Below, piece after piece: positions 1-58,241 of a DNA stretch of 58,241 nucleotides (positions are counted from its first letter, which is position 1; every line of letters begins with the position of its first letter). The notes beneath the pieces are model-generated. The model did no database searches. It saw only the letters and a list, made by a program, of their open reading frames with translations, and was not told where the DNA came from. Source of the DNA: a virus; IMG/VR virus record IMGVR_UViG_3300046167_000364, positions 1 through 58,241 of that record; one strand, given 5' to 3'. The position numbers were made by a program, and so were the translations under genes.

Positions 1-1
1 T

Positions 2-2359
2 ACTATCTCCGGCAACCTAACTACAGACGGAACCATTGATGGCCGTGATGTTGCTACAGATGGCGCTAAGTTAGATGGCATAGAAGCAAGTGCTACTGCT
101 GACCAAACAGCCGCAGAAATTCGTACACTGGTTGAATCAGCTACCGACTCTAACGTTTTTACTGACGCAGATCACAGCAAGCTAGACGGCATTGAGGCTA
201 GTGCTACAGCAGATCAAACAGACGCTGAGATTAGAGCCGCAGTAGAAGCCGCTACAGACTCTAATGTATTTACCGATGCTGACCACACTAAGTTGGACGG
301 TATCGAAGCCTCAGCAGACGTAACAGATACAGCTAACGTCACAGCCGCTGGTGCTTTGATGGACTCAGAGGTTACTAACCTTGCACAGGTTAAGGCTTTT
401 GACTCTTCTGATTACGCTACAGCCGCACAAGGCTCTACTGCTGACTCTGCATTGCAAAACGTAGTAGAAGACACTACGCCACAGCTAGGTGGTAATCTTG
501 CGTCTAACGGCAATGACATTCTGTTTGCTGACAATGACGCCTTAAGATTTGGTAGTGCTACGAACGGCGACCTAGTAATTAAGCATGACGGCAGTGATTC
601 TTCTATTGTAGACAGAGGTGATGGCGACTTATTAATTCAAGGCTCTACCAATGTAAAACTGCAAAACTTTACTGGGTCAAAAGACTACTTTGTAGGAAGC
701 AATGGTGGTGCATCTACTGTCTACTATGATGGGTCAGCCAAACTAGCCACAACCTCCACAGGCATCGACGTAACAGGCGTTATTACCACAGACGGTATGA
801 CTACCTCTGCTGATATTAACTTTGGTGACAACGACAAAGCTATCTTCGGTGCTGGCTCTGACCTTCAGATTTTCCATGATGGGTCTAATAGTTATGTTGC
901 TGACGTAGGCACAGGGAATCTTGTTTTGCAGGGTTCAAACTCCCTAGTTCTAGAAGCGGCTGACGGAACTAACTACATAGCGGCTGATGATGGAGGCTCA
1001 GTTTTTATATATCATCCTGACGCAACCAATGGAGTTAAGCTATCCACAACCTCCACAGGCATCAACGTAACTGGCACAGTTGTCAGCAATGGTGTTCAGT
1101 CTACAGATGGTGATATTAAAGTTACAACTTCAGGTTCTTTTGTTGGTTTTAATTCTCAACGAGCAGGGGTTCCAAGTTCTGGCGGCTATCAACTTGGAAG
1201 GCTGAACTTTGACGCTTATAGCACAGGTACAACATTTGTATCTGGAGCGTCGATACAATCATTTTCAGATGGTGCGGCTTGGACATCTTCCAGCACTCCT
1301 GCATACCTGTCTTTGCAAACAACGCCATCAGGAAGCACATCCTTAAAAGAAAGGCTTAAGATAGCCAACAACGGAGACATTAGCTTCTACGAAGATACTG
1401 GCACGACTGCGAAGTTGTTCTGGGATGCTTCTGCGGAGTCGTTGGGTATTGGCACTAGCAGTCCAGACTCTGCTTTAGTAGTTCAAGGCGGACAAGGAAC
1501 TTACGCACAAATAAAAGACGGAACAGTTACCACATTATTGCAAGCAAGAGGCCAAGATAGTATCGGCGTTGTTGGAACTTTATCTAACCATGGCTTTGGT
1601 TTTTTTACTAACTCAACAGAACGCATGCGTATCGACTCTAGCGGCAACTTGCTGGTTGGTAAGACTTCTACTACAGGAACAAGTGCCGCAGGTAGTGAGT
1701 TAAGAGCTAATGGTATTACTGTCCATAGCGTTACAAATAACCCTGCTTTGTTTTTGGGTAGATTAAGCAGTAACGGCACCATTGCAGAGTTTGCAAAAGA
1801 CGGCACCACAGTCGGTAGTATTGGTGTAGACAACAGCGACAACTTATTTATTAGTGGTGGCTCAGGTCATGGCGGTATTGAGTTTGGCACTAATGCGGTA
1901 ATACCCAGCTCTAATGGTGTAGCGGCTGATGCGACCGTTAAGTTAGGCAACGCAAACTATCGTTATACCGACCTTTACCTGTCAGGCGGTGTCTACCTAG
2001 GCGGCACAGGTTCAGCCAACAAGCTGGATGACTATGAAACTGGAACGTGGACGCCCGTAGCAAGTGGAACGTGGACAACCACTCCTACAAGTTTATCTGG
2101 TCGGTATATCAAAGTTGGCAATTTTGTTTGGATAGAAGCAAAAATGACTGGAGGAGCAAAAGCATCTGCCACATCAGGGTATTTAACTGGTCTTCCTTTT
2201 TCTACTAATAACAGCTTTGGAGGTACTGGCTCTGTTGTAGACTCAGCAGTGATTGAGCATGGTTCTTGTCTCTTTCAAAATACAGATAGAATCTGGCTTA
2301 CGGATACAGCCTTTGGAACGGGTACTGTATATATAACTGGAGGTTATGAAATAGCCTAA
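2..2359 (+). CDS. Tail fibre protein, 5' end missing (unit A)
   Basis: C-terminal part of a phage tail fibre. The frame is open from base 2, so the first ATG at 293 is internal; the unit B gene starting at 32807 supplies the missing N-terminus. Repeats of the type KLDGIEASATADQT occur near the start, then beta-rich segments with recurring LATTSTGIDVTG and ERMRIDSSGN motifs typical of trimeric fibre shafts, and a C-terminal segment with GGVYLGGTGSANKLDDYETG shared with unit B. The last roughly 110 residues (receptor tip) differ from unit B, as expected for a host-range domain. Family assignment is confident; the receptor is unknown. Confidence 0.85.
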   Translation, partial: TISGNLTTDGTIDGRDVATDGAKLDGIEASATADQTAAEIRTLVESATDSNVFTDADHSKLDGIEASATADQTDAEIRAAVEAATDSNVFTDADHTKLDGIEASADVTDTANVTAAGALMDSEVTNLAQVKAFDSSDYATAAQGSTADSALQNVVEDTTPQLGGNLASNGNDILFADNDALRFGSATNGDLVIKHDGSDSSIVDRGDGDLLIQGSTNVKLQNFTGSKDYFVGSNGGASTVYYDGSAKLATTSTGIDVTGVITTDGMTTSADINFGDNDKAIFGAGSDLQIFHDGSNSYVADVGTGNLVLQGSNSLVLEAADGTNYIAADDGGSVFIYHPDATNGVKLSTTSTGINVTGTVVSNGVQSTDGDIKVTTSGSFVGFNSQRAGVPSSGGYQLGRLNFDAYSTGTTFVSGASIQSFSDGAAWTSSSTPAYLSLQTTPSGSTSLKERLKIANNGDISFYEDTGTTAKLFWDASAESLGIGTSSPDSALVVQGGQGTYAQIKDGTVTTLLQARGQDSIGVVGTLSNHGFGFFTNSTERMRIDSSGNLLVGKTSTTGTSAAGSELRANGITVHSVTNNPALFLGRLSSNGTIAEFAKDGTTVGSIGVDNSDNLFISGGSGHGGIEFGTNAVIPSSNGVAADATVKLGNANYRYTDLYLSGGVYLGGTGSANKLDDYETGTWTPVASGTWTTTPTSLSGRYIKVGNFVWIEAKMTGGAKASATSGYLTGLPFSTNNSFGGTGSVVDSAVIEHGSCLFQNTDRIWLTDTAFGTGTVYITGGYEIA

Positions 2360-2362
2360 TTA

Positions 2363-2382
2363 TCTCAAGTGGATTCTTGAGA
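2363..2382 (+). other. Conserved hairpin after the tail fibre gene
   Basis: TCTCAAG, loop TGGATT, CTTGAGA: a perfect 7-bp stem directly after the fibre stop codon. Unit B has the same stem at 35970-35989 with one loop change. No T-run follows, so it is unlikely to be a simple terminator. It could be an mRNA processing or stability element, or a recombination boundary for fibre tip exchange. Confidence 0.6.
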
Positions 2383-2402
2383 CGGACTAAAGGAGAAAGA
2401 CA

Positions 2403-2630
2403 ATGGCATTAACTAAAAGCGTAACAGCAGACAAAGTAGAAGTAGTCACATCACAAGACGAGGACGGCAACGACGTAACCTCTGTTCAAGTACGGACTGC
2501 TACTAAGGTACTCGAAGACGGTGCTGTAATTTCACAGTCGTATCACCGTCATGTAATTCAGTCAGGTGACGATTGGTCATCTGAACCCTCTAACGTGCAG
2601 GATATCTGCAACGCAGTATTTGGAGCATAA
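2403..2630 (+). CDS. Small conserved protein downstream of the tail fibre
   Basis: 75 aa, start preceded by AAAGGAGAAAGACA. The second half, around QVRTATKVLEDG and SYHRHVIQSGDDW, is almost identical to the unit B gene at 36010; the first part is longer here (DEDGNDVTS insertion). Such small proteins regularly follow tail fibre genes in aquatic phages, and a structural or fibre-assembly role is a guess from position only. No membrane segment or signal peptide is visible. Confidence 0.7.
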   Translation: MALTKSVTADKVEVVTSQDEDGNDVTSVQVRTATKVLEDGAVISQSYHRHVIQSGDDWSSEPSNVQDICNAVFGA

Positions 2631-2632
2631 CA

Positions 2633-2950
2633 ATGGCTACATGGACTATCGCAAACCTTGAGCGTAACGTGGCAGACGGCGGTGTAACCGTTGCACACTG
2701 GCGTGTTACTGAATCTGAAACTGTTGGTACTGGCGATGACGCTGTGACCTACTCTGCATCCTCATACGGCACTGTAGGCTTTACACCTGACGCTGATGCT
2801 GACGGCTTTGTAGCTTACGATGACCTTACTGAGTCTGCTGTACTGGCATGGGTACACGAGTCAGTCGATCAAGACGCTACTGAGGCGGCGCTAACAGCCA
2901 ACATCGAAGCACAGAAAAACCCTGTGTCTGCTGATGGTATGCCTTGGTAA
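2633..2950 (+). CDS. Small conserved phage protein (WTIANLER...VTVAHWR type)
   Basis: 105 aa, starting two bases after the previous stop, so probably translationally coupled to it. Acidic, with a VTVAHWRVTESE core and a C-terminal EAALTANIEAQKNPVSADGMPW segment nearly identical to the unit B homologue at 36225. I recognise the pattern from many phage fibre regions but know no function. The middle (GTGDDAVTYSAS) differs from unit B by a short indel. Confidence 0.75.
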   Translation: MATWTIANLERNVADGGVTVAHWRVTESETVGTGDDAVTYSASSYGTVGFTPDADADGFVAYDDLTESAVLAWVHESVDQDATEAALTANIEAQKNPVSADGMPW

Positions 2951-2953
2951 ATC

Positions 2954-3592
2954 ATGCGTTTACTTGCCCTCTTTCTTGCGGTTCTGCCGTTATATGCCTT
3001 TGCGCAAATGCCGACAGAAACGCAGGACAGGGAGCCTGGACAAACTGAGGGGTCATCGAACATTGAAGGTGACCTTAATACGATCAACAGTAACAACGGC
3101 GAAACGGTAATTAACCAAGGAGCTGGAGCAGGTAGGCAGATGCCAGCTAGTAGCGCGATAAGCCCAAGCCTTATGAGTAACGGGCAACAGTCGTGCTTAA
3201 AGTCAATCTCAGGCGGTGTGCAGATGATTGGCTTTGGGGTGTCATCAGGTAAGTACTTGCAGGACGAGGAGTGTAATAGAAGGCTAAACGCGATAACGCT
3301 ATCTAACATGGGCATGAAAGTAGCGAGCGTAAGCTTAATGTGTCAGAACGCGCAGGTATGGAGAGCGATGTTTATGTCTGCTACGCCATGCCCGATCATT
3401 AAGGGGGGAAAGTTATTAGTTGGTAAAAGAGCGTTATTGGAGGTTAAGTCAAATCCTACGTTGTGGATTCCTGACTACGAAGATAACCAAGTGTTTTACG
3501 ACCAACTACTAACAGGAGATGGTAATGATGAAGCTGAAGAGTCTGGCAGTCTTAGTGATCGCTTCCGCACCAACAAGCGCGAACGAGATTGA
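2954..3592 (+). CDS. Exported cysteine-containing protein
   Basis: 212 aa with a clear Sec signal peptide (MRLLALFLAVLPLYAFA, cut before Q). The mature part has an Asn/Gly/Thr-rich stretch, then a conserved core with cysteines (SC..., DEECNRRLNA, NMGMKVASVSLMCQ, TPCPI) shared with the unit B protein at 36662. The cysteines fit disulphides in the periplasm. The 3' end overlaps the next gene by 68 bases in another frame, and unit B keeps this arrangement. Function unknown; possible roles are superinfection exclusion, lysis help or virion decoration. Confidence 0.75.
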   Translation: MRLLALFLAVLPLYAFAQMPTETQDREPGQTEGSSNIEGDLNTINSNNGETVINQGAGAGRQMPASSAISPSLMSNGQQSCLKSISGGVQMIGFGVSSGKYLQDEECNRRLNAITLSNMGMKVASVSLMCQNAQVWRAMFMSATPCPIIKGGKLLVGKRALLEVKSNPTLWIPDYEDNQVFYDQLLTGDGNDEAEESGSLSDRFRTNKRERD

Positions 3593-4373
3593 TAACTTGG
3601 TTAATAACTCGCAAGCCTTACGGGATACGTTTAAGTACGGTATCCAAGCTATTGGTGGTATGTGGGATTATGCTGACATTGGCGGCATTGCCCCTACTGG
3701 CACAGTTGATCCGGGATTGATTACTAAGGCCAAGCAAGATGCGTACAACAATGCGGTGCTTCAGTTTCAAAATGCTAATTACACATGGGATCCTAATGCC
3801 GACCAATACTTCCAAGACCAATCTCAGCAAGCCATGAATAACTTAGGCCAAGTTGTTGATGACTACGTTGATGCGGCGGTTGCTTTAATTGAAGTGGTCA
3901 CAGTTAACGAGATGGCCCAAGACGCTCAACAGGCACCTGACTCTCGTGAGGCTATTGCTTTGCAAGAGTACATGGATTCAAACGATGTGCTTCTTGATGA
4001 CCAAGAGGTTGATACATACAACGAATCTTTGCAGGCAGTAGAAGAAGCGGCACAGACAGCGGCGGCATACATGGCAGTAGCTAACAACCCAGAGTTAATA
4101 GAGTCAGCTAACGATTCTGCTTATGCGATGAACGTAACGTATGAAGAATCTCAGACATCATTCTTTGATGCGACGACAGGCATATTGACGGTTGAGTGGG
4201 CAGGACAGGATGCAACTATGTCGGCATCGCTTAATCTTGCAGGCTACTTTAAAACCAATGCAGACATCATTGATCTAGGCGAAGAATCAACATTCTTTAT
4301 TACTAGCCCCGAGGGTGGTTGTTGGTTTATCCAAGATCCAGCAGAACGGGAGACATGCTTGTATGGCTCTTGA
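3525..4373 (+). CDS. Exported protein of unknown function
   Basis: 282 aa from ATG 3525, chosen because AGGAG at 3514-3518 is correctly spaced for it but too close to ATG 3519. It begins with a signal peptide (MMKLKSLAVLVIASAPTSA). The mature part is acidic and Ala/Gln/Asn-rich, mostly helical-looking, with Trp near the centre and a C-terminal region with two Cys (EGGCWFIQD, ETCLYGS). It takes the place held in unit B by a different exported protein (37170). Function not recognised. Confidence 0.7.
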   Translation: MMKLKSLAVLVIASAPTSANEIDNLVNNSQALRDTFKYGIQAIGGMWDYADIGGIAPTGTVDPGLITKAKQDAYNNAVLQFQNANYTWDPNADQYFQDQSQQAMNNLGQVVDDYVDAAVALIEVVTVNEMAQDAQQAPDSREAIALQEYMDSNDVLLDDQEVDTYNESLQAVEEAAQTAAAYMAVANNPELIESANDSAYAMNVTYEESQTSFFDATTGILTVEWAGQDATMSASLNLAGYFKTNADIIDLGEESTFFITSPEGGCWFIQDPAERETCLYGS

Positions 4374-4896
4374 AGATTTAGAAGTAAACGTCGGCGGGAC
4401 GTCTATCAAAGGCGTTTGGATTGCCATTGTGTTTACGTTTGGCTCAACAATTGGTGGCGGTATCTGGGCGGCGTCTCAGTTCTTTTCTCAGCTTAATGAA
4501 CAAAGCGAAGCTGTTATTGCCGCTACTGCCCAAGCTGAAGCACTGGCAACACGCTTTAATGACCTGCGCGAATCTAACTCTATTCGCTTACAGGATATGG
4601 ATAAGAAGTTATCCAACATGGAACAGGCTATGACAGCGGCAGATGTAGAGAATCTGCAAGGCAAGTTGTCAGAGCTGGGGGCTAACCTTATGCAGATCAT
4701 GGATGCACAGAAAGAACTGTTAGATATACGTGATCGGATAGCCAGCGTAGAAAAAACATCGAGCGAGTCAGAGCTGAAGGTAGCCACAAAATTAGAAAGC
4801 TTGAGCACGCTAGATGCCAGGCTTAAAAGATTCGAGCGTGATATGGATGATCTTTGGACAGCCATAGACGCCACTAATCCACTAGGAGGAAACTAA
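4363..4896 (+). CDS. Membrane-anchored coiled-coil protein
   Basis: 177 aa from ATG 4363 (GGGAG upstream; overlaps the previous stop by 11 bases). Residues about 13-36 form one membrane segment (GVWIAIVFTFGSTIGGGIWA), followed by roughly 130 residues of charged heptad-like helix. Topology suggests a short N-terminus, one membrane pass and a long coiled coil. Unit B has an equivalent protein (39330) with the same architecture but little sequence identity. Placed just before the holin, it may belong to the lysis cassette, as a spanin-like or holin partner, but this is inference. Confidence 0.7.
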   Translation: MALEDLEVNVGGTSIKGVWIAIVFTFGSTIGGGIWAASQFFSQLNEQSEAVIAATAQAEALATRFNDLRESNSIRLQDMDKKLSNMEQAMTAADVENLQGKLSELGANLMQIMDAQKELLDIRDRIASVEKTSSESELKVATKLESLSTLDARLKRFERDMDDLWTAIDATNPLGGN

Positions 4897-5102
4897 TGGG
4901 TACCGCTGAAGAGGCTTTAAAGCGAATAGAAGTTCATCAGGCAGAGTGCGAGATTCTTCGTAAGTCTATTGATGACCGTTTAGATCGTATTGAAAAGCGG
5001 CTTGATGATGGCGGTGACCGGTTTACTCGTGTTGAACGATTAATTTTTGGGAATAGCTTACTGATTGTTGGCTTCCTCAAAGGCATGGAGTATCTCTCGT
5101 GA
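4896..5102 (+). CDS. Small helical protein of the lysis region
   Basis: 68 aa; its ATG overlaps the previous stop by one base. The first 45 residues are charged and helical (AEEALKRIEVHQAECEILRK), with a hydrophobic C-terminal helix (LIFGNSLLIVGFLKGMEYL) that could insert in a membrane. Almost identical in unit B (39836). It ends TCGTGA, overlapping the GTG start of the holin. Possibly a holin accessory or antiholin; not proven. Confidence 0.7.
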   Translation: MGTAEEALKRIEVHQAECEILRKSIDDRLDRIEKRLDDGGDRFTRVERLIFGNSLLIVGFLKGMEYLS

Positions 5103-5575
5103 ACTTCGATAAGATCAAAGGATTGGTAGGTGAGCTTGCTCCTACCCTTGGAGCGGCTCTAGGAGGCCCTGTAGGCGGTGCGGCGGCCAGTATGCTTGCT
5201 GACGTACTAGGTTGCGATCCCACGCCTCAGAAGCTAAATAAGGCGCTCTCACAGGCTACTCCAGAACAGCTAGCAGAAATCAAGAAAGCTGAACTTGACT
5301 TTGAAGTCAGGATGAAAGAGCTTGAAGTTGATGTATTCGCGTTAGAAACGAAGGATATACAACATGCTAGGGAATCATTCTCAGAGGATTGGACGGCACG
5401 ATCTATCGCTATTATTTCTATACTTCTGTTTGGCGGATATGTGTTTCTCGTAACGCTTCAACCTGCCGATGATAATGACTTGAATGTAGTCAATCTTGTT
5501 CTCGGATACTTGGGTGGCATCGTGTCTTCTGTGGTTAGCTTCTACTTCGGTGCTAGTAAGTCAGGGTCTAAGTAA
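5099..5575 (+). CDS. Holin, three-membrane-segment type
   Basis: 158 aa from a GTG start inside the previous gene's stop. It matches the three-TM holin family seen in phages and gene transfer agents: an N-terminal Gly/Ala-rich segment (APTLGAALGGPVGGAAA), a charged central helix (KKAELDFEVRMKELEVDVFALE), then two membrane helices (IAIISILLFGGYVFLVTL and VNLVLGYLGGIVSSVVSFYF). Holins of this kind make inner-membrane lesions that release the endolysin. The C-terminal half is essentially identical in unit B (40039); the N-terminal half varies. Confidence 0.8.
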   Translation: MNFDKIKGLVGELAPTLGAALGGPVGGAAASMLADVLGCDPTPQKLNKALSQATPEQLAEIKKAELDFEVRMKELEVDVFALETKDIQHARESFSEDWTARSIAIISILLFGGYVFLVTLQPADDNDLNVVNLVLGYLGGIVSSVVSFYFGASKSGSK

Positions 5576-5584
5576 GGAATTATC

Positions 5585-8500
5585 ATGGCTAAAAAATTAC
5601 CCCCTACAAAAGGTATGCTTACAGACGGAAATACAGGATTACCTCCTGCTGATGGAAGGGCCGATATGAGATCAGCAGAAGAAATAAATGAAGCTCAACG
5701 CCTTCTTGATGCCTTTCTTACTGGCGAAGGCATGGCTGAAGCGGCTTATTCTTTATGGGCTGAAGAAACGCTTGACGAGATTTTAGACCGAGTAATGGCC
5801 CAAAACACTCAGATTGCTCCTGCTGATAGAGAAACAGTTAGGGGTAACTTGGGGTTTGTGGTTGAGCAAGCAAGAAACGAAGCTCAAAACATTGTTGACA
5901 CTATGGTTAACAATCCAGAAGAGCTTGCGGATATGGAAGATCCGGGGGTTTTAGTTACTAGCATTTTAGAGACTAACGCTCTTGGTTTGCTTGGCCCATC
6001 TGGAGCATCCCCTGTATCAACAACACCTCAAGGTATTGTGCTTCCCGGAGGCGCTGGCGTAACAATTGACTTTGAAGAGCTTGGGTCAATTAGCGATATA
6101 AACCTTGAAGCAATATTTGAGAAACTAAAAGGCTACCTCCCTGGCATTAGCCTTCCTAGCTGGCTACCTAGTGCTGGGGTTATTTTCATTCCTGATCTTC
6201 AAGACAAGATACGTCAAGTTGATGAAGCAATAGGCGGAGTCATTGATTCTGTAAGCGGTGTTCTTGAGAGCGAGGAAGATGTTCAGGGCGTGCTTGATGC
6301 TATAGGTGGTGTCATTGGCGAGGTATTTGACGCTGTTGTTTATAATGAAGAGGCTACAACAGAAGAAGAAGAAGGCATTCTTCAAAGCGCAGTTGGTAGT
6401 ATTTTTGATGTAATTAATGGTGTATTAGAAGGCACTGCTGATAGCTCAACAATAGGCACGATTATTGGCGGTGTAGCTACTTCCGTTCTTGGAACAAGCC
6501 TTCCTAACTGGTTGCCGGGAGTTTTGACAACCGTCTTTACGCCCGGTAGCCCCGTAATTTCTACGGTTCAACAAGTGTTATCTGACATGGGCATTACGCT
6601 TCCTTTTACCGAAGAAGAGGAAGAAGTAGATATCAATGAAGACGACACCACGTATATTGACGACACCATAAAAGCAAATATTAAATTTCCTGAAGAACCA
6701 GAACCAGAACCAGAACCCGAGCCAGAGCCAGAAACTGGGCCAGTAAAGGGAGATCCAATAAAGCAGGCTCCTTTAGATCCTGATGAGTCTATTGTAGAAG
6801 ATTTATTCTCAGACATTATTGGCCAGACAGAGGCCAACATTCTCCAGGCTATTGCAGATGCTGGTTATGCAACTCCGCAAGATGTAGTTGATGCAATTAG
6901 CGAGGCCGGGTTATTAACAGCAGAGAGCCTAGCCACCACCTTGGCTAACGCTGGTTTCGCTACACCCGAGGATATCGGCACTGCACTGGCTAATGCTGGT
7001 TTTGCTACACCTCAAGACATTTCAGATGCCTTGTCAGCGGCTGGCTTCGCCACGCCTGAAGACTTAGCTACAGCACTTTCTAATGCAGGGTATGCAACGC
7101 CAGAAGATTTAGTTACAGCATTGTCTGAAACAGGCTTTGCTACTCCTGAAGACATTGCTACCGCCTTAACAAATGCAGGTTTAGTTACACCTCAAGATCT
7201 TGCAGATGCGTTTGATGCCGCAGGATTAGCAACACCGCAGGATGTTATCGACGCTATCTCTGCCGCAGGTTTAGCAACGCCTCAAGACATTGTTGATGCC
7301 TTAGACGCCTTTGGATTTACTGAGGCACAGCTAGAACAAATTGCAGGCGCACTGCCGGAAGGTTTGACAACTGACCAACTAAACACCGCACTGAACGATG
7401 CGCTAGCTGGCATTGCTACAGGCACAGATCTTGATACTGCCACTACAACCATTACGGACGCTATTAGCGGCTTAGATATTGCTTCAGCTCAAGATGTCAG
7501 AGATGCACTTGCTGAGTTTAATTTTACTGAAGACCAACTAAACCAAATCATTAATGCTTTGCCGGAAGGATTAAGTACAGATGATTTAACTACTGCCCTT
7601 AGTGATGTAGTTGTAGGCGACGATTTAACTGCCGCTGTTACAACAATTACTGATGCAATTGGTGGTTTAGATATAGCAAGCCCGGATGACATTAGGAACA
7701 TCCTTTCTAACTATGGGTTTACTGATGCACAGCTACAGCAAATTGTTGGTGCATTACCAGAAGGCTTGTCTCTTGAAGATGTAACCGGCGCACTAGAAAC
7801 GGCAATGTCAGGTATTGCGTTAGGAACTGATATTGATTCAGCTACTAACACTATTACTGACGCCATTAGTGGATTAGCTTTTGCTACACCAGAAGATGTT
7901 GCTAACGCACTTGCTAACTTTGGCTTTAGTGAGGATCAGCTAAACCAAATTGCCGGAGTTATTCCTGAGGGTTTAAGTCTTAATGATTTAAATAACGCGC
8001 TTGGCAATGCTTTATCTGGCATTGCGCTGGGCACTGACCTTGATACTGCAACATCCACGATTACGGATGCTATTGGCGGCCTTAGCTTTGCAACAGCTCA
8101 AGATGTCCAAGACGCTCTTACTGCATTTAACTTTACTGAAAGCCAGCTCAATCAAATCTCTGGATTGCTTCCTGACAACTTAACTCAAACGCAAGTACAA
8201 AACTTATTAACTACTTCGTTAAGCGGTGTTTCAACGCAAGAAAATGTAGATGAGGCTTTTGCAACACTAACTACTAACTTAACTACTAATTTAGGCGAGC
8301 TTGCTGAAGGCCAAGAAGAAATTCTTACAGGGCAAGAAGGTTTGTTTGGTGGGCAACAAGACATCCTTACAGGCGTTGGTGAAGAAAGCCAAAGGCTAGA
8401 AGACATCATTATGTCTAGCACTGGGTTGCTTGCGGCGATTGGTGCGGGTGGCCTTGGTGGCGCACCTTCTAGATCTAGACCACAGCCATATAGACCCTAT

Positions 8501-8632
8501 ATGGAAAAGCTAGATTATGCGCCAGGCATGGTTGAGGCGTTAAAACCGCAACAGCAGGTAGACTACAACAAGGAAGTCGATAGGCTTTTAACAATGGGAA
8601 TGGGTGGTAGAAAACAGGGAATGCTTGTATGA
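5585..8632 (+). CDS. Giant repeat protein, 5-module form
   Basis: 1015 aa. The N-terminal region (1-360) includes two related segments around LPGISLPSWLPSAGVIFIPD and LGTSLPNWLPGVLTTVFTPG. Next comes a Pro-Glu hinge (EPEPEPEPEPEPE, about residue 370), about ten 15-residue repeats of the form AGFATPEDIATALSN, then five modules of about 65-70 residues, each with FTEDQLNQI..ALPEGLS and TTITDAI.GL. The C-terminus (KLDYAPGMVEALKPQQQ...GMGGRKQGMLV) is conserved with unit B. It lies between holin and adaptor and is probably a virion protein. The repeats look like a ruler or fibrous array; function not known. Confidence 0.75.
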   Translation: MAKKLPPTKGMLTDGNTGLPPADGRADMRSAEEINEAQRLLDAFLTGEGMAEAAYSLWAEETLDEILDRVMAQNTQIAPADRETVRGNLGFVVEQARNEAQNIVDTMVNNPEELADMEDPGVLVTSILETNALGLLGPSGASPVSTTPQGIVLPGGAGVTIDFEELGSISDINLEAIFEKLKGYLPGISLPSWLPSAGVIFIPDLQDKIRQVDEAIGGVIDSVSGVLESEEDVQGVLDAIGGVIGEVFDAVVYNEEATTEEEEGILQSAVGSIFDVINGVLEGTADSSTIGTIIGGVATSVLGTSLPNWLPGVLTTVFTPGSPVISTVQQVLSDMGITLPFTEEEEEVDINEDDTTYIDDTIKANIKFPEEPEPEPEPEPEPETGPVKGDPIKQAPLDPDESIVEDLFSDIIGQTEANILQAIADAGYATPQDVVDAISEAGLLTAESLATTLANAGFATPEDIGTALANAGFATPQDISDALSAAGFATPEDLATALSNAGYATPEDLVTALSETGFATPEDIATALTNAGLVTPQDLADAFDAAGLATPQDVIDAISAAGLATPQDIVDALDAFGFTEAQLEQIAGALPEGLTTDQLNTALNDALAGIATGTDLDTATTTITDAISGLDIASAQDVRDALAEFNFTEDQLNQIINALPEGLSTDDLTTALSDVVVGDDLTAAVTTITDAIGGLDIASPDDIRNILSNYGFTDAQLQQIVGALPEGLSLEDVTGALETAMSGIALGTDIDSATNTITDAISGLAFATPEDVANALANFGFSEDQLNQIAGVIPEGLSLNDLNNALGNALSGIALGTDLDTATSTITDAIGGLSFATAQDVQDALTAFNFTESQLNQISGLLPDNLTQTQVQNLLTTSLSGVSTQENVDEAFATLTTNLTTNLGELAEGQEEILTGQEGLFGGQQDILTGVGEESQRLEDIIMSSTGLLAAIGAGGLGGAPSRSRPQPYRPYMEKLDYAPGMVEALKPQQQVDYNKEVDRLLTMGMGGRKQGMLV
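6845..7315 (+). repeat. Tandem 45-bp (15-residue) coding repeats
   Basis: About ten imperfect in-frame repeats of 45 bases encoding A-G-F-A-T-P-E/Q-D-I/L-x-x-A-L-x-x. The repeats vary at third codon positions, so they are old and kept by selection on protein. Similar array in unit B at about 42040-42500. Confidence 0.8.
7316..8195 (+). repeat. Five coding modules of about 200 bp
   Basis: Five degenerate modules, each encoding F-x-F-T/S-E/D-x-Q-L-x-Q-I, then P-E-G-L/I and T-I-T-D-A-I-x-G-L. The last ends in LLPDNLTQTQV. Unit B (about 42490-44180) has nine. The modules offer direct repeats for recombination and explain the length difference (1015 versus 1364 aa). Confidence 0.8.
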
Positions 8633-9276
8633 CATACCTCAACTTAATGAATAATGTTCTTCGCCGTTTGCGTGAAGAAGAAGTAACAAGCGTTACTGCT
8701 ACCACTTACTCAAAGATGGTTAGCGACTACATTAATGACGCAAAGAAAATGGTTGAAGAGGCTACAGACTGGTCTGCTCTTCGAGAAACAATCATCGTAA
8801 CAACAGCCGCATCTGACAATACCTATTCACTTACAGGTGCTGGCAACAATGTCAAAGTAATGTCAGTAATCAATGATACTCAAAACTGCTTCATGGAGTA
8901 TCAGACTAAAGATTGGTTTAACGATGCGCTGTACATCGCTAATGCTGTAGAGGGTGCGCCTAAATACTTTACCTATAACAGCGTTGATGGGAGCGGTGAT
9001 ACTCAGGTGTTAGTTGGCCCTACACCAGATGGCGTCTATACGCTTCGATTTGATGTAGTCAAAAGACAAGCCGATCTATCTAGCAACACTGACACCCTTT
9101 TAGTTCCTGCAATGCCTGTTGTTCATTTGACGGTAGCATTGCTTGCGCGTGAGCGTGGCGAGACAGGCGGTACTTCTGCCGCTGAATACTTCGCCGTTGC
9201 TGACAGGTTCTTATCTGACGCTGTCGCTATAGACGCGGCCAAGCATCCAGAAGAGATGGTATTTAGGACAATTTAA
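8629..9276 (+). CDS. Head-tail adaptor (tail tubular A-like)
   Basis: 215 aa; ATG overlaps the previous stop. The start, MTYLNLMNNVLRRLREEEV followed by SDYINDAKKMVEEATDWSALR, matches short-tailed phage adaptor proteins that dock under the portal, with a beta-rich middle (YSLTGAGNNVKVMSVIND, LRFDVVKRQADL) and a C-terminal helical end. Position just before the nozzle-like gene supports the call. Its unit B copy (44616) is nearly identical but frameshifted. Confidence 0.6.
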   Translation: MTYLNLMNNVLRRLREEEVTSVTATTYSKMVSDYINDAKKMVEEATDWSALRETIIVTTAASDNTYSLTGAGNNVKVMSVINDTQNCFMEYQTKDWFNDALYIANAVEGAPKYFTYNSVDGSGDTQVLVGPTPDGVYTLRFDVVKRQADLSSNTDTLLVPAMPVVHLTVALLARERGETGGTSAAEYFAVADRFLSDAVAIDAAKHPEEMVFRTI

Positions 9277-9277
9277 T

Positions 9278-10801
9278 ATGGCTCAACAACTGCAAAGTAT
9301 TAATCTTGTAGCACCTGCTTTTAAGGGTGTTAACACTGAGGACTCTCCGCTTGCGCAGGATCCATCTTTTGCTGAGGTTGCGGATAATGCCGTAATTGAC
9401 AAGCGAGGGCGTATTGCCGCACGCAAGGGCCACAGCGTTACTACAACTAATAAGACTGTACTTGGCAGTGATTCCATTCGGTCTATTAAAGAGTTCCGTG
9501 ATGACGGCGGCAACACTAAAATTTTCTCTGTTGGCAACAACAAAATCATTAGCGGTACAGCCACGTTAGTCGATGAAACTCCCGGTAGTTATACAATCAC
9601 CGCTGATAACTGGAAGATGGTTACGTTTAACGACAAAATTTATTTCTTCCAAAGAACGTATGAGCCTCTTGTCTATGACAATGCAAGCGGATCAGTAGTT
9701 AAGTTAAGCACAGTTGCAGGCGCTTCCGGTGCTTCTGACATACCCAAATCAAACGAAGTGTTAGCGGCATACGGTCGCCTTTGGTGTGCTGACGTAAGCA
9801 ACAACAAATCTACTGTTTTCTGGTCTGACCTATTAATCGGTCAAAACTGGACAGGCGGTACTAGCGGCTCTATTGATATCTCCAAAGTATGGCCTGACGG
9901 CTACGACGAAATTGTTGCGTTAGCCGCACACAACAGCCTCCTTATTATCTTTGGTAAGCACAGTATTGTGGCTTATCAAGGCGCTGAAGCCCCAGCAAGC
10001 ATGACCCTAGCAGATACCGTTGCAGGTGTGGGTTGTGTAGATAGAGATACCGTGCAGTACACAGGTACTGATGTCTTGTTCCTATCACATACTGGCCTCA
10101 AAAGCTTTGGGCGAACAATCCAAGAGAAGTCTTTGCCGATTAGTAGCCTGTCAGGAAACATTACCAAGGACATTATTGGCTCGCTACAAACAGAGAGTAG
10201 CTTCTTTAGATCGGTGTATAGCCCAGAAGAAGGTTTCTATCTTTTAACGTTTGTTGGTCAGGATATTACGTATTGCTTTGACGTTCGCGGCACAACAGAA
10301 AATGGTTCGTACCGTGTAACACGCTGGGTATCTACAGGATTTACTTCGTATGCCAGAAAAGAAAATGGCGATCTACTGATTGGCACATCTAACGGGATTA
10401 GCGAGTACACAGGTTATACCGACAATGCTACGCCGTATCGATTTAAGTATTACAGCCCAAGCCTAACGTTTGGCGATAGCTCACGAATTAAGATCCTTAA
10501 AAAACTAAAGCCAACACTAGTAGGCGCAAACAATGCCACGGTGTTTTTGAAGTGGGCGTATGACTTTAAAGGTACGTACTCAACGGCTGAGTTTACGGTA
10601 GGTGATCAGATAACAGGATTCTTTGGCGAAAGTGAGTATACAACGGTTGAGTTCACTGGCGGCGCACTAACCAACCAAAGAAGTCTTAATGCAACGGGCT
10701 ACGGCACTAGTGTTGTTGTGGGTTTAGAAGCGGATATTGATGGCTCTCAGCTATCACTACAAGAAATTAACGTAATGGCTTTGATAGGAAAGCTACTTTA
10801 A
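9278..10801 (+). CDS. Tail nozzle / DNA stabilisation protein (P22 gp10-like)
   Basis: 507 aa, beta-rich throughout. It opens with NLVAPAFKGVNTEDSPLAQDP, then ADNAVIDKRGRIAARKG, a start common to tail tube or packaged-DNA stabilisation proteins of short-tailed phages. Repeated beta-propeller-like segments follow (FNDKIYFFQ, AYGRLWCADVSNNKSTVFWSD, FGKHSIVAYQG, GDLLIGTSNGISEYTG). The role would be forming the distal tail tube below the adaptor and closing the DNA channel. Nearly identical to unit B 45266-46790, which is frameshifted. Confidence 0.65.
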   Translation: MAQQLQSINLVAPAFKGVNTEDSPLAQDPSFAEVADNAVIDKRGRIAARKGHSVTTTNKTVLGSDSIRSIKEFRDDGGNTKIFSVGNNKIISGTATLVDETPGSYTITADNWKMVTFNDKIYFFQRTYEPLVYDNASGSVVKLSTVAGASGASDIPKSNEVLAAYGRLWCADVSNNKSTVFWSDLLIGQNWTGGTSGSIDISKVWPDGYDEIVALAAHNSLLIIFGKHSIVAYQGAEAPASMTLADTVAGVGCVDRDTVQYTGTDVLFLSHTGLKSFGRTIQEKSLPISSLSGNITKDIIGSLQTESSFFRSVYSPEEGFYLLTFVGQDITYCFDVRGTTENGSYRVTRWVSTGFTSYARKENGDLLIGTSNGISEYTGYTDNATPYRFKYYSPSLTFGDSSRIKILKKLKPTLVGANNATVFLKWAYDFKGTYSTAEFTVGDQITGFFGESEYTTVEFTGGALTNQRSLNATGYGTSVVVGLEADIDGSQLSLQEINVMALIGKLL

Positions 10802-10813
10802 CGGGAGCAAACA

Positions 10814-11770
10814 ATGGACGACGATATTTTTAACGAAGACGAGTTTGATTTTGAAACCGGCCAGTTTATTGAAGGCTCTGGTGGAGGAAACGGCTTCTTT
10901 GATTTCCTAGGAGGTCTTGCTGATTATGCAACCCAGCCCGGCGTTTTACTCCCAGGCATTCTTGGCGGCCTTCTTACAGGAGAAGCTTATGGGCGGTTAA
11001 GCGACATAGGGAAACAAGCACGAACAGGCGCAGAAGCATTAGCCGAACAGCAACTACAGCAAACGCAGTTTAGGCCGTTTACTGTAACCACTGCTACTGG
11101 CGCTGGCTTTGGCACCCGTGTTGACCCTATCACTGGCGAAGTCAAAACAACCATGGGCCTATCTCCACAAGAACAAGCAATGCAGTCACAGCTCTTAGGT
11201 GGCGCTGGCGGATTTTTTACAGGCGCCATGCAAGACCCTGCTATTCGTGAGCAAGAGCTATACGGGCAAATTAGGGCCGCTACCGAAGCTGATGAGCGCA
11301 TGGAGCGTCTTGGCTTGGAAGAGCGTCTAGCGGCTCAAGGCAGACTAGGAGTGCGTACAGCGCAGTTTGGCGGCACGCCTGAGCAGTTAGCTATGGAGCG
11401 GGCGCAACAACAAGCTATGGCTCAAGCAAGGCTTGGTGCGGCACAGCAGGCACGTCAAGAGCAAGTCCAACAATCTCAGTTAGGCGGTCAGTTTTTGGGA
11501 ATGGGCTACGTACCACAGCAACAACTTCTTGCGGCTACTCAACCTTCACAGCAGTTGGCGGCACTACAACAGCAGGCGCAGTTGCAAGGTGCTGGATTGT
11601 TTGGAGAGGCTTCTATGTCTGGCCTGGAATCACAGCTTATTGCAGAGCAAGCAAGAGCAAACTTGCTGGGCCAAATGGGTACGGGTTTGTTAAGCGGTGC
11701 CTTTACACCACAGCAAACATCGCCAACAGAATCAATGGTTGGCAACTTTATTAGACAGCTTGGAGGCTAA
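10814..11770 (+). CDS. Gln/Ala-rich virion protein, probable ejection protein
   Basis: 318 aa. A hydrophobic Gly-rich segment lies near residues 25-55 (NGFFDFLGGLADYATQPGVLLPGILGGLLTG), then a long Gln/Ala-rich helical body (ERAQQQAMAQARLGAAQQARQEQ). This composition is typical of internal proteins ejected with DNA in short-tailed phages. The first 23 residues differ fully from unit B (46803), after which the two are almost identical: a sharp recombination border. Confidence 0.6.
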   Translation: MDDDIFNEDEFDFETGQFIEGSGGGNGFFDFLGGLADYATQPGVLLPGILGGLLTGEAYGRLSDIGKQARTGAEALAEQQLQQTQFRPFTVTTATGAGFGTRVDPITGEVKTTMGLSPQEQAMQSQLLGGAGGFFTGAMQDPAIREQELYGQIRAATEADERMERLGLEERLAAQGRLGVRTAQFGGTPEQLAMERAQQQAMAQARLGAAQQARQEQVQQSQLGGQFLGMGYVPQQQLLAATQPSQQLAALQQQAQLQGAGLFGEASMSGLESQLIAEQARANLLGQMGTGLLSGAFTPQQTSPTESMVGNFIRQLGG

Positions 11771-11772
11771 CA

Positions 11773-12924
11773 ATGGCTAAGTTTTCACAAGCATTTTTGC
11801 AGGGCATGCTACAGCCCTCCTATCAAAAAGGGTTGTTTACTGCCGCACAGCAGGCTGGGCAATTGCCGGCTCAACTAAAACAAGAGCGCCAGCAACAAGC
11901 TGAAATGCAAAGTTTTCGCACAATGAATCCTGAACAGCAATTTGACTTTCTTGAGTCAAAAGCTAAGACACCGCAAGAAATACTCAAGGTTCAAGGAATG
12001 AGAGCTGAGGCGGCACAGGCTAAAGCTAAGGCTAAAAAAGCAGAGGCTGATGCAAAGTGGGAGGCGTACACTAGAGGCAAAACTTTAGAAGAAGATAACA
12101 ACAACAAATTTGTTGATGGTGCATCTTTAGCCGCTGTAGATAGTGGTGATATTAATGCTTACATAGCTCGGCTTCCACCTGAAGTTTCTGATTCAATAAA
12201 AGAAAGAGTTAGGCAGGAAGCTGTTGCAATACAGAAATCAAGAGAAGCCGCAGGCTTGATTGCTACAGAAAGCACACTGCCTCAAGAATACATTGACGTA
12301 CTTCAAGCCAATCCAAAGCTAGCAGATAACGCAGAAGCTAAAGAACAGCTTCGTTTGTATAACAATCCAAAAAATCCTGGGGACAAAAAACGCGCGGCAT
12401 TTGCTTTGCGCGCTTTGGTTGATGCAGAAGATAAACGCACAAGAGCTTTGTATAACTCTGACACTTATGCAAAAGATCGTGCAGGTGATGCCCTTCGATA
12501 TCTTCAAAGCATGGAAAGCGAAGTGTATTTCTTTGAAAGTGAAGATCTACCAAGGATTGTTCAAAGCCTAGAAGGTGATGACCTTGTTGATTTCAAGAGA
12601 AAACTAGAGCTTGAGTATCGCAAGAATCCATCAGCTAATCCTGAGCAAGCGGCACGACAAGCATTAGACCAAATGCAAATAGAAACACCTGGAGCAGAGC
12701 TTGCGGAAGAACGCAGAGCTGAACGTGGAAGAGTTGAAGATATGCGAGAGGCCGCAATTCAAGAGTTAATGGCTGATGGCATGGATAGGATTGAGGCAGA
12801 AACAGAGCTAGCAAAACAAGAACAAGCTCGCATTGTTAAAAAACGCCAAGTAACGACAGCTGGCATAGAAGCCGTTAGAGCGGCAACTAAAGAAAGAAAA
12901 TATGGGCCATCTCCTAGAGGTTAA
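11773..12924 (+). CDS. Internal virion protein, mosaic (unit A allele)
   Basis: 383 aa. The first 33 residues (MAKFSQAFLQGMLQPSYQKG... AGQLP) match the unit B gene at 47792; the rest is unrelated or very diverged. The body is charged, Gln/Glu/Arg-rich and probably helical (KAKAKKAEADAKWEAYTR). It lies between two probable ejection proteins, so an internal role is likely. The conserved N-terminus may be a packaging or docking signal; this is inference. Confidence 0.6.
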   Translation: MAKFSQAFLQGMLQPSYQKGLFTAAQQAGQLPAQLKQERQQQAEMQSFRTMNPEQQFDFLESKAKTPQEILKVQGMRAEAAQAKAKAKKAEADAKWEAYTRGKTLEEDNNNKFVDGASLAAVDSGDINAYIARLPPEVSDSIKERVRQEAVAIQKSREAAGLIATESTLPQEYIDVLQANPKLADNAEAKEQLRLYNNPKNPGDKKRAAFALRALVDAEDKRTRALYNSDTYAKDRAGDALRYLQSMESEVYFFESEDLPRIVQSLEGDDLVDFKRKLELEYRKNPSANPEQAARQALDQMQIETPGAELAEERRAERGRVEDMREAAIQELMADGMDRIEAETELAKQEQARIVKKRQVTTAGIEAVRAATKERKYGPSPRG

Positions 12925-12928
12925 CTAA

Positions 12929-15583
12929 ATGAGTTCTGTTGAAGAGTATCTCAAGCTACTTTCTGAAGAAGAAACGCCAGAGTTATCTGAGCCTAAAACC
13001 GGCTCTGCCGTTGATGACTACTTTAGTTATATAGAGCAAAAGCGAATAGCTCGAAATGTCGGAAATGTAAGGGCGGCGGCTCAGGGCCTTACCTTTGGTT
13101 TTGCTGATGAGCTTGAAGCGGCGGCATCTGACGAGGAGTATGAGATTGCTCTTGCAAAAATACGGAAAGAGCAACAAAGGTATAAAGAAATGAACCCTGT
13201 TTCTGCGATTGGGTTTGAATTAGCAGGCAGTGTTCCTACTGCTGTTGCAGGTGCGGCTGGCCTTAGTCGTTTAGGCGTTACGTCTGCGGCTAAACAAGGA
13301 GCTTTAGAAGGTGCGGCTTATGGCACTGGCTCTGGAGAAAACTTTGAAGAGCGTGCCGCTGGCGCTGTTGTTGGTGGCTTAAGCGGCTTAGCGTTAGGAA
13401 AGCTTATTGATGTAGCGACAACGCCATCGTCCACTGGGGGTTTAAGAACTGAAGGACATGATCTTGCTGATAACTCCTTAAAGATTGAGCCTCAACTAGC
13501 AAACAAAGACATTGAAGCGGCAAGAGCTAACGAAGTATTTGATGAGGTAGACAACCCTCAGTACACCCAAAAGCCTTTGTCAGAAGCAAAGACCGCTGGC
13601 GAGCTTTGGTCTGGTTTAACTGGCGCTGTTAAGAACTTTTACAACGACAAGGTAACTGGTGTATCAGATGAGTTGATGCGTGTTGTTAGCCCGCAAGTAG
13701 GCGCTAGATTTCAACGTGCTGATGAAGCGGCTCTTGCCACAACAAACAAAGAGCTTGATGGGCTTTCAGAGCGCCTTGTTCCTGTTGTTAAGATTATTAA
13801 CGATAGTGAAAGAGCTAAGGGTGTAATACTTGATTATGCCGCAGGCAAGCTAGGTAAAACACGCAAAGACTCTCTTGTTAAATTACGTAAAGAGCTAGGT
13901 AACGATCTCAACACAGAACACATGAACGTGCTTGAGGCGTACCTTAACTATAGTTATAAGAAAAACGCTCAACTAAACAAAAAAGTATTTGGTGCCGCAT
14001 TCCCAGACGAACTTACCTATCTACATACGCGCAACATTTCTAGATACAAAGAGCTAAAAGATGAAGGCATGACAGATGCTGAAATCGAAAAGATGTTTGA
14101 AGATCCGGGTATGGAGCGGCGTACTCGTGGCTCTTATCTTAGTAAAGACTCCAATGCCCCGCGCCCAGAAGATTACGACAATCCAGTTATTTCGGATATG
14201 CAACGAATCTTTAAGATGGAGCGACTTGCGCAGGTGCAAGATAAGTTTGGCGTAAAGATTGACGATGTACTATCTGCTAAAAGAGCAACTCTTTCGGAGC
14301 GTGCGTTAGTTGCCTTAACTCCGCAGGAGTTTTTAGATTCTTTATTTTATACGCTAACCAATAAAGGCATCAGCAATGATGGCGCTCAGTATGCTGTAAA
14401 CAAAATAACTGACACCATTATGGGTCAGGCAAAGACGCCTCACCCAGCAATACAAGCCGCAAACTCTCTGGCCTATGCAACCACGCTTGCCGGCCCTATG
14501 TCTGCAATCCTTAACATTGCCGATATTCCTTTGTTAGGCGCTAAGTATGGCGGTCGTGCCGCACTTGAAGGTTTAAAGGTTCTTAATCCCTTTAAGAAAA
14601 TTCCTAGCCCAGACCTTAAAAAGATGGGCTTAAGCAATCAAACCTTTGGTGAATTCGTTAACAAAACAAATGAGCTTGCATCAAACAATCAAGGGTTTAT
14701 GGCAAGCACTGCACATCAAATGCGTAAAGGCGCTGACTTTTTAATGAAAGGCTCAGGCTTTGCGGCTATGGATCAAGTAGGCAAAAAAGGTGTTATGCGT
14801 GGCGTACTTCGTAGTGCAGTTGATGACGCCAAGATAGGAAATCTGTCTGAAAACTGGGGCTTTTACTTTAATAAAACCGAACTTGATTTGATTGGGGATC
14901 AGTTAAACAAGCATGGTATGGACTGGTCTAAGTACACAGGCGATGGAGCAAAACTTGTAGAAGAGCTTTTGTTTGCCGGGCTAGGTCAACAGCAGTTAAT
15001 TAGTGCGGCTGGTCGTCCTGCGGCATGGGCTAGAAACCCCAACCTTCGACCGCTGTGGGCATTGCGTGGCTTCGTAGTTAAACAGCAGGCCCTCGCGTTG
15101 CGGGAAGTCATGGGCAACATCAAAGCTGGCAAACCAGAAAAGGCGGCTCAGTTCCTTGGTCGCTACGCGGCGTATGGCGCAGGTGGGTATGCGGTAATTA
15201 ATGAAGGCCGACAATTTATCTTTGGTGACGGCGAAGCTTCATTTAATGGGCTAGTTCGAGGATACGGTGACGCCTGGGCAAGTTTGTTAACAGCCAATAC
15301 GCTTGGACTTAATGACTATCAATACGGTCAAATCAAGCAGAACGGGCTACTTTATACTTTTGCTCAGGGAATGATGCCGATAGCTATTGATCGTCCTTTG
15401 GATATTGGAAAGACAGTTGTTGAAGTGCTAGATAAAGAGCGACCACCACAGGCAATCGCTCAAGAATTACCAATCTTTACTCAGCCTATACGAACCGCAG
15501 AAAGAGCGGCGGGAGCTGTAGGGGCAACCACTACTCAAGGTCTTTTGCAAGAAGCACTGCGCAAACGCAATCCAGAACCTTAA
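12929..15583 (+). CDS. Large ejection / internal virion protein (unit A allele)
   Basis: 884 aa. The N-terminal 60 residues are acidic, followed by a hydrophobic Gly/Ala-rich stretch (about 90-165: SAIGFELAGSVPTAVAGAAGLSR, GAVVGGLSGLALGKL) that could cross a membrane, and a long helical C-terminal region. Unit B's 858-aa protein (49209) has the same plan with remote similarity, for example around ANSLAYATTLAGPMSAILNI versus LANPMNAILNIAEG. Large last-tail-gene proteins like this form the ejection conduit in short-tailed phages. No lytic transglycosylase motif was seen. Its stop overlaps the convergent NinG-like gene by four bases. Confidence 0.6.
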   Translation: MSSVEEYLKLLSEEETPELSEPKTGSAVDDYFSYIEQKRIARNVGNVRAAAQGLTFGFADELEAAASDEEYEIALAKIRKEQQRYKEMNPVSAIGFELAGSVPTAVAGAAGLSRLGVTSAAKQGALEGAAYGTGSGENFEERAAGAVVGGLSGLALGKLIDVATTPSSTGGLRTEGHDLADNSLKIEPQLANKDIEAARANEVFDEVDNPQYTQKPLSEAKTAGELWSGLTGAVKNFYNDKVTGVSDELMRVVSPQVGARFQRADEAALATTNKELDGLSERLVPVVKIINDSERAKGVILDYAAGKLGKTRKDSLVKLRKELGNDLNTEHMNVLEAYLNYSYKKNAQLNKKVFGAAFPDELTYLHTRNISRYKELKDEGMTDAEIEKMFEDPGMERRTRGSYLSKDSNAPRPEDYDNPVISDMQRIFKMERLAQVQDKFGVKIDDVLSAKRATLSERALVALTPQEFLDSLFYTLTNKGISNDGAQYAVNKITDTIMGQAKTPHPAIQAANSLAYATTLAGPMSAILNIADIPLLGAKYGGRAALEGLKVLNPFKKIPSPDLKKMGLSNQTFGEFVNKTNELASNNQGFMASTAHQMRKGADFLMKGSGFAAMDQVGKKGVMRGVLRSAVDDAKIGNLSENWGFYFNKTELDLIGDQLNKHGMDWSKYTGDGAKLVEELLFAGLGQQQLISAAGRPAAWARNPNLRPLWALRGFVVKQQALALREVMGNIKAGKPEKAAQFLGRYAAYGAGGYAVINEGRQFIFGDGEASFNGLVRGYGDAWASLLTANTLGLNDYQYGQIKQNGLLYTFAQGMMPIAIDRPLDIGKTVVEVLDKERPPQAIAQELPIFTQPIRTAERAAGAVGATTTQGLLQEALRKRNPEP

Positions 15584-16005
15584 TCCCAACTAACAAACTC
15601 TAGCCAACCTCTTACCCCTGCCGCCCTGTCATTCTCCATACGGGCGGCTTCTGCTTTGTAATGCTTGGCTATCTCTTTGACTTCCTTGTGTGCTCGCTTG
15701 GCTAGGTCAACATCCTCTGCCTTTTCTCTAATTAACTCAAGGGCACCTTCGCCGTAGGTGTCAATATAATGACGCACGAAGTAGTCCGGGCTACTACCAA
15801 ATCGTTGGTGGCATCCGTAGCAGTGAGCAAATGCGTTCATCTTGTCGTACCGAATGCCCTTCTTAGCGCGGCTAAAATAATGAGAGCAGTGCAGTCCCGT
15901 GCTATTTGATTCGTATTGTGTGCCACAGCCTTGGCACTTGAACTCATTGCGTATACGAATGCACCTACTGAACCAATGATCCGCCGCTGTTCTTTTTAAC
16001 TTCAT
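15580..16005 (-). CDS. ninG: NinG-like recombination protein
   Basis: 141 aa, about two-thirds the length of lambda NinG (Rap). It has zinc-binding pairs CQGCGTQ and CYGCH with HCSHYFSR between, an HNH-type arrangement typical of NinG. The N-terminus KLKRTAADHWFSRCIRIRN and the motif DYFVRHYIDTYGEGAL fit the family. NinG promotes recombination and may act on branched DNA. It follows NinB by a four-base overlap, as in lambdoid nin regions. Unit B copy at 51752. Confidence 0.75.
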   Translation of the reverse strand: MKLKRTAADHWFSRCIRIRNEFKCQGCGTQYESNSTGLHCSHYFSRAKKGIRYDKMNAFAHCYGCHQRFGSSPDYFVRHYIDTYGEGALELIREKAEDVDLAKRAHKEVKEIAKHYKAEAARMENDRAAGVRGWLEFVSWD

Positions 16006-16427
16006 TGCAATTGATCCTTTAGTTGTTGAGGGAATGGTACATATACCTGTTTATGCTCTGAGAGCCACCTGATTAGCACCTCAGCGGCCTCCGAGAGTTG
16101 GATAGGGGTTAGCTTAGCTGTTGACGATTTGCCGTGCATGGCCTTTATAACAGGCTTGTACAAGGTCTCTTTAACTAGCACCTCGGTAAAAGGTATTTCA
16201 AAGTTATCACTAAACGGGTGTCGCACGTAATGGCCTGCGTCGTTCAGTTCGGTAGCTACCTGCCTAAACCATAGGTGCATTGCATTGTTCTGTCGATCAC
16301 TGCGCGTAGTGTCTTTGATGTAGTACAGGATTGTTTTGCCTTCCTGCCATTGATCGAGAATGAAGTTAATAAAGAAGTTAGCTTTGTCTTTGCTGTCTAC
16401 TAGCCAGCGGTGTGATGGGTCACTCAT
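16002..16427 (-). CDS. ninB: NinB-like recombination mediator
   Basis: 141 aa. The motif TTRSDRQNNAMHLWFRQVATELNDAG corresponds to the RSxxQNxxLW region of NinB (lambda Orf), and the C-terminal EAAEVLIRWLSEH matches the family's end. Lambda Orf binds single-stranded DNA and SSB and can replace RecFOR. It overlaps NinG downstream and the 117-aa gene upstream, so the three are co-transcribed leftward. Unit B copy at 52331. Confidence 0.75.
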   Translation of the reverse strand: MSDPSHRWLVDSKDKANFFINFILDQWQEGKTILYYIKDTTRSDRQNNAMHLWFRQVATELNDAGHYVRHPFSDNFEIPFTEVLVKETLYKPVIKAMHGKSSTAKLTPIQLSEAAEVLIRWLSEHKQVYVPFPQQLKDQLQ

Positions 16428-16773
16428 AGGTATACTCGTAATATTCTGGCGCTAATTCAGGAAGGTTTGTTGCACCAGTATCGTCTGACACTTGATGTCT
16501 TGTACGGAAAAAACCCTCGCACTCGGGGTACATCCGCATAAATCTTCGAGAATAAAAGGCTCGATAATTATTGTTTAACTTAAAGCTATGCTTCCCATCA
16601 CCACCTGCATCAATTTCCCACCGTATTCTTTCAAACACTGCATTTACGCTATATGTTTTATAGCCACGATTTATCATTTCTTTAGAAAATCTAACAAACA
16701 AGTCCCAAACTTCTGGATGTTCCATGTGAAACTTTCCTACTTGCTCCTGCATTTCCTCTCGTCTTGTTTTCAT
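16420..16773 (-). CDS. Conserved phage protein of unknown function
   Basis: 117 aa. The core IRWEIDAGGDGKHSFKLNNNYRAFYSRRFM and FFRTRHQVSDD are recognisable from many phages and prophages, usually near recombination genes, but no function is known. It overlaps the NinB start by eight bases. Unit B lacks it and has a 51-aa gene nearby instead. RBS AGGAG lies upstream at about 16780. Confidence 0.75.
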   Translation of the reverse strand: MKTRREEMQEQVGKFHMEHPEVWDLFVRFSKEMINRGYKTYSVNAVFERIRWEIDAGGDGKHSFKLNNNYRAFYSRRFMRMYPECEGFFRTRHQVSDDTGATNLPELAPEYYEYTYE

Positions 16774-16960
16774 CTTGCTCTCCTTTGGTATTCAGTTTGC
16801 CCAGTTTGCCCAGTTTGCCCAGCCTGCCTCTAATGCCCTAGTTTTACCCCCCTACTTGTCGCGCCAAGCCTGCTTCCGGCGACGCGACGGGCACGCTAAA
16901 CGTGGGCATCAGGGGCATTCTGGAGGTTTTGGGGCATTCTGGGCATTCTGGGCATTCTAA
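16774..16960 (+). repeat. Candidate origin: two 9-bp repeat arrays around an inverted repeat (unit A)
   Basis: Left array: CAGTTTGCC at 16793, 16802 and 16811, plus variant CAGCCTGCC at 16820. Right array: GGGCATTCT at 16913, 16932, 16941 and 16950. Between them is an inverted repeat, GTCGCG at 16858-16863 with CGCGAC at 16883-16888. The array lies just after the ATPase gene on the leftward strand. Unit B keeps both arrays with an unrelated inverted repeat between (52757-52916). Iterons near a replication gene suggest an origin or initiator-binding site. Confidence 0.6.
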
Positions 16961-18100
16961 TTACATAGGTATCCAGCGGTAATACTTCTTGCCGTGTGCA
17001 CCTTTGCGTTCTAGCTTAAGGTTGTTGCCCTTGAGTAGCTCCATGCAACTGCGAAGCATTTTCTTTGTACATCCATTTGGGTTTACTTCGCTGTCGTTTA
17101 GCATGTCAAACAGATCTGTCTGCGAGTACAGCTTGTGAGCCTTCATAGCACTGCTTAGGAATATGTATTCGTCTTCGTATTTAGCAATGGCCTTTCCAAT
17201 CCTGATCTGCGCAGACTGCTTAGCCTTCATGTCGCTGATGTCATCGGGGCTCATAAACTCCACAGAGTCTACGGATTCTTCGTAGCCCACTGTCTCACTT
17301 GTTTGCTTGTACTTGAACCCACCCTCGAAGCTGATCTGACTTCTATCCTTTTCATTGATTACTAACAACTCTTGGTGGAATGCAAACTTATCATTGAGGG
17401 GATCAAGTCCGAACATGTTGTCGACATCAGCCTTGAGATCTCCAACGCCTTCAAAAATGAGTCGTCCATCCATGCTTCGATGCTTGTTGCAATGCCCCAA
17501 CAATACGACTGTGCCGCCTGCCGCCGCAAACTCTCTGAATACATGAAGCACATCCCGCATCTCACCCTTGTTCATTACACCCACAAACTTTTTGAGCGTG
17601 TCACAAATAACAATTTTGCCGTCCGCCTCGCCTTCTTCACGTATAGCATTGAGCAGATCTAGTGCTTGATTGGTGTTCCTAAGATATGGATCGTTGCTGT
17701 TTGCCAGTGTAACCATTGTCATTCCGTGGCGTTTACCTAGCTTGGCTTTTTGCAAAGCGCCCCTGGCCCCATCATCCTCGTTGAAATAGATAACATCGGA
17801 GCCTTTAATAAGGTTGTTGCGGATAGATTGGAATAGGTTGCCCAGAATCCATACGGTCTTACCAGCTCCTGACGGAGCGTATACAAGCGTTACAGTTCCG
17901 GTGGTAATCATGCCGGGGATAACGTCTCTTTCTTTAGCCAGACGCTCCTCAAGCTCTTCTATGCGGTCATTGAGTGCCGCATTGCGTAATCTATCTAAAG
18001 CAGATCTCCCATTCTGCCCTGCCATAATTGGTTTTAGCATTGATGTTGGTGCTGTTATTTGGCTCTGCTGATCGCAGTATACTGACCAGTCATCAGTCAT
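16961..18100 (-). CDS. RecA-fold ATPase, RepA-like helicase
   Basis: 379 aa. Walker A APSGAGKT lies near residue 73, a Walker B-like strand KIVICDTLKKF near 150, and a further RecA-fold strand TVVLLGHCNKH near 200, matching hexameric RepA/DnaB-type or RecA-like phage ATPases. The C-terminal about 90 residues look like a winged helix (SQTDLFDMLNDSEVNPNGCTKKMLRSCMELL). Probable role: replicative helicase or recombination ATPase. It starts a leftward operon with NinB and NinG. Unit B copy 52917. Confidence 0.75.
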   Translation of the reverse strand: MTDDWSVYCDQQSQITAPTSMLKPIMAGQNGRSALDRLRNAALNDRIEELEERLAKERDVIPGMITTGTVTLVYAPSGAGKTVWILGNLFQSIRNNLIKGSDVIYFNEDDGARGALQKAKLGKRHGMTMVTLANSNDPYLRNTNQALDLLNAIREEGEADGKIVICDTLKKFVGVMNKGEMRDVLHVFREFAAAGGTVVLLGHCNKHRSMDGRLIFEGVGDLKADVDNMFGLDPLNDKFAFHQELLVINEKDRSQISFEGGFKYKQTSETVGYEESVDSVEFMSPDDISDMKAKQSAQIRIGKAIAKYEDEYIFLSSAMKAHKLYSQTDLFDMLNDSEVNPNGCTKKMLRSCMELLKGNNLKLERKGAHGKKYYRWIPM

Positions 18101-18246
18101 TTACTGTCCCCTCTGTTTTGGTTTGAAAAGTCTTTAACTGTGACCGACCTAGTCAATCTTGTCAATAACCTTTAAAAGGTTTGCAACTCTTTACAAGTCT
18201 TTCGAAGTTCGATAGTATGGTCTGACCTACCAAAAAGGAGACTAAT
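18101..18246. promoter_or_regulatory. Divergent promoter region with palindromic operator (unit A)
   Basis: Rightward: -35 TTTACA at 18190-18195, 17-base spacer, -10 TAGTAT at 18213-18218, then AAGGAG before ATG 18247. Leftward: TTGACA (complement of 18159-18164) followed 20 bases on by AGTTAAAGACTTTTC, a pattern repeated in unit B. A 15-bp palindrome, AACCTTT-A-AAAGGTT (18167-18181), lies between the promoters and overlaps neither core, as an operator would. Confidence 0.65.
18190..18218 (+). promoter_or_regulatory. Sigma70-type promoter for the ERF operon
   Basis: TTTACA, 17 bases, TAGTAT: five of six and four of six matches to the host consensus with ideal spacing. The start of transcription would fall near 18225, giving a short leader before the 18247 gene. 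Confidence 0.65.
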
Positions 18247-18639
18247 ATGAGCGAGTTAATTCAAGAGCTTTTAGAAGTTCAACGAGAGTTATCTCATGCA
18301 ACAGCTGACGCAGTAAACCCTCACTTCAAAAGTCAGTATGTAAAGTTTGAAGACCTTTGGGACTATGCCAAAGAAGCTTTGAACAGTCACAACATAATGA
18401 TTCAGCAGTTAAGTCACGAATGTGAAGTCGGAGCCTGTATTGAGACGGTACTGCATGGTCATGGCGCATCCATGTCAACTGGCAAGATGATTGTCCGAGC
18501 AGATAAACCAACAGCGCAGGCATTTGGCAGTGCAATTACTTATGCAAAGCGATACAGCTTATCAATGGCGCTAGGCATCGGAGCTGACAAAGACGATGAC
18601 GCCAACAATGCAACATCCGGTGCAAAACGAGGATGGTAA
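18247..18639 (+). CDS. erf: ERF-family single-strand annealing protein
   Basis: 130 aa, shorter than P22 Erf. The ERF signature is clear: the N-terminal helix LIQELLEVQRELSHATADA, NPHFKSQYVKFEDLWDYAKEALNSHNI, and the motif AFGSAITYAKRYSLSMALGI. These proteins anneal complementary strands and support recombination-dependent replication or circularisation of phage DNA. First gene of a rightward operon; its stop sits inside the next gene's ATGGTAA start. The usual ERF C-terminal SSB-binding tail is absent and may be supplied by the downstream gene ending DDIPW. Unit B replaces it with a different annealing-type protein (54278). Confidence 0.8.
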   Translation: MSELIQELLEVQRELSHATADAVNPHFKSQYVKFEDLWDYAKEALNSHNIMIQQLSHECEVGACIETVLHGHGASMSTGKMIVRADKPTAQAFGSAITYAKRYSLSMALGIGADKDDDANNATSGAKRGW

Positions 18640-18872
18640 CTAACGAGGAAGAGTTCCTTGCGTACATGAAAGTGATACGTGAGGAGTTCGATTTTATCCA
18701 GCAAGTTAAGAGCGCAGTGGCTAATGAAGAGTGGGAGGTACTGCGTTGCATCGTAGAAGAGACGCCGAATGAGGTAAAGGAGGCTTTGAATCTGGCGCAG
18801 TCTAAGGGCGGTGTGTTTACCACCCTTGAAAATCAAGCAATGAAAATCAATCCATTAAGGAGAACACCATGA
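18633..18872 (+). CDS. Small protein with SKGGVFTT motif
   Basis: 79 aa, translationally coupled to ERF by an ATGGTAA overlap. The C-terminal part (LNLAQSKGGVFTTLENQAM) matches the C-terminus of the unit B annealing protein (WLAPSKGGVFTTAERAAL), so this domain is a separate gene here and fused there. A role as an accessory domain of the annealase is inferred. The end overlaps the next ATG (ATGA). Confidence 0.7.
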   Translation: MVTNEEEFLAYMKVIREEFDFIQQVKSAVANEEWEVLRCIVEETPNEVKEALNLAQSKGGVFTTLENQAMKINPLRRTP

Positions 18873-19165
18873 GTGAAGAAAAGAAATTTGTAGACGGCAT
18901 GATCGTCAAGCTACCACCAGATACAGCACCGGACTTTGTAAAGTTAAAGCTGTCATTCAAGCTTGATGAGTTTGGCGCATGGATAGGATCGCAGAAAGCT
19001 GATGACCCATCGCTTGAGTGGATCAATGTCGAGATCAAAGAGGGTCGATCTGGTAAGTGGTATGCTGAGCGTGATACGTTTAAGCCAACGCCACAACAGC
19101 CAGCCCGTCAGCCTGCTCGCAGTGGCCCGCCAAAGTCAGTGCCGAATGACGACATCCCTTGGTAA
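18869..19165 (+). CDS. Small protein with SSB-like acidic tail
   Basis: 98 aa. The core (KLSFKLDEFGAWIGSQKADDPSLEWINVEIKEGRSGKWYAERD) is conserved with unit B (54886); a Pro-rich linker follows and the protein ends VPNDDIPW. The tail resembles the DDIPF tip of bacterial SSB that recruits repair and replication enzymes. It may be a small single-strand-binding protein or a partner of the annealase; no OB-fold signature was proven. Confidence 0.65.
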   Translation: MSEEKKFVDGMIVKLPPDTAPDFVKLKLSFKLDEFGAWIGSQKADDPSLEWINVEIKEGRSGKWYAERDTFKPTPQQPARQPARSGPPKSVPNDDIPW

Positions 19166-19204
19166 CTTCCAGTGTGGGGTTTTGGTTCCTTTCCCCGCAC
19201 CCTT

Positions 19205-19227
19205 GCCCCGTCCTGCGGGGCTTTTTT
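19205..19227 (+). terminator. Rho-independent terminator
   Basis: Stem GCCCCG (19205-19210) with CGGGGC (19216-19221), five-base loop, then six T. It follows the annealase operon. The next small gene lies beyond it, so read-through may tune that gene. Same arrangement in unit B at 55201-55224. Confidence 0.85.
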
Positions 19228-19240
19228 ATAGGAGAAAACA

Positions 19241-19414
19241 ATGGCTGAATACGTTTACTACCGCGAACTGTTCGAGATCTTCAAGGCGTACACTACGCCA
19301 AAACTTATCCGCGTACTGGAATCTCAAGGTATCGAGTATTTAACTGATGCCAAGGGCAAGCCTTTTACTACGCGCTCCGCCATCGAAGGTGCCCTCGTCA
19401 AGTCCGAGTCGTAA
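19241..19414 (+). CDS. Small protein, DUF4224-like
   Basis: 57 aa, ATG preceded by GGAGAAAACA. Sequence YYRELFEIFKAYTTPKLIRVLESQGIEYLTDAKGKPFTTRSAIEGAL; the pattern 'select a row, relate to a residue-poor helix, then PFTTR' resembles small DUF4224 phage proteins. It is conserved in unit B (55238). Its place between a terminator and a convergent leftward operon is the same in both units. Function unknown; perhaps a DNA-binding regulator. Confidence 0.7.
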   Translation: MAEYVYYRELFEIFKAYTTPKLIRVLESQGIEYLTDAKGKPFTTRSAIEGALVKSES

Positions 19415-19429
19415 TCCTTACCACCGAGT

Positions 19430-19620
19430 AGCTTCGGGCCTCTCCGTGCCAGCGGAGGGGTTCGTTTTAGTTGGATAGGGGTGGTGCCTTGGGGTTGTCC
19501 AGTGCCAACATCTTGCAAGCATCGTGCCACCGGAGGAAAGGGGTGCGGCGTTTTTGCCCATTGGTACGCCGCGAACCAACTACCGGGGAAGAGAACTTGC
19601 CCCTGGACAAAGGCAGTGTA
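19430..19620. ncRNA. Structured intergenic region, possible RNA (unit A only)
   Basis: A stem CCTCTCCG/CGGAGGGG (about 19439-19460) is followed by pairings spread over about 120 bases: TTGTCCAG near 19497 with CTGGACAA near 19608, AGTTGG near 19469 with CCAACT near 19577, and a local GCGGCGT/ACGCCGC stem around 19545-19572. The first two cross, as in a pseudoknot. Unit B has only a 75-base gap with one hairpin here. Either a small RNA or a bidirectional terminator region. Confidence 0.4.
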
Positions 19621-19827
19621 TCACTCCCTGAAACTGTATTGCCATTCGGTAGCATCATCAAATCCATATGTGTAATGAATGCTTGATCCGATGCTAGATC
19701 TACCTTCAACAGCATCGTTCCAACCAGCCCGGTAATCAGACTTAATAAGGCTAATGTAATCTTGCATGTGCCATCCGCATGGGTCGGTGTCGATCATGGG
19801 TACGGCCTTTAAAGGATCTAGTGCCAT
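19621..19827 (-). CDS. Small hypothetical protein (GWNDA type)
   Basis: 68 aa from ATG 19827, chosen for the GGGGAAAGG upstream and the same 10-base overlap with the previous gene as in unit B. The core (HMQDYISLIKSDYRAGWNDAVEGRSS) is related to the longer unit B protein at 55494 (YMNDYLDMIERDYKHGWSDAM). Last gene of the leftward early operon. Function unknown. Confidence 0.65.
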   Translation of the reverse strand: MALDPLKAVPMIDTDPCGWHMQDYISLIKSDYRAGWNDAVEGRSSIGSSIHYTYGFDDATEWQYSFRE

Positions 19828-20132
19828 GTCCTTTCCCCTCCATTTGTTTTTATAATCTCCCATACAACATCTTCATCATTGATAATTTTGTGACCATTCC
19901 AATCACACATAAAAATATGCAGATCGACTATCTCTCGAGATGCCAATTGACCCCATGCCTCGCTGTACTCAATCTCTGATTCAGCAATAAAGTTAGCTTC
20001 AACCTCATTCATATTTACAAACAAGTGCAGAACGCCCTTCTCTGAATCATAGTCTTCGATCTCAGCGCCCATGTAATCGTCAGCATCTTCTTCGATGCTA
20101 CCGTGTACGAGAATGTTGATTTTTCCTAGCAT
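19818..20132 (-). CDS. Acidic hypothetical protein (GAEIEDYD type)
   Basis: 104 aa from ATG 20132, selected because GAGGTG lies seven bases upstream. Strongly acidic, with motifs GAEIEDYD, EAWGQL and IINDEDV shared with the unit B protein at 55765. Such small acidic early proteins are often inhibitors of host factors or DNA mimics, but nothing here proves it. Overlaps both neighbours. Confidence 0.65.
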   Translation of the reverse strand: MLGKINILVHGSIEEDADDYMGAEIEDYDSEKGVLHLFVNMNEVEANFIAESEIEYSEAWGQLASREIVDLHIFMCDWNGHKIINDEDVVWEIIKTNGGERTWH

Positions 20133-20301
20133 TTTTAAACACCTCATTTAGCTTTGATGTAGGTATACCATCCGAGTGACCATTGCCCAAGGCTTCAAAG
20201 ACAAACTGTTGCATGTCTGAAAAGTCAGGCTCGCGTCTTTGTACTCGGCATACATTGAAGTAAACCCGAAGCAATGACTCCGGGTAATAACGATCAGGCA
20301 C
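20098..20301 (-). CDS. Small hypothetical protein (RYYPESLLRVYF type)
   Basis: 67 aa. The N-terminal MPDRYYPESLLRVYFNVCRVQ and F..MQQF motifs recur in the unit B homologue at 56051. The basic C-terminus differs. Its 3' end overlaps the next gene by about 35 bases. Function not recognised. Confidence 0.65.
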   Translation of the reverse strand: MPDRYYPESLLRVYFNVCRVQRREPDFSDMQQFVFEALGNGHSDGIPTSKLNEVFKNARKNQHSRTR

Positions 20302-20509
20302 AATCTCTCTCCGGTTCTTTTTCTAAAACACCAAGAGTCACTTTAATACCCATGTCATGCAGGCGCTTTACGCAATCTGCTAAGTGATCTTTTGCGCGAT
20401 CAAGTTCGTGAAGCGACTCCCAATCTTGGTGGTCAATATAGATATCAAGCGCATCGTGATAGGCACGGTACTTCATTGCATAGGCTTCAACTGCTAATCG
20501 GATGTCCAT
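20294..20509 (-). CDS. Small helical hypothetical protein
   Basis: 71 aa, probably all helical (AVEAYAMKYRAYHDALDIYIDHQDWESLHELDRAKDH is an unbroken helix pattern). Starts on the last base of the gene upstream (TAATG-type junction at 20509). No counterpart was found in unit B. Function unknown. Confidence 0.65.
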   Translation of the reverse strand: MDIRLAVEAYAMKYRAYHDALDIYIDHQDWESLHELDRAKDHLADCVKRLHDMGIKVTLGVLEKEPERDCA

Positions 20510-20871
20510 TAGAATGCCTCCTTGCTTTCTATCTTTCCTAGCTCTTCGCGTAGGTAATGAATAGATGAATTGATATCAAGCATAGTCATACCAGTGCCAT
20601 CGGTTAGCTTTGACTGAGGGATCTTGTCTAGCTCTGCATGTGCAATACGCAAATGCTCAATGGCTTTCTTTAGCTTGTCCCGTCCGTCGATGTGTACAAT
20701 CTTTTCGTCTTTGATGATGTCGGGAAACAAACTCTTAGCTACCACACGAACAGCTTGCGGGTAGACATTTTCTGGCTTGTACAAGTCAAGCACGTTGTCG
20801 ATAAGAACCTTGATCTCTGACTCCAACAACTCAGGGCAGATCTGTTCAAAGTAAGTTTTAGTTAAGTCCAT
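20509..20871 (-). CDS. Hypothetical early protein (CPELLESEIK type)
   Basis: 120 aa; RBS AAAGGAGAAAAC upstream. Helical and acidic/basic mixed. Motifs CPELLESEIKVLI, ENVYPQAVRVVAKSLF and a C-terminal SSIHYLREEL are shared with the 108-aa unit B protein at 56236. Function unknown. Confidence 0.7.
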   Translation of the reverse strand: MDLTKTYFEQICPELLESEIKVLIDNVLDLYKPENVYPQAVRVVAKSLFPDIIKDEKIVHIDGRDKLKKAIEHLRIAHAELDKIPQSKLTDGTGMTMLDINSSIHYLREELGKIESKEAF

Positions 20872-20888
20872 TGTTTTCTCCTTTGGTA

Positions 20889-20934
20889 GTGAGGGATTTC
20901 CGCAGCCCCCGCCGAAGCCGGGGTGCGGAATCCT
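20889..20934. other. Long GC-rich intergenic hairpin
   Basis: GGATTTCCGCA pairs with TGCGGAATCC around an inner CCCCGCC/GGGG stem whose loop, on the leftward transcript, is UUCG. It sits between two leftward genes with no T-run, so it looks more like an RNA processing or stabilising structure than a terminator. Confidence 0.5.
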
Positions 20935-20940
20935 GAACGG

Positions 20941-21126
20941 TTATTGCTCTATTCTTGCTCTTGAAATTCCTTCCCAATACCCTTCATATAAATCTTGTGC
21001 TATGTGTCTAATTACAGATCTGTCTTCATTACATTCTGCTCCTTGCTCTGCAATCCAAAGATCAATAGCTTTGCCGTAGCAAAATAAGTAAATTGAACCG
21101 TCATCTATGTGTATTGTATTTTCCAT
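20941..21126 (-). CDS. Small hypothetical protein
   Basis: 61 aa with RBS AAGGAGAATGTT. Sequence has SIYLFCYGKAIDLWIAEQGAECNEDRSVIRHIAQDLYEGYWEG. No domain recognised and no unit B counterpart seen. Followed by the strong hairpin at 20889-20934. Confidence 0.6.
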   Translation of the reverse strand: MENTIHIDDGSIYLFCYGKAIDLWIAEQGAECNEDRSVIRHIAQDLYEGYWEGISRARIEQ

Positions 21127-21144
21127 AACATTCTCCTTGGTTAG

Positions 21145-21978
21145 TTATGCGGCTTGGTTGTCATACTTTCGCATGAGTTCAAATTGCGACATGCAATACT
21201 CGAATGCTTTCTGCGCATCCTTTGCCGCTGTCGTAATGTATCGAGGATCAGACTTGATGGCCTTCTGCCATGACTTGATATAGCTGGCGTGTTGGCTGAT
21301 GTCATAGGTCACACCCAGCTGAGCGCATAGAAAGATAGATCCTAACTCTGCAACTAACTCTTCTTTGGCATAGTCTTCATGTCCAAACGCACCAGTCAGA
21401 TCACGATCTAGTCGTTTGCTGTGACCGGTAGAGTGAATGCACTCGTGATAAAAGGTGGATTGATAAGCATCGTCAGACTCAAATTGCCCTGGCATAGGCA
21501 TCCGAATCTGGTCAGCTGAAGGTGAGTAACACGGGTTGTGGTGCTCTGCATTACTCACTTTGACTTGCAGTGCGTCGGCAATCTCGTTTGGATTGTCGAG
21601 CCTGCTTTCTCGTATTGGTATCTCAGGTAACTCGATACCTGTTTGGTCAATGTTGAATAAGTTGTATACCTTTGCAAAAGCAAACTCCTTTTCAGGATCT
21701 TTCTTGTCCTTAGCTTTGCTAAAGAAGATTGCAGGTGTTGCCTTCTGACCTTTAACACTACCGCCAAGCTGTTGCACTTGGTTCCATGTAAGCCAGTAGG
21801 GTTTAGTGTAGCCATATTTCCAGCTAGCAATCATTGTCATTAGCTGGTTCGTGCCATTGTATGGGCGCTTAGTCACCCAGTTTTGGTGGAGGCAAGACTG
21901 TGACTCCCATGTCTTGCGCCATGTAGTCTCGTCTGCCATAGCAGACTCAACGAGTTCAACGATTCGATCATATTTCAT
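21145..21978 (-). CDS. ardC: ArdC-like antirestriction protein / zincin
   Basis: 277 aa from ATG 21978 (AAGGAAC upstream; ATG 22017 is poorly placed). The N-terminal half has the ArdC single-strand-DNA-binding-type signature (RPYNGTNQLMTMIASWKYGYTKPYWLTWNQVQQLGGSVKGQKAT and the I-F-F-S-K step). The C-terminal half has a metallopeptidase site HECIHSTGH with downstream EELVAELGS. ArdC proteins protect incoming DNA from type I and some type II restriction. Here it sits mid-way in the leftward early operon, fitting early expression. No copy was found in the sequenced part of unit B. Confidence 0.85.
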   Translation of the reverse strand: MKYDRIVELVESAMADETTWRKTWESQSCLHQNWVTKRPYNGTNQLMTMIASWKYGYTKPYWLTWNQVQQLGGSVKGQKATPAIFFSKAKDKKDPEKEFAFAKVYNLFNIDQTGIELPEIPIRESRLDNPNEIADALQVKVSNAEHHNPCYSPSADQIRMPMPGQFESDDAYQSTFYHECIHSTGHSKRLDRDLTGAFGHEDYAKEELVAELGSIFLCAQLGVTYDISQHASYIKSWQKAIKSDPRYITTAAKDAQKAFEYCMSQFELMRKYDNQAA

Positions 21979-22019
21979 AACAGTTCCTTTTTGGTTTTGG
22001 TTAGTAAACTTTATCAAAG

Positions 22020-22235
22020 TTATGCAGAGTTATCCAAAGTTTCTGTCACCATTGTCTCTTTGATGATAGAAATAACTTCGCTTTTATTGAGTCCGAACTC
22101 AAATGCCCATATCGTAAAGCCCGACCAGTTAGGCTGAGCTTTGCCATAAACGTAATGTTCTAGATTCATTAGCACAGTCTCGCCAATCATTCCTTTGGTG
22201 TACCACTTGGGATCTAAGCTTCGTAAGTTATCCAT
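22020..22235 (-). CDS. Small hypothetical protein
   Basis: 71 aa. The C-terminal half (WSGFTIWAFEFGLNKSEVISIIKETM) weakly resembles the unit B protein at 56559 (YEFIYWCERFGLASEDIIDILKEEL), so these may be distant relatives. Two bases separate it from the next gene upstream. RBS is GGAGTGTGAA. Function unknown. Confidence 0.6.
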   Translation of the reverse strand: MDNLRSLDPKWYTKGMIGETVLMNLEHYVYGKAQPNWSGFTIWAFEFGLNKSEVISIIKETMVTETLDNSA

Positions 22236-22236
22236 T

Positions 22237-22407
22237 TCACACTCCTGTGTTTATTTGCTCATAGCCTGTCATCGTGTCGTACAAATCATGTAGACCAAAC
22301 AGCAGGCGTTGAATGTCAGCATCAGTTTCATCGTAGTAAAACTCCATGATCGCTAACGTCTTGCCATCGGCATCGTAAATCCGATACGTCCTGTATGCCT
22401 TACTCAT
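22237..22407 (-). CDS. Small hypothetical protein
   Basis: 56 aa from ATG 22407, which overlaps the end of the upstream gene; the upstream ATG at 22455 is less likely. Sequence begins MSKAYRTYRIYDADGKTLAIMEFYYDET. No function recognised. Confidence 0.6.
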   Translation of the reverse strand: MSKAYRTYRIYDADGKTLAIMEFYYDETDADIQRLLFGLHDLYDTMTGYEQINTGV

Positions 22408-22822
22408 CGTATGGATACTCCACTTCTGCTTCGTCATCTTCTGTTGACTCGTCACCTAACGAATGACCTTCGCTGTAATGCTCTTCATCGTACTGTGCCA
22501 TGCAAAGATCAATGCGTTTATCGGCAACGTCAGTCGCCCATTCGATGGCATCGTCTTCGTTCTTTGCAAGCACCTTAACAATCGACACTACATTGGTGGT
22601 TACCTCAATGCAGTAAACGCGTTTGTCTATGGACTCTTTGAGTTCCATGATTCGATCTTCGGTGTAACTCAACGACATTCGTATCTGTCGCAAGTCTTCA
22701 ATTGCATCGTTACTTAACTCTTCAGTGACATTGGCATCGTTTAGGTGATGAAGTAGCCGACTGCGATAGTCGACTAACTCGTGAAACAAACCTTCGAGGT
22801 CATTGATTAACTGGTCTTTCAT
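22400..22822 (-). CDS. Acidic coiled-coil hypothetical protein
   Basis: 140 aa. Residues 1-65 form a long helix (INDLEGLFHELVDYRSRLLHHLND), the middle is a compact VYCIEVTTNVVSIVKVLAKNEDDAIEWATD domain resembling other small phage proteins, and the last 25 residues are very acidic. Overlaps neighbours at both ends. Function unknown. Confidence 0.65.
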   Translation of the reverse strand: MKDQLINDLEGLFHELVDYRSRLLHHLNDANVTEELSNDAIEDLRQIRMSLSYTEDRIMELKESIDKRVYCIEVTTNVVSIVKVLAKNEDDAIEWATDVADKRIDLCMAQYDEEHYSEGHSLGDESTEDDEAEVEYPYDE

Positions 22823-23007
22823 GCTACATCCTCCGTTGGTATTACATCTATTTGTACTGCTTCCAAATCTAACAAGCGTGGCCTGTCATCTAGCAGATCA
22901 CCTTCGCGCCATCCGATAATTGCATGGGCTCGTGCCAGGCATTCATCGTCAGCTTCCACCATCACTATGTGACGTGTTGTTTCTATCAATGTAACTATGT
23001 ATTCCAT
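22819..23007 (-). CDS. Small hypothetical protein
   Basis: 62 aa, start preceded by AAAGGAATTAGTT. Pattern YIVTLIETTRHIVMVEADDECLARAHAI suggests a beta-alpha-beta domain like the middle of its downstream neighbour (VYCIEVTTNVVSIVKVLAKNEDDA), so the two may share a fold. First gene after a stretch of RNA-like structure. Confidence 0.6.
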   Translation of the reverse strand: MEYIVTLIETTRHIVMVEADDECLARAHAIIGWREGDLLDDRPRLLDLEAVQIDVIPTEDVA

Positions 23008-23034
23008 AACTAATTCCTTTTATAAATTAAATTA

Positions 23035-23283
23035 ACAGACCGCCGTTCGGCGGCGCGACCCGACACCGGCGCTGTCCAGCCGGTATAATCGTCGGTCGCC
23101 CGACTCGGCGTGTCTGGCGTCAAAGCTGGCGTGATGCGCTAGCCACCATCGCACCATGGATAACAGCTATAACAACTAAAACTATTAAGTAATGCGATCC
23201 GGGACAGGCACGCGGAAAGCGGAGGCTTCAGCCGTAGCGGTAAATAGCGCGGCTTGCCGCGGCTACCGCGTGACCTGGCCCTC
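23035..23283. ncRNA. Highly structured gene-free region, possible RNA or leader
   Basis: Two structured blocks. First: hairpin CCGCC/GGCGG at 23040-23053, then GCGACC(C)GAC (23054-23063) with GTCGGTCGC (23091-23099) enclosing ACCGGC/GCCGGT. Second: GGGACAGGCACGCGG (23201-23215) with the complement in 23266-23281, enclosing a small GGC/GCC hairpin and a stem GTAGC.../...GCTAC topped by CGCGGC/GCCGCG, making a three-way junction. On the leftward strand this would be the leader of the 22819 gene. Strand is unproven. Confidence 0.45.
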
Positions 23284-23301
23284 AAGATTGGAGACCAACA
23301 T

Positions 23302-23324
23302 AAAAAAAGGAGGCCTAAGCCTCC
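23302..23324 (-). terminator. Leftward terminator overlapping a stop codon
   Basis: On the leftward strand: GGAGGC, loop TTAG, GCCTCC, then seven T. The TAG of the loop is the stop codon of the 23315-23557 gene, so its last codons form the stem. A compact arrangement that should end the two-gene leftward unit. Confidence 0.85.
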
Positions 23325-23557
23325 TCGATTGAGTCGTATGTAAGTTCGTCTTGCTCACGCAGACCATCCATGTACTCGATAAACGACTCACGCAACTGGG
23401 CCGTTGCTTGCTCGTCTATTTTATTTCGCAGTGACTCATACGGATGGTCCTTGAGCAAACGAAGAAGGATGTCTGCCTCTCTAACGGAGACGCGTAGCTT
23501 TAATCCATTCTTCCTGATTCGATAACGCTTTGCTCTAGTTTTGTTACTCATAGTCAT
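23315..23557 (-). CDS. Small basic/acidic hypothetical protein
   Basis: 80 aa with RBS AAAGGAG. Basic N-terminus (SNKTRAKRYRIRKNGLKLRVSVREADILLRLL) and acidic C-terminus. The N-terminal pattern may bind nucleic acid. Its stop lies in the terminator loop. Confidence 0.65.
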   Translation of the reverse strand: MTMSNKTRAKRYRIRKNGLKLRVSVREADILLRLLKDHPYESLRNKIDEQATAQLRESFIEYMDGLREQDELTYDSIEEA

Positions 23558-23577
23558 GATAGAACTCCTTTGTATGA

Positions 23578-23593
23578 AGGGGGCCGAAGCCCC
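23578..23593 (-). other. GC hairpin with UUCG loop
   Basis: GGGGGC-TTCG-GCCCCC on the leftward strand, just after the stop of the 23603 gene. Very stable tetraloop hairpin without a T-run; likely mRNA processing or stability site between two co-transcribed genes. Confidence 0.55.
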
Positions 23594-23602
23594 CGAATGG
23601 AT

Positions 23603-23959
23603 TTAAGCGATCTTGCGAGTCTTCGGTTTCACGACCTTTTTGGAGTCCGTTACTGCCGAAGGCTGTGTCTGCTTTAGTAAATGTGGGTTGATAAACTCTT
23701 CTTCGTCGTGAAAGTTAGAAGACATCTCGACTTGCTGGCCTAACTTGTAAAGGTCGATAGTACCTGTGATGTTTGGGCGTCTCCCTTCCGGGCTAGCGTC
23801 CGCCCAGAACGAGTACGGTAGACGTAAGCTTGAACCATCCTCAAACTCAATGGCGACACTGCCTGCGTGTGTTGGACGCTTGCCTTGATGGAACTGATTA
23901 GTCCAGCCAGCAATTGAGATTGACTTGATTTTGTTTTTCATTTCGTTAGAAGTTTTCAT
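23603..23959 (-). CDS. Hypothetical early protein
   Basis: 118 aa, RBS AAGGAAT. Centre is beta-rich (SISIAGWTNQFHQGKRPTHAGSVAIEFEDGSSLRLPYSFW); C-terminal Lys/Arg-rich tail (KKVVKPKTRKIA) could contact nucleic acid. First gene of the leftmost-transcribed early unit. Not recognised. Confidence 0.6.
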   Translation of the reverse strand: MKTSNEMKNKIKSISIAGWTNQFHQGKRPTHAGSVAIEFEDGSSLRLPYSFWADASPEGRRPNITGTIDLYKLGQQVEMSSNFHDEEEFINPHLLKQTQPSAVTDSKKVVKPKTRKIA

Positions 23960-23985
23960 CTTGAGATTCCTTTTCTCTATATGAT

Positions 23986-24010
23986 TGAAGAGTCCCGAAG
24001 GGACACTTCA
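23986..24010. other. Hairpin at the edge of the structured region
   Basis: TGAAG-A-GTCCC, loop GAA, GGGAC-A-CTTCA: a ten-pair stem with one A/A mismatch. It could be the leader hairpin of the 23603 gene or the first stem of the adjacent RNA-like region. Confidence 0.55.
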
Positions 24011-24023
24011 TGAACAGCATGGA

Positions 24024-24540
24024 TCAGAGGGGATCAGATTCGCTCTGGCCGACCCGGATCATTTCCGGATGTGTCCTTTTCCGGTAATGATGCGGACTCG
24101 GACAAATCTGATGGTCAAGACAACCGAAAAAATCCCCAAGGATTTTTAGCTATCGGTTCTTGCGCCCGCTTTAGCGGGTGGTCTTGAACTGTTCCCCTCC
24201 CATGCTATTGACTGCACGCGCAACATGGATGGGTAATCGGTGGCCCTGACAAGGTTGCGTGCACTTTACCAGCCGGAGGCTGGCGCAAATCCGATAGGAT
24301 TTCCTTGTCAACCGATTAACCGGGCATGTGAATAGCGCGCGTGCGCGAGCGGCTATAAAACGGTTTAGGCGAGTAGCCGGCCGCGGGGAATCCCCGCATA
24401 GGGGATTACCAAGGTAAACCGTAGCCTTACAGCGAGCCAACGGTGGTGGCATTACCGCGAGGCAGAGCCGAGCCAGAGGGAATATCATTCCCGATGCGGT
24501 AGATATCAGTGCTCTGCTGGTTAACTTGGTAACTATTGGA
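24024..24540. ncRNA. Candidate large ornate structured RNA, about 500 nt
   Basis: No credible gene, but dense long-range pairing: ATCAGATT 24033/AATCTGAT 24105 around TGTCC/GGACA; TCAAGAC 24115/GTCTTGA 24181 around two hairpins (AACCGA+AAAAATCC with GGATTTTT+TCGGTT; CGCCCGC/GCGGGTG); AATCGGT 24235/ACCGATT 24311 stacked on TGACAAGG 24247/CCTTGTCA 24303 around two hairpins (CCAGCC/GGCTGG, AAATCC/GGATTT); CGGTTTA 24361/TAAACCG 24415 around AATCCCC/GGGGATT; GGGAAT/ATTCCC at 24478. Crossing pairs TTACCAAG 24406/CTTGGTAA 24525 and TACCGC 24453/GCGGTA 24496 with GCAGAGC 24462/GCTCTGC 24511 imply pseudoknots. A G-T pair in CGCCCGC/GCGGGTG weakly favours the plus strand. Size and style recall large phage RNAs such as GOLLD or ROOL; family not established. 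Confidence 0.5.
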
Positions 24541-24766
24541 AACCACTTCAAGAGGGTACTTCACAGACTCACACTCATTGGCACCACTAATCGTATATCC
24601 GGTTATATATCGAATGCACCTGTATGGTTTAGCTTGGCATATATCAAATCTGCCAGGTCTTTCAGGTTAAATAGTGGGATGATTGATACCGGGGGGGGTA
24701 ACTTGACGTCGGTACAATTAATAGTTCCCACCCACATACAAAAAAAGCGGATTTTGAAAGTGCAAC

Positions 24767-24830
24767 GGGGGGTCTAAACTTGGGCATTACGGGCATTCTG
24801 ACCTTTTCCGGGCATTCTGGGCATTCTAAA
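24767..24830 (+). repeat. Second GGGCATTCT array
   Basis: Six G, then GGGCATTAC, GGGCATTCT, a ten-base gap and GGGCATTCT twice. The layout matches the array next to the ATPase gene in unit B (G6, GGGCATTA, GGCATTCT, then tandem units at 52846-52918) and the one in unit A at 16904-16958. The element therefore occurs twice per genome unit. Confidence 0.7.
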
Positions 24831-24929
24831 CAGGGTTTTTGCGGTTGCTTTAACTTCCTGATTACCAAAGGAATAATGAAGAGGTTTTTATTCCGTTAAG
24901 TTATAAGGTAGGATTTATATTGAAGGGTG

Positions 24930-24958
24930 TTGATTAGCACTCAGGACATATATAGGAT
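24930..24958 (+). promoter_or_regulatory. Possible promoter for head genes
   Basis: TTGATT, exactly 17 bases, TAGGAT; four of six matches in each box. About 30 bases upstream of a GGAGGG tract. Moderate match only. Confidence 0.4.
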
Positions 24959-24996
24959 AGGGAGGGTGGGTTGGTTAAATAGCCAACTTAAAATTT

Positions 24997-25452
24997 ATGG
25001 CATCAGAGTACGTTAAACAGCGCAAAGCTGAGATCAAGAAGAGAAAGCAGGAGTCTGGCAGGCCATCCAAGAAGGATTTGGCGGCTAACTCTCCCGGTGG
25101 TAGGGGCAAGCCCGGTCGACCGAAGGGTGATGCTACGATAATCAATGAGTATAAGTCGCGTATGCTGGCTTCTCCGAAGTCCAAGCGTGTACTTGATACT
25201 ATCTTTGATGCGGCATTAGACCATGACCATAAGAATCAGGCGGCGGCATGGAAGTTAGTAATGGATAGAATCCTGCCTGTGGCGGCATTTGAAAAAGATG
25301 TCGTGCAAAATGGCGGGAAATCTGCTATTCAGATCAACATTACGGGTGTGGGTGCCGCTGAGGTTAAGGATGTTGGCGTGGACTCCAGCGAATTCGATCC
25401 CAACACTATCCAACCTACGGTGATTAACGGGGACAACGGTGAAATACTTTAG
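24997..25452 (+). CDS. Terminase small subunit
   Basis: 151 aa. The N-terminus is very basic (VKQRKAEIKKRKQESGRPSKKDLA, GRGKPGRPKGD) with helical segments after it (LDTIFDAALDHDHKNQAAAWKLVMDRILP), a pattern of small terminase subunits that bind the pac or cos site. It is the first gene of the head module, two genes before TerL. The ATG lacks a well-spaced RBS; GGAGGG is about 30 bases upstream, with a GTTGG/CCAAC hairpin between that could bring them together. Confidence 0.65.
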   Translation: MASEYVKQRKAEIKKRKQESGRPSKKDLAANSPGGRGKPGRPKGDATIINEYKSRMLASPKSKRVLDTIFDAALDHDHKNQAAAWKLVMDRILPVAAFEKDVVQNGGKSAIQINITGVGAAEVKDVGVDSSEFDPNTIQPTVINGDNGEIL

Positions 25453-25783
25453 GCTAGAAGAGTTTAACTGCACGCATACCAACAAAAACGAAATGGATGA
25501 CGCGTTTCTGGAGAAATTAGACCAGTTACGCGAAGCCTGTGGCTTTCCTTTCGTGATTACCTCGGGGTACAGGGATTCTACCCACCCCAACGAGGCGAGT
25601 AAGGAAAAGCCTGGGACGCATTCGCAGGGTATCGCCTGTGATATCCGCGTAACCAATGGTGTTGAGCGCATGAATATCGTTCACGAGGCGTTAAAGCTTA
25701 ATTTTGGTGGGATTGGCGTGGCTAGATCCTTTGTTCACGTCGATAGCAGGGACACAACCCCTGTAATGTGGACGTATTCCTGA
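25439..25783 (+). CDS. M15-family peptidase, endolysin
   Basis: 114 aa. The single peptidase M15_3 domain is complete: TSGYRDSTHPN, the zinc site GTHSQGIACD and the C-terminal FVHVDSRD. These enzymes cut peptidoglycan peptide bonds (L-Ala-D-Glu or D-Ala links) at lysis. No signal peptide, so it needs the holin at 5099. Its start overlaps TerS by 14 bases and its stop overlaps the next ATG. Lysis gene inside the packaging cluster, far from the holin. Confidence 0.85.
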   Translation: MKYFRLEEFNCTHTNKNEMDDAFLEKLDQLREACGFPFVITSGYRDSTHPNEASKEKPGTHSQGIACDIRVTNGVERMNIVHEALKLNFGGIGVARSFVHVDSRDTTPVMWTYS

Positions 25784-26136
25784 TGCTGTACACCAAAAAC
25801 AAGAACCTAACGGATACTTCTACGCAGACAATCGTAGAAATCCCTGCTGGTTACGTGGCTCACTGGAATATGGCGTTTATTGCTAACCTGCATAACTCTA
25901 CCAATGACATTACGTTGTTTGTAGACAAGCCCAGCCCCACAGAAGATGTGTATATCTACAACGGTACTAACATATCCTCGAAGGAAAATCTGTTGATTGA
26001 CGGTAATGCCGTGTTTGTTTTACAGCCCGGGGACATTATTAAGGCGTCTAGTGGTAGTGCAGGTAACGTAGAGGTAGTTGTTACCTTTGACTTGATAGAA
26101 GCGTCCCCGGTGTTTAATAACTTCAACGGATCATAG
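25783..26136 (+). CDS. Small beta-rich structural-type protein
   Basis: 117 aa from ATG 25783 (TGATG overlap with the peptidase stop). Beta-sandwich-like: TIVEIPAGYVAHWNMAFIANLHNST, ITLFVDKPS, VFVLQPGDIIKASSGSAGNVEVVVTFDLIEA. Similar small proteins between lysis and terminase genes in aquatic phages are thought to be virion decorations or spikes; I cannot assign one. Confidence 0.6.
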   Translation: MLYTKNKNLTDTSTQTIVEIPAGYVAHWNMAFIANLHNSTNDITLFVDKPSPTEDVYIYNGTNISSKENLLIDGNAVFVLQPGDIIKASSGSAGNVEVVVTFDLIEASPVFNNFNGS

Positions 26137-26142
26137 TTTTCT

Positions 26143-27396
26143 ATGAGTGATCTCAATATAGAGCTACTGCCTTGGCAACAAGAAGTCTGGGCAGACGATA
26201 CCCGATTTAAAATTGTAGCGGCTGGCAGACGTACGGGTAAGTCCCGCCTCGCCGCATGGATGTTGATAGTCAATGCTTTGCAGGCCGATAGGGGACATGT
26301 ATTCTACGTTGCACCAACCCAGGGACAGGCGCGGGACATCATGTGGCAAACTCTTTTGGAGTTGGGTCATCCTGTTATCGCTGGTAGTCACATCAATAAT
26401 CTCCAAATCAAACTGGTCAATGGAGCAACCATTAGCCTCAAGGGCGCCGATAGACCAGAGACGATGCGGGGTGTTAGCCTCAAGTTCTTAGTTCTCGATG
26501 AATACGCGGATATGAAGCCTGATGTATTCGAGCAAATCCTGAGACCGGCACTTGCCGACCAAAAGGGATGTGCAATGTTCATTGGGACGCCAATGGGAAG
26601 GAACCACTTTTACGAATTGTATAAGTATGCGGAGCTGGGTGATGATGAAACTTACGCGGCCTACCATTTTACTTCTTACGATAATCCTCTGCTTGATAAA
26701 GATGAAATCAATACTGCTAAAAGGAGCATGTCTAGTTATGCATTCCGTCAAGAATTTATGGCGAGCTTTGAAGCTCGTGGTTCAGAAATGTTTAAAGAAG
26801 ATTGGGTTCGGGTCGAAGCAGATCGAGAGCCCCGTGGAGACTACTACATCGCCATCGACCTCGCCGGCTTTGAAGAAGTCAACAAAAAGCGCACCAAAAA
26901 CGCGAAGCTCGACGAAACCGCGATCGCCGTCGTCGACGTCTCGGAAGAAGGCTGGTACGTCGAAAACATCATCTACGGCAGGTGGACGCTCGACGAAACG
27001 GCCATCAAAATCTTCCAAGCCGTAAGAGATTACAGGCCAGTATCCGTGGGTATCGAGAGGGGCATAGCCAAGCAAGCCGTTATGTCTCCTCTTGTTGACC
27101 TACAAAAGAAGTACGGTACGTTTTTCCGGGTAGAAGAACTAACCCACGGCAACAAAAAGAAAATAGATAGGGTCATGTGGGCATTGCAGGGCCGCTTTGA
27201 GAATGGGTATATCACCCTAAACAAAGGCGAATGGAACTCAAGATTCCTTGACCAACTGTTCCAATTCCCTGATCCTTTGACCCATGATGACTTAATAGAC
27301 GCATTGGCTTACATTGACCAACTAGCCAAAGTGGCTTATGACTATGAATACGAAATAGACGACCACGACATCTTAGACATAGTGGCGGGATACTAA
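26143..27396 (+). CDS. terL: Terminase large subunit
   Basis: 417 aa. ATPase: Walker A AAGRRTGKSR near residue 27, Walker B FLVLDEYADM near 120, coupling motif FIGTPMGRNHFYELY. Nuclease domain: first acidic centre IAIDLAGFEE near 230, last one HDDLIDALAYI near 395. It powers DNA packaging through the portal and cuts the concatemer. Codons for about residues 230-295 (26,830-27,020) are strikingly C-ended (ATC, GAC, GTC, GCC) unlike the rest, which may mark a recombined patch. Confidence 0.92.
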   Translation: MSDLNIELLPWQQEVWADDTRFKIVAAGRRTGKSRLAAWMLIVNALQADRGHVFYVAPTQGQARDIMWQTLLELGHPVIAGSHINNLQIKLVNGATISLKGADRPETMRGVSLKFLVLDEYADMKPDVFEQILRPALADQKGCAMFIGTPMGRNHFYELYKYAELGDDETYAAYHFTSYDNPLLDKDEINTAKRSMSSYAFRQEFMASFEARGSEMFKEDWVRVEADREPRGDYYIAIDLAGFEEVNKKRTKNAKLDETAIAVVDVSEEGWYVENIIYGRWTLDETAIKIFQAVRDYRPVSVGIERGIAKQAVMSPLVDLQKKYGTFFRVEELTHGNKKKIDRVMWALQGRFENGYITLNKGEWNSRFLDQLFQFPDPLTHDDLIDALAYIDQLAKVAYDYEYEIDDHDILDIVAGY

Positions 27397-27397
27397 T

Positions 27398-29422
27398 ATG
27401 AGCGACCTGTACGAACAAGATCCTTTAATGATCCAAGAATCCTTAGAGGATTGGGTTATAACAAAGTGCGAGGATTGGCGTGATTACTATGAATCTAACT
27501 ATGAAGACCGCTTTGAAGAATACTATCGGCTATGGCGTGGGATTTGGGATCCCGCTGACAGTGAGCGCCGGAGTGAGCGTAGCCGTATTATCTCTCCTGC
27601 TTTACAACAGGCTGTTGAATCTAATGTTGCTGAGTTAGAAGAAGCGACGTTTGGGCGGGGTAAATGGTTTGATGTCTCTGACAACCTTGGGGACACCTCA
27701 AAAGAAGACGTTCTTTTCCTGAGAAACAAGCTTACCGAAGACTTTGAAGACTGCATGATTCGTAAGTCTGTTGCGGAATGCCTTATCAATGCCGCCGTAT
27801 TTGGTACAGGCATTGGCGAAATCGTCATTGAAGAAATGAAAGAAATGTCTCCTGCCACTCAACCTATTATGGATGGTGACCTTCAGGCAGTAGGCGTTAA
27901 TATTCAAGACAGAGTAAAAGTTAAGCTCAGACCTGTGCTTCCCCAGAACTTCTTAATTGACCCTGTCGCTACAAGTGTTGATGAGGCATTAGGTGTTTGT
28001 ATTGATGAGTTTGTTAGCCGTCACCAAGTAGAGCTTCTTCAAGAGCAAGGCGTTTATCGTGATGAAATACTAGGCAGTGCCGCACCTGACACTGACCTTG
28101 AGCCCGATCAAGACATTACGATCTATAACGACGACAAAATTCGCCTTACTAAATACTACGGCCTTGTTCCTCGTGATCTTTTAAACAACGCAATGAGTGA
28201 TGAAAACGACTTTGGCGATGGCGAAGATACAAAGTACGTTGAGGCAATCGTTGTTATTGCTAACGGCGGAATACTTCTTAAAGCAGAAGCCAATCCTTAT
28301 ATGATGCAGGATCGTCCGGTCGTAGCATTCCCGTGGGATGTAGTGCCTGGGCGGTTCTGGGGAAGAGGCGTTTGCGAGAAAGGCTACAACTCACAGAAAG
28401 CACTCGATACAGAGCTTCGGGCTAGAATTGACGCACTAAGCTTGACTATCCACCCAATGATGGCCTTGGATGCAACCAGACTGCCTAGAGGTGCTAAACC
28501 AGAAATACGTCCCGGTAAGATGATTCTGACTAACGGAGATCCTAGAGAGGTGCTCCAGCCGTTTAACTTTGGTCAGGTTAATCAGATTACTTTTGCGCAA
28601 GCTGGTGCGTTACAGCAGATGGTTCAGCAAGCTACAGGCGCAGTGGACTCAGCAGGTATTGCAGGGCAGGTTAACGGTGAATCTACAGCGGCAGGAATTA
28701 GCATGTCGTTGGGTGCGCTGATTAAGCGCCACAAGCGCACACTAATTAACTTCCAACAGTCTTTCTTGATTCCGTTTGTTAAGAAGGCCGCACATAGGTA
28801 TATGCAATTTGATCCCGAATCTTACCCCGTTGCAGATTACAAGTTTAACGCTAGTAGCACTCTGGGTATTATTGCTCGTGAGTACGAAGTTACTCAGCTA
28901 GTGCAGTTGTTGCAGACGATGGGCAAAGACTCTCCTTTGTACACAACGCTTATTCAATCGGTAGTAGACAACATGAACTTGTCTAACCGCGAGGAACTTA
29001 TTGCGGCGATGCAACAGGCGATGCAACCTAATCCGCAGGCACAGCAAATGCAGATGCAAGCACAGCAGTTGCAGATGCAGTTCCAGCAATCTCAAACAGC
29101 GGCACTGTCTGCGCAGGCACAAGAGTCTGCGGCTAGAGCGCAAAAGCTTTCGGCTGAAGCGGCAGTGGTTCCGCAAGAGCTTGAGATTGACAGGATCAAT
29201 GCTGTTACCCGAAACTTGCGTGAAGGCGATCAAGACGACAAAGAGTTTGAGCGTCGTTTAAAAGTTGCTGACACACTACTTAAAGAGAAACAAATCCAAG
29301 GAAAAGAGAATGCTAACCGACAGAGAACTCCAAATGATCTTCCAGCGGTTCCAAAGCCAAATGGAGCCACTCCAGCGCCAAGTGCAGGAACTCCAAGCCA
29401 AGGTGGAGGCTTTAACCAATGA
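27398..29422 (+). CDS. Portal protein
   Basis: 674 aa, directly after TerL. Contains typical portal segments: RSRIISPALQQAVESNVAELEEATFG, VFGTGIGEIVIEEM, VVAFPWDVVPGRFWGRGVCEKGYNSQKALD and a helical barrel end with a Gln-rich stretch (AQQMQMQAQQLQMQFQQSQ). Forms the dodecameric DNA gate at one capsid vertex. The C-terminal end is overprinted by a small gene (29310-29501). Confidence 0.85.
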   Translation: MSDLYEQDPLMIQESLEDWVITKCEDWRDYYESNYEDRFEEYYRLWRGIWDPADSERRSERSRIISPALQQAVESNVAELEEATFGRGKWFDVSDNLGDTSKEDVLFLRNKLTEDFEDCMIRKSVAECLINAAVFGTGIGEIVIEEMKEMSPATQPIMDGDLQAVGVNIQDRVKVKLRPVLPQNFLIDPVATSVDEALGVCIDEFVSRHQVELLQEQGVYRDEILGSAAPDTDLEPDQDITIYNDDKIRLTKYYGLVPRDLLNNAMSDENDFGDGEDTKYVEAIVVIANGGILLKAEANPYMMQDRPVVAFPWDVVPGRFWGRGVCEKGYNSQKALDTELRARIDALSLTIHPMMALDATRLPRGAKPEIRPGKMILTNGDPREVLQPFNFGQVNQITFAQAGALQQMVQQATGAVDSAGIAGQVNGESTAAGISMSLGALIKRHKRTLINFQQSFLIPFVKKAAHRYMQFDPESYPVADYKFNASSTLGIIAREYEVTQLVQLLQTMGKDSPLYTTLIQSVVDNMNLSNREELIAAMQQAMQPNPQAQQMQMQAQQLQMQFQQSQTAALSAQAQESAARAQKLSAEAAVVPQELEIDRINAVTRNLREGDQDDKEFERRLKVADTLLKEKQIQGKENANRQRTPNDLPAVPKPNGATPAPSAGTPSQGGGFNQ

Positions 29423-29501
29423 GCAAGAAGGATCCGCGCCTCGAACGCGTAGGCGTAAGCGGGTACAACAAGCCGAAGAAAACCCCCAGCCATCCCACTA
29501 A
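29310..29501 (+). CDS. Overprinted coiled-coil protein
   Basis: 63 aa in another frame across the portal end and the start of the next gene. ATG 29310 is preceded by AAGGAAAAGAGA. It reads as a clean coiled coil, LTDRELQMIFQRFQSQMEPLQRQVQELQAKVEAL, then a basic RTRRRKRVQQ stretch. Good RBS and protein-like composition argue that it is real despite the double overlap. Function unknown. Confidence 0.5.
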   Translation: MLTDRELQMIFQRFQSQMEPLQRQVQELQAKVEALTNEQEGSAPRTRRRKRVQQAEENPQPSH

Positions 29502-29703
29502 ATCGCATGTTGTAGTTGCGAAAGAGGGTGATAAGATCAAGACCATACGGTTTGGTCAGCAGGGAGTAAAAGGTGCAGGTAAGAACCCTAAAAGCGCAAA
29601 GGACAAAGCGCGAAAAAAGAGTTACTACGCCCGGCACAATGCCCAGGACTCAAATCCCAGTAAACTATCTGCGCGTTATTGGTCGCATAAGGTCAAATGG
29701 TAA
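29419..29703 (+). CDS. Small basic head-region protein
   Basis: 94 aa; ATG overlaps the portal stop. Lys-rich with HPTKSHVVVAKEGDKIKTIRFGQQGVKGAGKNPKSAKDKARKKSYYARH and a C-terminal ARYWSHKVKW, a conserved set between portal and scaffold in aquatic phages. Basic charge suggests contact with packaged DNA; function not known. Confidence 0.75.
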   Translation: MSKKDPRLERVGVSGYNKPKKTPSHPTKSHVVVAKEGDKIKTIRFGQQGVKGAGKNPKSAKDKARKKSYYARHNAQDSNPSKLSARYWSHKVKW

Positions 29704-29855
29704 AGGCTATGAAAGTTAAAGCACCTGACGGCTATCACTGGATGAAGAAAGGTAAAGAGTACAAGCTGATGAAAGATCCATCCGAAGGCTACAAGCCACA
29801 CAAGGGTGCATCTAAGTCAGCAGATTTTACGGTTCAGAAGGTTCATAAAAAGTAA
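29698..29855 (+). CDS. Very small basic protein
   Basis: 52 aa, start ATGGTAA overlaps the previous stop. Reads VKAPDGYHWMKKGKEYKLMKDPSEGYKPHKG. Lys-rich. Similar short proteins accompany the neighbours in related phages; function unknown. Confidence 0.6.
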
Positions 29856-29865
29856 GGAGAGCGTT

Positions 29866-29970
29866 ATGCCCGGTTACGGAATGAAGACAACTAAGCCAAA
29901 GAAGAAGCCTGCTATGCCTAAGCGTAATGGGCGCATGATGACTAACAAGAAGAACAAAAAGAAGAAGTAG
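29866..29970 (+). CDS. Very small Lys/Arg-rich peptide
   Basis: 34 aa with a good RBS (AAGGAGAGCGTT). Almost half the residues are Lys or Arg (PKKKPAMPKRNGRMM, NKKNKKKKK-type end). Could neutralise DNA in the head or be a cleaved assembly peptide. Called from RBS, spacing and context only. Confidence 0.55.
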   Translation: MPGYGMKTTKPKKKPAMPKRNGRMMTNKKNKKKK

Positions 29971-29972
29971 TC

Positions 29973-30152
29973 ATGCCTAAAGCAAAAGCAAAGCCTAAAA
30001 AGAAAAGTGCTATACCTGACAACGTAAAGAACAAAGCTCTTTACTCGCGGGTTAAATCTGAGGCCAAACGTAAGTTTGATGTTTACCCCAGTGCGTACGC
30101 TAATGCATGGCTAGTTAAGACCTACAAAAAACGTGGTGGGACTTATGGCTAA
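29973..30152 (+). CDS. Small basic protein (YPSAYANAWLVKTYKKRGG type)
   Basis: 59 aa, starting two bases after the previous stop. The C-terminal FDVYPSAYANAWLVKTYKKRGGTYG pattern is common in small phage proteins of this position. Overlaps the next start by eight bases. Basic; function unknown. Confidence 0.7.
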   Translation: MPKAKAKPKKKSAIPDNVKNKALYSRVKSEAKRKFDVYPSAYANAWLVKTYKKRGGTYG

Positions 30153-30399
30153 AACAAAAGGTGGGCTAACTAAGTGGTTTAAAGAGGATTGGGTAGACGT
30201 TAAGACGGGTAAGTCTTGTGGTCGTAAGTCAGCCAAGAAAAGCAAGCGCCCCTACCCTTCTTGTCGCCCCAAAGCTGTTGCGGCAAAGATGACTGCGGCA
30301 GAAAAAAAGTCCTCGGCAAAGCGAAAAACTGGGCCAGCCAAGATTAAACATGCTGTTACGGCTTCTGGTCGGAGACGTAAGACCACCAAAAAAGCCTGA
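30145..30399 (+). CDS. Small basic protein (KGGLTKWFKEDWVDV type)
   Basis: 84 aa from ATG 30145. Starts AKTKGGLTKWFKEDWVDVKTGKSCGRKSAKKSKRPYPSCRP, a widespread aquatic phage pattern with two Cys, and ends in a Lys/Arg-rich tail like a histone tail (GRRRKTTKKA). Last of a run of five basic proteins between portal and scaffold. Likely head-associated. Confidence 0.75.
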   Translation: MAKTKGGLTKWFKEDWVDVKTGKSCGRKSAKKSKRPYPSCRPKAVAAKMTAAEKKSSAKRKTGPAKIKHAVTASGRRRKTTKKA

Positions 30400-30453
30400 C
30401 ATTTTTAAAAAACCGTGCTAAAACGCACAAATCAACCAAAGAGAGAATGAGAT

Positions 30454-30708
30454 ATGACACCTGAACTTGAGGAGTACTTTGACAACTACAATATGCTTTT
30501 TAGCCATCCGGGTTTTAAGCAGTTGATTGAAGAGTTAGGTAACAACGCTAGACAGCTAGCAGACCTTCAAACCGTCAAAGATCAGGAAGAATTGTTTTAT
30601 CGCAAAGGCCAAGTTGCCGCATTAGCTACAGTTATCAACCTTGAGGGGACGATTTCTGCGGCGCGAGACCAAGCCGAGGCGGAAGCTCAGGAAGAGCTTG
30701 ATGTATAA
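30454..30708 (+). CDS. Small acidic helical protein
   Basis: 84 aa, RBS AGAGAGAATGAG. Begins MTPELEEYFDNYNMLFSHPGFKQLIEELGNNARQL, helical and acidic, with an Ala/Glu-rich end. Such proteins are common just before zinc-ribbon and scaffold genes in related phages; may help assembly. Confidence 0.7.
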   Translation: MTPELEEYFDNYNMLFSHPGFKQLIEELGNNARQLADLQTVKDQEELFYRKGQVAALATVINLEGTISAARDQAEAEAQEELDV

Positions 30709-30934
30709 AATATATGACTTTCGCTGTGATTGCGGTCGTATATTTGAAAAGATGGTACGCAGTGGAGAGACAGTCAGTAGGTGCGACTGTGGCTTGACTG
30801 CTACTAAGATGCTGTCAGCGCCTAAGTGCGTACTCGATGGGCATTCTGGAGACTTTCCGGGGCGTCATATGAAATGGGTACGGGAACACGAAGCCGCTGG
30901 CAGGAAACGTAAATCTCCAACTGACGGAGTTTAA
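30701..30934 (+). CDS. Zinc-ribbon protein, FmdB-like
   Basis: 77 aa from ATG 30701, overlapping the previous stop by eight bases. MYKIYDFRCDCGRIFEKM followed by SRCDCGLTATKMLSAPK gives two CxC pairs 20 residues apart, a zinc ribbon of the FmdB regulatory type. In phages this protein often sits between portal and scaffold genes; role not proven. Confidence 0.75.
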   Translation: MYKIYDFRCDCGRIFEKMVRSGETVSRCDCGLTATKMLSAPKCVLDGHSGDFPGRHMKWVREHEAAGRKRKSPTDGV

Positions 30935-30935
30935 T

Positions 30936-31751
30936 ATGTCACGAGCAACAATGCTTGATCCCCACCTCGAAGAGGAGAATGCGGACAACGTTGAAACTGA
31001 AGTAAACGAGATTCAGGAGCCTGAAGAGGCTGTTGAGCAACCTCAAGACGCAGTAGAGCAAGACACTGATGACGATATTCCAGAGCGTTACCGTGGTAAA
31101 TCTCTGAAAGACGTTGTTCAGATGCACCAAGAAGTTGAAAAGGTGATGAGTCGACACTCTTCTGAAGTCGGTGAGCTTCGTAAGGTAGTGGATGAATACA
31201 TTAGTAATCAGACACCACCGCAAGCACCTGAGCAAATTGTCGAACCCGAGAGTGATATTGATTACTTTACGGATCCTCAAGGCGCTGTTAATAGGGCAAT
31301 TGAGAATCATCCTAAGATTAAGGAGGCTCAGAAATACACTGAAGACTATAGGAAACAAGCGGCGTTATCGTCTCTGGGTAACAAACACCCAGATATGCAA
31401 ACAATTCTTGGTGACCCTAAGTTTGCAGAGTGGATCAAAGCTTCCAAAATTAGGACTCAATTATTTGTAGAGGCCGACCAACAGTACAATGCTGACGCGG
31501 CTGATGAACTGTTTTCACTCTGGAAAGAGCGTAAGACAGTTGCACAGCAAACCGCTAATGTTGAAAAACAGGTTCGTAAGCAACAGCTGAAGGCGGCTAA
31601 TACAGGTAAAGCCAAGGGTAGCGCCGAGAAGTCCACAAAGAAGATATATCGCAGGGCCGACATTATTAGACTAATGAACGATGACCCCGCGCGTTACCAA
31701 TCCTTGTCAGGTGAAATCCTGCAAGCATACGCAGAGGGTCGAGTCAGATAA
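30936..31751 (+). CDS. Scaffolding protein
   Basis: 271 aa. Very acidic N-terminus (EENADNVETEVNEIQEPEEAVEQ), central helices (LKDVVQMHQEVEKVMSRHSSEVGELRKVV), and a basic C-terminus (KIYRRADIIRLMNDDPARYQSLSGEILQAYAEGRVR) suited to binding capsid protein. Immediately upstream of the capsid gene, as usual. Removed during maturation. Confidence 0.8.
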   Translation: MSRATMLDPHLEEENADNVETEVNEIQEPEEAVEQPQDAVEQDTDDDIPERYRGKSLKDVVQMHQEVEKVMSRHSSEVGELRKVVDEYISNQTPPQAPEQIVEPESDIDYFTDPQGAVNRAIENHPKIKEAQKYTEDYRKQAALSSLGNKHPDMQTILGDPKFAEWIKASKIRTQLFVEADQQYNADAADELFSLWKERKTVAQQTANVEKQVRKQQLKAANTGKAKGSAEKSTKKIYRRADIIRLMNDDPARYQSLSGEILQAYAEGRVR

Positions 31752-31768
31752 TCCAATAGGAGATTGAC

Positions 31769-32743
31769 ATGGCTACTGCAACATACCCCGGCGCAGGCGG
31801 TAATACTGCGAAGACTGAAGCGGCTACTTTCATCCCAGAAATCTGGAGTGATGAGATTATTGCGGCTTACCAAAAGAACCTGAAGATGGCTCCGCTTGTT
31901 AAAAAGCTTGCCATGTCAGGTAAGAAAGGCGACAAGCTTCACATTCCAAAGCCCGTACGTGGTGATGCGAATGCGAAAGCGGCTGACACTGCGGTAACAA
32001 TTATCGCAAACACCGAAGGCGAATTGACTGTTGATATCGACCGTCACTTCGAATATTCACGTCTAATCGAAGACATCGTAGAAGTACAGGCACTTTCTAG
32101 CCTCCGTCAGTTCTATACTGAAGATGCGGGTTACGCGCTTTCAGTGCAGGTTGATAACGATCTCCACGCGGCAGGTACTGGTTTTGGTGACGGTGGTGCT
32201 GTTGTATTCAGCCCAGCGGCTACTGACTACCAGCACACTGGTTGTTTTTTCAACGACGGCGGTACAACTACTCAGTACACTGACGATACTATCGTTCCTG
32301 CTGACGTGTTTACCGATGCGTTCTTCCGTGACATGATCCAGAAGCTTGATGACAACAACGTACCTATGGATGGACGTTCACTTATCATTCCACCTTCTGT
32401 TCGTAACACTATTATGGGTATCGACCGTTACGTGTCTTCTGACTTCGTATCGGGCCAAGCTGTTAACTCTGGCTTGATCGGTAACCTTTACGGTGTAGAC
32501 GTATACGTTTCAGCTAACTGCCGTACTATCGAAGCGGCGGCAGACAACACAGCTGGAGCGGCTGATACTCGTGCGGCTCTTTTGTTCCACTCTGACGCTA
32601 TCGTCATGGCAGAACAGCAAGCAGTTCGTTCGCAGACTCAGTACAAGCAGGAATACCTCTCAACTCTGTATACGGCTGATTGCCTGTACGGTGTTCAGGT
32701 ATATCGTCCTGAAGCTGGTTTCGTACTCGCAGTCGCTGAGTAA
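31769..32743 (+). CDS. Major capsid protein
   Basis: 324 aa, strong RBS (AGGAG). Starts ATATYPGAGGNTAKTEAATFIPEIWSDEIIAAYQKNLKMAPLVKK, then KLHIPKPVRGDANAK and FEYSRLIEDIVEVQA, which fit the HK97-fold capsids of aquatic short-tailed phages. Followed by a strong terminator, as expected for a highly expressed last head gene. Only one copy in the window. Confidence 0.88.
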   Translation: MATATYPGAGGNTAKTEAATFIPEIWSDEIIAAYQKNLKMAPLVKKLAMSGKKGDKLHIPKPVRGDANAKAADTAVTIIANTEGELTVDIDRHFEYSRLIEDIVEVQALSSLRQFYTEDAGYALSVQVDNDLHAAGTGFGDGGAVVFSPAATDYQHTGCFFNDGGTTTQYTDDTIVPADVFTDAFFRDMIQKLDDNNVPMDGRSLIIPPSVRNTIMGIDRYVSSDFVSGQAVNSGLIGNLYGVDVYVSANCRTIEAAADNTAGAADTRAALLFHSDAIVMAEQQAVRSQTQYKQEYLSTLYTADCLYGVQVYRPEAGFVLAVAE

Positions 32744-32752
32744 TGATGCCTG

Positions 32753-32777
32753 GCCCCCTTCGGGGGGCTTTTCTTCT
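32753..32777 (+). terminator. Terminator after the capsid gene
   Basis: GCCCCC-TTCG-GGGGGC followed by TTTTCTTCTTT. Separates head and tail fibre transcription. Confidence 0.9.
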
Positions 32778-32806
32778 TTGTACCCCAATTTGCATAGGAA
32801 CCTCAG

Positions 32807-35800
32807 ATGTCTAACTACACTAAGACTACAGACTTTGAAGCCAAGGATTCGTTACCTACGGGTGATTCAGAAAAGATTATTCGGGGATCTGAATTCGAGA
32901 CAGAGTTCGATGCAATCTCCACAGCTATTGCGACTAAAGCTGACACGGCAGGGCCTACGTTTACCGGAACCCTGACTTTTGAAACCATTTCCGATGGATC
33001 TATTAACGTCACTGCCTTTGTTGATGAAGACAACATGGCGTCTGATAGTGCGACATTAGTTCCAACACAGCAGTCCGTAAAAGCGTACGTTGACTCTGTA
33101 ACCACAGAACTCCAAGCGCAAGACCTAGACTTTCAAGCAGACTCAGGCGGCGCACTAAATATTGATTTAGATACTGAGACCATGACCTTTACAGGCGGTA
33201 CTGGTATTGACACGTCTGGCTCAGGTAATGCCGTTACCTTTGATATTGACTCTACTGTTACCACTCTGACTGGTACACAAACACTTACTAACAAGACGCT
33301 TACTGCTCCTACTATCTCCGGCAACCTAACTACAGACGGAACCATTGATGGCCGTGATGTTGCTACAGATGGCGCTAAGTTAGATGGCATAGAAGCAAGT
33401 GCTACTGCTGACCAAACAGCCGCAGAAATTCGTACACTGGTTGAATCAGCTACCGACTCTAACGTTTTTACTGACGCAGATCACAGCAAGCTAGACGGCA
33501 TTGAGGCTAGTGCTACAGCAGATCAGACAGATGCTGAGATTAGAGCCGCAGTAGAAGCCGCTACGGACTCCAATGTATTTACCGATGCTGACCACACTAA
33601 ACTAGACGGTATTGAAGCCTTAGCAGACGTAACGGACACAACTAACGTTACAGCCGCTGGTGCCTTAATGGACTCAGAGCTAACTAACCTTACTGCTGTT
33701 AAGTCTCTGGATCAAGGCGTAGCAACTACTGACACTCCAACCTTTGCAGGTCTAACGACTACAGCAGACGTGTCTTTTGGCGACAACGACAAAGCTATCT
33801 TCGGTGCTGGCTCTGACCTACAGATTTATCATTCAAGTTCGCAAAGTTATATTGAAGATGCAGGTTCAGGAAATTTAAATTTTAAATCGAACGGCAACAA
33901 CTTTAACTTCTTGGACGGAAGCGACAATGTTGTTATGCAAATTGATATGGATTCAGAGACAACTCTATATCACAACACAAATGCCAAACTAGCCACAACC
34001 GTCCACAGGCATCGACGTAACTGGCGCAGTTGTAGCCGATGGGCTTACTGTAGATGCGGCACAAAGTAACTTTAATGACAGTGCAGGGTCGGTTATAGCT
34101 TTCCAAAAATCTGCAAGCGCAAAAGCGTGGATATCTAATAGGTCTTATAGTTTTCACAATGGCAACGGTCTTGCTATTAACACTACAGACGCTAACCCCA
34201 TAATATTCGGCACAAACAATGCAGAACGCCTACGCATAGACTCATCAGGCAATGTCGGTATTGGTACTACGAATCCTGACCGTGCTATTAAAATTGAAAA
34301 AGACAATGCGTACGTCTGGATCGCTGACGCTGAGGGAGGAAACGTAGGCTTTATTGGGGGCAGTGGATCAAACGATGGACTCCTTCGTCTTTATGAAGGC
34401 GCGGGGCATACCGCAAAAGTAGAAATACATAGTGACGCTGACAGTTATTTCAATGGCGGCAATGTTGGTATCGGCACTAGCAGTCCAGCTAACAAACTTC
34501 ACGTTATGGGCGATAGCTCAACTAGGAACACTATTGTTTCTAATGTGACTCTTGATGGCGGTACTACTGTAGCTAACCCATATGAAGGTTTTGGTTTTGG
34601 CGTTGATTTTATTGGCAGAGATTACGGCAACGCTGTCAGAAACTACGCAGGTATCTATAGCTTAATGGAGCACAAATCTTCATCTTCTGGCGGTGGAGAT
34701 GCTGGATTTAAAACAGGATTAAGTTTTTATACAAACAGTGGTGGAGCAAGTAATACTAATCCAAGTGAAAAGATGCGTATCGACTCCGACGGCAACGTAG
34801 GTATTGGCACTAGCAGTCCGTCATATCCTTTAACCGTCCATGACACTGGCGATGGCATTAAATTTGAAGTCAGCGATACAGTCGATGCTAACTACAGAAT
34901 ACAAGTAAGCGGCAGTGATATTGTTACAGGCCCGTCAACTTCCAGTGCTTATACGTTTCAAACGGGCAACACAGAACGTATGCGCATCACAAACACTGGT
35001 GATGTAGAAGTAAAATCAGGTGGTAAGTTACAAGCAAACAGAGCTGACAACGCCAGAAACATTCAGCTGTTCAATGACAGTGATTTTGGGACAATACAAA
35101 CCTCAAATGACCCAATAAAAATTGCCTCTCAAGCGTACACGCGCTTTGACGTAGGCGGCGCCGAACGACTCCGCATAGATGCTAGCGGTAACTTGCTGGT
35201 GTCTGGCACTGAAGCTAACCCTGCTCAGAACAACACAACTGATGCAATCTCATTGCACAATGCTGGTTTGTTACGTGCATCTACTACGAATGCGGCGGCT
35301 CCTTTAGATTTAAATGTTAAGTCTCGTGATGGTGATATTGCGACATTCCGCAAAGACGGCACCTTAGTCGGTAGTATTGGTAGTGTCAGTGGTTATTTGT
35401 ATGTAGGCGGTACAGCAGGTGATGACGCTTTCTTGTCTTTCGGTGTTAATGGTGTTCGCCCTTCTACTTCTGCTGGTGCCGCTAGAGACGCCGCTATAGA
35501 TCTTGGTGGCTCAACTAACCGCTTCAAAGACCTTCACCTGTCAGGCGGTGTCTACCTAGGCGGCACAGGTTCAGCCAACCATCTGGATGACTATGAAGAA
35601 GGGACGTGGACTCCTACGTTTTTAGGGTCATCAACTGACCCAACTGTTACATACGGAACAAGACACGCAACTTACACAAAAGTCGGTCGTCTTGTAACTT
35701 TATTTTTTGACATGACTATTAGTTCGTATTCAGGCGGAAGCGGTACTGTAAAAGTAGGAGGCTTGCCTGTAGCCCAAAGCGGTAATGCAAGAGGTGTTGG

Positions 35801-35966
35801 TCTTACTGTTGGTTCGACAGGAGTAACACACACACAAGCTTTGAGCGCTCAAGCTATCGGAAGCGCTCTTTTCATAAATGAAAGTGGTATCGGAGACTTG
35901 CCAGTCTCAGACGTTTCAACAAGCGGTTGGCGGATAATTGCAGAGTGTTCATATACAGCCGCCTAA
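32807..35966 (+). pseudogene. Tail fibre gene with a single-base frameshift (unit B)
   Basis: Complete fibre gene broken near base 34001. The first frame (32807-34069) has the N-terminal attachment part (SNYTKTTDFEAKDSLPTGDSEKI), the KLDGIEASATADQT repeats and shaft. After LATT, unit A reads ACCTCCACAGG while here an extra G (ACCGTCCACAGG) shifts the frame; the correct frame continues to 35966, including IRIDSSGNVGIGT repeats and GGVYLGGTGSANHLDDYEEG. Without the G the protein would be about 1,050 residues. Sequencing error and true mutation are both possible. Confidence 0.85.
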
Positions 35967-35969
35967 TTA

Positions 35970-35989
35970 TCTCAAGTGGACTCTTGAGA
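35970..35989 (+). other. Conserved hairpin after the tail fibre gene (unit B)
   Basis: TCTCAAG, loop TGGACT, CTTGAGA; same stem as 2363-2382 with a loop substitution, so the stem is conserved while the loop is free to change. Confidence 0.6.
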
Positions 35990-36009
35990 CGGACTAACAG
36001 GAGACAACA

Positions 36010-36222
36010 ATGTCACTAACTAAAGAAGTAGTAGCAGACAAAATCGAAGTAGTAGCTACAGAGGACGGCCAAGTCGTTCAAGTACGCACTGCTACTCGTG
36101 TATTAGAAGACGGTGCTGTAATTTCACAGTCGTATCACCGTCATGTAATTCAGTCAGGTGACGACTGGTCATCTGAACCCTCTAACGTGCAGGCTATCTG
36201 CAACGCAGTATTTGGAGCATAA
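36010..36222 (+). CDS. Small conserved protein downstream of the tail fibre (unit B)
   Basis: 70 aa, RBS AGGAGACAACA. Same protein as at 2403 without the five-residue insertion near residue 20; the last 40 residues are almost identical. Function unknown. Confidence 0.7.
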   Translation: MSLTKEVVADKIEVVATEDGQVVQVRTATRVLEDGAVISQSYHRHVIQSGDDWSSEPSNVQAICNAVFGA

Positions 36223-36224
36223 CA

Positions 36225-36530
36225 ATGGCTACATGGACTATCGCAAACCTTGAGCGTAACTTAGCAGACGGCGGTGTAACCGTTGCACACTGGCGTGTTA
36301 CTGAATCTGAAACTGTTGGTGACGACACATTCACTGCATCTTCATACGGCACTGTAGGCTTTACACCTGACGCTGATGCTGACGGCTTTGTAGCTTACGA
36401 TGACCTTACTGAGTCTGCTGTACTAGCATGGGTACACGAGTCAGTCGATCAGGATGCTACTGAGGCGGCACTGACAGCCAACATCGAAGCACAGAAGAAC
36501 CCTGTGTCTGCTGATGGGATGCCTTGGTAG
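36225..36530 (+). CDS. Small conserved phage protein (unit B)
   Basis: 101 aa, nearly identical to 2633-2950 apart from a four-residue deletion in the centre (GDDTFTAS). Coupled to its upstream neighbour by a two-base gap. Confidence 0.75.
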   Translation: MATWTIANLERNLADGGVTVAHWRVTESETVGDDTFTASSYGTVGFTPDADADGFVAYDDLTESAVLAWVHESVDQDATEAALTANIEAQKNPVSADGMPW

Positions 36531-36543
36531 TTAGTTTTGGCTG

Positions 36544-36726
36544 ATGCCCAAGGAAACAACTAAGGCCGCGTTAGAGCATAAGATCAAGGTTTTAAACGAT
36601 CAGATTGCGGAGTTGGTGTACGAAAGAGACGCGCTGTTACGGATGTACATAGGAGATTTCGATGAAATCATTACTGATGCAGACTACACCGTTATTGCTA
36701 TTGATGACCTTAGCAATAAACGTTAA
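36544..36726 (+). CDS. Short coiled-coil protein
   Basis: 60 aa. First 40 residues are a heptad-like helix (KAALEHKIKVLNDQIAELVYERDALLRMY). Overlaps the next gene by about 65 bases. RBS is weak, and unit A has no equivalent, so this is a moderate call. Confidence 0.5.
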   Translation: MPKETTKAALEHKIKVLNDQIAELVYERDALLRMYIGDFDEIITDADYTVIAIDDLSNKR

Positions 36727-37234
36727 TGCTCAGGAGCCTATTGTTACTGAGTCAACAACGAATAGCACCGTGACAACTAATGGCTCGATGGAGACGACTG
36801 TTAAGTCACCACCTCCATCGGCTATTTCTCCGCAGATTATCTCTAACGGCAACTCTGATCTCTGCACCTTTGGTGTAGCTGGAGCGGTACAAACGCAGAT
36901 CCTTGGTATTTCTATGGGGTCTACAATTCGTGATGAAAACTGCGAAAAGTTAAAGAACGCAAAAACCCTGTACGACATGGGTATGAAAGTAGCGGCTGTG
37001 TCAGTTATGTGCCAAGACCAACGAGTCTTTGATGCCATGATGAATGCAGGCACACCTTGCCCCTATGACGGACTTATAGGAGATCAGGCAAAGGAAGCAT
37101 GGGAGTCTGAAAAATTAGCCGTAGAGGTGGGCATAGTTGCCGACCCAAAAACAGAAGAAGGAGGGTTAGATGAAAAGCGTGCACAAGGCGCTGGTGCTGT
37201 TGCTGGCATCTTCAGCCTCTTACTCTTACTCTGA
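36662..37234 (+). CDS. Exported cysteine-containing protein (unit B)
   Basis: 190 aa with AGGAG upstream and signal peptide MKSLLMQTTPLLLLMTLAINVNA. The mature part has a Thr/Ser-rich segment, then a core with cysteines (SDLCTFGVAGAV, DENCEKLKNA, MGMKVAAVSVMCQ, TPCPYDG) homologous to 2954-3592. The C-terminus differs, ending in a hydrophobic GIFSLLLLL that could anchor it. It overlaps the next gene by 65 bases, as in unit A. Confidence 0.75.
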   Translation: MKSLLMQTTPLLLLMTLAINVNAQEPIVTESTTNSTVTTNGSMETTVKSPPPSAISPQIISNGNSDLCTFGVAGAVQTQILGISMGSTIRDENCEKLKNAKTLYDMGMKVAAVSVMCQDQRVFDAMMNAGTPCPYDGLIGDQAKEAWESEKLAVEVGIVADPKTEEGGLDEKRAQGAGAVAGIFSLLLLL

Positions 37235-38027
37235 CACTATCTACGGTATTACATCCAATGCGGCCTCTAACGGCCTCAATTGGGTTATGAGCAACGTTTT
37301 GCCTCAACAGGCAGGGTTGCAGGTAAGTAGTGTTATTTACCAGTACACGGCGATTAAAGACCCAGAGGCGGATATGCTTGTTCATGTGCAGAATCAAAAT
37401 GCACAGGGTGATGGCTACGTCTTTCGTGAAACAGACGACTGGTCTGGACTTCCCGGCAACACGATCAACAAGGTTGTCGCTGTATCTGACATCCCTATCC
37501 AACTATGGGGCAATGGTGAGATAGAAGTTGAAGGGAGTGGGTTGGTCTCTAATCCTAACGTTTTGTACACATACAAGTACGACCCTTGCTATGACCCACA
37601 AAACAGTCCAGCTTGTCCTGGCTATATGCCTCCGATCCCTGAGCCTGAAACAGTAGATGTCTATGACGCACTAAATGACCAAAGCGTATTAGAGGCAACA
37701 GAAGAAACCGATCCTGACTTGTTTGACCGTGATGGTAAGAACAGGCGCGAAGCAAAACGTGAAGCTAGTGACCGGTTAGAACAAGGTTTAGCGGCCTCAG
37801 AGAATGCCCTAAATATTGCCAGCGGATCGGCGCAAGACTTTATGGTTGCGGCAATGGCCAATGAACAACGATTTGATCCATATTACATGGCCAAGATAAA
37901 CGGTGGTGTTTACATAGATACCGTAACACTGCCAACAAAAGATATACCTGACAATAAACGCGGCTTACGTAACAGCTTGGCACAGCAAGTGCTTCATCAA
38001 CAGATGGTCAAATCACAATACAAGTAA
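37170..38027 (+). CDS. Exported protein of unknown function
   Basis: 285 aa, strong RBS (AAGGAGGG). Signal peptide MKSVHKALVLLLASSASYS, then a beta-rich domain (EADMLVHVQNQNAQGDGYVFRETDDWSGLPGNTINK), a Cys-rich turn (DPCYDPQNSPACPGY), a charged helical stretch with many Glu/Arg and a C-terminal tail. I recall similar proteins in other aquatic phages but no function. Sits where unit A has the unrelated exported protein at 3525. Confidence 0.7.
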   Translation: MKSVHKALVLLLASSASYSYSDTIYGITSNAASNGLNWVMSNVLPQQAGLQVSSVIYQYTAIKDPEADMLVHVQNQNAQGDGYVFRETDDWSGLPGNTINKVVAVSDIPIQLWGNGEIEVEGSGLVSNPNVLYTYKYDPCYDPQNSPACPGYMPPIPEPETVDVYDALNDQSVLEATEETDPDLFDRDGKNRREAKREASDRLEQGLAASENALNIASGSAQDFMVAAMANEQRFDPYYMAKINGGVYIDTVTLPTKDIPDNKRGLRNSLAQQVLHQQMVKSQYK

Positions 38028-38036
38028 GGGTGGATA

Positions 38037-38531
38037 ATGAAGAAGCTAGCAATTACAGCATTAACAGTATTGGCGCTACCAGCGATAGCTGAAGAAGCCG
38101 TTATTACAGGCAACATTGAATCTAAGTGCGTTATTAACACTGACACTAACGGTGTCTTTGGTAACCCAGTAGCAGGTACTTTAAGCACCCTGCCAACTGA
38201 CGGCGGTGTTATGCCAATCATTCGCTATGACGTTGCACTAGGAGATGCTTACACAGCTCGCATTACTGCACCTAATAGCTTTAGTACCTCGCCTTCAATT
38301 GATGACGTTGTTAACTGGACGGCAGATGTTGAAGTTAGCGAAGTATCTGATACGGCTATGGCTGATTACGAAACTGACAAGATTGAATACGAGTACACGA
38401 CTGAGTTTGACATGCACACGGCTGGCACTACGTGGTTTAAGGTTACCAGTAAAGCTGAGTATGGCTACGGCAGGGCCTATCCTGCTGGTACTTACAGAGC
38501 CATTGTTATGGCGGAGTGTATAGCTAACTAA
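38037..38531 (+). CDS. Exported beta-rich protein, fimbrial-subunit-like
   Basis: 164 aa with signal peptide MKKLAITALTVLALPAIA. Mature start EEAVITGNIESKCVINTDTNGVFGNP and end PAGTYRAIVMAECIAN give a cysteine pair at both ends of a beta domain, the general plan of fimbrial and spore-coat-U-type subunits. Not present in unit A. The resemblance is by pattern only. Confidence 0.6.
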   Translation: MKKLAITALTVLALPAIAEEAVITGNIESKCVINTDTNGVFGNPVAGTLSTLPTDGGVMPIIRYDVALGDAYTARITAPNSFSTSPSIDDVVNWTADVEVSEVSDTAMADYETDKIEYEYTTEFDMHTAGTTWFKVTSKAEYGYGRAYPAGTYRAIVMAECIAN

Positions 38532-38917
38532 TGAAAGCGATATACGCAACATTGGCATTAATTTTGGCGTCTGCAACGCAGGCCCATGAAATGCTTCCTA
38601 CTTACCCTCGCCTTGCACCTTCGTATGTAGAAGATGTAATGCAGGTAAAGATGCGTATGTTTAATAAACGGCAAGATGTTGAGTGGTATGAAGTAAGTGT
38701 TTTTGACGCTGAATGGAATCCAGTGCCATTTGTTACTGGCTACCGCATATTGAAGATAGAGTATCTCGCGCACGTTCGGTTTGACGTGTACATCAGAAAG
38801 GATGACGCAAAACGCGCAACGTATATCTGCTCTCGTTCTAAGCTTCGTCGCAATGATTATGAAGGTGCAATTATAGCTTCAAGGATATGCTCAAAATTTA
38901 AGGCTCCTGCGCTATGA
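38531..38917 (+). CDS. Exported Ig-like protein, chaperone-like
   Basis: 128 aa; ATG overlaps the previous stop. Signal peptide MKAIYATLALILASATQA. Mature part (QVKMRMFNKRQDVEWYEVSVFDAEWNPVPF ... RFDVYIRKDDAKRATYICSRSKL) is like the N-terminal Ig domain of periplasmic pilus chaperones, though short. Paired with a subunit-like gene just upstream. Function remains a hypothesis. Confidence 0.55.
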   Translation: MKAIYATLALILASATQAHEMLPTYPRLAPSYVEDVMQVKMRMFNKRQDVEWYEVSVFDAEWNPVPFVTGYRILKIEYLAHVRFDVYIRKDDAKRATYICSRSKLRRNDYEGAIIASRICSKFKAPAL

Positions 38918-39333
38918 AAAGGCTTGCATGGATATTGCCTCTTTTTTGCGTAAATGCGTACGGGCAGAACAACTCTCTTAACTTACAGCTTCCTAGTGGG
39001 CCAACCAGCTATCAGTCTGACAAGTTTCGTGCAGGCGATCTTGACTGCTCAAACGCGATAGGAGGCGGAACAAACTTAGAGTTTGGCGTTACAGGGATCA
39101 TTAACGATGCGGAAGACCCGTTTAGCAATAGAGATCCTATTACGCCTCAGCGCAAGGATATTGGCGTGTATGCGCGAATTGTTATACCGCTTGATGGCCC
39201 AGAGGAAAGAATTAACTGCAACACGCTTTACAAGTTAGAGCTAGAAAAGAAACAGCTTGAGGTGTTGAAGCTACGACGCGAGGTAGAGAACCTACGCAGA
39301 ATGGCGTCAAGCGATCAGGAGTTTGAGAATTGA
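38914..39333 (+). CDS. Exported protein with C-terminal coiled coil
   Basis: 139 aa; overlaps the previous gene by four bases. Signal peptide MKRLAWILPLFCVNAYG. The mature part has a small domain with two Cys (DLDCSNAIGGGTNL, INCNTLYKLE) and ends in a coiled coil (LELEKKQLEVLKLRREVENLRR). Fourth or fifth exported product in a row. May be a periplasmic partner of the membrane coiled-coil protein encoded next. Confidence 0.6.
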   Translation: MKRLAWILPLFCVNAYGQNNSLNLQLPSGPTSYQSDKFRAGDLDCSNAIGGGTNLEFGVTGIINDAEDPFSNRDPITPQRKDIGVYARIVIPLDGPEERINCNTLYKLELEKKQLEVLKLRREVENLRRMASSDQEFEN

Positions 39334-39836
39334 GTGAAGACATTGATGACCAAATTAAAATGGTTACAGGTCATGTGTCTCGAATGTCATGGGGCGCTAG
39401 GATTGCGGCTTTTGGCGCGGCAAGTAGTTTGTGTGGTGCTTTGTATGGAGGCTTCTTGATGTATCAAAAGGTAGAAGAAGTTGCCAGCTTAGATTTGGGT
39501 GCATACCAACAGCAAATGGAGGTTATGGATACCAAGGTTACAGAAGCCGTTGAGTATTCTCGCGACATTAAGAACGGATTGCGCGATGATATACTCCGAA
39601 TCGAACAGCAAGCGGATCGTACAGAAGACTTAGTACGTAGCACTACTCGCGAACTGCGTGATTCAATGGATAATGTAGAGACCGAGGTGCGTCAAATAAT
39701 TGACACTGCTGAGGATAGGTTTGAGGCTAGGCGTGAGCAGTTGCGTTCTTCTCAAGATCAAGACATGAAGGAGTTGGAAGAGCGATTAGAGGCGTTAGTC
39801 CAAAGATCATTAGATAATCCACTGGCGGATAAGTAA
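39330..39836 (+). CDS. Membrane-anchored coiled-coil protein (unit B), TTG start
   Basis: 168 aa from TTG 39330 (AGGAG upstream; frame open only here). One membrane segment near residues 24-46 (ARIAAFGAASSLCGALYGGFLM), then roughly 120 residues of coiled coil. Equivalent in place and shape to 4363-4896 but little sequence identity. Likely lysis-region protein. Confidence 0.65.
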   Translation: MSEDIDDQIKMVTGHVSRMSWGARIAAFGAASSLCGALYGGFLMYQKVEEVASLDLGAYQQQMEVMDTKVTEAVEYSRDIKNGLRDDILRIEQQADRTEDLVRSTTRELRDSMDNVETEVRQIIDTAEDRFEARREQLRSSQDQDMKELEERLEALVQRSLDNPLADK

Positions 39837-40042
39837 TGAGTGCGGCAGAAGAGGCATTAAAAAGAATAGAGGTTCATCAGGCAGAGTGCGAGATCCTTCG
39901 CAAATCTATTGATGACAGGTTAGATCGAATTGAAAGACGGCTTGATGATGGTAATGGGCAGTTTAAAAGACTTGAGAACATGATCTGGGGAAACACCATC
40001 TTGATTGTGGGCATATTAAAAGGCTTGGAGTATTTAGGATGA
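39836..40042 (+). CDS. Small helical protein of the lysis region (unit B)
   Basis: 68 aa, near-identical to 4896-5102 in its first 40 residues, with a changed C-terminal hydrophobic helix (MIWGNTILIVGILKGLEYLG). ATG overlaps the previous stop; its stop overlaps the holin start. Confidence 0.7.
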   Translation: MSAAEEALKRIEVHQAECEILRKSIDDRLDRIERRLDDGNGQFKRLENMIWGNTILIVGILKGLEYLG

Positions 40043-40515
40043 AGTTTGATGCAATTAAAGGCTTAGTTGGCGATCTTGCTCCTACTCTTGGAGCGGCTCT
40101 AGGAGGCCCTGTAGGCGGTGCGGCGGCAGGAATGATAGCGCAAGTGCTAGGTTGCGAGCCTACACCACAGAAGATTGAAAAGGCTCTACAGACGGCAACA
40201 CCTGAGCAACTGGCTGAAATTAAAAAGGCTGAGCTTGACTTTGAAGTCAGGATGAAAGAGCTTGAAGTTGATGTATTCGCGTTAGAAACGAAGGATATAC
40301 AACATGCTAGGGAATCATTCTCAGAGGATTGGACAGCAAGATCTATCGCCATTATTTCCATATTGCTGTTTGGCGGATATGTGTTTCTTGTAACGCTTCA
40401 ACCTGCCGATGATAATGACTTGAATGTAGTCAATCTTGTTCTCGGATACCTGGGTGGCATCGTGTCTTCTGTGGTGAGCTTTTACTTTGGCGCTAGCAAG
40501 TCAGGATCTAAGTAA
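40039..40515 (+). CDS. Holin, three-membrane-segment type (unit B)
   Basis: 158 aa, ATG start (GTG in unit A). Residues about 60-158 are identical to 5099-5575, while the first 60 differ at many positions (MIAQVLGCEPTPQKIEKALQTA). Same membrane pattern and role. Confidence 0.8.
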   Translation: MKFDAIKGLVGDLAPTLGAALGGPVGGAAAGMIAQVLGCEPTPQKIEKALQTATPEQLAEIKKAELDFEVRMKELEVDVFALETKDIQHARESFSEDWTARSIAIISILLFGGYVFLVTLQPADDNDLNVVNLVLGYLGGIVSSVVSFYFGASKSGSK

Positions 40516-40524
40516 GGAAAAAAC

Positions 40525-43500
40525 ATGGCAGAACGTGGCTGGTTTAAAAATAGTGAGTTTAGTCCTGACCAGTGGATGGAGCTTCTTAATAATTACTTAC
40601 GTGTTTATTACGAAGATCAAGATTCAGACGACATGGACAGAGTTTACCGTGGTCAAGAAGCACAAGCATTAACTCGTTTATTTAACGACTATGCAAACGG
40701 TGAAGCAACTGTTGACGATCTTGTTGCTTTTGAAATTGATTTTCTTAGTGACGTAGACGGTGTTACTGAATGGTGGGATCAAACTGTTTCTATTGCAGAA
40801 ACAGATAGAATTATTGAAACTTTAGAAACTAACCCGTCTGATCTTGCAAACATACCTGCACCTACAGGAACAAAGACTAACGAATATTTAGAAACTACAG
40901 CTATGTCTTTTGTAGGAACTACTCCTACAAGCCCTATTACTACTGTTGGTGGTCCCAGTGGACAAACAATAGTTATTCGTGGCGGCACTGGCGTTACTAT
41001 GAGCATTCCTCAAGTACTGGAAAGCGGTAGCATAAAAGATTTATTAGGGGTAATGGTTCCTTATATACCGGGGGTTTCTTTACCTAACTGGCTTCCTACT
41101 GCTGGCGTTATTTTTCTTCCTACAATAAAAGACGCTGTAGAAAAAGTAGAAGAAATTATTACTGAAGTAGATATTTCAGGAGCTTGGGAAGAAGGCGACA
41201 TTGGTGAAGTAATACGAGATATTGGTGAAATTGTTGTTGGTGCTGGCACAGCCGCTGCTGATGTTATTGAAGAAAAAGTAAAAGAAGTTATAGGCGGAGT
41301 TGTAGGAGGCGTTACAGATCCAACACAAGCAGGCGCTGTTCTTGGTGGTGTTTTAGCAGGTAGTTTTCCCTCTGGCATCCCTGATTGGCTGGGCGGCATT
41401 CTTTCAGAAAATGTAGGCAGGGCTGTTTATGGTGCGGCACGTAATGTCTTGGTTAACTCAGGCACAGCAACCGAAGAACAGCTTCCACTTACTCAAGAAA
41501 CGCCAGAGCAAGACCCTGCCCTTATGTTTACTCACAGGGGTGACAACTACTTTGTTAACAGCGAATCAAACGAATACTTTCAGCTAGAAGAAGATGCAGA
41601 GTTAGAGTTTGATGTAGATGGCCTTTACTCAAGAGCAGACCTAGAAGAAACCGGTTTAGAAACGCTGGAGTCTGGCACGTATCAATCGCTACTTGATGAC
41701 TACTCTTTCTATGCGCTTACAGAAGACATATATCAGTATCCTATTAAAGAGTTGGTAAAGCGGTTTGAAGAGGAAGGGGGTATTATGCCCGGAGACTTCA
41801 ACTTGATGGATGACGAGTCTCAGTACGATTTCTTTATAAATGAGTTTTTTAATCCAACGCCTACTAGGCAAGCGCCTATTGTTACTGACCCTGAGCCTGA
41901 ACCCGAGCCTGCTCCTCAGCCTGAACCCGAGCCTGCTCCTCAGCCTGAACCCGAGCCTGAATCAGATGCGCCTATTACAGAGGAAATTTTTTCAGATATC
42001 CTTGGAGAGACTGAAGCCAATATTCTTCAGGGAATTGCAGATTTTGGTTTTACCACTCCAGAAGACATAGTTAATGCCATTAATGAAGCCGGCTTACTAA
42101 CACCAGAAAATCTAGCAACAACATTAGCCGCCGCCGGTTTTGCTACCCCAGAAGACATTGGTACTGCTTTAGCCAATTCGGGCTTTGCCACACCTCAAGA
42201 CATTTCAGATGCTTTGTCAGCGGCTGGCTTCGCCACGCCTGAAGACTTAGCTACAGCACTTTCTAATGCAGGGTATGCAACGCCAGAAGATTTAGTTACA
42301 GCATTGTCTGAAACAGGCTTTGCTACTCCTGAAGACATTGCTACTGCCTTAACAAATGCAGGTTTAGTTACACCTCAAGATCTTGCAGATGCGTTTGATG
42401 CCGCAGGATTGGCAACACCGCAAGATGTTATTGATGCCATTTCTGCCGCAGGTCTTGCAACGCCTCAGGACATTGTTGATGCGTTAGACGCTTTTGGATT
42501 TACTGAGGCACAGCTAGAACAAATTGCAGGCGCACTGCCGGAAGGGTTGACGACTGACCAACTAAACACCGCACTGAACGATGCGCTAGCTGGCATTGCT
42601 ACAGGCACAGATCTTGATACTGCCACCACAACAATTACAGACGCTATTAGCGGTTTAGGTTTTGCCACAGCAGAAGATGTAAGAACGGCTTTAGAAGAGT
42701 TTGGGTTTACTGATGCTCAACTTGAACAAATTGTAGAGGCGCTTCCTGAGGGGATTAGTGCTTCAGACTTAAGTACTGCTCTAGAGGGCATCGTAGTAGG
42801 CGCAGACTTAGACACCGCAGTTACAACCATTACCGATGCCATTAGTGGACTTTCATTTGCAACAGCGGAAGACGTAAGGACAGCCTTATCAGAGTTTGGA
42901 TTTACCGATGCGCAGTTAGAGCAGATTGTTAATGCTTTACCAGAAGGTTTAAGCCTGACCGATGTAGAAGGCGCTTTATCTACTGCTTTAACAGGAATTG
43001 CTACAGGCGAAGATTTAACCAACGCAGTAACAACTATTACTGACGCTTTTTCTAACTTAGATGTAGCAAGTGCTCAGGATGTTCGTGACGCTTTATCTCA
43101 GTTTAACTTTAGCGAAGAACAACTAAATCAAATTGTTAATGCCTTACCAGAAGGTTTAAGCACAGAAGACCTAGCCACTGCTTTAGAAAACGTAGTTGTA
43201 GGAGCAGATCTAGACACTGCGGTTACAACAATTACGGACGCTATTGGCGGCTTAGATATTGCTTCAGCTCAAGATGTCAGAGATGCACTTGCTGAGTTTA
43301 ATTTTACTGAAGACCAACTAAACCAAATTATTAATGCTTTGCCGGAAGGGTTAAGTACAGATGACTTAACTACTGCTCTTAGTGATGTGGTTGTAGGCGA
43401 CGATTTAACTGCCGCTGTTACAACAATTACTGATGCAATTGGTGGTTTAGATATAGCAAGCCCGGATGACGTTAGGAACATCCTTTCTAACTATGGGTTT

Positions 43501-44619
43501 ACTGATGCACAGCTACAGCAAATTGTTGGTGCATTACCAGAAGGTTTGTCTCTTGCAGATGTAACCGGCGCACTAGAAACGGCAATGTCAGGTATTGCGT
43601 TAGGAACTGATATTGATTCAGCTACTAACACTATTACTGACGCCATTAGTGGATTAGCTTTTGCTACACCAGAAGATGTTGCTAATGCGCTTACCCAGTT
43701 TGGATTTACAGAAGATCAACTAAACCAGATAGCAAGCGTTATTCCCGAAGGTCTAAGCATTTCTGATCTTAACGACGCATTAGGCAGTGCTCTATCAGGT
43801 ATTGCTCTTGGCTCTGATCTAGAGACAGCAACAACGACAATCACTGACGCTATTGGCGGATTAAACTTTGCAACGGCAGATGATGTTGCTAACGCACTTG
43901 CTAACTTCGGTTTTAGTGAGGATCAGCTAAACCAAATTGCCGGAGTTATTCCTGAGGGTTTAAGTCTCAATGATTTAAATAACGCGCTTGGCAATGCTTT
44001 ATCTGGCATTGCGCTGGGCACTGACCTTGATACTGCAACATCCACGATTACGGACGCTATTGGTGGCCTTAGCTTTGCAACAGCTCAAGATGTCCAAGAC
44101 GCTCTTACTGCATTTAACTTTACTGAAAGCCAGCTCAATCAAATCTCTGGATTGCTTCCTGACAACTTAACTCAAACGCAAGTACAAGACTTATTAACTA
44201 CTTCGTTAAGCGGTGTTTCAACACAAGAAAATGTAGATGAGGCTTTTGCAACACTAACTACTAACCTAACTGCTAATTTAGGCGAGCTTGCTGAAGGCCA
44301 AGAAGAAATTCTTACAGGGCAAGAAGGTTTGTTTGGTGGGCAACAAGACATCCTTACAGGCGTTGGTGAAGAAAGCCAAAGGCTAGAAGACATCATTATG
44401 TCTAGCACTGGGTTGCTTGCGGCAATTGGCGCAGGTGGCCTTGGTGGCGCGCCTGCTAGACCTAGGCCGGAACCATATAGACCTTATATGGAAAAGTTAG
44501 ATTATGCGCCGGGTATGGTTGAAGCTTTAAAGCCGCAACAACAGGTAGACTACAACAAGGAAGTCGATAGGCTTTTAACAATGGGAATGGGTGGTAGAAA
44601 ACAGGGAATGCTTGTATGA
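40525..44619 (+). CDS. Giant repeat protein, 9-module form (unit B)
   Basis: 1364 aa. N-terminal about 450 residues are largely different from unit A apart from PYIPGVSLPNWLPTAGVIFLP. Pro-Glu hinge (EPEPEPAPQPEPEPAPQPE, around residue 460), 15-residue repeats like unit A, then nine modules (five in unit A), and an almost identical C-terminus. The extra modules are inserted among the first and second and again near the seventh. Likely a virion protein whose length can change by recombination. Confidence 0.75.
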   Translation: MAERGWFKNSEFSPDQWMELLNNYLRVYYEDQDSDDMDRVYRGQEAQALTRLFNDYANGEATVDDLVAFEIDFLSDVDGVTEWWDQTVSIAETDRIIETLETNPSDLANIPAPTGTKTNEYLETTAMSFVGTTPTSPITTVGGPSGQTIVIRGGTGVTMSIPQVLESGSIKDLLGVMVPYIPGVSLPNWLPTAGVIFLPTIKDAVEKVEEIITEVDISGAWEEGDIGEVIRDIGEIVVGAGTAAADVIEEKVKEVIGGVVGGVTDPTQAGAVLGGVLAGSFPSGIPDWLGGILSENVGRAVYGAARNVLVNSGTATEEQLPLTQETPEQDPALMFTHRGDNYFVNSESNEYFQLEEDAELEFDVDGLYSRADLEETGLETLESGTYQSLLDDYSFYALTEDIYQYPIKELVKRFEEEGGIMPGDFNLMDDESQYDFFINEFFNPTPTRQAPIVTDPEPEPEPAPQPEPEPAPQPEPEPESDAPITEEIFSDILGETEANILQGIADFGFTTPEDIVNAINEAGLLTPENLATTLAAAGFATPEDIGTALANSGFATPQDISDALSAAGFATPEDLATALSNAGYATPEDLVTALSETGFATPEDIATALTNAGLVTPQDLADAFDAAGLATPQDVIDAISAAGLATPQDIVDALDAFGFTEAQLEQIAGALPEGLTTDQLNTALNDALAGIATGTDLDTATTTITDAISGLGFATAEDVRTALEEFGFTDAQLEQIVEALPEGISASDLSTALEGIVVGADLDTAVTTITDAISGLSFATAEDVRTALSEFGFTDAQLEQIVNALPEGLSLTDVEGALSTALTGIATGEDLTNAVTTITDAFSNLDVASAQDVRDALSQFNFSEEQLNQIVNALPEGLSTEDLATALENVVVGADLDTAVTTITDAIGGLDIASAQDVRDALAEFNFTEDQLNQIINALPEGLSTDDLTTALSDVVVGDDLTAAVTTITDAIGGLDIASPDDVRNILSNYGFTDAQLQQIVGALPEGLSLADVTGALETAMSGIALGTDIDSATNTITDAISGLAFATPEDVANALTQFGFTEDQLNQIASVIPEGLSISDLNDALGSALSGIALGSDLETATTTITDAIGGLNFATADDVANALANFGFSEDQLNQIAGVIPEGLSLNDLNNALGNALSGIALGTDLDTATSTITDAIGGLSFATAQDVQDALTAFNFTESQLNQISGLLPDNLTQTQVQDLLTTSLSGVSTQENVDEAFATLTTNLTANLGELAEGQEEILTGQEGLFGGQQDILTGVGEESQRLEDIIMSSTGLLAAIGAGGLGGAPARPRPEPYRPYMEKLDYAPGMVEALKPQQQVDYNKEVDRLLTMGMGGRKQGMLV
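42040..44180 (+). repeat. Tandem coding repeats of the giant protein (unit B)
   Basis: About ten 45-bp units (to about 42500) followed by nine modules of about 190-200 bp. Several modules are near-identical to unit A modules while others (for example FGFTDAQLEQIVEALPEGI) occur only here. Confidence 0.8.
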
Positions 44620-45264
44620 CATACCTCAACTTAATGAATAATGTTCTTCGCCGTTTGCGTGAAGAAGAAGTAACAAACGTTACTGCTACCACTTACTCAA
44701 AGATGGTTAGTGACTACATTAATGACGCAAAAAAAATGGTTGAAGAAGGCTACAGACTGGTCTGCTCTTCGAGAAACAATCATTGTAACAACAGCCGCAT
44801 CTGACAATACCTACTCACTTACAGGTGCTGGCAACAACGTCAAAGTAATGTCAGTAATCAATGATACTCAAAACTGCTTCATGGAGTATCAGACTAAAGA
44901 TTGGTTTAACGATGCGCTGTACATCGCTAATGCTGTAGAGGGTGCGCCTAAATACTTTACCTATAACAGCGTTGATGGAAGCGGCGATACTCAGGTGTTA
45001 GTTGGCCCTACACCAGATGGCGTCTATACGCTTCGATTCGATGTAGTCAAAAGACAAGCCGATCTATTTAGCAACACTGACACCCTTTTAGTTCCTGCAA
45101 TGCCTGTTGTTCATTTGACGGTAGCATTGCTTGCGCGTGAGCGTGGCGAGACAGGCGGTACTTCTGCCGCTGAATACTTCGCCGTTGCTGACAGGTTCTT
45201 ATCTGACGCTATCGCTATAGACGCGGCCAAGCATCCAGAAGAGATGGTATTTAGGACGGTTTGA
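44616..45264 (+). pseudogene. Head-tail adaptor, frameshifted (unit B)
   Basis: Nearly identical to 8629-9276, but an extra A near 44747 (GAAGAAGGCTAC versus GAAGAGGCTAC) shifts the frame after MVEE. The downstream part (ATDWSALRETII to PEEMVFRTV) is intact in the other frame. The adaptor should be essential, so either this copy is defective or the base is an error. Confidence 0.85.
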
Positions 45265-45265
45265 T

Positions 45266-46790
45266 ATGGCTCAACAACTGCAAAGTATTAATCTTGTAGC
45301 ACCTGCTTTTAAGGGTGTTAACACTGAGGACTCTCCGCTTGCGCAAGATCCATCTTTTGCTGAGGTTGCGGATAATGCCGTAATCGACAAGCGAGGACGT
45401 ATTGCCGCACGCAAGGGCCACAGCGTTACTACAACCAATAAGACTGTACTTGGCAGTGATTCCATTCGGTCTATTAAAGAGTTCCGTGATGACGGCGGCA
45501 ACACTAAAATCTTCTCTGTTGGCAACAACAAGATCATTAGTGGTACAACCACGTTAGGTCGATGAGACTCCCGGCAGTTATACAATCACCGCTGATAACT
45601 GGAAGATGGTTACGTTTAATGACAAGATTTATTTCTTTCAAGGAACTTATGAGCCTCTTGTCTATGACAATGCAAGCGGATCAGTAGTCAAGTTAAGCAC
45701 GGTTGCAGGCGCTTCCGGCGCTTCTGACATACCTAAATCAAACGAAGTGTTAGCGGCATACGGTCGTCTTTGGTGTGCTGACATAAGCAACAACAAATCT
45801 ACTGTTTTCTGGTCTGACCTATTAATCGGTCAAAACTGGACAGGCGGTACTAGTGGCTCTATTGATATCTCCAAAGTATGGCCTGACGGCTATGACGAGA
45901 TTGTTGCGTTAGCCGCACATAATAGTCTTCTTATCATCTTTGGTAAGCACAGTATTGTGGCTTATCAAGGCGCTGAAGCTCCAGCAAGCATGACCCTAGC
46001 AGATACCGTTGCAGGTGTGGGTTGTGTAGATAGAGATACCGTGCAGTACACAGGCACTGATGTCTTGTTCTTATCACATACTGGCCTCAAAAGCTTTGGG
46101 CGAACAATCCAAGAGAAGTCTTTGCCGATTAGTAGCCTGTCAGGAAACATTACCAAGGACATTATTAACTCGCTACAAACAGAGAGTAGCTTCTTTAGAT
46201 CCGTGTATAGCCCAGAAGAAGGCTTCTATCTTTTAACGTTTGTTGGTCAGGATATTACGTATTGCTTTGACGTTCGCGGCACAACAGAAAATGGTTCGTA
46301 CCGTGTAACCCGCTGGGTATCTACAGGATTTACTTCGTATGCCAGAAAAGAAAATGGCGATCTACTGATTGGCACATCTAACGGGATTAGCGAGTACACA
46401 GGTTATACCGACAATGCTACGCCGTACCGATTTAAGTATTACAGCCCAAGCCTAACGTTTGGCGATAGCTCACGAATTAAGATCCTTAAAAAACTCAAGC
46501 CAACACTAGTAGGCGCAAACAATGCCACGGTGTTTTTGAAGTGGGCGTATGACTTTGAAGGTACGTACTCAACGGCTGAGTTTACGGTAGGTGACCAGAT
46601 AACAGGATTCTTTGGCGAGAGTGAGTATACGGCGGTTGAGTTTACTGGCGGCGCACTAACTAACCAAAGAAGTCTTAATGCAACGGGCTACGGCACTAGC
46701 GTTGTTGTGGGTTTAGAGGCGGATATTGATGGCTCTCAGCTATCACTACAAGAAATTAACGTAATGGCTTTGATAGGAAAGCTACTTTAA
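45266..46790 (+). pseudogene. Tail nozzle protein, frameshifted (unit B)
   Basis: Nearly identical to 9278-10801 with an extra G near 45557 (TTAGGTCGATG versus TTAGTCGATG). The first frame ends after about 99 residues; the second resumes at DNWKMVTFNDKIYFFQG and continues to the normal end. Second frameshift in adjacent essential tail genes. Confidence 0.85.
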
Positions 46791-46802
46791 CGGGAGTACA
46801 CA

Positions 46803-47789
46803 ATGGACGACGAATACAACATTGGCACACCATCTGATGTTCTTGGGGCGGGAGCTACGGGAAGTAATCCTATCATGGATGCTAGCAATGCTTTATCAGG
46901 AGGCGGCAACGGCTTCTTTGATTTCCTAGGAGGTCTTGCTGATTATGCAACCCAGCCCGGCGTTTTACTCCCAGGCATTCTTGGCGGCCTGCTTACGGGC
47001 GAAGCTTATGGGCGGTTAAGCGACATAGGGAAACAAGCACGAACAGGCGCAGAAGCATTAGCCGAACAGCAACTACAGCAAACGCAGTTTAGGCCGTTTA
47101 CTGTAACCACTGCTACTGGCGCTGGCTTTGGTACCCGTGTTGACCCTATTACTGGTGAAGTCAAAACAACCATGGGCCTATCTCCACAAGAACAAGCAAT
47201 GCAGTCACAGCTCTTAGGTGGCGCTGGCGGATTCTTTACAGGCGCCATGCAAGACCCTGCTATTCGTGAGCAAGAGCTATACGGGCAAATTAGGGCGGCT
47301 ACCGAAGCTGATGAGCGCATGGAGCGTCTTGGCTTGGAAGAGCGTCTAGCGGCTCAAGGCAGGCTCGGAGTGCGTACAGCGCAGTTTGGCGGCACACCAG
47401 AGCAGTTGGCTATGGAGCGGGCGCAACAACAAGCTATGGCTCAAGCAAGGCTTGGTGCGGCACAGCAAGCACGTCAAGAGCAAGTCCAACAATCTCAATT
47501 AGGCGGTCAGTTTTTGGGAATGGGCTACGTACCACAGCAACAACTTCTTGCGGCTACTCAACCTTCACAGCAGTTGGCGGCACTACAACAGCAGGCGCAG
47601 TTGCAAGGTGCTGGATTGTTTGGAGAGGCTTCTATGTCTGGCCTGGAATCACAGCTTATTGCAGAGCAAGCAAGAGCAAACTTGCTGGGCCAAATGGGTA
47701 CGGGTTTGTTAAGCGGCGCCTTTACACCACAGCAAACATCGCCAACAGAATCAATGGTTGGCAACTTTATTAGACAGCTTGGAGGCTAA
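46803..47789 (+). CDS. Gln/Ala-rich probable ejection protein (unit B)
   Basis: 328 aa. First 33 residues (DDEYNIGTPSDVLGAGATGSNP...) are unrelated to unit A; from GGGNGFFDFLGGLADYATQ onward it is almost identical to 10814-11770. Role as for that protein. Confidence 0.6.
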   Translation: MDDEYNIGTPSDVLGAGATGSNPIMDASNALSGGGNGFFDFLGGLADYATQPGVLLPGILGGLLTGEAYGRLSDIGKQARTGAEALAEQQLQQTQFRPFTVTTATGAGFGTRVDPITGEVKTTMGLSPQEQAMQSQLLGGAGGFFTGAMQDPAIREQELYGQIRAATEADERMERLGLEERLAAQGRLGVRTAQFGGTPEQLAMERAQQQAMAQARLGAAQQARQEQVQQSQLGGQFLGMGYVPQQQLLAATQPSQQLAALQQQAQLQGAGLFGEASMSGLESQLIAEQARANLLGQMGTGLLSGAFTPQQTSPTESMVGNFIRQLGG

Positions 47790-47791
47790 CA

Positions 47792-49216
47792 ATGGCTAAG
47801 TTTTCACAAGCATTTTTGCAGGGCATGCTACAGCCCTCCTATCAAAAAGGGTTGTTTACTGCCGCACAGCAGGCTGGGCAGTTGCCTACACAAATGCGTC
47901 AGATGCGCGAAGAAGAAGCGAAGAAACAGCAGGCGCTACAGCGTTACGATCAAGCGGTTCAGACAAGCGAGCAAGGTATTGCGGCGGCACAGCAAGGAGA
48001 TGTTAGCGCGCTTACAAATCGAATTGCAGAGCTTAGGAAGCAAATGGCATCCGCAACTACCCTTCAAGAAAAACAACAGATACGAGCTGAAATGGCTAAT
48101 TTACAGCGCCTTCAGCCTGGCGCTCAAAAGATTGCAGTAGGCAATAAAGCCCAATCAATTGTTCAAGGAGAAGAGGCGCTTAAGGATGAGTCTTTATCTG
48201 GCCCTGCAAGACTAGCTATAGAGCAAAGACTTGAATTTCTCAAACAAGATCCCGAGGCCATGAGCCAATACAACGAATTTAAAATGGATCAATGGCGAAC
48301 AGATCAGGCACAAAAAGAAATACAGTCTCAGCAATGGCTTGCAACAAACTCAGAGGCAATAAATAGAGCAATTACTAACAACGATATGGATGCTGTTGAG
48401 TCTATTGTTGAGGGTGCGGGAGAGTTTAGCGAGGCCGCTCAGTCATTCGTGGCAACATCATTGCGTAATGCAGATGCCATGGCTCGCTTTGAAGAAAACA
48501 GCATGGAGCGCAAAATCGCCCCAAGCGTTGATTACTACCAAGAGCAACTAGACGCACTCCCTGCTGAGATACGAAAGACTTTTAAAGGCACTTTTGATGC
48601 TTATAAGGATGCCGCAGATAAAGGATGGAATGGTAGCGAGTGGTCAACTGGAGAAAGGATGAGGGCCAAGCAACTAGAAAAAACACTGCAAGGCCAGCTA
48701 CGCGCTGTGTACAGCCAGATAGCCACCTCTGAATACTTTGCAAAACAAAAAGAAGGTGTTGCAAAAAGAGAGCAAATTGCCCAGTTAGAATTGCAAATTG
48801 CAACGCCAATGAGTTCTGAATATGTAAGACAAGGGCGAATACAGGCGGCTTCATTACTAAAAAAAGACGAAGAGCTTACTCAAGCAATGATAGATCAAGA
48901 GGCAAGGTCTCTTTATCAGATGGATCAAAGGCGTGCTATATCTCAACTTGCCGCACTTCGTGGTGAATCTCCTGAAGAAATGCCAATAGAGAATGCTGAG
49001 TCTGTAATAACTCAAGCTATGTCTGCAAATCCAGGCAAAACCAGAGATCAAGTTGTTAGCAGGCTAAAGGCGAAAGGCTTGATTCCTGGAGATTATGTAG
49101 AAGAAAAAGAGATAAAGACTCAAGAAGAAATGATAACAGAGCCGGGCCTAATCAATCCGTTTAGAGCAAGGATGAAGCTTGAGCAAAATCCATATCAGGG
49201 GCTTTCTGATGGCTAA
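47792..49216 (+). CDS. Internal virion protein, mosaic (unit B allele)
   Basis: 474 aa. Residues 1-33 match 11773-12924 exactly; the rest is different: Gln/Ala/Glu-rich helices (MRQMREEEAKKQQALQRYDQAVQ) and a C-terminal end with ITEPGLINPFRARMKLEQ. The body may bind its own partner encoded by the also-diverged next gene; the two probably moved together. Confidence 0.6.
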   Translation: MAKFSQAFLQGMLQPSYQKGLFTAAQQAGQLPTQMRQMREEEAKKQQALQRYDQAVQTSEQGIAAAQQGDVSALTNRIAELRKQMASATTLQEKQQIRAEMANLQRLQPGAQKIAVGNKAQSIVQGEEALKDESLSGPARLAIEQRLEFLKQDPEAMSQYNEFKMDQWRTDQAQKEIQSQQWLATNSEAINRAITNNDMDAVESIVEGAGEFSEAAQSFVATSLRNADAMARFEENSMERKIAPSVDYYQEQLDALPAEIRKTFKGTFDAYKDAADKGWNGSEWSTGERMRAKQLEKTLQGQLRAVYSQIATSEYFAKQKEGVAKREQIAQLELQIATPMSSEYVRQGRIQAASLLKKDEELTQAMIDQEARSLYQMDQRRAISQLAALRGESPEEMPIENAESVITQAMSANPGKTRDQVVSRLKAKGLIPGDYVEEKEIKTQEEMITEPGLINPFRARMKLEQNPYQGLSDG

Positions 49217-51755
49217 ATATGATGACCTGTTTAATGAAGACTACTCAACTCTTTTTGATGAAGACACTGAGTACAATGCGTTTCGATCTGCGACTACGGG
49301 GTTTATTGAGTCAGCCATAGGTGCTGGAGACGAGTTAGATGCAACTATACGCTTACTATCTGGTGAGGCACAAACCTGGGGGCAAGCAATAGGTCAGTCT
49401 AGAGCTGAACTCAAAGCGTTTGAAGACGCAAACCCTAACGCATCTATGGTTATTAATACGATGGGGTTTGGTGCAGGTTTGTTTATCCCCGGCGCTGGTA
49501 TAGCCAAGATTGCTCAAGCAGGAACCAAGTTAGATAGGGCGCTCAAAGTTGGCGGTCTGGGTGCGGCTGAAGGTGCTGTCTACGGATTCCTCAGCGGGGA
49601 AGGGGAAGGCAGGGCAACCAGTGCTGGCATTGGCGCTGTTGCTGGTGGCTCTCTTGGAGGATTGTCTGGCGCATATTTAACAAAGAATACAGATGAGATC
49701 AATAAAGCCACTCGCCTGCTGGATGCTCAGACCTATAAAGGCAAGGGTAGCTATATAGGCGGTGAAGAAGGCTTCCGCAATGTAGGTAGAGCAAAAGAAT
49801 CCTCAAGACCGGGAGTTACTTACGATACCAGTACGGCTAGTCGTCAGGTTCAGGATATCAAAGATGATGCAATTATTGTCGAACAGCCTGCCGGTGAAAG
49901 CGGAATTGTAGGTAATGTATTCCTTAGCACCAAAGATTGGATTGCCAAGAACGTGGGTGTTAGAGCGGCAAGACTGGCAGAAGACGCAGAGATAATGACG
50001 CGGCACGATCAAAGAGAGATTGATGAGATCTTTGATACGGAGTTTCTTACTGCCGCAGAGTTGTTCGATAACAATCAAGGCTTGAAGTCTTTGGCCTTAC
50101 GAATGAACAAGTCGATCAAGGAAGACAGGCGTGTTTCGTGGGAAAACTTTACTTCCGCCGCCAAAACAACAGAAGAGAAAGTTATTATCAGAAAGCTCGA
50201 AGAGCAGGTAAAGACTCTTCAGGGGCTGGACTTTGTTAAGCAGGGAGACATTGATTACTTCCCCACGAAAGCTATCGAAAAGATAGGCACAAAGGAAGCA
50301 AGGCCGGACGCTTACGACAACCCCATCAGGGCGCTAAAAGAGTATGCGGAAGACGTATCCGCATCAAGAGCGTTGGCCGCTAGGTTTGATATTGATACAA
50401 AGGATCTGCGCGCACCAAAGTCTGATATAGGCGAGAGCCGTCTTAACGTAGTTATCGAGGCGATTGAGAAAGAAGCAAAGAAGCAAGGAGCCTCTACGGA
50501 AGTAGCGGCAAACCTTGGTAACGGCTTGAGGTCTCAGTTTGTTGCCTCAAAGAAAGGCGGCAATACAGTGGGCGCGGTTGCTAGAAGAGTTACTTCATCG
50601 GCACTTCTTGCAAACCCAATGAACGCGATACTAAACATAGCCGAAGGTGTGACTGCCCCGATCTATCAGAATGGGGTCAAGGCATGGATGAAGACCGTTC
50701 CTCGCGCTGTGCTTTCTACGCTCAACTCAGAGCTTGGCGTTAAAAGCAAAGGCTGGATTTCAAACAAGGAGCTTGGGCTAGACAAAGACTTCATGGGTGA
50801 GATTGCCAACGCTGGAAAAAGAGCAATGGACGATACGGCAGAAGCCGCAAGTCTTACAAAGCTATTCCAAAAGGCAGTTCCCGGAATTGATGTCCTTAAC
50901 AAGACGCTATACAAATACTCTGGGGTTCAAACTGTAAACAGGATGGGCCAAGAGTTATTAAGCAACTCAGCAGTTCAACGAGGCATGGATCTTGCTAGCG
51001 ACGGCTCTGAGAAAGCTCTAGCCAAACTCAGAAAGCATGACGGCATGAGGGGGCTTACTGAGAGCGAGTTCAAGTCAACAGTACGCGCCCTGAAAGATAA
51101 AGACCTATCTAACCCTTACATAATTAACTTTGCTGGGGCGGCACTAAACAAGTGGCAACCAGTAAGCGCAAGCACAATGCCCAAGGCTTTCCATGACAAC
51201 CCTAACGGTCGCATGGCTTACAGTATGCTTTCTTACATGAACAAGCAGATGAACAGCTTGAGAAATGATGTTGGCCTTAACATCCTGAGAGCGCAAGAGA
51301 AGGGCCTTAACAGCAAGGAAGGCGCAGAGGCAATCAAGCTAGCCATGATTAACTCTGCTAAGTACGCGGCAATATTTGGCGTAGTTGCTGGCGTCTGGGA
51401 TGACTACAGGAAGACGCTTGACCTAACTAACGACAAAACACTTGAAAAGCTTTTGACCCCAGAGGGGGTTAGCTCCTCTCTTATGAATCAGCTAGCCTCA
51501 AACATGAGTAGCGGAATCCTAAACATAAGGGCTGAAGAGTACGGCGGCCAGCCAATAGAGCCGATACCTGCTCCGATATCTGCTGGGTTTAGGCTTGGCA
51601 GTGGCGTTGTTACCGCTGGAGAAAGAATGTTAACAGGGCAGAAGGAGCCACTGGCTCCGCTGTTGAGGGCAGGCCAAACCTATTTCCCTGGCCTTGCTAA
51701 CATCGACAGAGTTATGCGGATGACTGCTGGCGAAAGACTGTTAACTGAAGACTAA
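49209..51755 (+). CDS. Large ejection / internal virion protein (unit B allele)
   Basis: 848 aa from ATG 49209, which overlaps the previous stop; the ATG at 49179 lies inside that gene. Acidic N-terminus (MAKYDDLFNEDYSTLFDEDTEYNAFRS), then a hydrophobic Gly/Ala-rich stretch (GFGAGLFIPGAGIAKIAQAG, GIGAVAGGSLGGLSGAYL), then a long helical region. Remote relative of 12929-15583 with the same architecture. Probable DNA-ejection conduit protein. Confidence 0.6.
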   Translation: MAKYDDLFNEDYSTLFDEDTEYNAFRSATTGFIESAIGAGDELDATIRLLSGEAQTWGQAIGQSRAELKAFEDANPNASMVINTMGFGAGLFIPGAGIAKIAQAGTKLDRALKVGGLGAAEGAVYGFLSGEGEGRATSAGIGAVAGGSLGGLSGAYLTKNTDEINKATRLLDAQTYKGKGSYIGGEEGFRNVGRAKESSRPGVTYDTSTASRQVQDIKDDAIIVEQPAGESGIVGNVFLSTKDWIAKNVGVRAARLAEDAEIMTRHDQREIDEIFDTEFLTAAELFDNNQGLKSLALRMNKSIKEDRRVSWENFTSAAKTTEEKVIIRKLEEQVKTLQGLDFVKQGDIDYFPTKAIEKIGTKEARPDAYDNPIRALKEYAEDVSASRALAARFDIDTKDLRAPKSDIGESRLNVVIEAIEKEAKKQGASTEVAANLGNGLRSQFVASKKGGNTVGAVARRVTSSALLANPMNAILNIAEGVTAPIYQNGVKAWMKTVPRAVLSTLNSELGVKSKGWISNKELGLDKDFMGEIANAGKRAMDDTAEAASLTKLFQKAVPGIDVLNKTLYKYSGVQTVNRMGQELLSNSAVQRGMDLASDGSEKALAKLRKHDGMRGLTESEFKSTVRALKDKDLSNPYIINFAGAALNKWQPVSASTMPKAFHDNPNGRMAYSMLSYMNKQMNSLRNDVGLNILRAQEKGLNSKEGAEAIKLAMINSAKYAAIFGVVAGVWDDYRKTLDLTNDKTLEKLLTPEGVSSSLMNQLASNMSSGILNIRAEEYGGQPIEPIPAPISAGFRLGSGVVTAGERMLTGQKEPLAPLLRAGQTYFPGLANIDRVMRMTAGERLLTED

Positions 51756-52177
51756 TCCCAGCTAACAAACTCTAGCCACCCTGCTACACCCGAGGCTCGA
51801 TCGTTCTCCATACGTTCGGCTTCGGTTTTATAGTGTTTAGCGATTAGCTTCTGCTCCTTGTTCATCCTCTTACCGAGGTTTATATCCTCTGCTTTTTCCC
51901 TAATTAACTCCAAGGCACCTTCGCCATAGGTGTCAATATAATGACGCACGAAGTAATCAGGGTTACTGCCGTACTTCTGGTGACAGCCGTAGCAGTGAGC
52001 AAAAGCATTCAGGGCATCGTACCGGATACCCTTCTTTGATCGACTGAAGTAGTGGGAGCAGTGCAGTCCACTACTGTTTGACTCGTACTGTGAGCCACAC
52101 CCTTGGCACTTGAAGTCGTTACGTAGCCTTACGCACCTGCTGAACCAGTGATCTGCCGCTGTTCTTTTAAGCTTCAT
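51752..52177 (-). CDS. ninG: NinG-like recombination protein (unit B)
   Basis: 141 aa, strongly similar to 15580-16005 (CQGCGSQ, LHCSHYFSRSKKGIRYD, CYGCHQKYG). Overlaps the convergent ejection gene by four bases. Here a 51-aa gene separates it from NinB. Confidence 0.75.
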   Translation of the reverse strand: MKLKRTAADHWFSRCVRLRNDFKCQGCGSQYESNSSGLHCSHYFSRSKKGIRYDALNAFAHCYGCHQKYGSNPDYFVRHYIDTYGEGALELIREKAEDINLGKRMNKEQKLIAKHYKTEAERMENDRASGVAGWLEFVSWD

Positions 52178-52178
52178 C

Positions 52179-52334
52179 CTATTCTCCTTTGCTGTATCTA
52201 ATTATTTCTAACGGATCTTGGTCTGCATCCTTAAGAAACTTAATGCTTAGGTCTGGCATGATAGCCACGTCTCGCCCCGACCTTTCTGCCATTGTCACTG
52301 CTGATTGAATGGCTATCTCTACGTCGTCCTTCAT
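52179..52334 (-). CDS. Small protein between NinB and NinG
   Basis: 51 aa: MKDDVEIAIQSAVTMAERS then GRDVAIMPDLSIKFLKD and ADQDPLEIIRYSKGE. ATG overlaps the NinB stop (ATGA), and it carries the RBS GGAGAATAGG for NinG downstream. Absent in unit A, where NinB and NinG overlap directly. Likely a real inserted gene; function unknown. Confidence 0.65.
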   Translation of the reverse strand: MKDDVEIAIQSAVTMAERSGRDVAIMPDLSIKFLKDADQDPLEIIRYSKGE

Positions 52335-52756
52335 TTCAATTGATCCTTCAGTTGTTGAGGGAACGGTACATAGACTCCCTTATGCTCTGAGAGCCACCTA
52401 ATTAGCACCTCAGCGGCCTCCGAGAGCTGGGTAGGGGTTAGCTTAGCTGTTGACGACTTGCTGTGCATGGCCCCTATAACAGGCTTGTACAGCGTCTCTT
52501 TAACTAACACCTCAGTAAAAGGTATTTCTAGCTTGTCGCTAAATGGGTGCCGTACGTAATAGCCTGCGTCATTCAGCTCGTTAGCTATCTGCCTGAACCA
52601 TAGGTGCATGGCATTGTTCTGCCTGTCACTTCGCGTGGTGTCCTTGATTGTGTACAGGATGTGCTTGCCACTCTCATACTGATCTTTCACGAAGCTAATA
52701 AAGAAATCTAGCTTATCTTTCTTATCGACTATCCAGCGATGGGATGGATCGGTCAT
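52331..52756 (-). CDS. ninB: NinB-like recombination mediator (unit B)
   Basis: 141 aa from ATG 52756 (GAAGGAGATTTAT upstream). A longer open frame reaches back into the 9-bp repeats as GKLGKLGKL, but that is repeat sequence read in frame. Core TTRSDRQNNAMHLWFRQIANELNDAG is shared with 16002-16427. Confidence 0.75.
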   Translation of the reverse strand: MTDPSHRWIVDKKDKLDFFISFVKDQYESGKHILYTIKDTTRSDRQNNAMHLWFRQIANELNDAGYYVRHPFSDKLEIPFTEVLVKETLYKPVIGAMHSKSSTAKLTPTQLSEAAEVLIRWLSEHKGVYVPFPQQLKDQLK

Positions 52757-52916
52757 ATAAATCTCCTTCAGTTTGCCCAGTTTGCCCAGTTTGCCCTGTG
52801 TGCCCAAGGTTTAGGGGGCCCCTTTTACCTAAAACACGTCAAGGTGGGGGGTATATCATGGGCATTAGTGGCATTCTGGGCATTCTGAATCGGGCATTCT
52901 GGGCATTCTGGGCATT
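52757..52916 (+). repeat. Candidate origin: two 9-bp repeat arrays around an inverted repeat (unit B)
   Basis: CAGTTTGCC at 52769, 52778 and 52787 plus variant CTGTGTGCC; GGCATTCT/GGGCATTCT at 52870, 52878, 52892, 52901 and 52910. Between them lies TTTAGG (52810) with CCTAAA (52828) and an inner GGGGCCCC, unrelated in sequence to unit A's inverted repeat. A six-G run precedes the right array. Array order and position next to the ATPase gene are conserved. Confidence 0.6.
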
Positions 52917-54113
52917 CTACATAGGATTCCATCGGTAAAACTTCTTCCCATGAGCCCCCCTTCGCTCCAGTGTGAGGTTGTTCCCTTTCAATAAGTCGAT
53001 ACAGGCGCGCAATGTTTTTCTTGTACAGCCGTTGGGGTTTACCTCGTGGTCGCTGAGTAGGTCGAACAACTCCGATTGTGCCCAAGCCTTGTTACTTTTC
53101 ATCACACTGCTGAGTAGGATGTACTCATCTTCGTACTTAGCATTAGCCTTACTTATATTAATTTGAGCCTTTTGCTTACCCTTTAACTCGCTGATATCGT
53201 CGGTACTCATAAACTCAACAGAGTCTACGGACTCTTCGTACTGAACAACTGCGCTAGTTTGCTTGTACTTGAAGCCACCCTCGAAGCTGATCTGGCTACG
53301 ATCCTTTTCATTGATTACTAGAAGTTCTTGATAGGCGGCGAACTTATCGTTCACTGGGTCAAGGCCAAACATATTGTCAACGTCTGACTTCAAATCCCCT
53401 ACGCCTTCGTAGATCAATCGACCGTCCATGCTTCGGTGCTTGTTGCAGTGGCCCAATAAGATGACCGTGCCACCTGCCGCCGCGAACTCACGAAAGACGT
53501 GCAGTACGTCCCGCATATCGCCCTTGTTTAACACTGGCGCAAACTTCTTAAGGGTGTCACATATCACGATCTTGCCATTGGCCTCGCCCTCTATGCGTAT
53601 CTGATCGAGCATACGAAGCGCGTCGTCTGTCTTGCGTAGGTTAGGGTCAACAGAGTTAGCCAAGGTAATCATGTTCATGCCGTGACGCTTGCCCATCTTC
53701 GCCTTCTGAAGCACACCCTTGGCACCGTCATCCTCGTTGAAGTAGATGACATCGGAGCCGCGTATCAGGTTGTTGCGAATAGATTGGAATAGGTTGCCCA
53801 GTATCCACACTGTCTTACCTGCGCCACTGGGTGCGTAGACTAGAGTGACTGTGCCGGTTGTAATCATGCCTGGAATCACGTCCCGCTCCTGTGCGAGGCG
53901 CTCTTCTAGCTCTTCGATCCTTCCGTTTACTGAGGCAGACATCAGCCTTGATAAAGCTGAAGATCCGTTTTGCTTTGTGAAATATGGGTTGCCGGGGAAG
54001 GTTTCATTGATCGCCCTTTCCTTTTCTGCCCATGCTGAGGGTTGCTTTATCTGACTTGGTGGTACTGAGATTTTATTCTGCTCTTGAACGTACCATTCCC
54101 AATCATCCATCAT
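52917..54113 (-). CDS. RecA-fold ATPase, RepA-like helicase (unit B)
   Basis: 398 aa, with a longer N-terminus than unit A. Walker A APSGAGKT, Walker B-like KIVICDTLKKF, GTVILLGHCNKH all kept, and C-terminal winged-helix-like end with SELFDLLSDHEVNPNGCTRK. Clear homologue of 16961-18100. First leftward gene from the divergent promoter region. Confidence 0.75.
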   Translation of the reverse strand: MMDDWEWYVQEQNKISVPPSQIKQPSAWAEKERAINETFPGNPYFTKQNGSSALSRLMSASVNGRIEELEERLAQERDVIPGMITTGTVTLVYAPSGAGKTVWILGNLFQSIRNNLIRGSDVIYFNEDDGAKGVLQKAKMGKRHGMNMITLANSVDPNLRKTDDALRMLDQIRIEGEANGKIVICDTLKKFAPVLNKGDMRDVLHVFREFAAAGGTVILLGHCNKHRSMDGRLIYEGVGDLKSDVDNMFGLDPVNDKFAAYQELLVINEKDRSQISFEGGFKYKQTSAVVQYEESVDSVEFMSTDDISELKGKQKAQINISKANAKYEDEYILLSSVMKSNKAWAQSELFDLLSDHEVNPNGCTRKTLRACIDLLKGNNLTLERRGAHGKKFYRWNPM

Positions 54114-54277
54114 TCTTATCTCCTTTTTTGTTCCAGAAAAGTCTCTAACTTTGCTCTAGTTTTGGCCAACTGTCAAACGTCAGTGTGCCTGATTACAAAT
54201 GTTTACAGATGTTTACATCTTCTCACAACTTAAGTACACTCATTACATCTCAGTACATTTCAACAAAGGAGAATGAG
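54114..54277. promoter_or_regulatory. Divergent promoter region (unit B)
   Basis: Rightward: TTTACA at 54212-54217, 17-base spacer, TACACT at 54235-54240, then AAAGGAG before ATG 54278; TTTACA is also directly repeated at 54202. Leftward: TTGACA with AGTTAGAGACTTTTC 20 bases on, the same arrangement as unit A. The AACCTTTAAAAGGTT palindrome of unit A is not present. Confidence 0.6.
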
Positions 54278-54883
54278 ATGAGTGGAACGGTAAAGATTCA
54301 TGGCAAGGAGTACAAAACTGTAGCCTTGCGTATCCAAGAGTTTAGAGAGAAGCACCCTGACTTCACCATTCAAACCGAGCTAGTCGAGGCTAATGACATG
54401 CTCGTTATTGTCAAGGCAACCATAGCCTGTGCCGGCCAAATCATTGCTACTGGCTACGCTGAAGAAGTTAGAACAGCAAGCAAGATTAATCGAACCTCAG
54501 CATTAGAGAATGCAGAGACCAGTGCCGTCGGCAGGGCCTTAGCCTTCTTCGGATTGGGCGGCTCCGAGATAGCCTCAGCAGATGAGGTAGCTAACGCGAT
54601 TACTCAGCAGAGTAGTCAAGCCTCCAAGGAGGATATGGAAAAGTTGATTGCTCACAACGAAGCATGGCGCAATAACTCTGGCTCTATCTACTTCATCAAG
54701 GAGTACATCGACATGGATGAGCCGAAGTGGGAGAGCGTAGCCGAAGCATGGGCTGAGATTTCAAACGAAGACAAGCAAGCCTTGTGGCTAGCACCTTCAA
54801 AGGGCGGGGTATTTACTACGGCTGAACGTGCCGCGCTCAAATCCGATGAGTTCAATGCCGCACGAAAAGTAATGGGAGAGTAA
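54278..54883 (+). CDS. Probable single-strand annealing protein, non-ERF type
   Basis: 201 aa from ATG 54278. N-terminal part (KIHGKEYKTVALRIQEFREKHPDFTIQTELVE ... TGYAEEVRTASKINRTSALENAETSAVGRALAFFG) matches a group of phage proteins found beside recombination genes, thought to be Rad52- or Sak-like annealases. It occupies ERF's place in unit A. The C-terminus has the SKGGVFTT domain that is a separate gene in unit A. Function by context and partial pattern. Confidence 0.6.
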   Translation: MSGTVKIHGKEYKTVALRIQEFREKHPDFTIQTELVEANDMLVIVKATIACAGQIIATGYAEEVRTASKINRTSALENAETSAVGRALAFFGLGGSEIASADEVANAITQQSSQASKEDMEKLIAHNEAWRNNSGSIYFIKEYIDMDEPKWESVAEAWAEISNEDKQALWLAPSKGGVFTTAERAALKSDEFNAARKVMGE

Positions 54884-54885
54884 CC

Positions 54886-55161
54886 ATGAATGATGAGAAA
54901 GTATTTGTTGATGGCATGATCATCAAGAACAAGACCGAAGGCACACCAGACTGGGTTAAGGAGAAGATCTCTCTTAAGCTTGATGAGTTCGGCGCATGGG
55001 TTGCCGCACAGAAGAAGGCAGACCCCAGCCTTGAGTGGATTAACATTGATATCAAACAGTCTCAGGGTGGCAAGCTGTACGCAGAGCGTGACATGTGGAA
55101 GCCAACGGCTAACGCACAGCCTAAGCAAGCGCCTGTCCCTAACGACGACATCCCTTGGTAA
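54886..55161 (+). CDS. Small protein with SSB-like acidic tail (unit B)
   Basis: 91 aa. Homologue of 18869-19165: VDGMI, KLDEFGAWVAAQKKADPSLEWINIDIK, YAERDMWKPT, and an identical end PNDDIPW after a Pro/Gln linker. Conserved tail despite swapped annealase next door. Confidence 0.65.
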   Translation: MNDEKVFVDGMIIKNKTEGTPDWVKEKISLKLDEFGAWVAAQKKADPSLEWINIDIKQSQGGKLYAERDMWKPTANAQPKQAPVPNDDIPW

Positions 55162-55200
55162 CTTCCAGTGTGGGGTTTTCGTTCCTTTCCCCATACCCTT

Positions 55201-55224
55201 GCCCCGTTTCGGCGGGGCTTTTTT
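55201..55224 (+). terminator. Rho-independent terminator (unit B)
   Basis: GCCCCG (55201-55206), loop TTTCGG, CGGGGC (55213-55218), then six T. Same location as 19205-19227. Confidence 0.85.
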
Positions 55225-55237
55225 ATAGGAGATTCAA

Positions 55238-55420
55238 ATGACAGATCAAACTGAATACCTTTACTACCGTGACCTGTTCGACATCTTCAAGGTGTATCAG
55301 GTGCCAAAGCTTATCCGCATCTTGGATGACCAAGGCATTAATTACTTTAAGGATGCAAGCGAGAAACCCTTTACAACAAGGGCCGCCATTGATGGTGCGT
55401 TAGAAAGGGAGAGTAATTAG
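55238..55420 (+). CDS. Small DUF4224-like protein (unit B)
   Basis: 60 aa, RBS AGGAGATTCAA. Sequence EYLYYRDLFDIFKVYQVPKLIRILDDQGI and PFTTRAAIDGALE matches 19241-19414. Function unknown. Confidence 0.7.
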   Translation: MTDQTEYLYYRDLFDIFKVYQVPKLIRILDDQGINYFKDASEKPFTTRAAIDGALERESN

Positions 55421-55450
55421 TGTCGCAATTTAGCCTACCGGGATGCGACC

Positions 55451-55486
55451 AACCGGCCAACAGGCAAGAGGAGCCTTAGGCCGGTT
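55451..55486. terminator. Hairpin between convergent operons
   Basis: AACCGGCC at 55451-55458 pairs with GGCCGGTT at 55479-55486. It lies between the rightward small gene and the end of the leftward operon, so it may act as a bidirectional terminator, though T-runs are short. Confidence 0.5.
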
Positions 55487-55493
55487 CATCTTA

Positions 55494-55775
55494 TCAGGTG
55501 AAATCTCTGCTCAGGTACTCTTTTTCGTACCGGCAATCTTGATAACCCTGCATGTACGCATCAGACGTACACAGATTTGATTGATTCCGCATGGCATCAG
55601 ACCAGCCGTGCTTGTAATCCCGCTCGATCATGTCGAGATAATCGTTCATGTAGAACTCACACGATCCCAGCTCTGGGGTCTCGTCTACTTCAGTGACTAC
55701 CTTTAGGCCCTTCAGCATTTGAAGCGACTGCTCCAATGAATCCAGGGGCAGTTCCTTGGGTGCTTTAAACTTCAT
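55494..55775 (-). CDS. Small hypothetical protein (GWSDA type, unit B)
   Basis: 93 aa from ATG 55775 (AGGGG upstream; overlaps the previous gene by 11 bases). Contains YMNDYLDMIERDYKHGWSDAM and MQGYQDCRYEKEY, related to 19621-19827, with an extra N-terminal helical part (LDSLEQSLQMLKGL). Confidence 0.65.
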   Translation of the reverse strand: MKFKAPKELPLDSLEQSLQMLKGLKVVTEVDETPELGSCEFYMNDYLDMIERDYKHGWSDAMRNQSNLCTSDAYMQGYQDCRYEKEYLSRDFT

Positions 55776-56073
55776 GGTGTAACCCCTGACAAACGTCTTC
55801 CGCATTGATGATATGAAAGCCTTTCCACTTACAGCTAATGACTTCAATGAACTCCTCAGTGAAGACGGCGACTTGCCCCCACGCCTCATCGGTAAATACC
55901 TCTCGATGTACTGCTACGTCTGCCTCGATCTCTTCCTCGTCTACCAGCAACAAAGCTTGTAGCTTGTCGCGATCAAAGTCTTCGATCTCAGCTCCATGAA
56001 AATCATCCACGTCATCCGGGACGATTGCGTTTATTTGAATAAGAATTTTGTTATCGCTTGTACGGAATGCCAT
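55765..56073 (-). CDS. Acidic hypothetical protein (GAEIEDFD type, unit B)
   Basis: 102 aa. Motifs GAEIEDFDRDK, DEAWGQV and IINAEDV align with 19818-20132. Very acidic in the middle. Overlaps both neighbours in the same way as in unit A. Confidence 0.65.
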   Translation of the reverse strand: MAFRTSDNKILIQINAIVPDDVDDFHGAEIEDFDRDKLQALLLVDEEEIEADVAVHREVFTDEAWGQVAVFTEEFIEVISCKWKGFHIINAEDVCQGLHHEV

Positions 56074-56239
56074 TGAACACCTCGCCTATGCTTTTAATGT
56101 TGATGCCGTTGTATTGTTGCTCGCCTTGAACCTCAGCAATAAACTCGTGCATCCCCTCGAATGTGGGCTGAACCTTTTTAACAGCGCAGGTTTTGAAGTA
56201 CACCCTCACTAACTGCGCCGGGTAATAACGTTCGCTCAC
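56051..56239 (-). CDS. Small hypothetical protein (RYYPAQLVRVYF type, unit B)
   Basis: 62 aa. MSERYYPAQLVRVYFKTCAVKKVQPTFEGM matches the N-terminal part of 20098-20301. C-terminal part differs. Confidence 0.65.
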   Translation of the reverse strand: MSERYYPAQLVRVYFKTCAVKKVQPTFEGMHEFIAEVQGEQQYNGINIKSIGEVFNGIPYKR

Positions 56240-56562
56240 TTGTCCAACTCTTTGAAAAGGTACACGACATTTGATTGCACGTCTTGCTGTGTGCGCGCTA
56301 CCTCGTCGCTCATGTCGGGTATGTCGGCAAGTATTGCGTCCACATCCTTGAGCAACTCAACCGCCGTAGCGATAGCCTCACGCTTTCTGAACTCACGCCA
56401 GCGGTACAACTCACTAAACAAACTGCGGGCAGTGACTTTGATCTGCGCCTCATAGACGTTCTCGTCGCGACTGTTAACGCGTAGCTCCTCCATTAGTAGC
56501 TTAACCTCAGCGTTGCCCAGCTCAGGGCAAGCCTCTATTACCTTCTCTCGTAGTGGCTTCAT
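56236..56562 (-). CDS. Hypothetical early protein (unit B)
   Basis: 108 aa. CPELGNAEVKLLMEELR, ENVYEAQIKVTARSLF and VVYLFKELDK align with 20509-20871. Unit A has an extra 71-aa gene between this and the previous one; unit B does not. Confidence 0.65.
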   Translation of the reverse strand: MKPLREKVIEACPELGNAEVKLLMEELRVNSRDENVYEAQIKVTARSLFSELYRWREFRKREAIATAVELLKDVDAILADIPDMSDEVARTQQDVQSNVVYLFKELDK

Positions 56563-56729
56563 TCTGCTAACTCCTCTTTTAAAATGTCGATGATGTCCTC
56601 ACTAGCTAGACCGAACCGCTCGCACCAGTAAATGAACTCGTAAACGTTAGCCTCTCCGCTGTGCAGATAGTTGTCTGCCGCGTCGCGAATCTGCTGTCCC
56701 GTCTCTCCGTAAGAGTAACGTTGTACCAT
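56559..56729 (-). CDS. Small hypothetical protein
   Basis: 56 aa: MVQRYSYGETGQQIRDAADN then YLHSGEANVYEFIYWCERFG and LASEDIIDILKEELAE. Strong RBS GAAGGAGATCAGC. Its stop overlaps the next gene's ATG (ATGA). Possibly a distant relative of 22020-22235. Confidence 0.65.
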   Translation of the reverse strand: MVQRYSYGETGQQIRDAADNYLHSGEANVYEFIYWCERFGLASEDIIDILKEELAE

Positions 56730-56767
56730 GCTGATCTCCTTCTAAACATCCATAAAGTTTAAACAAG

Positions 56768-56950
56768 TTAAGCAAAGTTATCCAGCCTTTTGACCGCATC
56801 GGACTTCGCCTGCTCTACCTGATCGGCTGTTAGGTGTCCGGCGATAGACTCCGCCAGTGCTAGCGCCTCTTGGGATTGCTCCTCAGTGGGTGCGGTAACA
56901 GCCAACAGAAGGCCGGAGACAAACGCCTCATAATGATTGTCGAAGTTCAT
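56768..56950 (-). CDS. Small helical hypothetical protein
   Basis: 60 aa from ATG 56950, which overlaps the TGA of the upstream (frameshifted) gene; the ATG at 56965 lies inside that gene. Sequence NFDNHYEAFVSGLLLAVTAPTEEQSQEALALAESIAGHL, helical with a repeated small domain feel. Unknown function. Confidence 0.6.
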   Translation of the reverse strand: MNFDNHYEAFVSGLLLAVTAPTEEQSQEALALAESIAGHLTADQVEQAKSDAVKRLDNFA

Positions 56951-57178
56951 CACTCGATCCTCCATACGCGAACGCCACCATCTATCGCGAAGAATTTAAC
57001 GCGCATCCCTAGCGATACAGCCGCAGTTCTGAGACTGCGCGGCTTGTTATCGGTTGACCTGGTATCTTCAAAGAATACGCTGTCGCCTACCTTTCATTTG
57101 GCTAGCGACATCTTGCCACTTGCCTCGCTTCCCTTGTTTCTCCGGCATGGGTACGCCGCTATCAATTTGTAAGTTCAT
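56950..57178 (-). pseudogene. Small phage protein with single-base frameshift
   Basis: Starts MNLQIDSGVPMPEKQGKRGK, then WQDVASQMK. An extra base near 57091 (AAAGGTAGGC where AAAGTAGGC would keep frame) leads to RRQRIL and a stop. In the other frame the typical continuation follows: VGDSVFFEDTRSTDNKPRS, then LRTAAVSLGMRVKFFAIDGG and VRVWRIE to the stop at 56950. The MPEKRGKRGKW...VGDSVFF pattern is common in phages. RBS GAGGAG. Frameshift may be an error, a mutation or programmed. Confidence 0.75.
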
Positions 57179-57180
57179 GC

Positions 57181-57360
57181 TTACAACTCCTCTCTTTTTA
57201 AGGTTTCTAGTTGGTCAATAAAGTAAAAGCCGACAAGGGACGCCACACCTGCAAGCGCCGTTGTCCACCACATGAAGTTAATCGCCGCCATAAATGCAAT
57301 GATGACGTGAGCGGCAGTGCCTACGATTAAACCGCCTATCACTAGGTTTACTTTGCTCAT
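57181..57360 (-). CDS. Small membrane protein
   Basis: 59 aa from ATG 57360 (GAGGTG upstream). Two membrane helices (VIGGLIVGTAAHVIIAFMAA and WWTTALAGVASLVGFYFI) and a charged C-terminus. Could be an exclusion or antiholin protein; not recognised. Confidence 0.65.
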   Translation of the reverse strand: MSKVNLVIGGLIVGTAAHVIIAFMAAINFMWWTTALAGVASLVGFYFIDQLETLKREEL

Positions 57361-57362
57361 GT

Positions 57363-57560
57363 TCACACCTCCCATGTCTTGGTTACGTCTTCGAGGCTGT
57401 CATCCCATAGCCACACCTCAAGACTCCCGCCGTTTAGGTCGCACAGTGAGTGCTCACCGGCCGTCTGTGCCTCCTGGCCTGTCTCATATTCAGGCTCGGA
57501 GCTGAACATCTCGCCACCGTCGCGGTCGATGACAGTAAAGCCGAATAGCTCGCCACTCAT
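57363..57560 (-). CDS. Small acidic hypothetical protein
   Basis: 65 aa from ATG 57560, overlapping the previous stop by one base. Sequence GELFGFTVIDRDGGEMFSSEPEYETGQEAQTAGE, acidic, ending VTKTWEV. Unknown function. Confidence 0.6.
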   Translation of the reverse strand: MSGELFGFTVIDRDGGEMFSSEPEYETGQEAQTAGEHSLCDLNGGSLEVWLWDDSLEDVTKTWEV

Positions 57561-57925
57561 TATCGGCACTCCCATAGCTCGCACAGAGCGCCTTCAACGT
57601 CCATTGCATCCTCAGTGAAGTAAGCCGTTGCACGATCACCCCACCAATACAGCTCGACGGCTTTTGCTTGGAAGTCGATCCAGATATTGGGGCCGCCAAA
57701 GGCCACGAGAATGCGCGCGCTTTTAAATGAACCGTCGCTGTTAACGATGTATTCGATATCGTAAACGTCTGACAGGTAATCGAAGCCGTTCATAAGCTGA
57801 TCGGGATACTCAGGATCGAAGCCGTCCTCATAATCTTCATAAGTAAGACCGTTTTGAATGTTGTCCGCGATTTGGCGCACATGGTCTAGGTTGCGTTGCT
57901 CTTGTGTTTTTTCTATTGCAGTCAT
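57560..57925 (-). CDS. Hypothetical early protein
   Basis: 121 aa from ATG 57925 (AGAGAGATTCAAC upstream). Contains LDHVRQIADNIQNGLTYEDYEDGFD, YDIEYIVNSDGSFKSARILVAFGGPNIWIDFQAKAVELYWWGDRA, a compact domain seen in other small phage proteins. First gene of the leftward early operon in unit B within this window. Confidence 0.65.
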   Translation of the reverse strand: MTAIEKTQEQRNLDHVRQIADNIQNGLTYEDYEDGFDPEYPDQLMNGFDYLSDVYDIEYIVNSDGSFKSARILVAFGGPNIWIDFQAKAVELYWWGDRATAYFTEDAMDVEGALCELWECR

Positions 57926-58241
57926 GTTGAATCTCTCTGTTGTTGGTTGATGGATAGAATCATGGACATCCACCAGGGTAGACACAACAGAATGTGACAA
58001 AACTTTTTTTTATTTATTTTGAAATGTGACAAAAAGGATTTGGGTTGGAGCTGATCGGTTAGGAATTGGGGGTTATGGTTTATGGCTTATTGGGTGCTTC
58101 CCTCATTCTCACCTTTCTCACTCTACCTTTCATATTGCGAATGTATTGGCATAGTCCGTGCCACAATCTTTTGGCATACCGAGTGCCAATTGTTGGGATT
58201 TTTTTGGGGGCGGGGGGGGGTATATGCAAACATGGCTGACG
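57926..58241. promoter_or_regulatory. Regulatory region with two operator-like repeat types
   Basis: Two direct repeats AATGTGACAAAA (57991-58002 and 58023-58034), 32 bases apart and flanking an A/T tract where the leftward promoter should lie. Further right are two palindromes TTGGCA-N7-TGCCA(A/C) at 58146-58164 and 58171-58189, 25 bases apart. The window then ends in a G9 run and TATATGCAAACATGG, reminiscent of the G-run before the GGGCATTCT arrays. No gene seen. Confidence 0.55.

Follow-up and report, generated by a model that had tools for sequence, protein, structure and literature searches.

The window analyzed here (the whole 58,241-nucleotide stretch of IMG/VR virus record IMGVR_UViG_3300046167_000364) carries two related units, A and B. 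In each, a minus-strand ATPase gene is followed by opposed arrays of 9-bp units and then by recombination genes. The features are as follows.

15580 to 16005, minus strand: NinG/Rap-like nuclease, unit A (phrog_5034, E = 7e-26)
16002 to 16427, minus strand: NinB/Orf-like recombination mediator, unit A (phrog_72), downstream of the element
16420 to 16773, minus strand: small gene of unknown function (phrog_13625, E = 3e-25), between element A and the NinB gene
16793 to 16829, minus strand: distal iteron array A, AA type, GGGCAAACT three times plus one degenerate unit
16840 to 16903, no strand: central imperfect palindrome A, with GTTTA/TAAAAC ends, a GGGGGG box and a GTCGCG/CGCGAC stem
16913 to 16958, minus strand: ATPase-proximal iteron array A, TT type, AGAATGCCC four times (GGGCATTCT on the plus strand)
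16961 to 18100, minus strand: ATPase of unit A, 379 amino acids, with a RecA/DnaB/KaiC-fold core (Pfam AAA_25) and a C-terminal winged helix
16964 to 17248, minus strand: C-terminal winged helix, residues 285 to 379 (AF2 model)
18247 to 18639, plus strand: Erf-type single-strand annealing protein (PF04404, E = 9e-21; phrog_2324)
51752 to 52177: NinG/Rap-like nuclease, unit B
52331 to 52756: NinB/Orf-like recombination mediator, unit B (phrog_72)
52769 to 52804, minus strand: distal iteron array B, GGGCAAACT three times plus one degenerate unit
52811 to 52857, no strand: central imperfect palindrome B, with a GTTTAGGGGGC box
52878 to 52918, minus strand: ATPase-proximal iteron array B, AGAATGCCC four times, the last unit overlapping the ATPase stop codon
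52917 to 54113, minus strand: ATPase of unit B, 398 amino acids

On the minus strand, which is the direction of the genes, unit A runs from the ATPase stop codon through AGAATGCCC (three copies plus one), the imperfect palindrome, a degenerate unit and three copies of GGGCAAACT; this distal array directly precedes the ribosome-binding site of the next gene. As read in the window, the GGGCATTCT copies of unit A lie at 16913-16921, 16932-16940, 16941-16949 and 16950-16958, and the distal array is CAGTTTGCC three times with a degenerate copy, together spanning 16793-16828. Unit B has the identical order of parts around a different center, with GGGCATTCT at 52878-52886, 52892-52900, 52901-52909 and 52910-52918 and three copies of CAGTTTGCC at 52769-52795. 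An earlier note had described paired 9-bp arrays flanking an inverted repeat beside the ATPase gene, with both arrays kept in unit B around an inverted repeat of different sequence. We located all of this as claimed.

The arrays are real and far beyond chance. At a threshold of at least 15/18 identity, the arrays 3′ of the two ATPase genes (site 1 of units A and B) were the only period-9 arrays in the window, and 20 first-order Markov shuffles of the window yielded none. Exact copies of GGGCA(AA/TT)CT numbered 19, against 1.1 expected by chance, and 17 of the 19 fell in site 1 of unit A, site 1 of unit B and a third site. The two 9-mers are the same motif, GGGCA-WW-CT, facing opposite ways, with TT in one arm and AA in the other; the reverse complement of AGTTTGCCC is GGGCAAACT, and the opposite arm is GGGCATTCT. 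The proposed "two classes of binding site" hence reduce to one motif in opposite orientations with, we infer, one reader.

The phrog_72 matches of the NinB/Orf-like genes had E values of 1.4e-7 and 2.2e-10. The Erf gene is divergent from the ATPase gene, and the small gene at 16420 to 16773 is absent from unit B. Erf, NinB and NinG occur in the order in which they are found downstream of the replication genes in lambda-like phages. In the early genes that we profiled, those of the window and of a relative, L250, we recognized no primase, polymerase or other helicase, and the ATPase was the only replication-type protein. The early region also encodes an ArdC-like anti-restriction protein with a zincin metallopeptidase domain (window, 21145-22017; L250, 7939-8988). 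A small protein of L250 (12100-12381) ends in DDIPW, resembling the acidic tail of single-strand binding proteins; it had no Pfam match.

The two ATPase genes lie 35,956 bp apart, and, at ~36 kb per phage genome, the contig spans about 1.6 genome lengths, with a diverged repeated part. We rejected duplication within one genome, since the two ATPases are only 79% identical in protein sequence. Given this divergence, the contig is probably chimeric, combining two related phages that co-occur, by way of an assembly join, a recombinant concatemer or tandem prophages. The lineage is a widespread one of uncultured marine phages (>100 contigs), and we found no cultured relative of it. The portal protein (window, 27398-29422) has about 24% identity to those of the distant HMO-2011-type podoviruses. 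The genome collection offered one 3-kb fragment in a gammaproteobacterial metagenome-assembled genome, which was too weak to assign a host.

We examined 80 IMG/VR loci chosen by ATPase protein similarity alone (67 to 100% identity). Opposed period-9 arrays lay 0 to 600 bp 3′ of the ATPase stop codon in all 80, although at 6 loci the automatic threshold found only the right arm and the left arm was seen by eye. A search from the most distant relative recovered a distant clade in which 35/35 loci had 3+3 units around GTTTTAGGGGGC...GCCCCC. Absence of the arrays beside homologous ATPases, which the earlier note had named as refuting its reading, was thus seen at none of these 80 and 35 loci. The gene after the element varies (NinB-like, Dcm-like methylase and others), and some genomes have an inserted small gene that separates the ATPase gene from the element, which is retained. 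In the reverse direction, the exact GGGCATTCT doublet was found in 64 stretches, nearly all of them beside the ATPase gene; those elsewhere were second sites, except for one chance match in GC-rich coding DNA (L131). The core pattern GTTTAGGGGGCGGGTT alone was unspecific, as it also matches unrelated coding DNA. Two distant AAA_25 relatives, Campylobacter phage CAM-P21 and Caudoviricetes ctuI7215, had no such arrays in the stretches checked, so the element seems confined to the family of the window ATPase. Among 50,697 annotated phage records, none encoded a relative of the ATPase at an E value of ≤1e-5; the best match at E values up to 10 was a Campylobacter phage protein with 25% identity.

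The ATPase winged helix and iteron type

The unit A ATPase matched Pfam AAA_25 with an E value of 1.7e-10, above the curated cutoff. Foldseek matches of the ATPase model were KaiC, RecA, Rad51-like proteins, DnaB and Twinkle, and viral matches were annotated as AAA domain, replicative helicase or primase-helicase. The modeled fold fits recombinases too; the Walker B and His motifs (ICDTLKKF and LGHCNK) presumably point to the RepA/DnaB side rather than to RecA, and the protein is a putative helicase. The core model is moderate (mean pLDDT, 68.6; residues 204 to 260 mostly <50), and the C-terminal domain has a pLDDT of ~90. This domain is modeled as a winged helix with helices at 309-318, 327-333 and 346-356 and strands at 324-326, 361-366 and 371-376. 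The recognition helix, 346-356, is encoded at about 17033-17065, with Arg350 at 17051-17053. A single-sequence fold of the domain (pLDDT, 54) was too poor to use; the helices and wing strands recurred in it. Sequence searches of the PDB found no relative of the whole ATPase and, for the winged helix, a best match at E = 0.61 to an unrelated protein; no known DNA-binding family matched the winged helix by sequence either.

At 18 loci the iterons of both arms have GGG[G/T/A]A instead of GGGCA. Residue 350 was leucine at 18/18 of these loci and arginine at the 64/64 others, an association that was found after the arrays had been seen. By unit, position 4 was C in 245/252 units of Arg350 genomes, several of the remaining units being doubtful, and was G, T or A in 75/75 units of Leu350 genomes. 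The four of 379 alignment columns that best tracked iteron type (350, 331, 324 and 348) all lie in the winged helix, and two of them, 350 and 324, were the only perfect predictors. On this covariation, the ATPase C-terminal domain most likely reads the 9-bp iterons by direct binding. The natural reading is that Arg350 would contact the G opposite the position-4 C, and that loss of the arginine would relax the position.

Leu350 genomes with G-type iterons do not form a single group in the tree of core codons, which needs at least six changes of type, forced by supported branches; a single Leu/G clade was rejected on the core tree (AU test, P = 1.8e-6). In the winged-helix tree, the Leu type is one clade (support, 100/99). 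In 6/6 independent pairs, winged-helix type agreed with iteron type. Identity profiles trace the conflict between the two trees to exchange of a ~400-bp cassette. Unit B and L040, for instance, are 90 to 100% identical through the ATPase core, 62 to 78% identical in the winged helix and element, and again 90 to 100% identical in NinB. The pairs L015/L052, L022/L046 and L013/L040 have values of 90 to 100% in the core, 60 to 80% in the winged helix and element, and 90 to 100% in the next gene; L016/L028 has a similar profile that is less clean because of an inserted gene. As judged from these comparisons, winged helix and iterons move together, repeatedly, as a cassette of ~400 bp. Since the winged helix adjoins site 1, the block exchange could partly reflect linkage.

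A second site beside the terminase genes

The window has a further set of iterons ~7 kb from site 1, which the earlier note had overlooked.

24781 to 24827, minus strand: site 2, AGAATGCCC twice, a spacer, AGAATGCCC, GTAATGCCC, then GTTTAGACCCCCC
24997 to 25452, plus strand: small gene before the large terminase, adjoining site 2
26143 to 27396: large terminase

Site 2 is one-armed, with half of a center. It sits in an AT-richer noncoding region (24552-24996) between divergent early and terminase genes. By its position, the small gene at 24997 to 25452 probably encodes the small terminase subunit; it had no profile match. In relatives, site 2 lies about 5 to 8 kb 5′ of the ATPase gene, past a strongly conserved CCCTCCCTATCCTATATATA marker and before the terminase. 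Ten other genomes have the CCCTCCCTATCCTATATATA marker and no site 2 iterons, which leaves site 1 as the universal site. In the window (24552-24996) and in L244-L273, CCCTCCCTATCCTATATATA and CTTTTTTTGTATCTGGGTGGGAACTA are kept even where iterons are absent. The noncoding region before the terminase is possibly a packaging site, a promoter pair or an unwinding region.

In 11/11 genomes with both sites in hand, site 2 had the type of the genome's own site 1. Seven were of C type (unit A of the window, listed as WA, and L006, L009, L019, L021, L022 and L025), and four were of G type (L030, L033, L035 and L039), of which L030, L033 and L039 are one lineage, so that independent support for the G type comes from two lineages. 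Agreement at this unlinked site argues against linkage, to the extent that two Leu-type lineages can.

The same covariation would be expected from any DNA-binding reader, including the ATPase or an unseen regulator acting at operators that control the nin genes from site 1 and the early and terminase genes from site 2. Site 1 is closely followed by a ribosome-binding site, and site 2 lies between divergent genes, as such operators might. We consider this arrangement unlikely, however: the element stays while the downstream gene varies from NinB to a Dcm-like methylase and others, the window's site 1 has no sigma-70-like promoter, half of the genomes lack site 2, and 3+3 opposed units around a palindrome with an AAA_25-type ATPase as reader would be unusual for a repressor. 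The position of site 2 next to the terminase genes, together with the recombination genes around site 1 and the RecA and Rad51 folds among the structural matches, could instead mean that the RecA-fold ATPase cooperates with Erf, NinB and NinG in starting recombination-dependent replication or marks DNA for terminase. We think such a recombination or packaging site quite improbable, as the universal site 1 is far from the terminase, iteron type tracks the ATPase winged helix and not the terminase, and the AAA_25 match and our reading of the motifs favor the RepA/DnaB side over RecA.

The central palindrome and its orientation

The center of the element is GC-rich with boxes of 5 or 6 G residues, and the element as a whole has a GC content of 57% and 51% versus ~46%. 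In unit A, the palindrome stem pairs 16858-16865 with 16878-16888. Compared with shuffled sequences, elements folded well (median z = -4.7 for 45 nonredundant relatives, DNA energies); z was -4.4 for L003, which is nearly identical to unit A, and -3.2 for unit B. The two arms differ in their central dinucleotide: 45 distinct elements had TT|AA and 5 had AA|TT, and none of the 50 that could be classified had the same dinucleotide in both arms. The element therefore stays an imperfect palindrome, with 2-by-2 mismatches every 9 bp. Instability of perfect palindromes may be one reason for the mismatched arms.

Relative to the arrays, the TTTAGGGGGC box can point either way among relatives, and the GTTTAGGGGGC box of unit B is opposite to that of most relatives. 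Five relatives (L051, L058, L063, L067 and L069) carry the entire element flipped with respect to the ATPase gene: the AA array comes first, the center is reversed and the TT array is last. L075 and L081 have enlarged elements of ~300 bp 3′ of the ATPase gene, that of L075 with a third array between the usual two. The centers of L008, L004 and L010 have gained extra hairpins (GGGAAAAGCGGCCTCTTTTCCC and relatives), as have those of L017, L075 and L081; a small mobile hairpin is a possible source.

Good predicted folding would also be expected if arms and center formed a long hairpin in the transcript, a terminator or processing site between the ATPase and nin genes, and L019 and L021 have a terminator-like G-C stem followed by T5. 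The freedom of orientation of box and element is more in keeping with a DNA site than with an RNA signal. The arms are kept mismatched in 50/50 classifiable elements, the site 1 copy in the window has no terminator, the element matches no Rfam family, and base 4 tracks a DNA-binding helix. We therefore regard an RNA element as very improbable. The earlier suggestion that selection acts on repeat identity and on the presence of a hairpin, not on the whole sequence, needs revision in part. The motif and its opposed layout are kept; the motif changes in step with the ATPase winged helix, and what is kept at the center is an imperfect palindrome with a G-run box in either orientation.

A candidate replication origin and known systems

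The plan of a replication gene followed by its origin is already known. In SaPIs and PICIs, iterons lie directly 3′ of the helicase gene and are read by the C-terminal domain of its product; they always come as two sets flanking a center, and each Rep is specific for its own iterons (PMC7581432, PMC6092414). The phage element likewise has iterons immediately 3′ of the candidate initiator gene (80/80 homologues and the distant clade) and two iteron sets around a central region. However, the SaPI/PICI center is AT-rich and is the melting site, whereas the phage center is GC-rich; SaPI/PICI Reps are AAA+ (DUF927/D5/MCM-like) satellite proteins, whereas here a RecA-fold AAA_25 ATPase is encoded by a ~36-kb phage; and the phage has a distal one-armed site. 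We looked for the AT-rich center and the AAA+ Rep and found neither; hence, we did not class the element as a PICI origin. The crenarchaeal plasmid pRN1 and phage BIP-1 have a winged-helix replication protein whose gene is followed directly by a stem-loop origin of ~100 nt (PMC4234260, where P4 is compared with pRN1). Unlike the phage element, in which iterons would carry specificity, pRN1 has no iterons, and it uses a prim-pol/SF3 helicase (PMC4234260).

A likeness to satellite phage P4 lies in the same iterons at two sites kilobases apart (site 2 being present in 11 of our genomes and absent from 10 others). In P4, a C-terminal winged helix on the alpha helicase reads short iterons at ori and crr. 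Alpha, however, is a TOPRIM primase plus helicase, and the P4 gene, sites and iterons are unrelated to the phage element. AAA_25 is the family to which the RSF1010 RepA helicase belongs, and the RSF1010 oriV also combines iterons with inverted repeats (PMC4234260). RSF1010 has a separate iteron-binding RepC and its own primase, RepB′, whereas here the reader would be fused to the ATPase. Profiling of early genes in the window and in L250 found neither a RepC-like nor a RepB′-like gene. In lambda, the DNA-binding domain of O and the iterons are adjacent and are exchanged as a unit between phages, and nin genes follow. Lambda O is not an ATPase and has its iterons inside the O gene, whereas the phage reader is an ATPase with iterons 3′ of the gene.

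Iterons 3′ of the gene, as in SaPIs and PICIs, a winged-helix candidate initiator with a 3′ stem-loop, as in pRN1, and the gene context together make an origin the most likely function. We consider it probable that the element is the phage replication origin and the ATPase its initiator. The earlier proposal of a candidate origin thus stands as the best reading, without its two classes of site. The suggested GC-skew check gave no support: cumulative skew turns at the arrays, but at 4-fold-degenerate sites the skew tracks the coding strand to either side, also in the rightward Erf gene that lies beyond the element. It is thus uninformative, and there was no positional switch. The GC-rich center, unlike typical AT-rich unwinding regions, counts against an origin.

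In the proposed mechanism, the C-terminal winged helix would bind the iterons in the two opposed arrays, with base 4 read by residue 350, and would thereby place ATPase multimers face to face across the central palindrome, which may open or extrude. The RecA-fold ring would then act as, or recruit, the replicative helicase. Host primase and polymerase would have to complete replication, since neither is encoded in the genome to the extent that it was profiled. Site 2 would be a second binding site for the ATPase, perhaps an auxiliary origin or a control site.

At the level of sequence, our data support the array anatomy, its obligatory linkage to the ATPase gene, switching of specificity together with the winged helix, the type match of site 2 and cassette exchange. 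Our search of the accessible literature did not find a RecA-fold reader, a GC-rich palindromic center, a distal half-site or cassette exchange combined with a residue-base correspondence. We tentatively raise the possibility of a new initiator class, in which a RecA/DnaB-fold ATPase with an origin-reading winged helix would load itself as the helicase at a GC-rich palindromic origin; the recombining cassette would define compatibility groups, and a distal half-site would have to switch along.

An uncultured marine phage lineage thereby gains a candidate origin and initiator, with a base-to-residue prediction, that Arg350 reads the C at position 4. The relatives also provide a natural experiment, since close relatives have exchanged the specificity of the putative origin at least six times. 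Such repeated swaps suggest selection on origin compatibility, possibly against cross-replication by co-infecting relatives or satellites.
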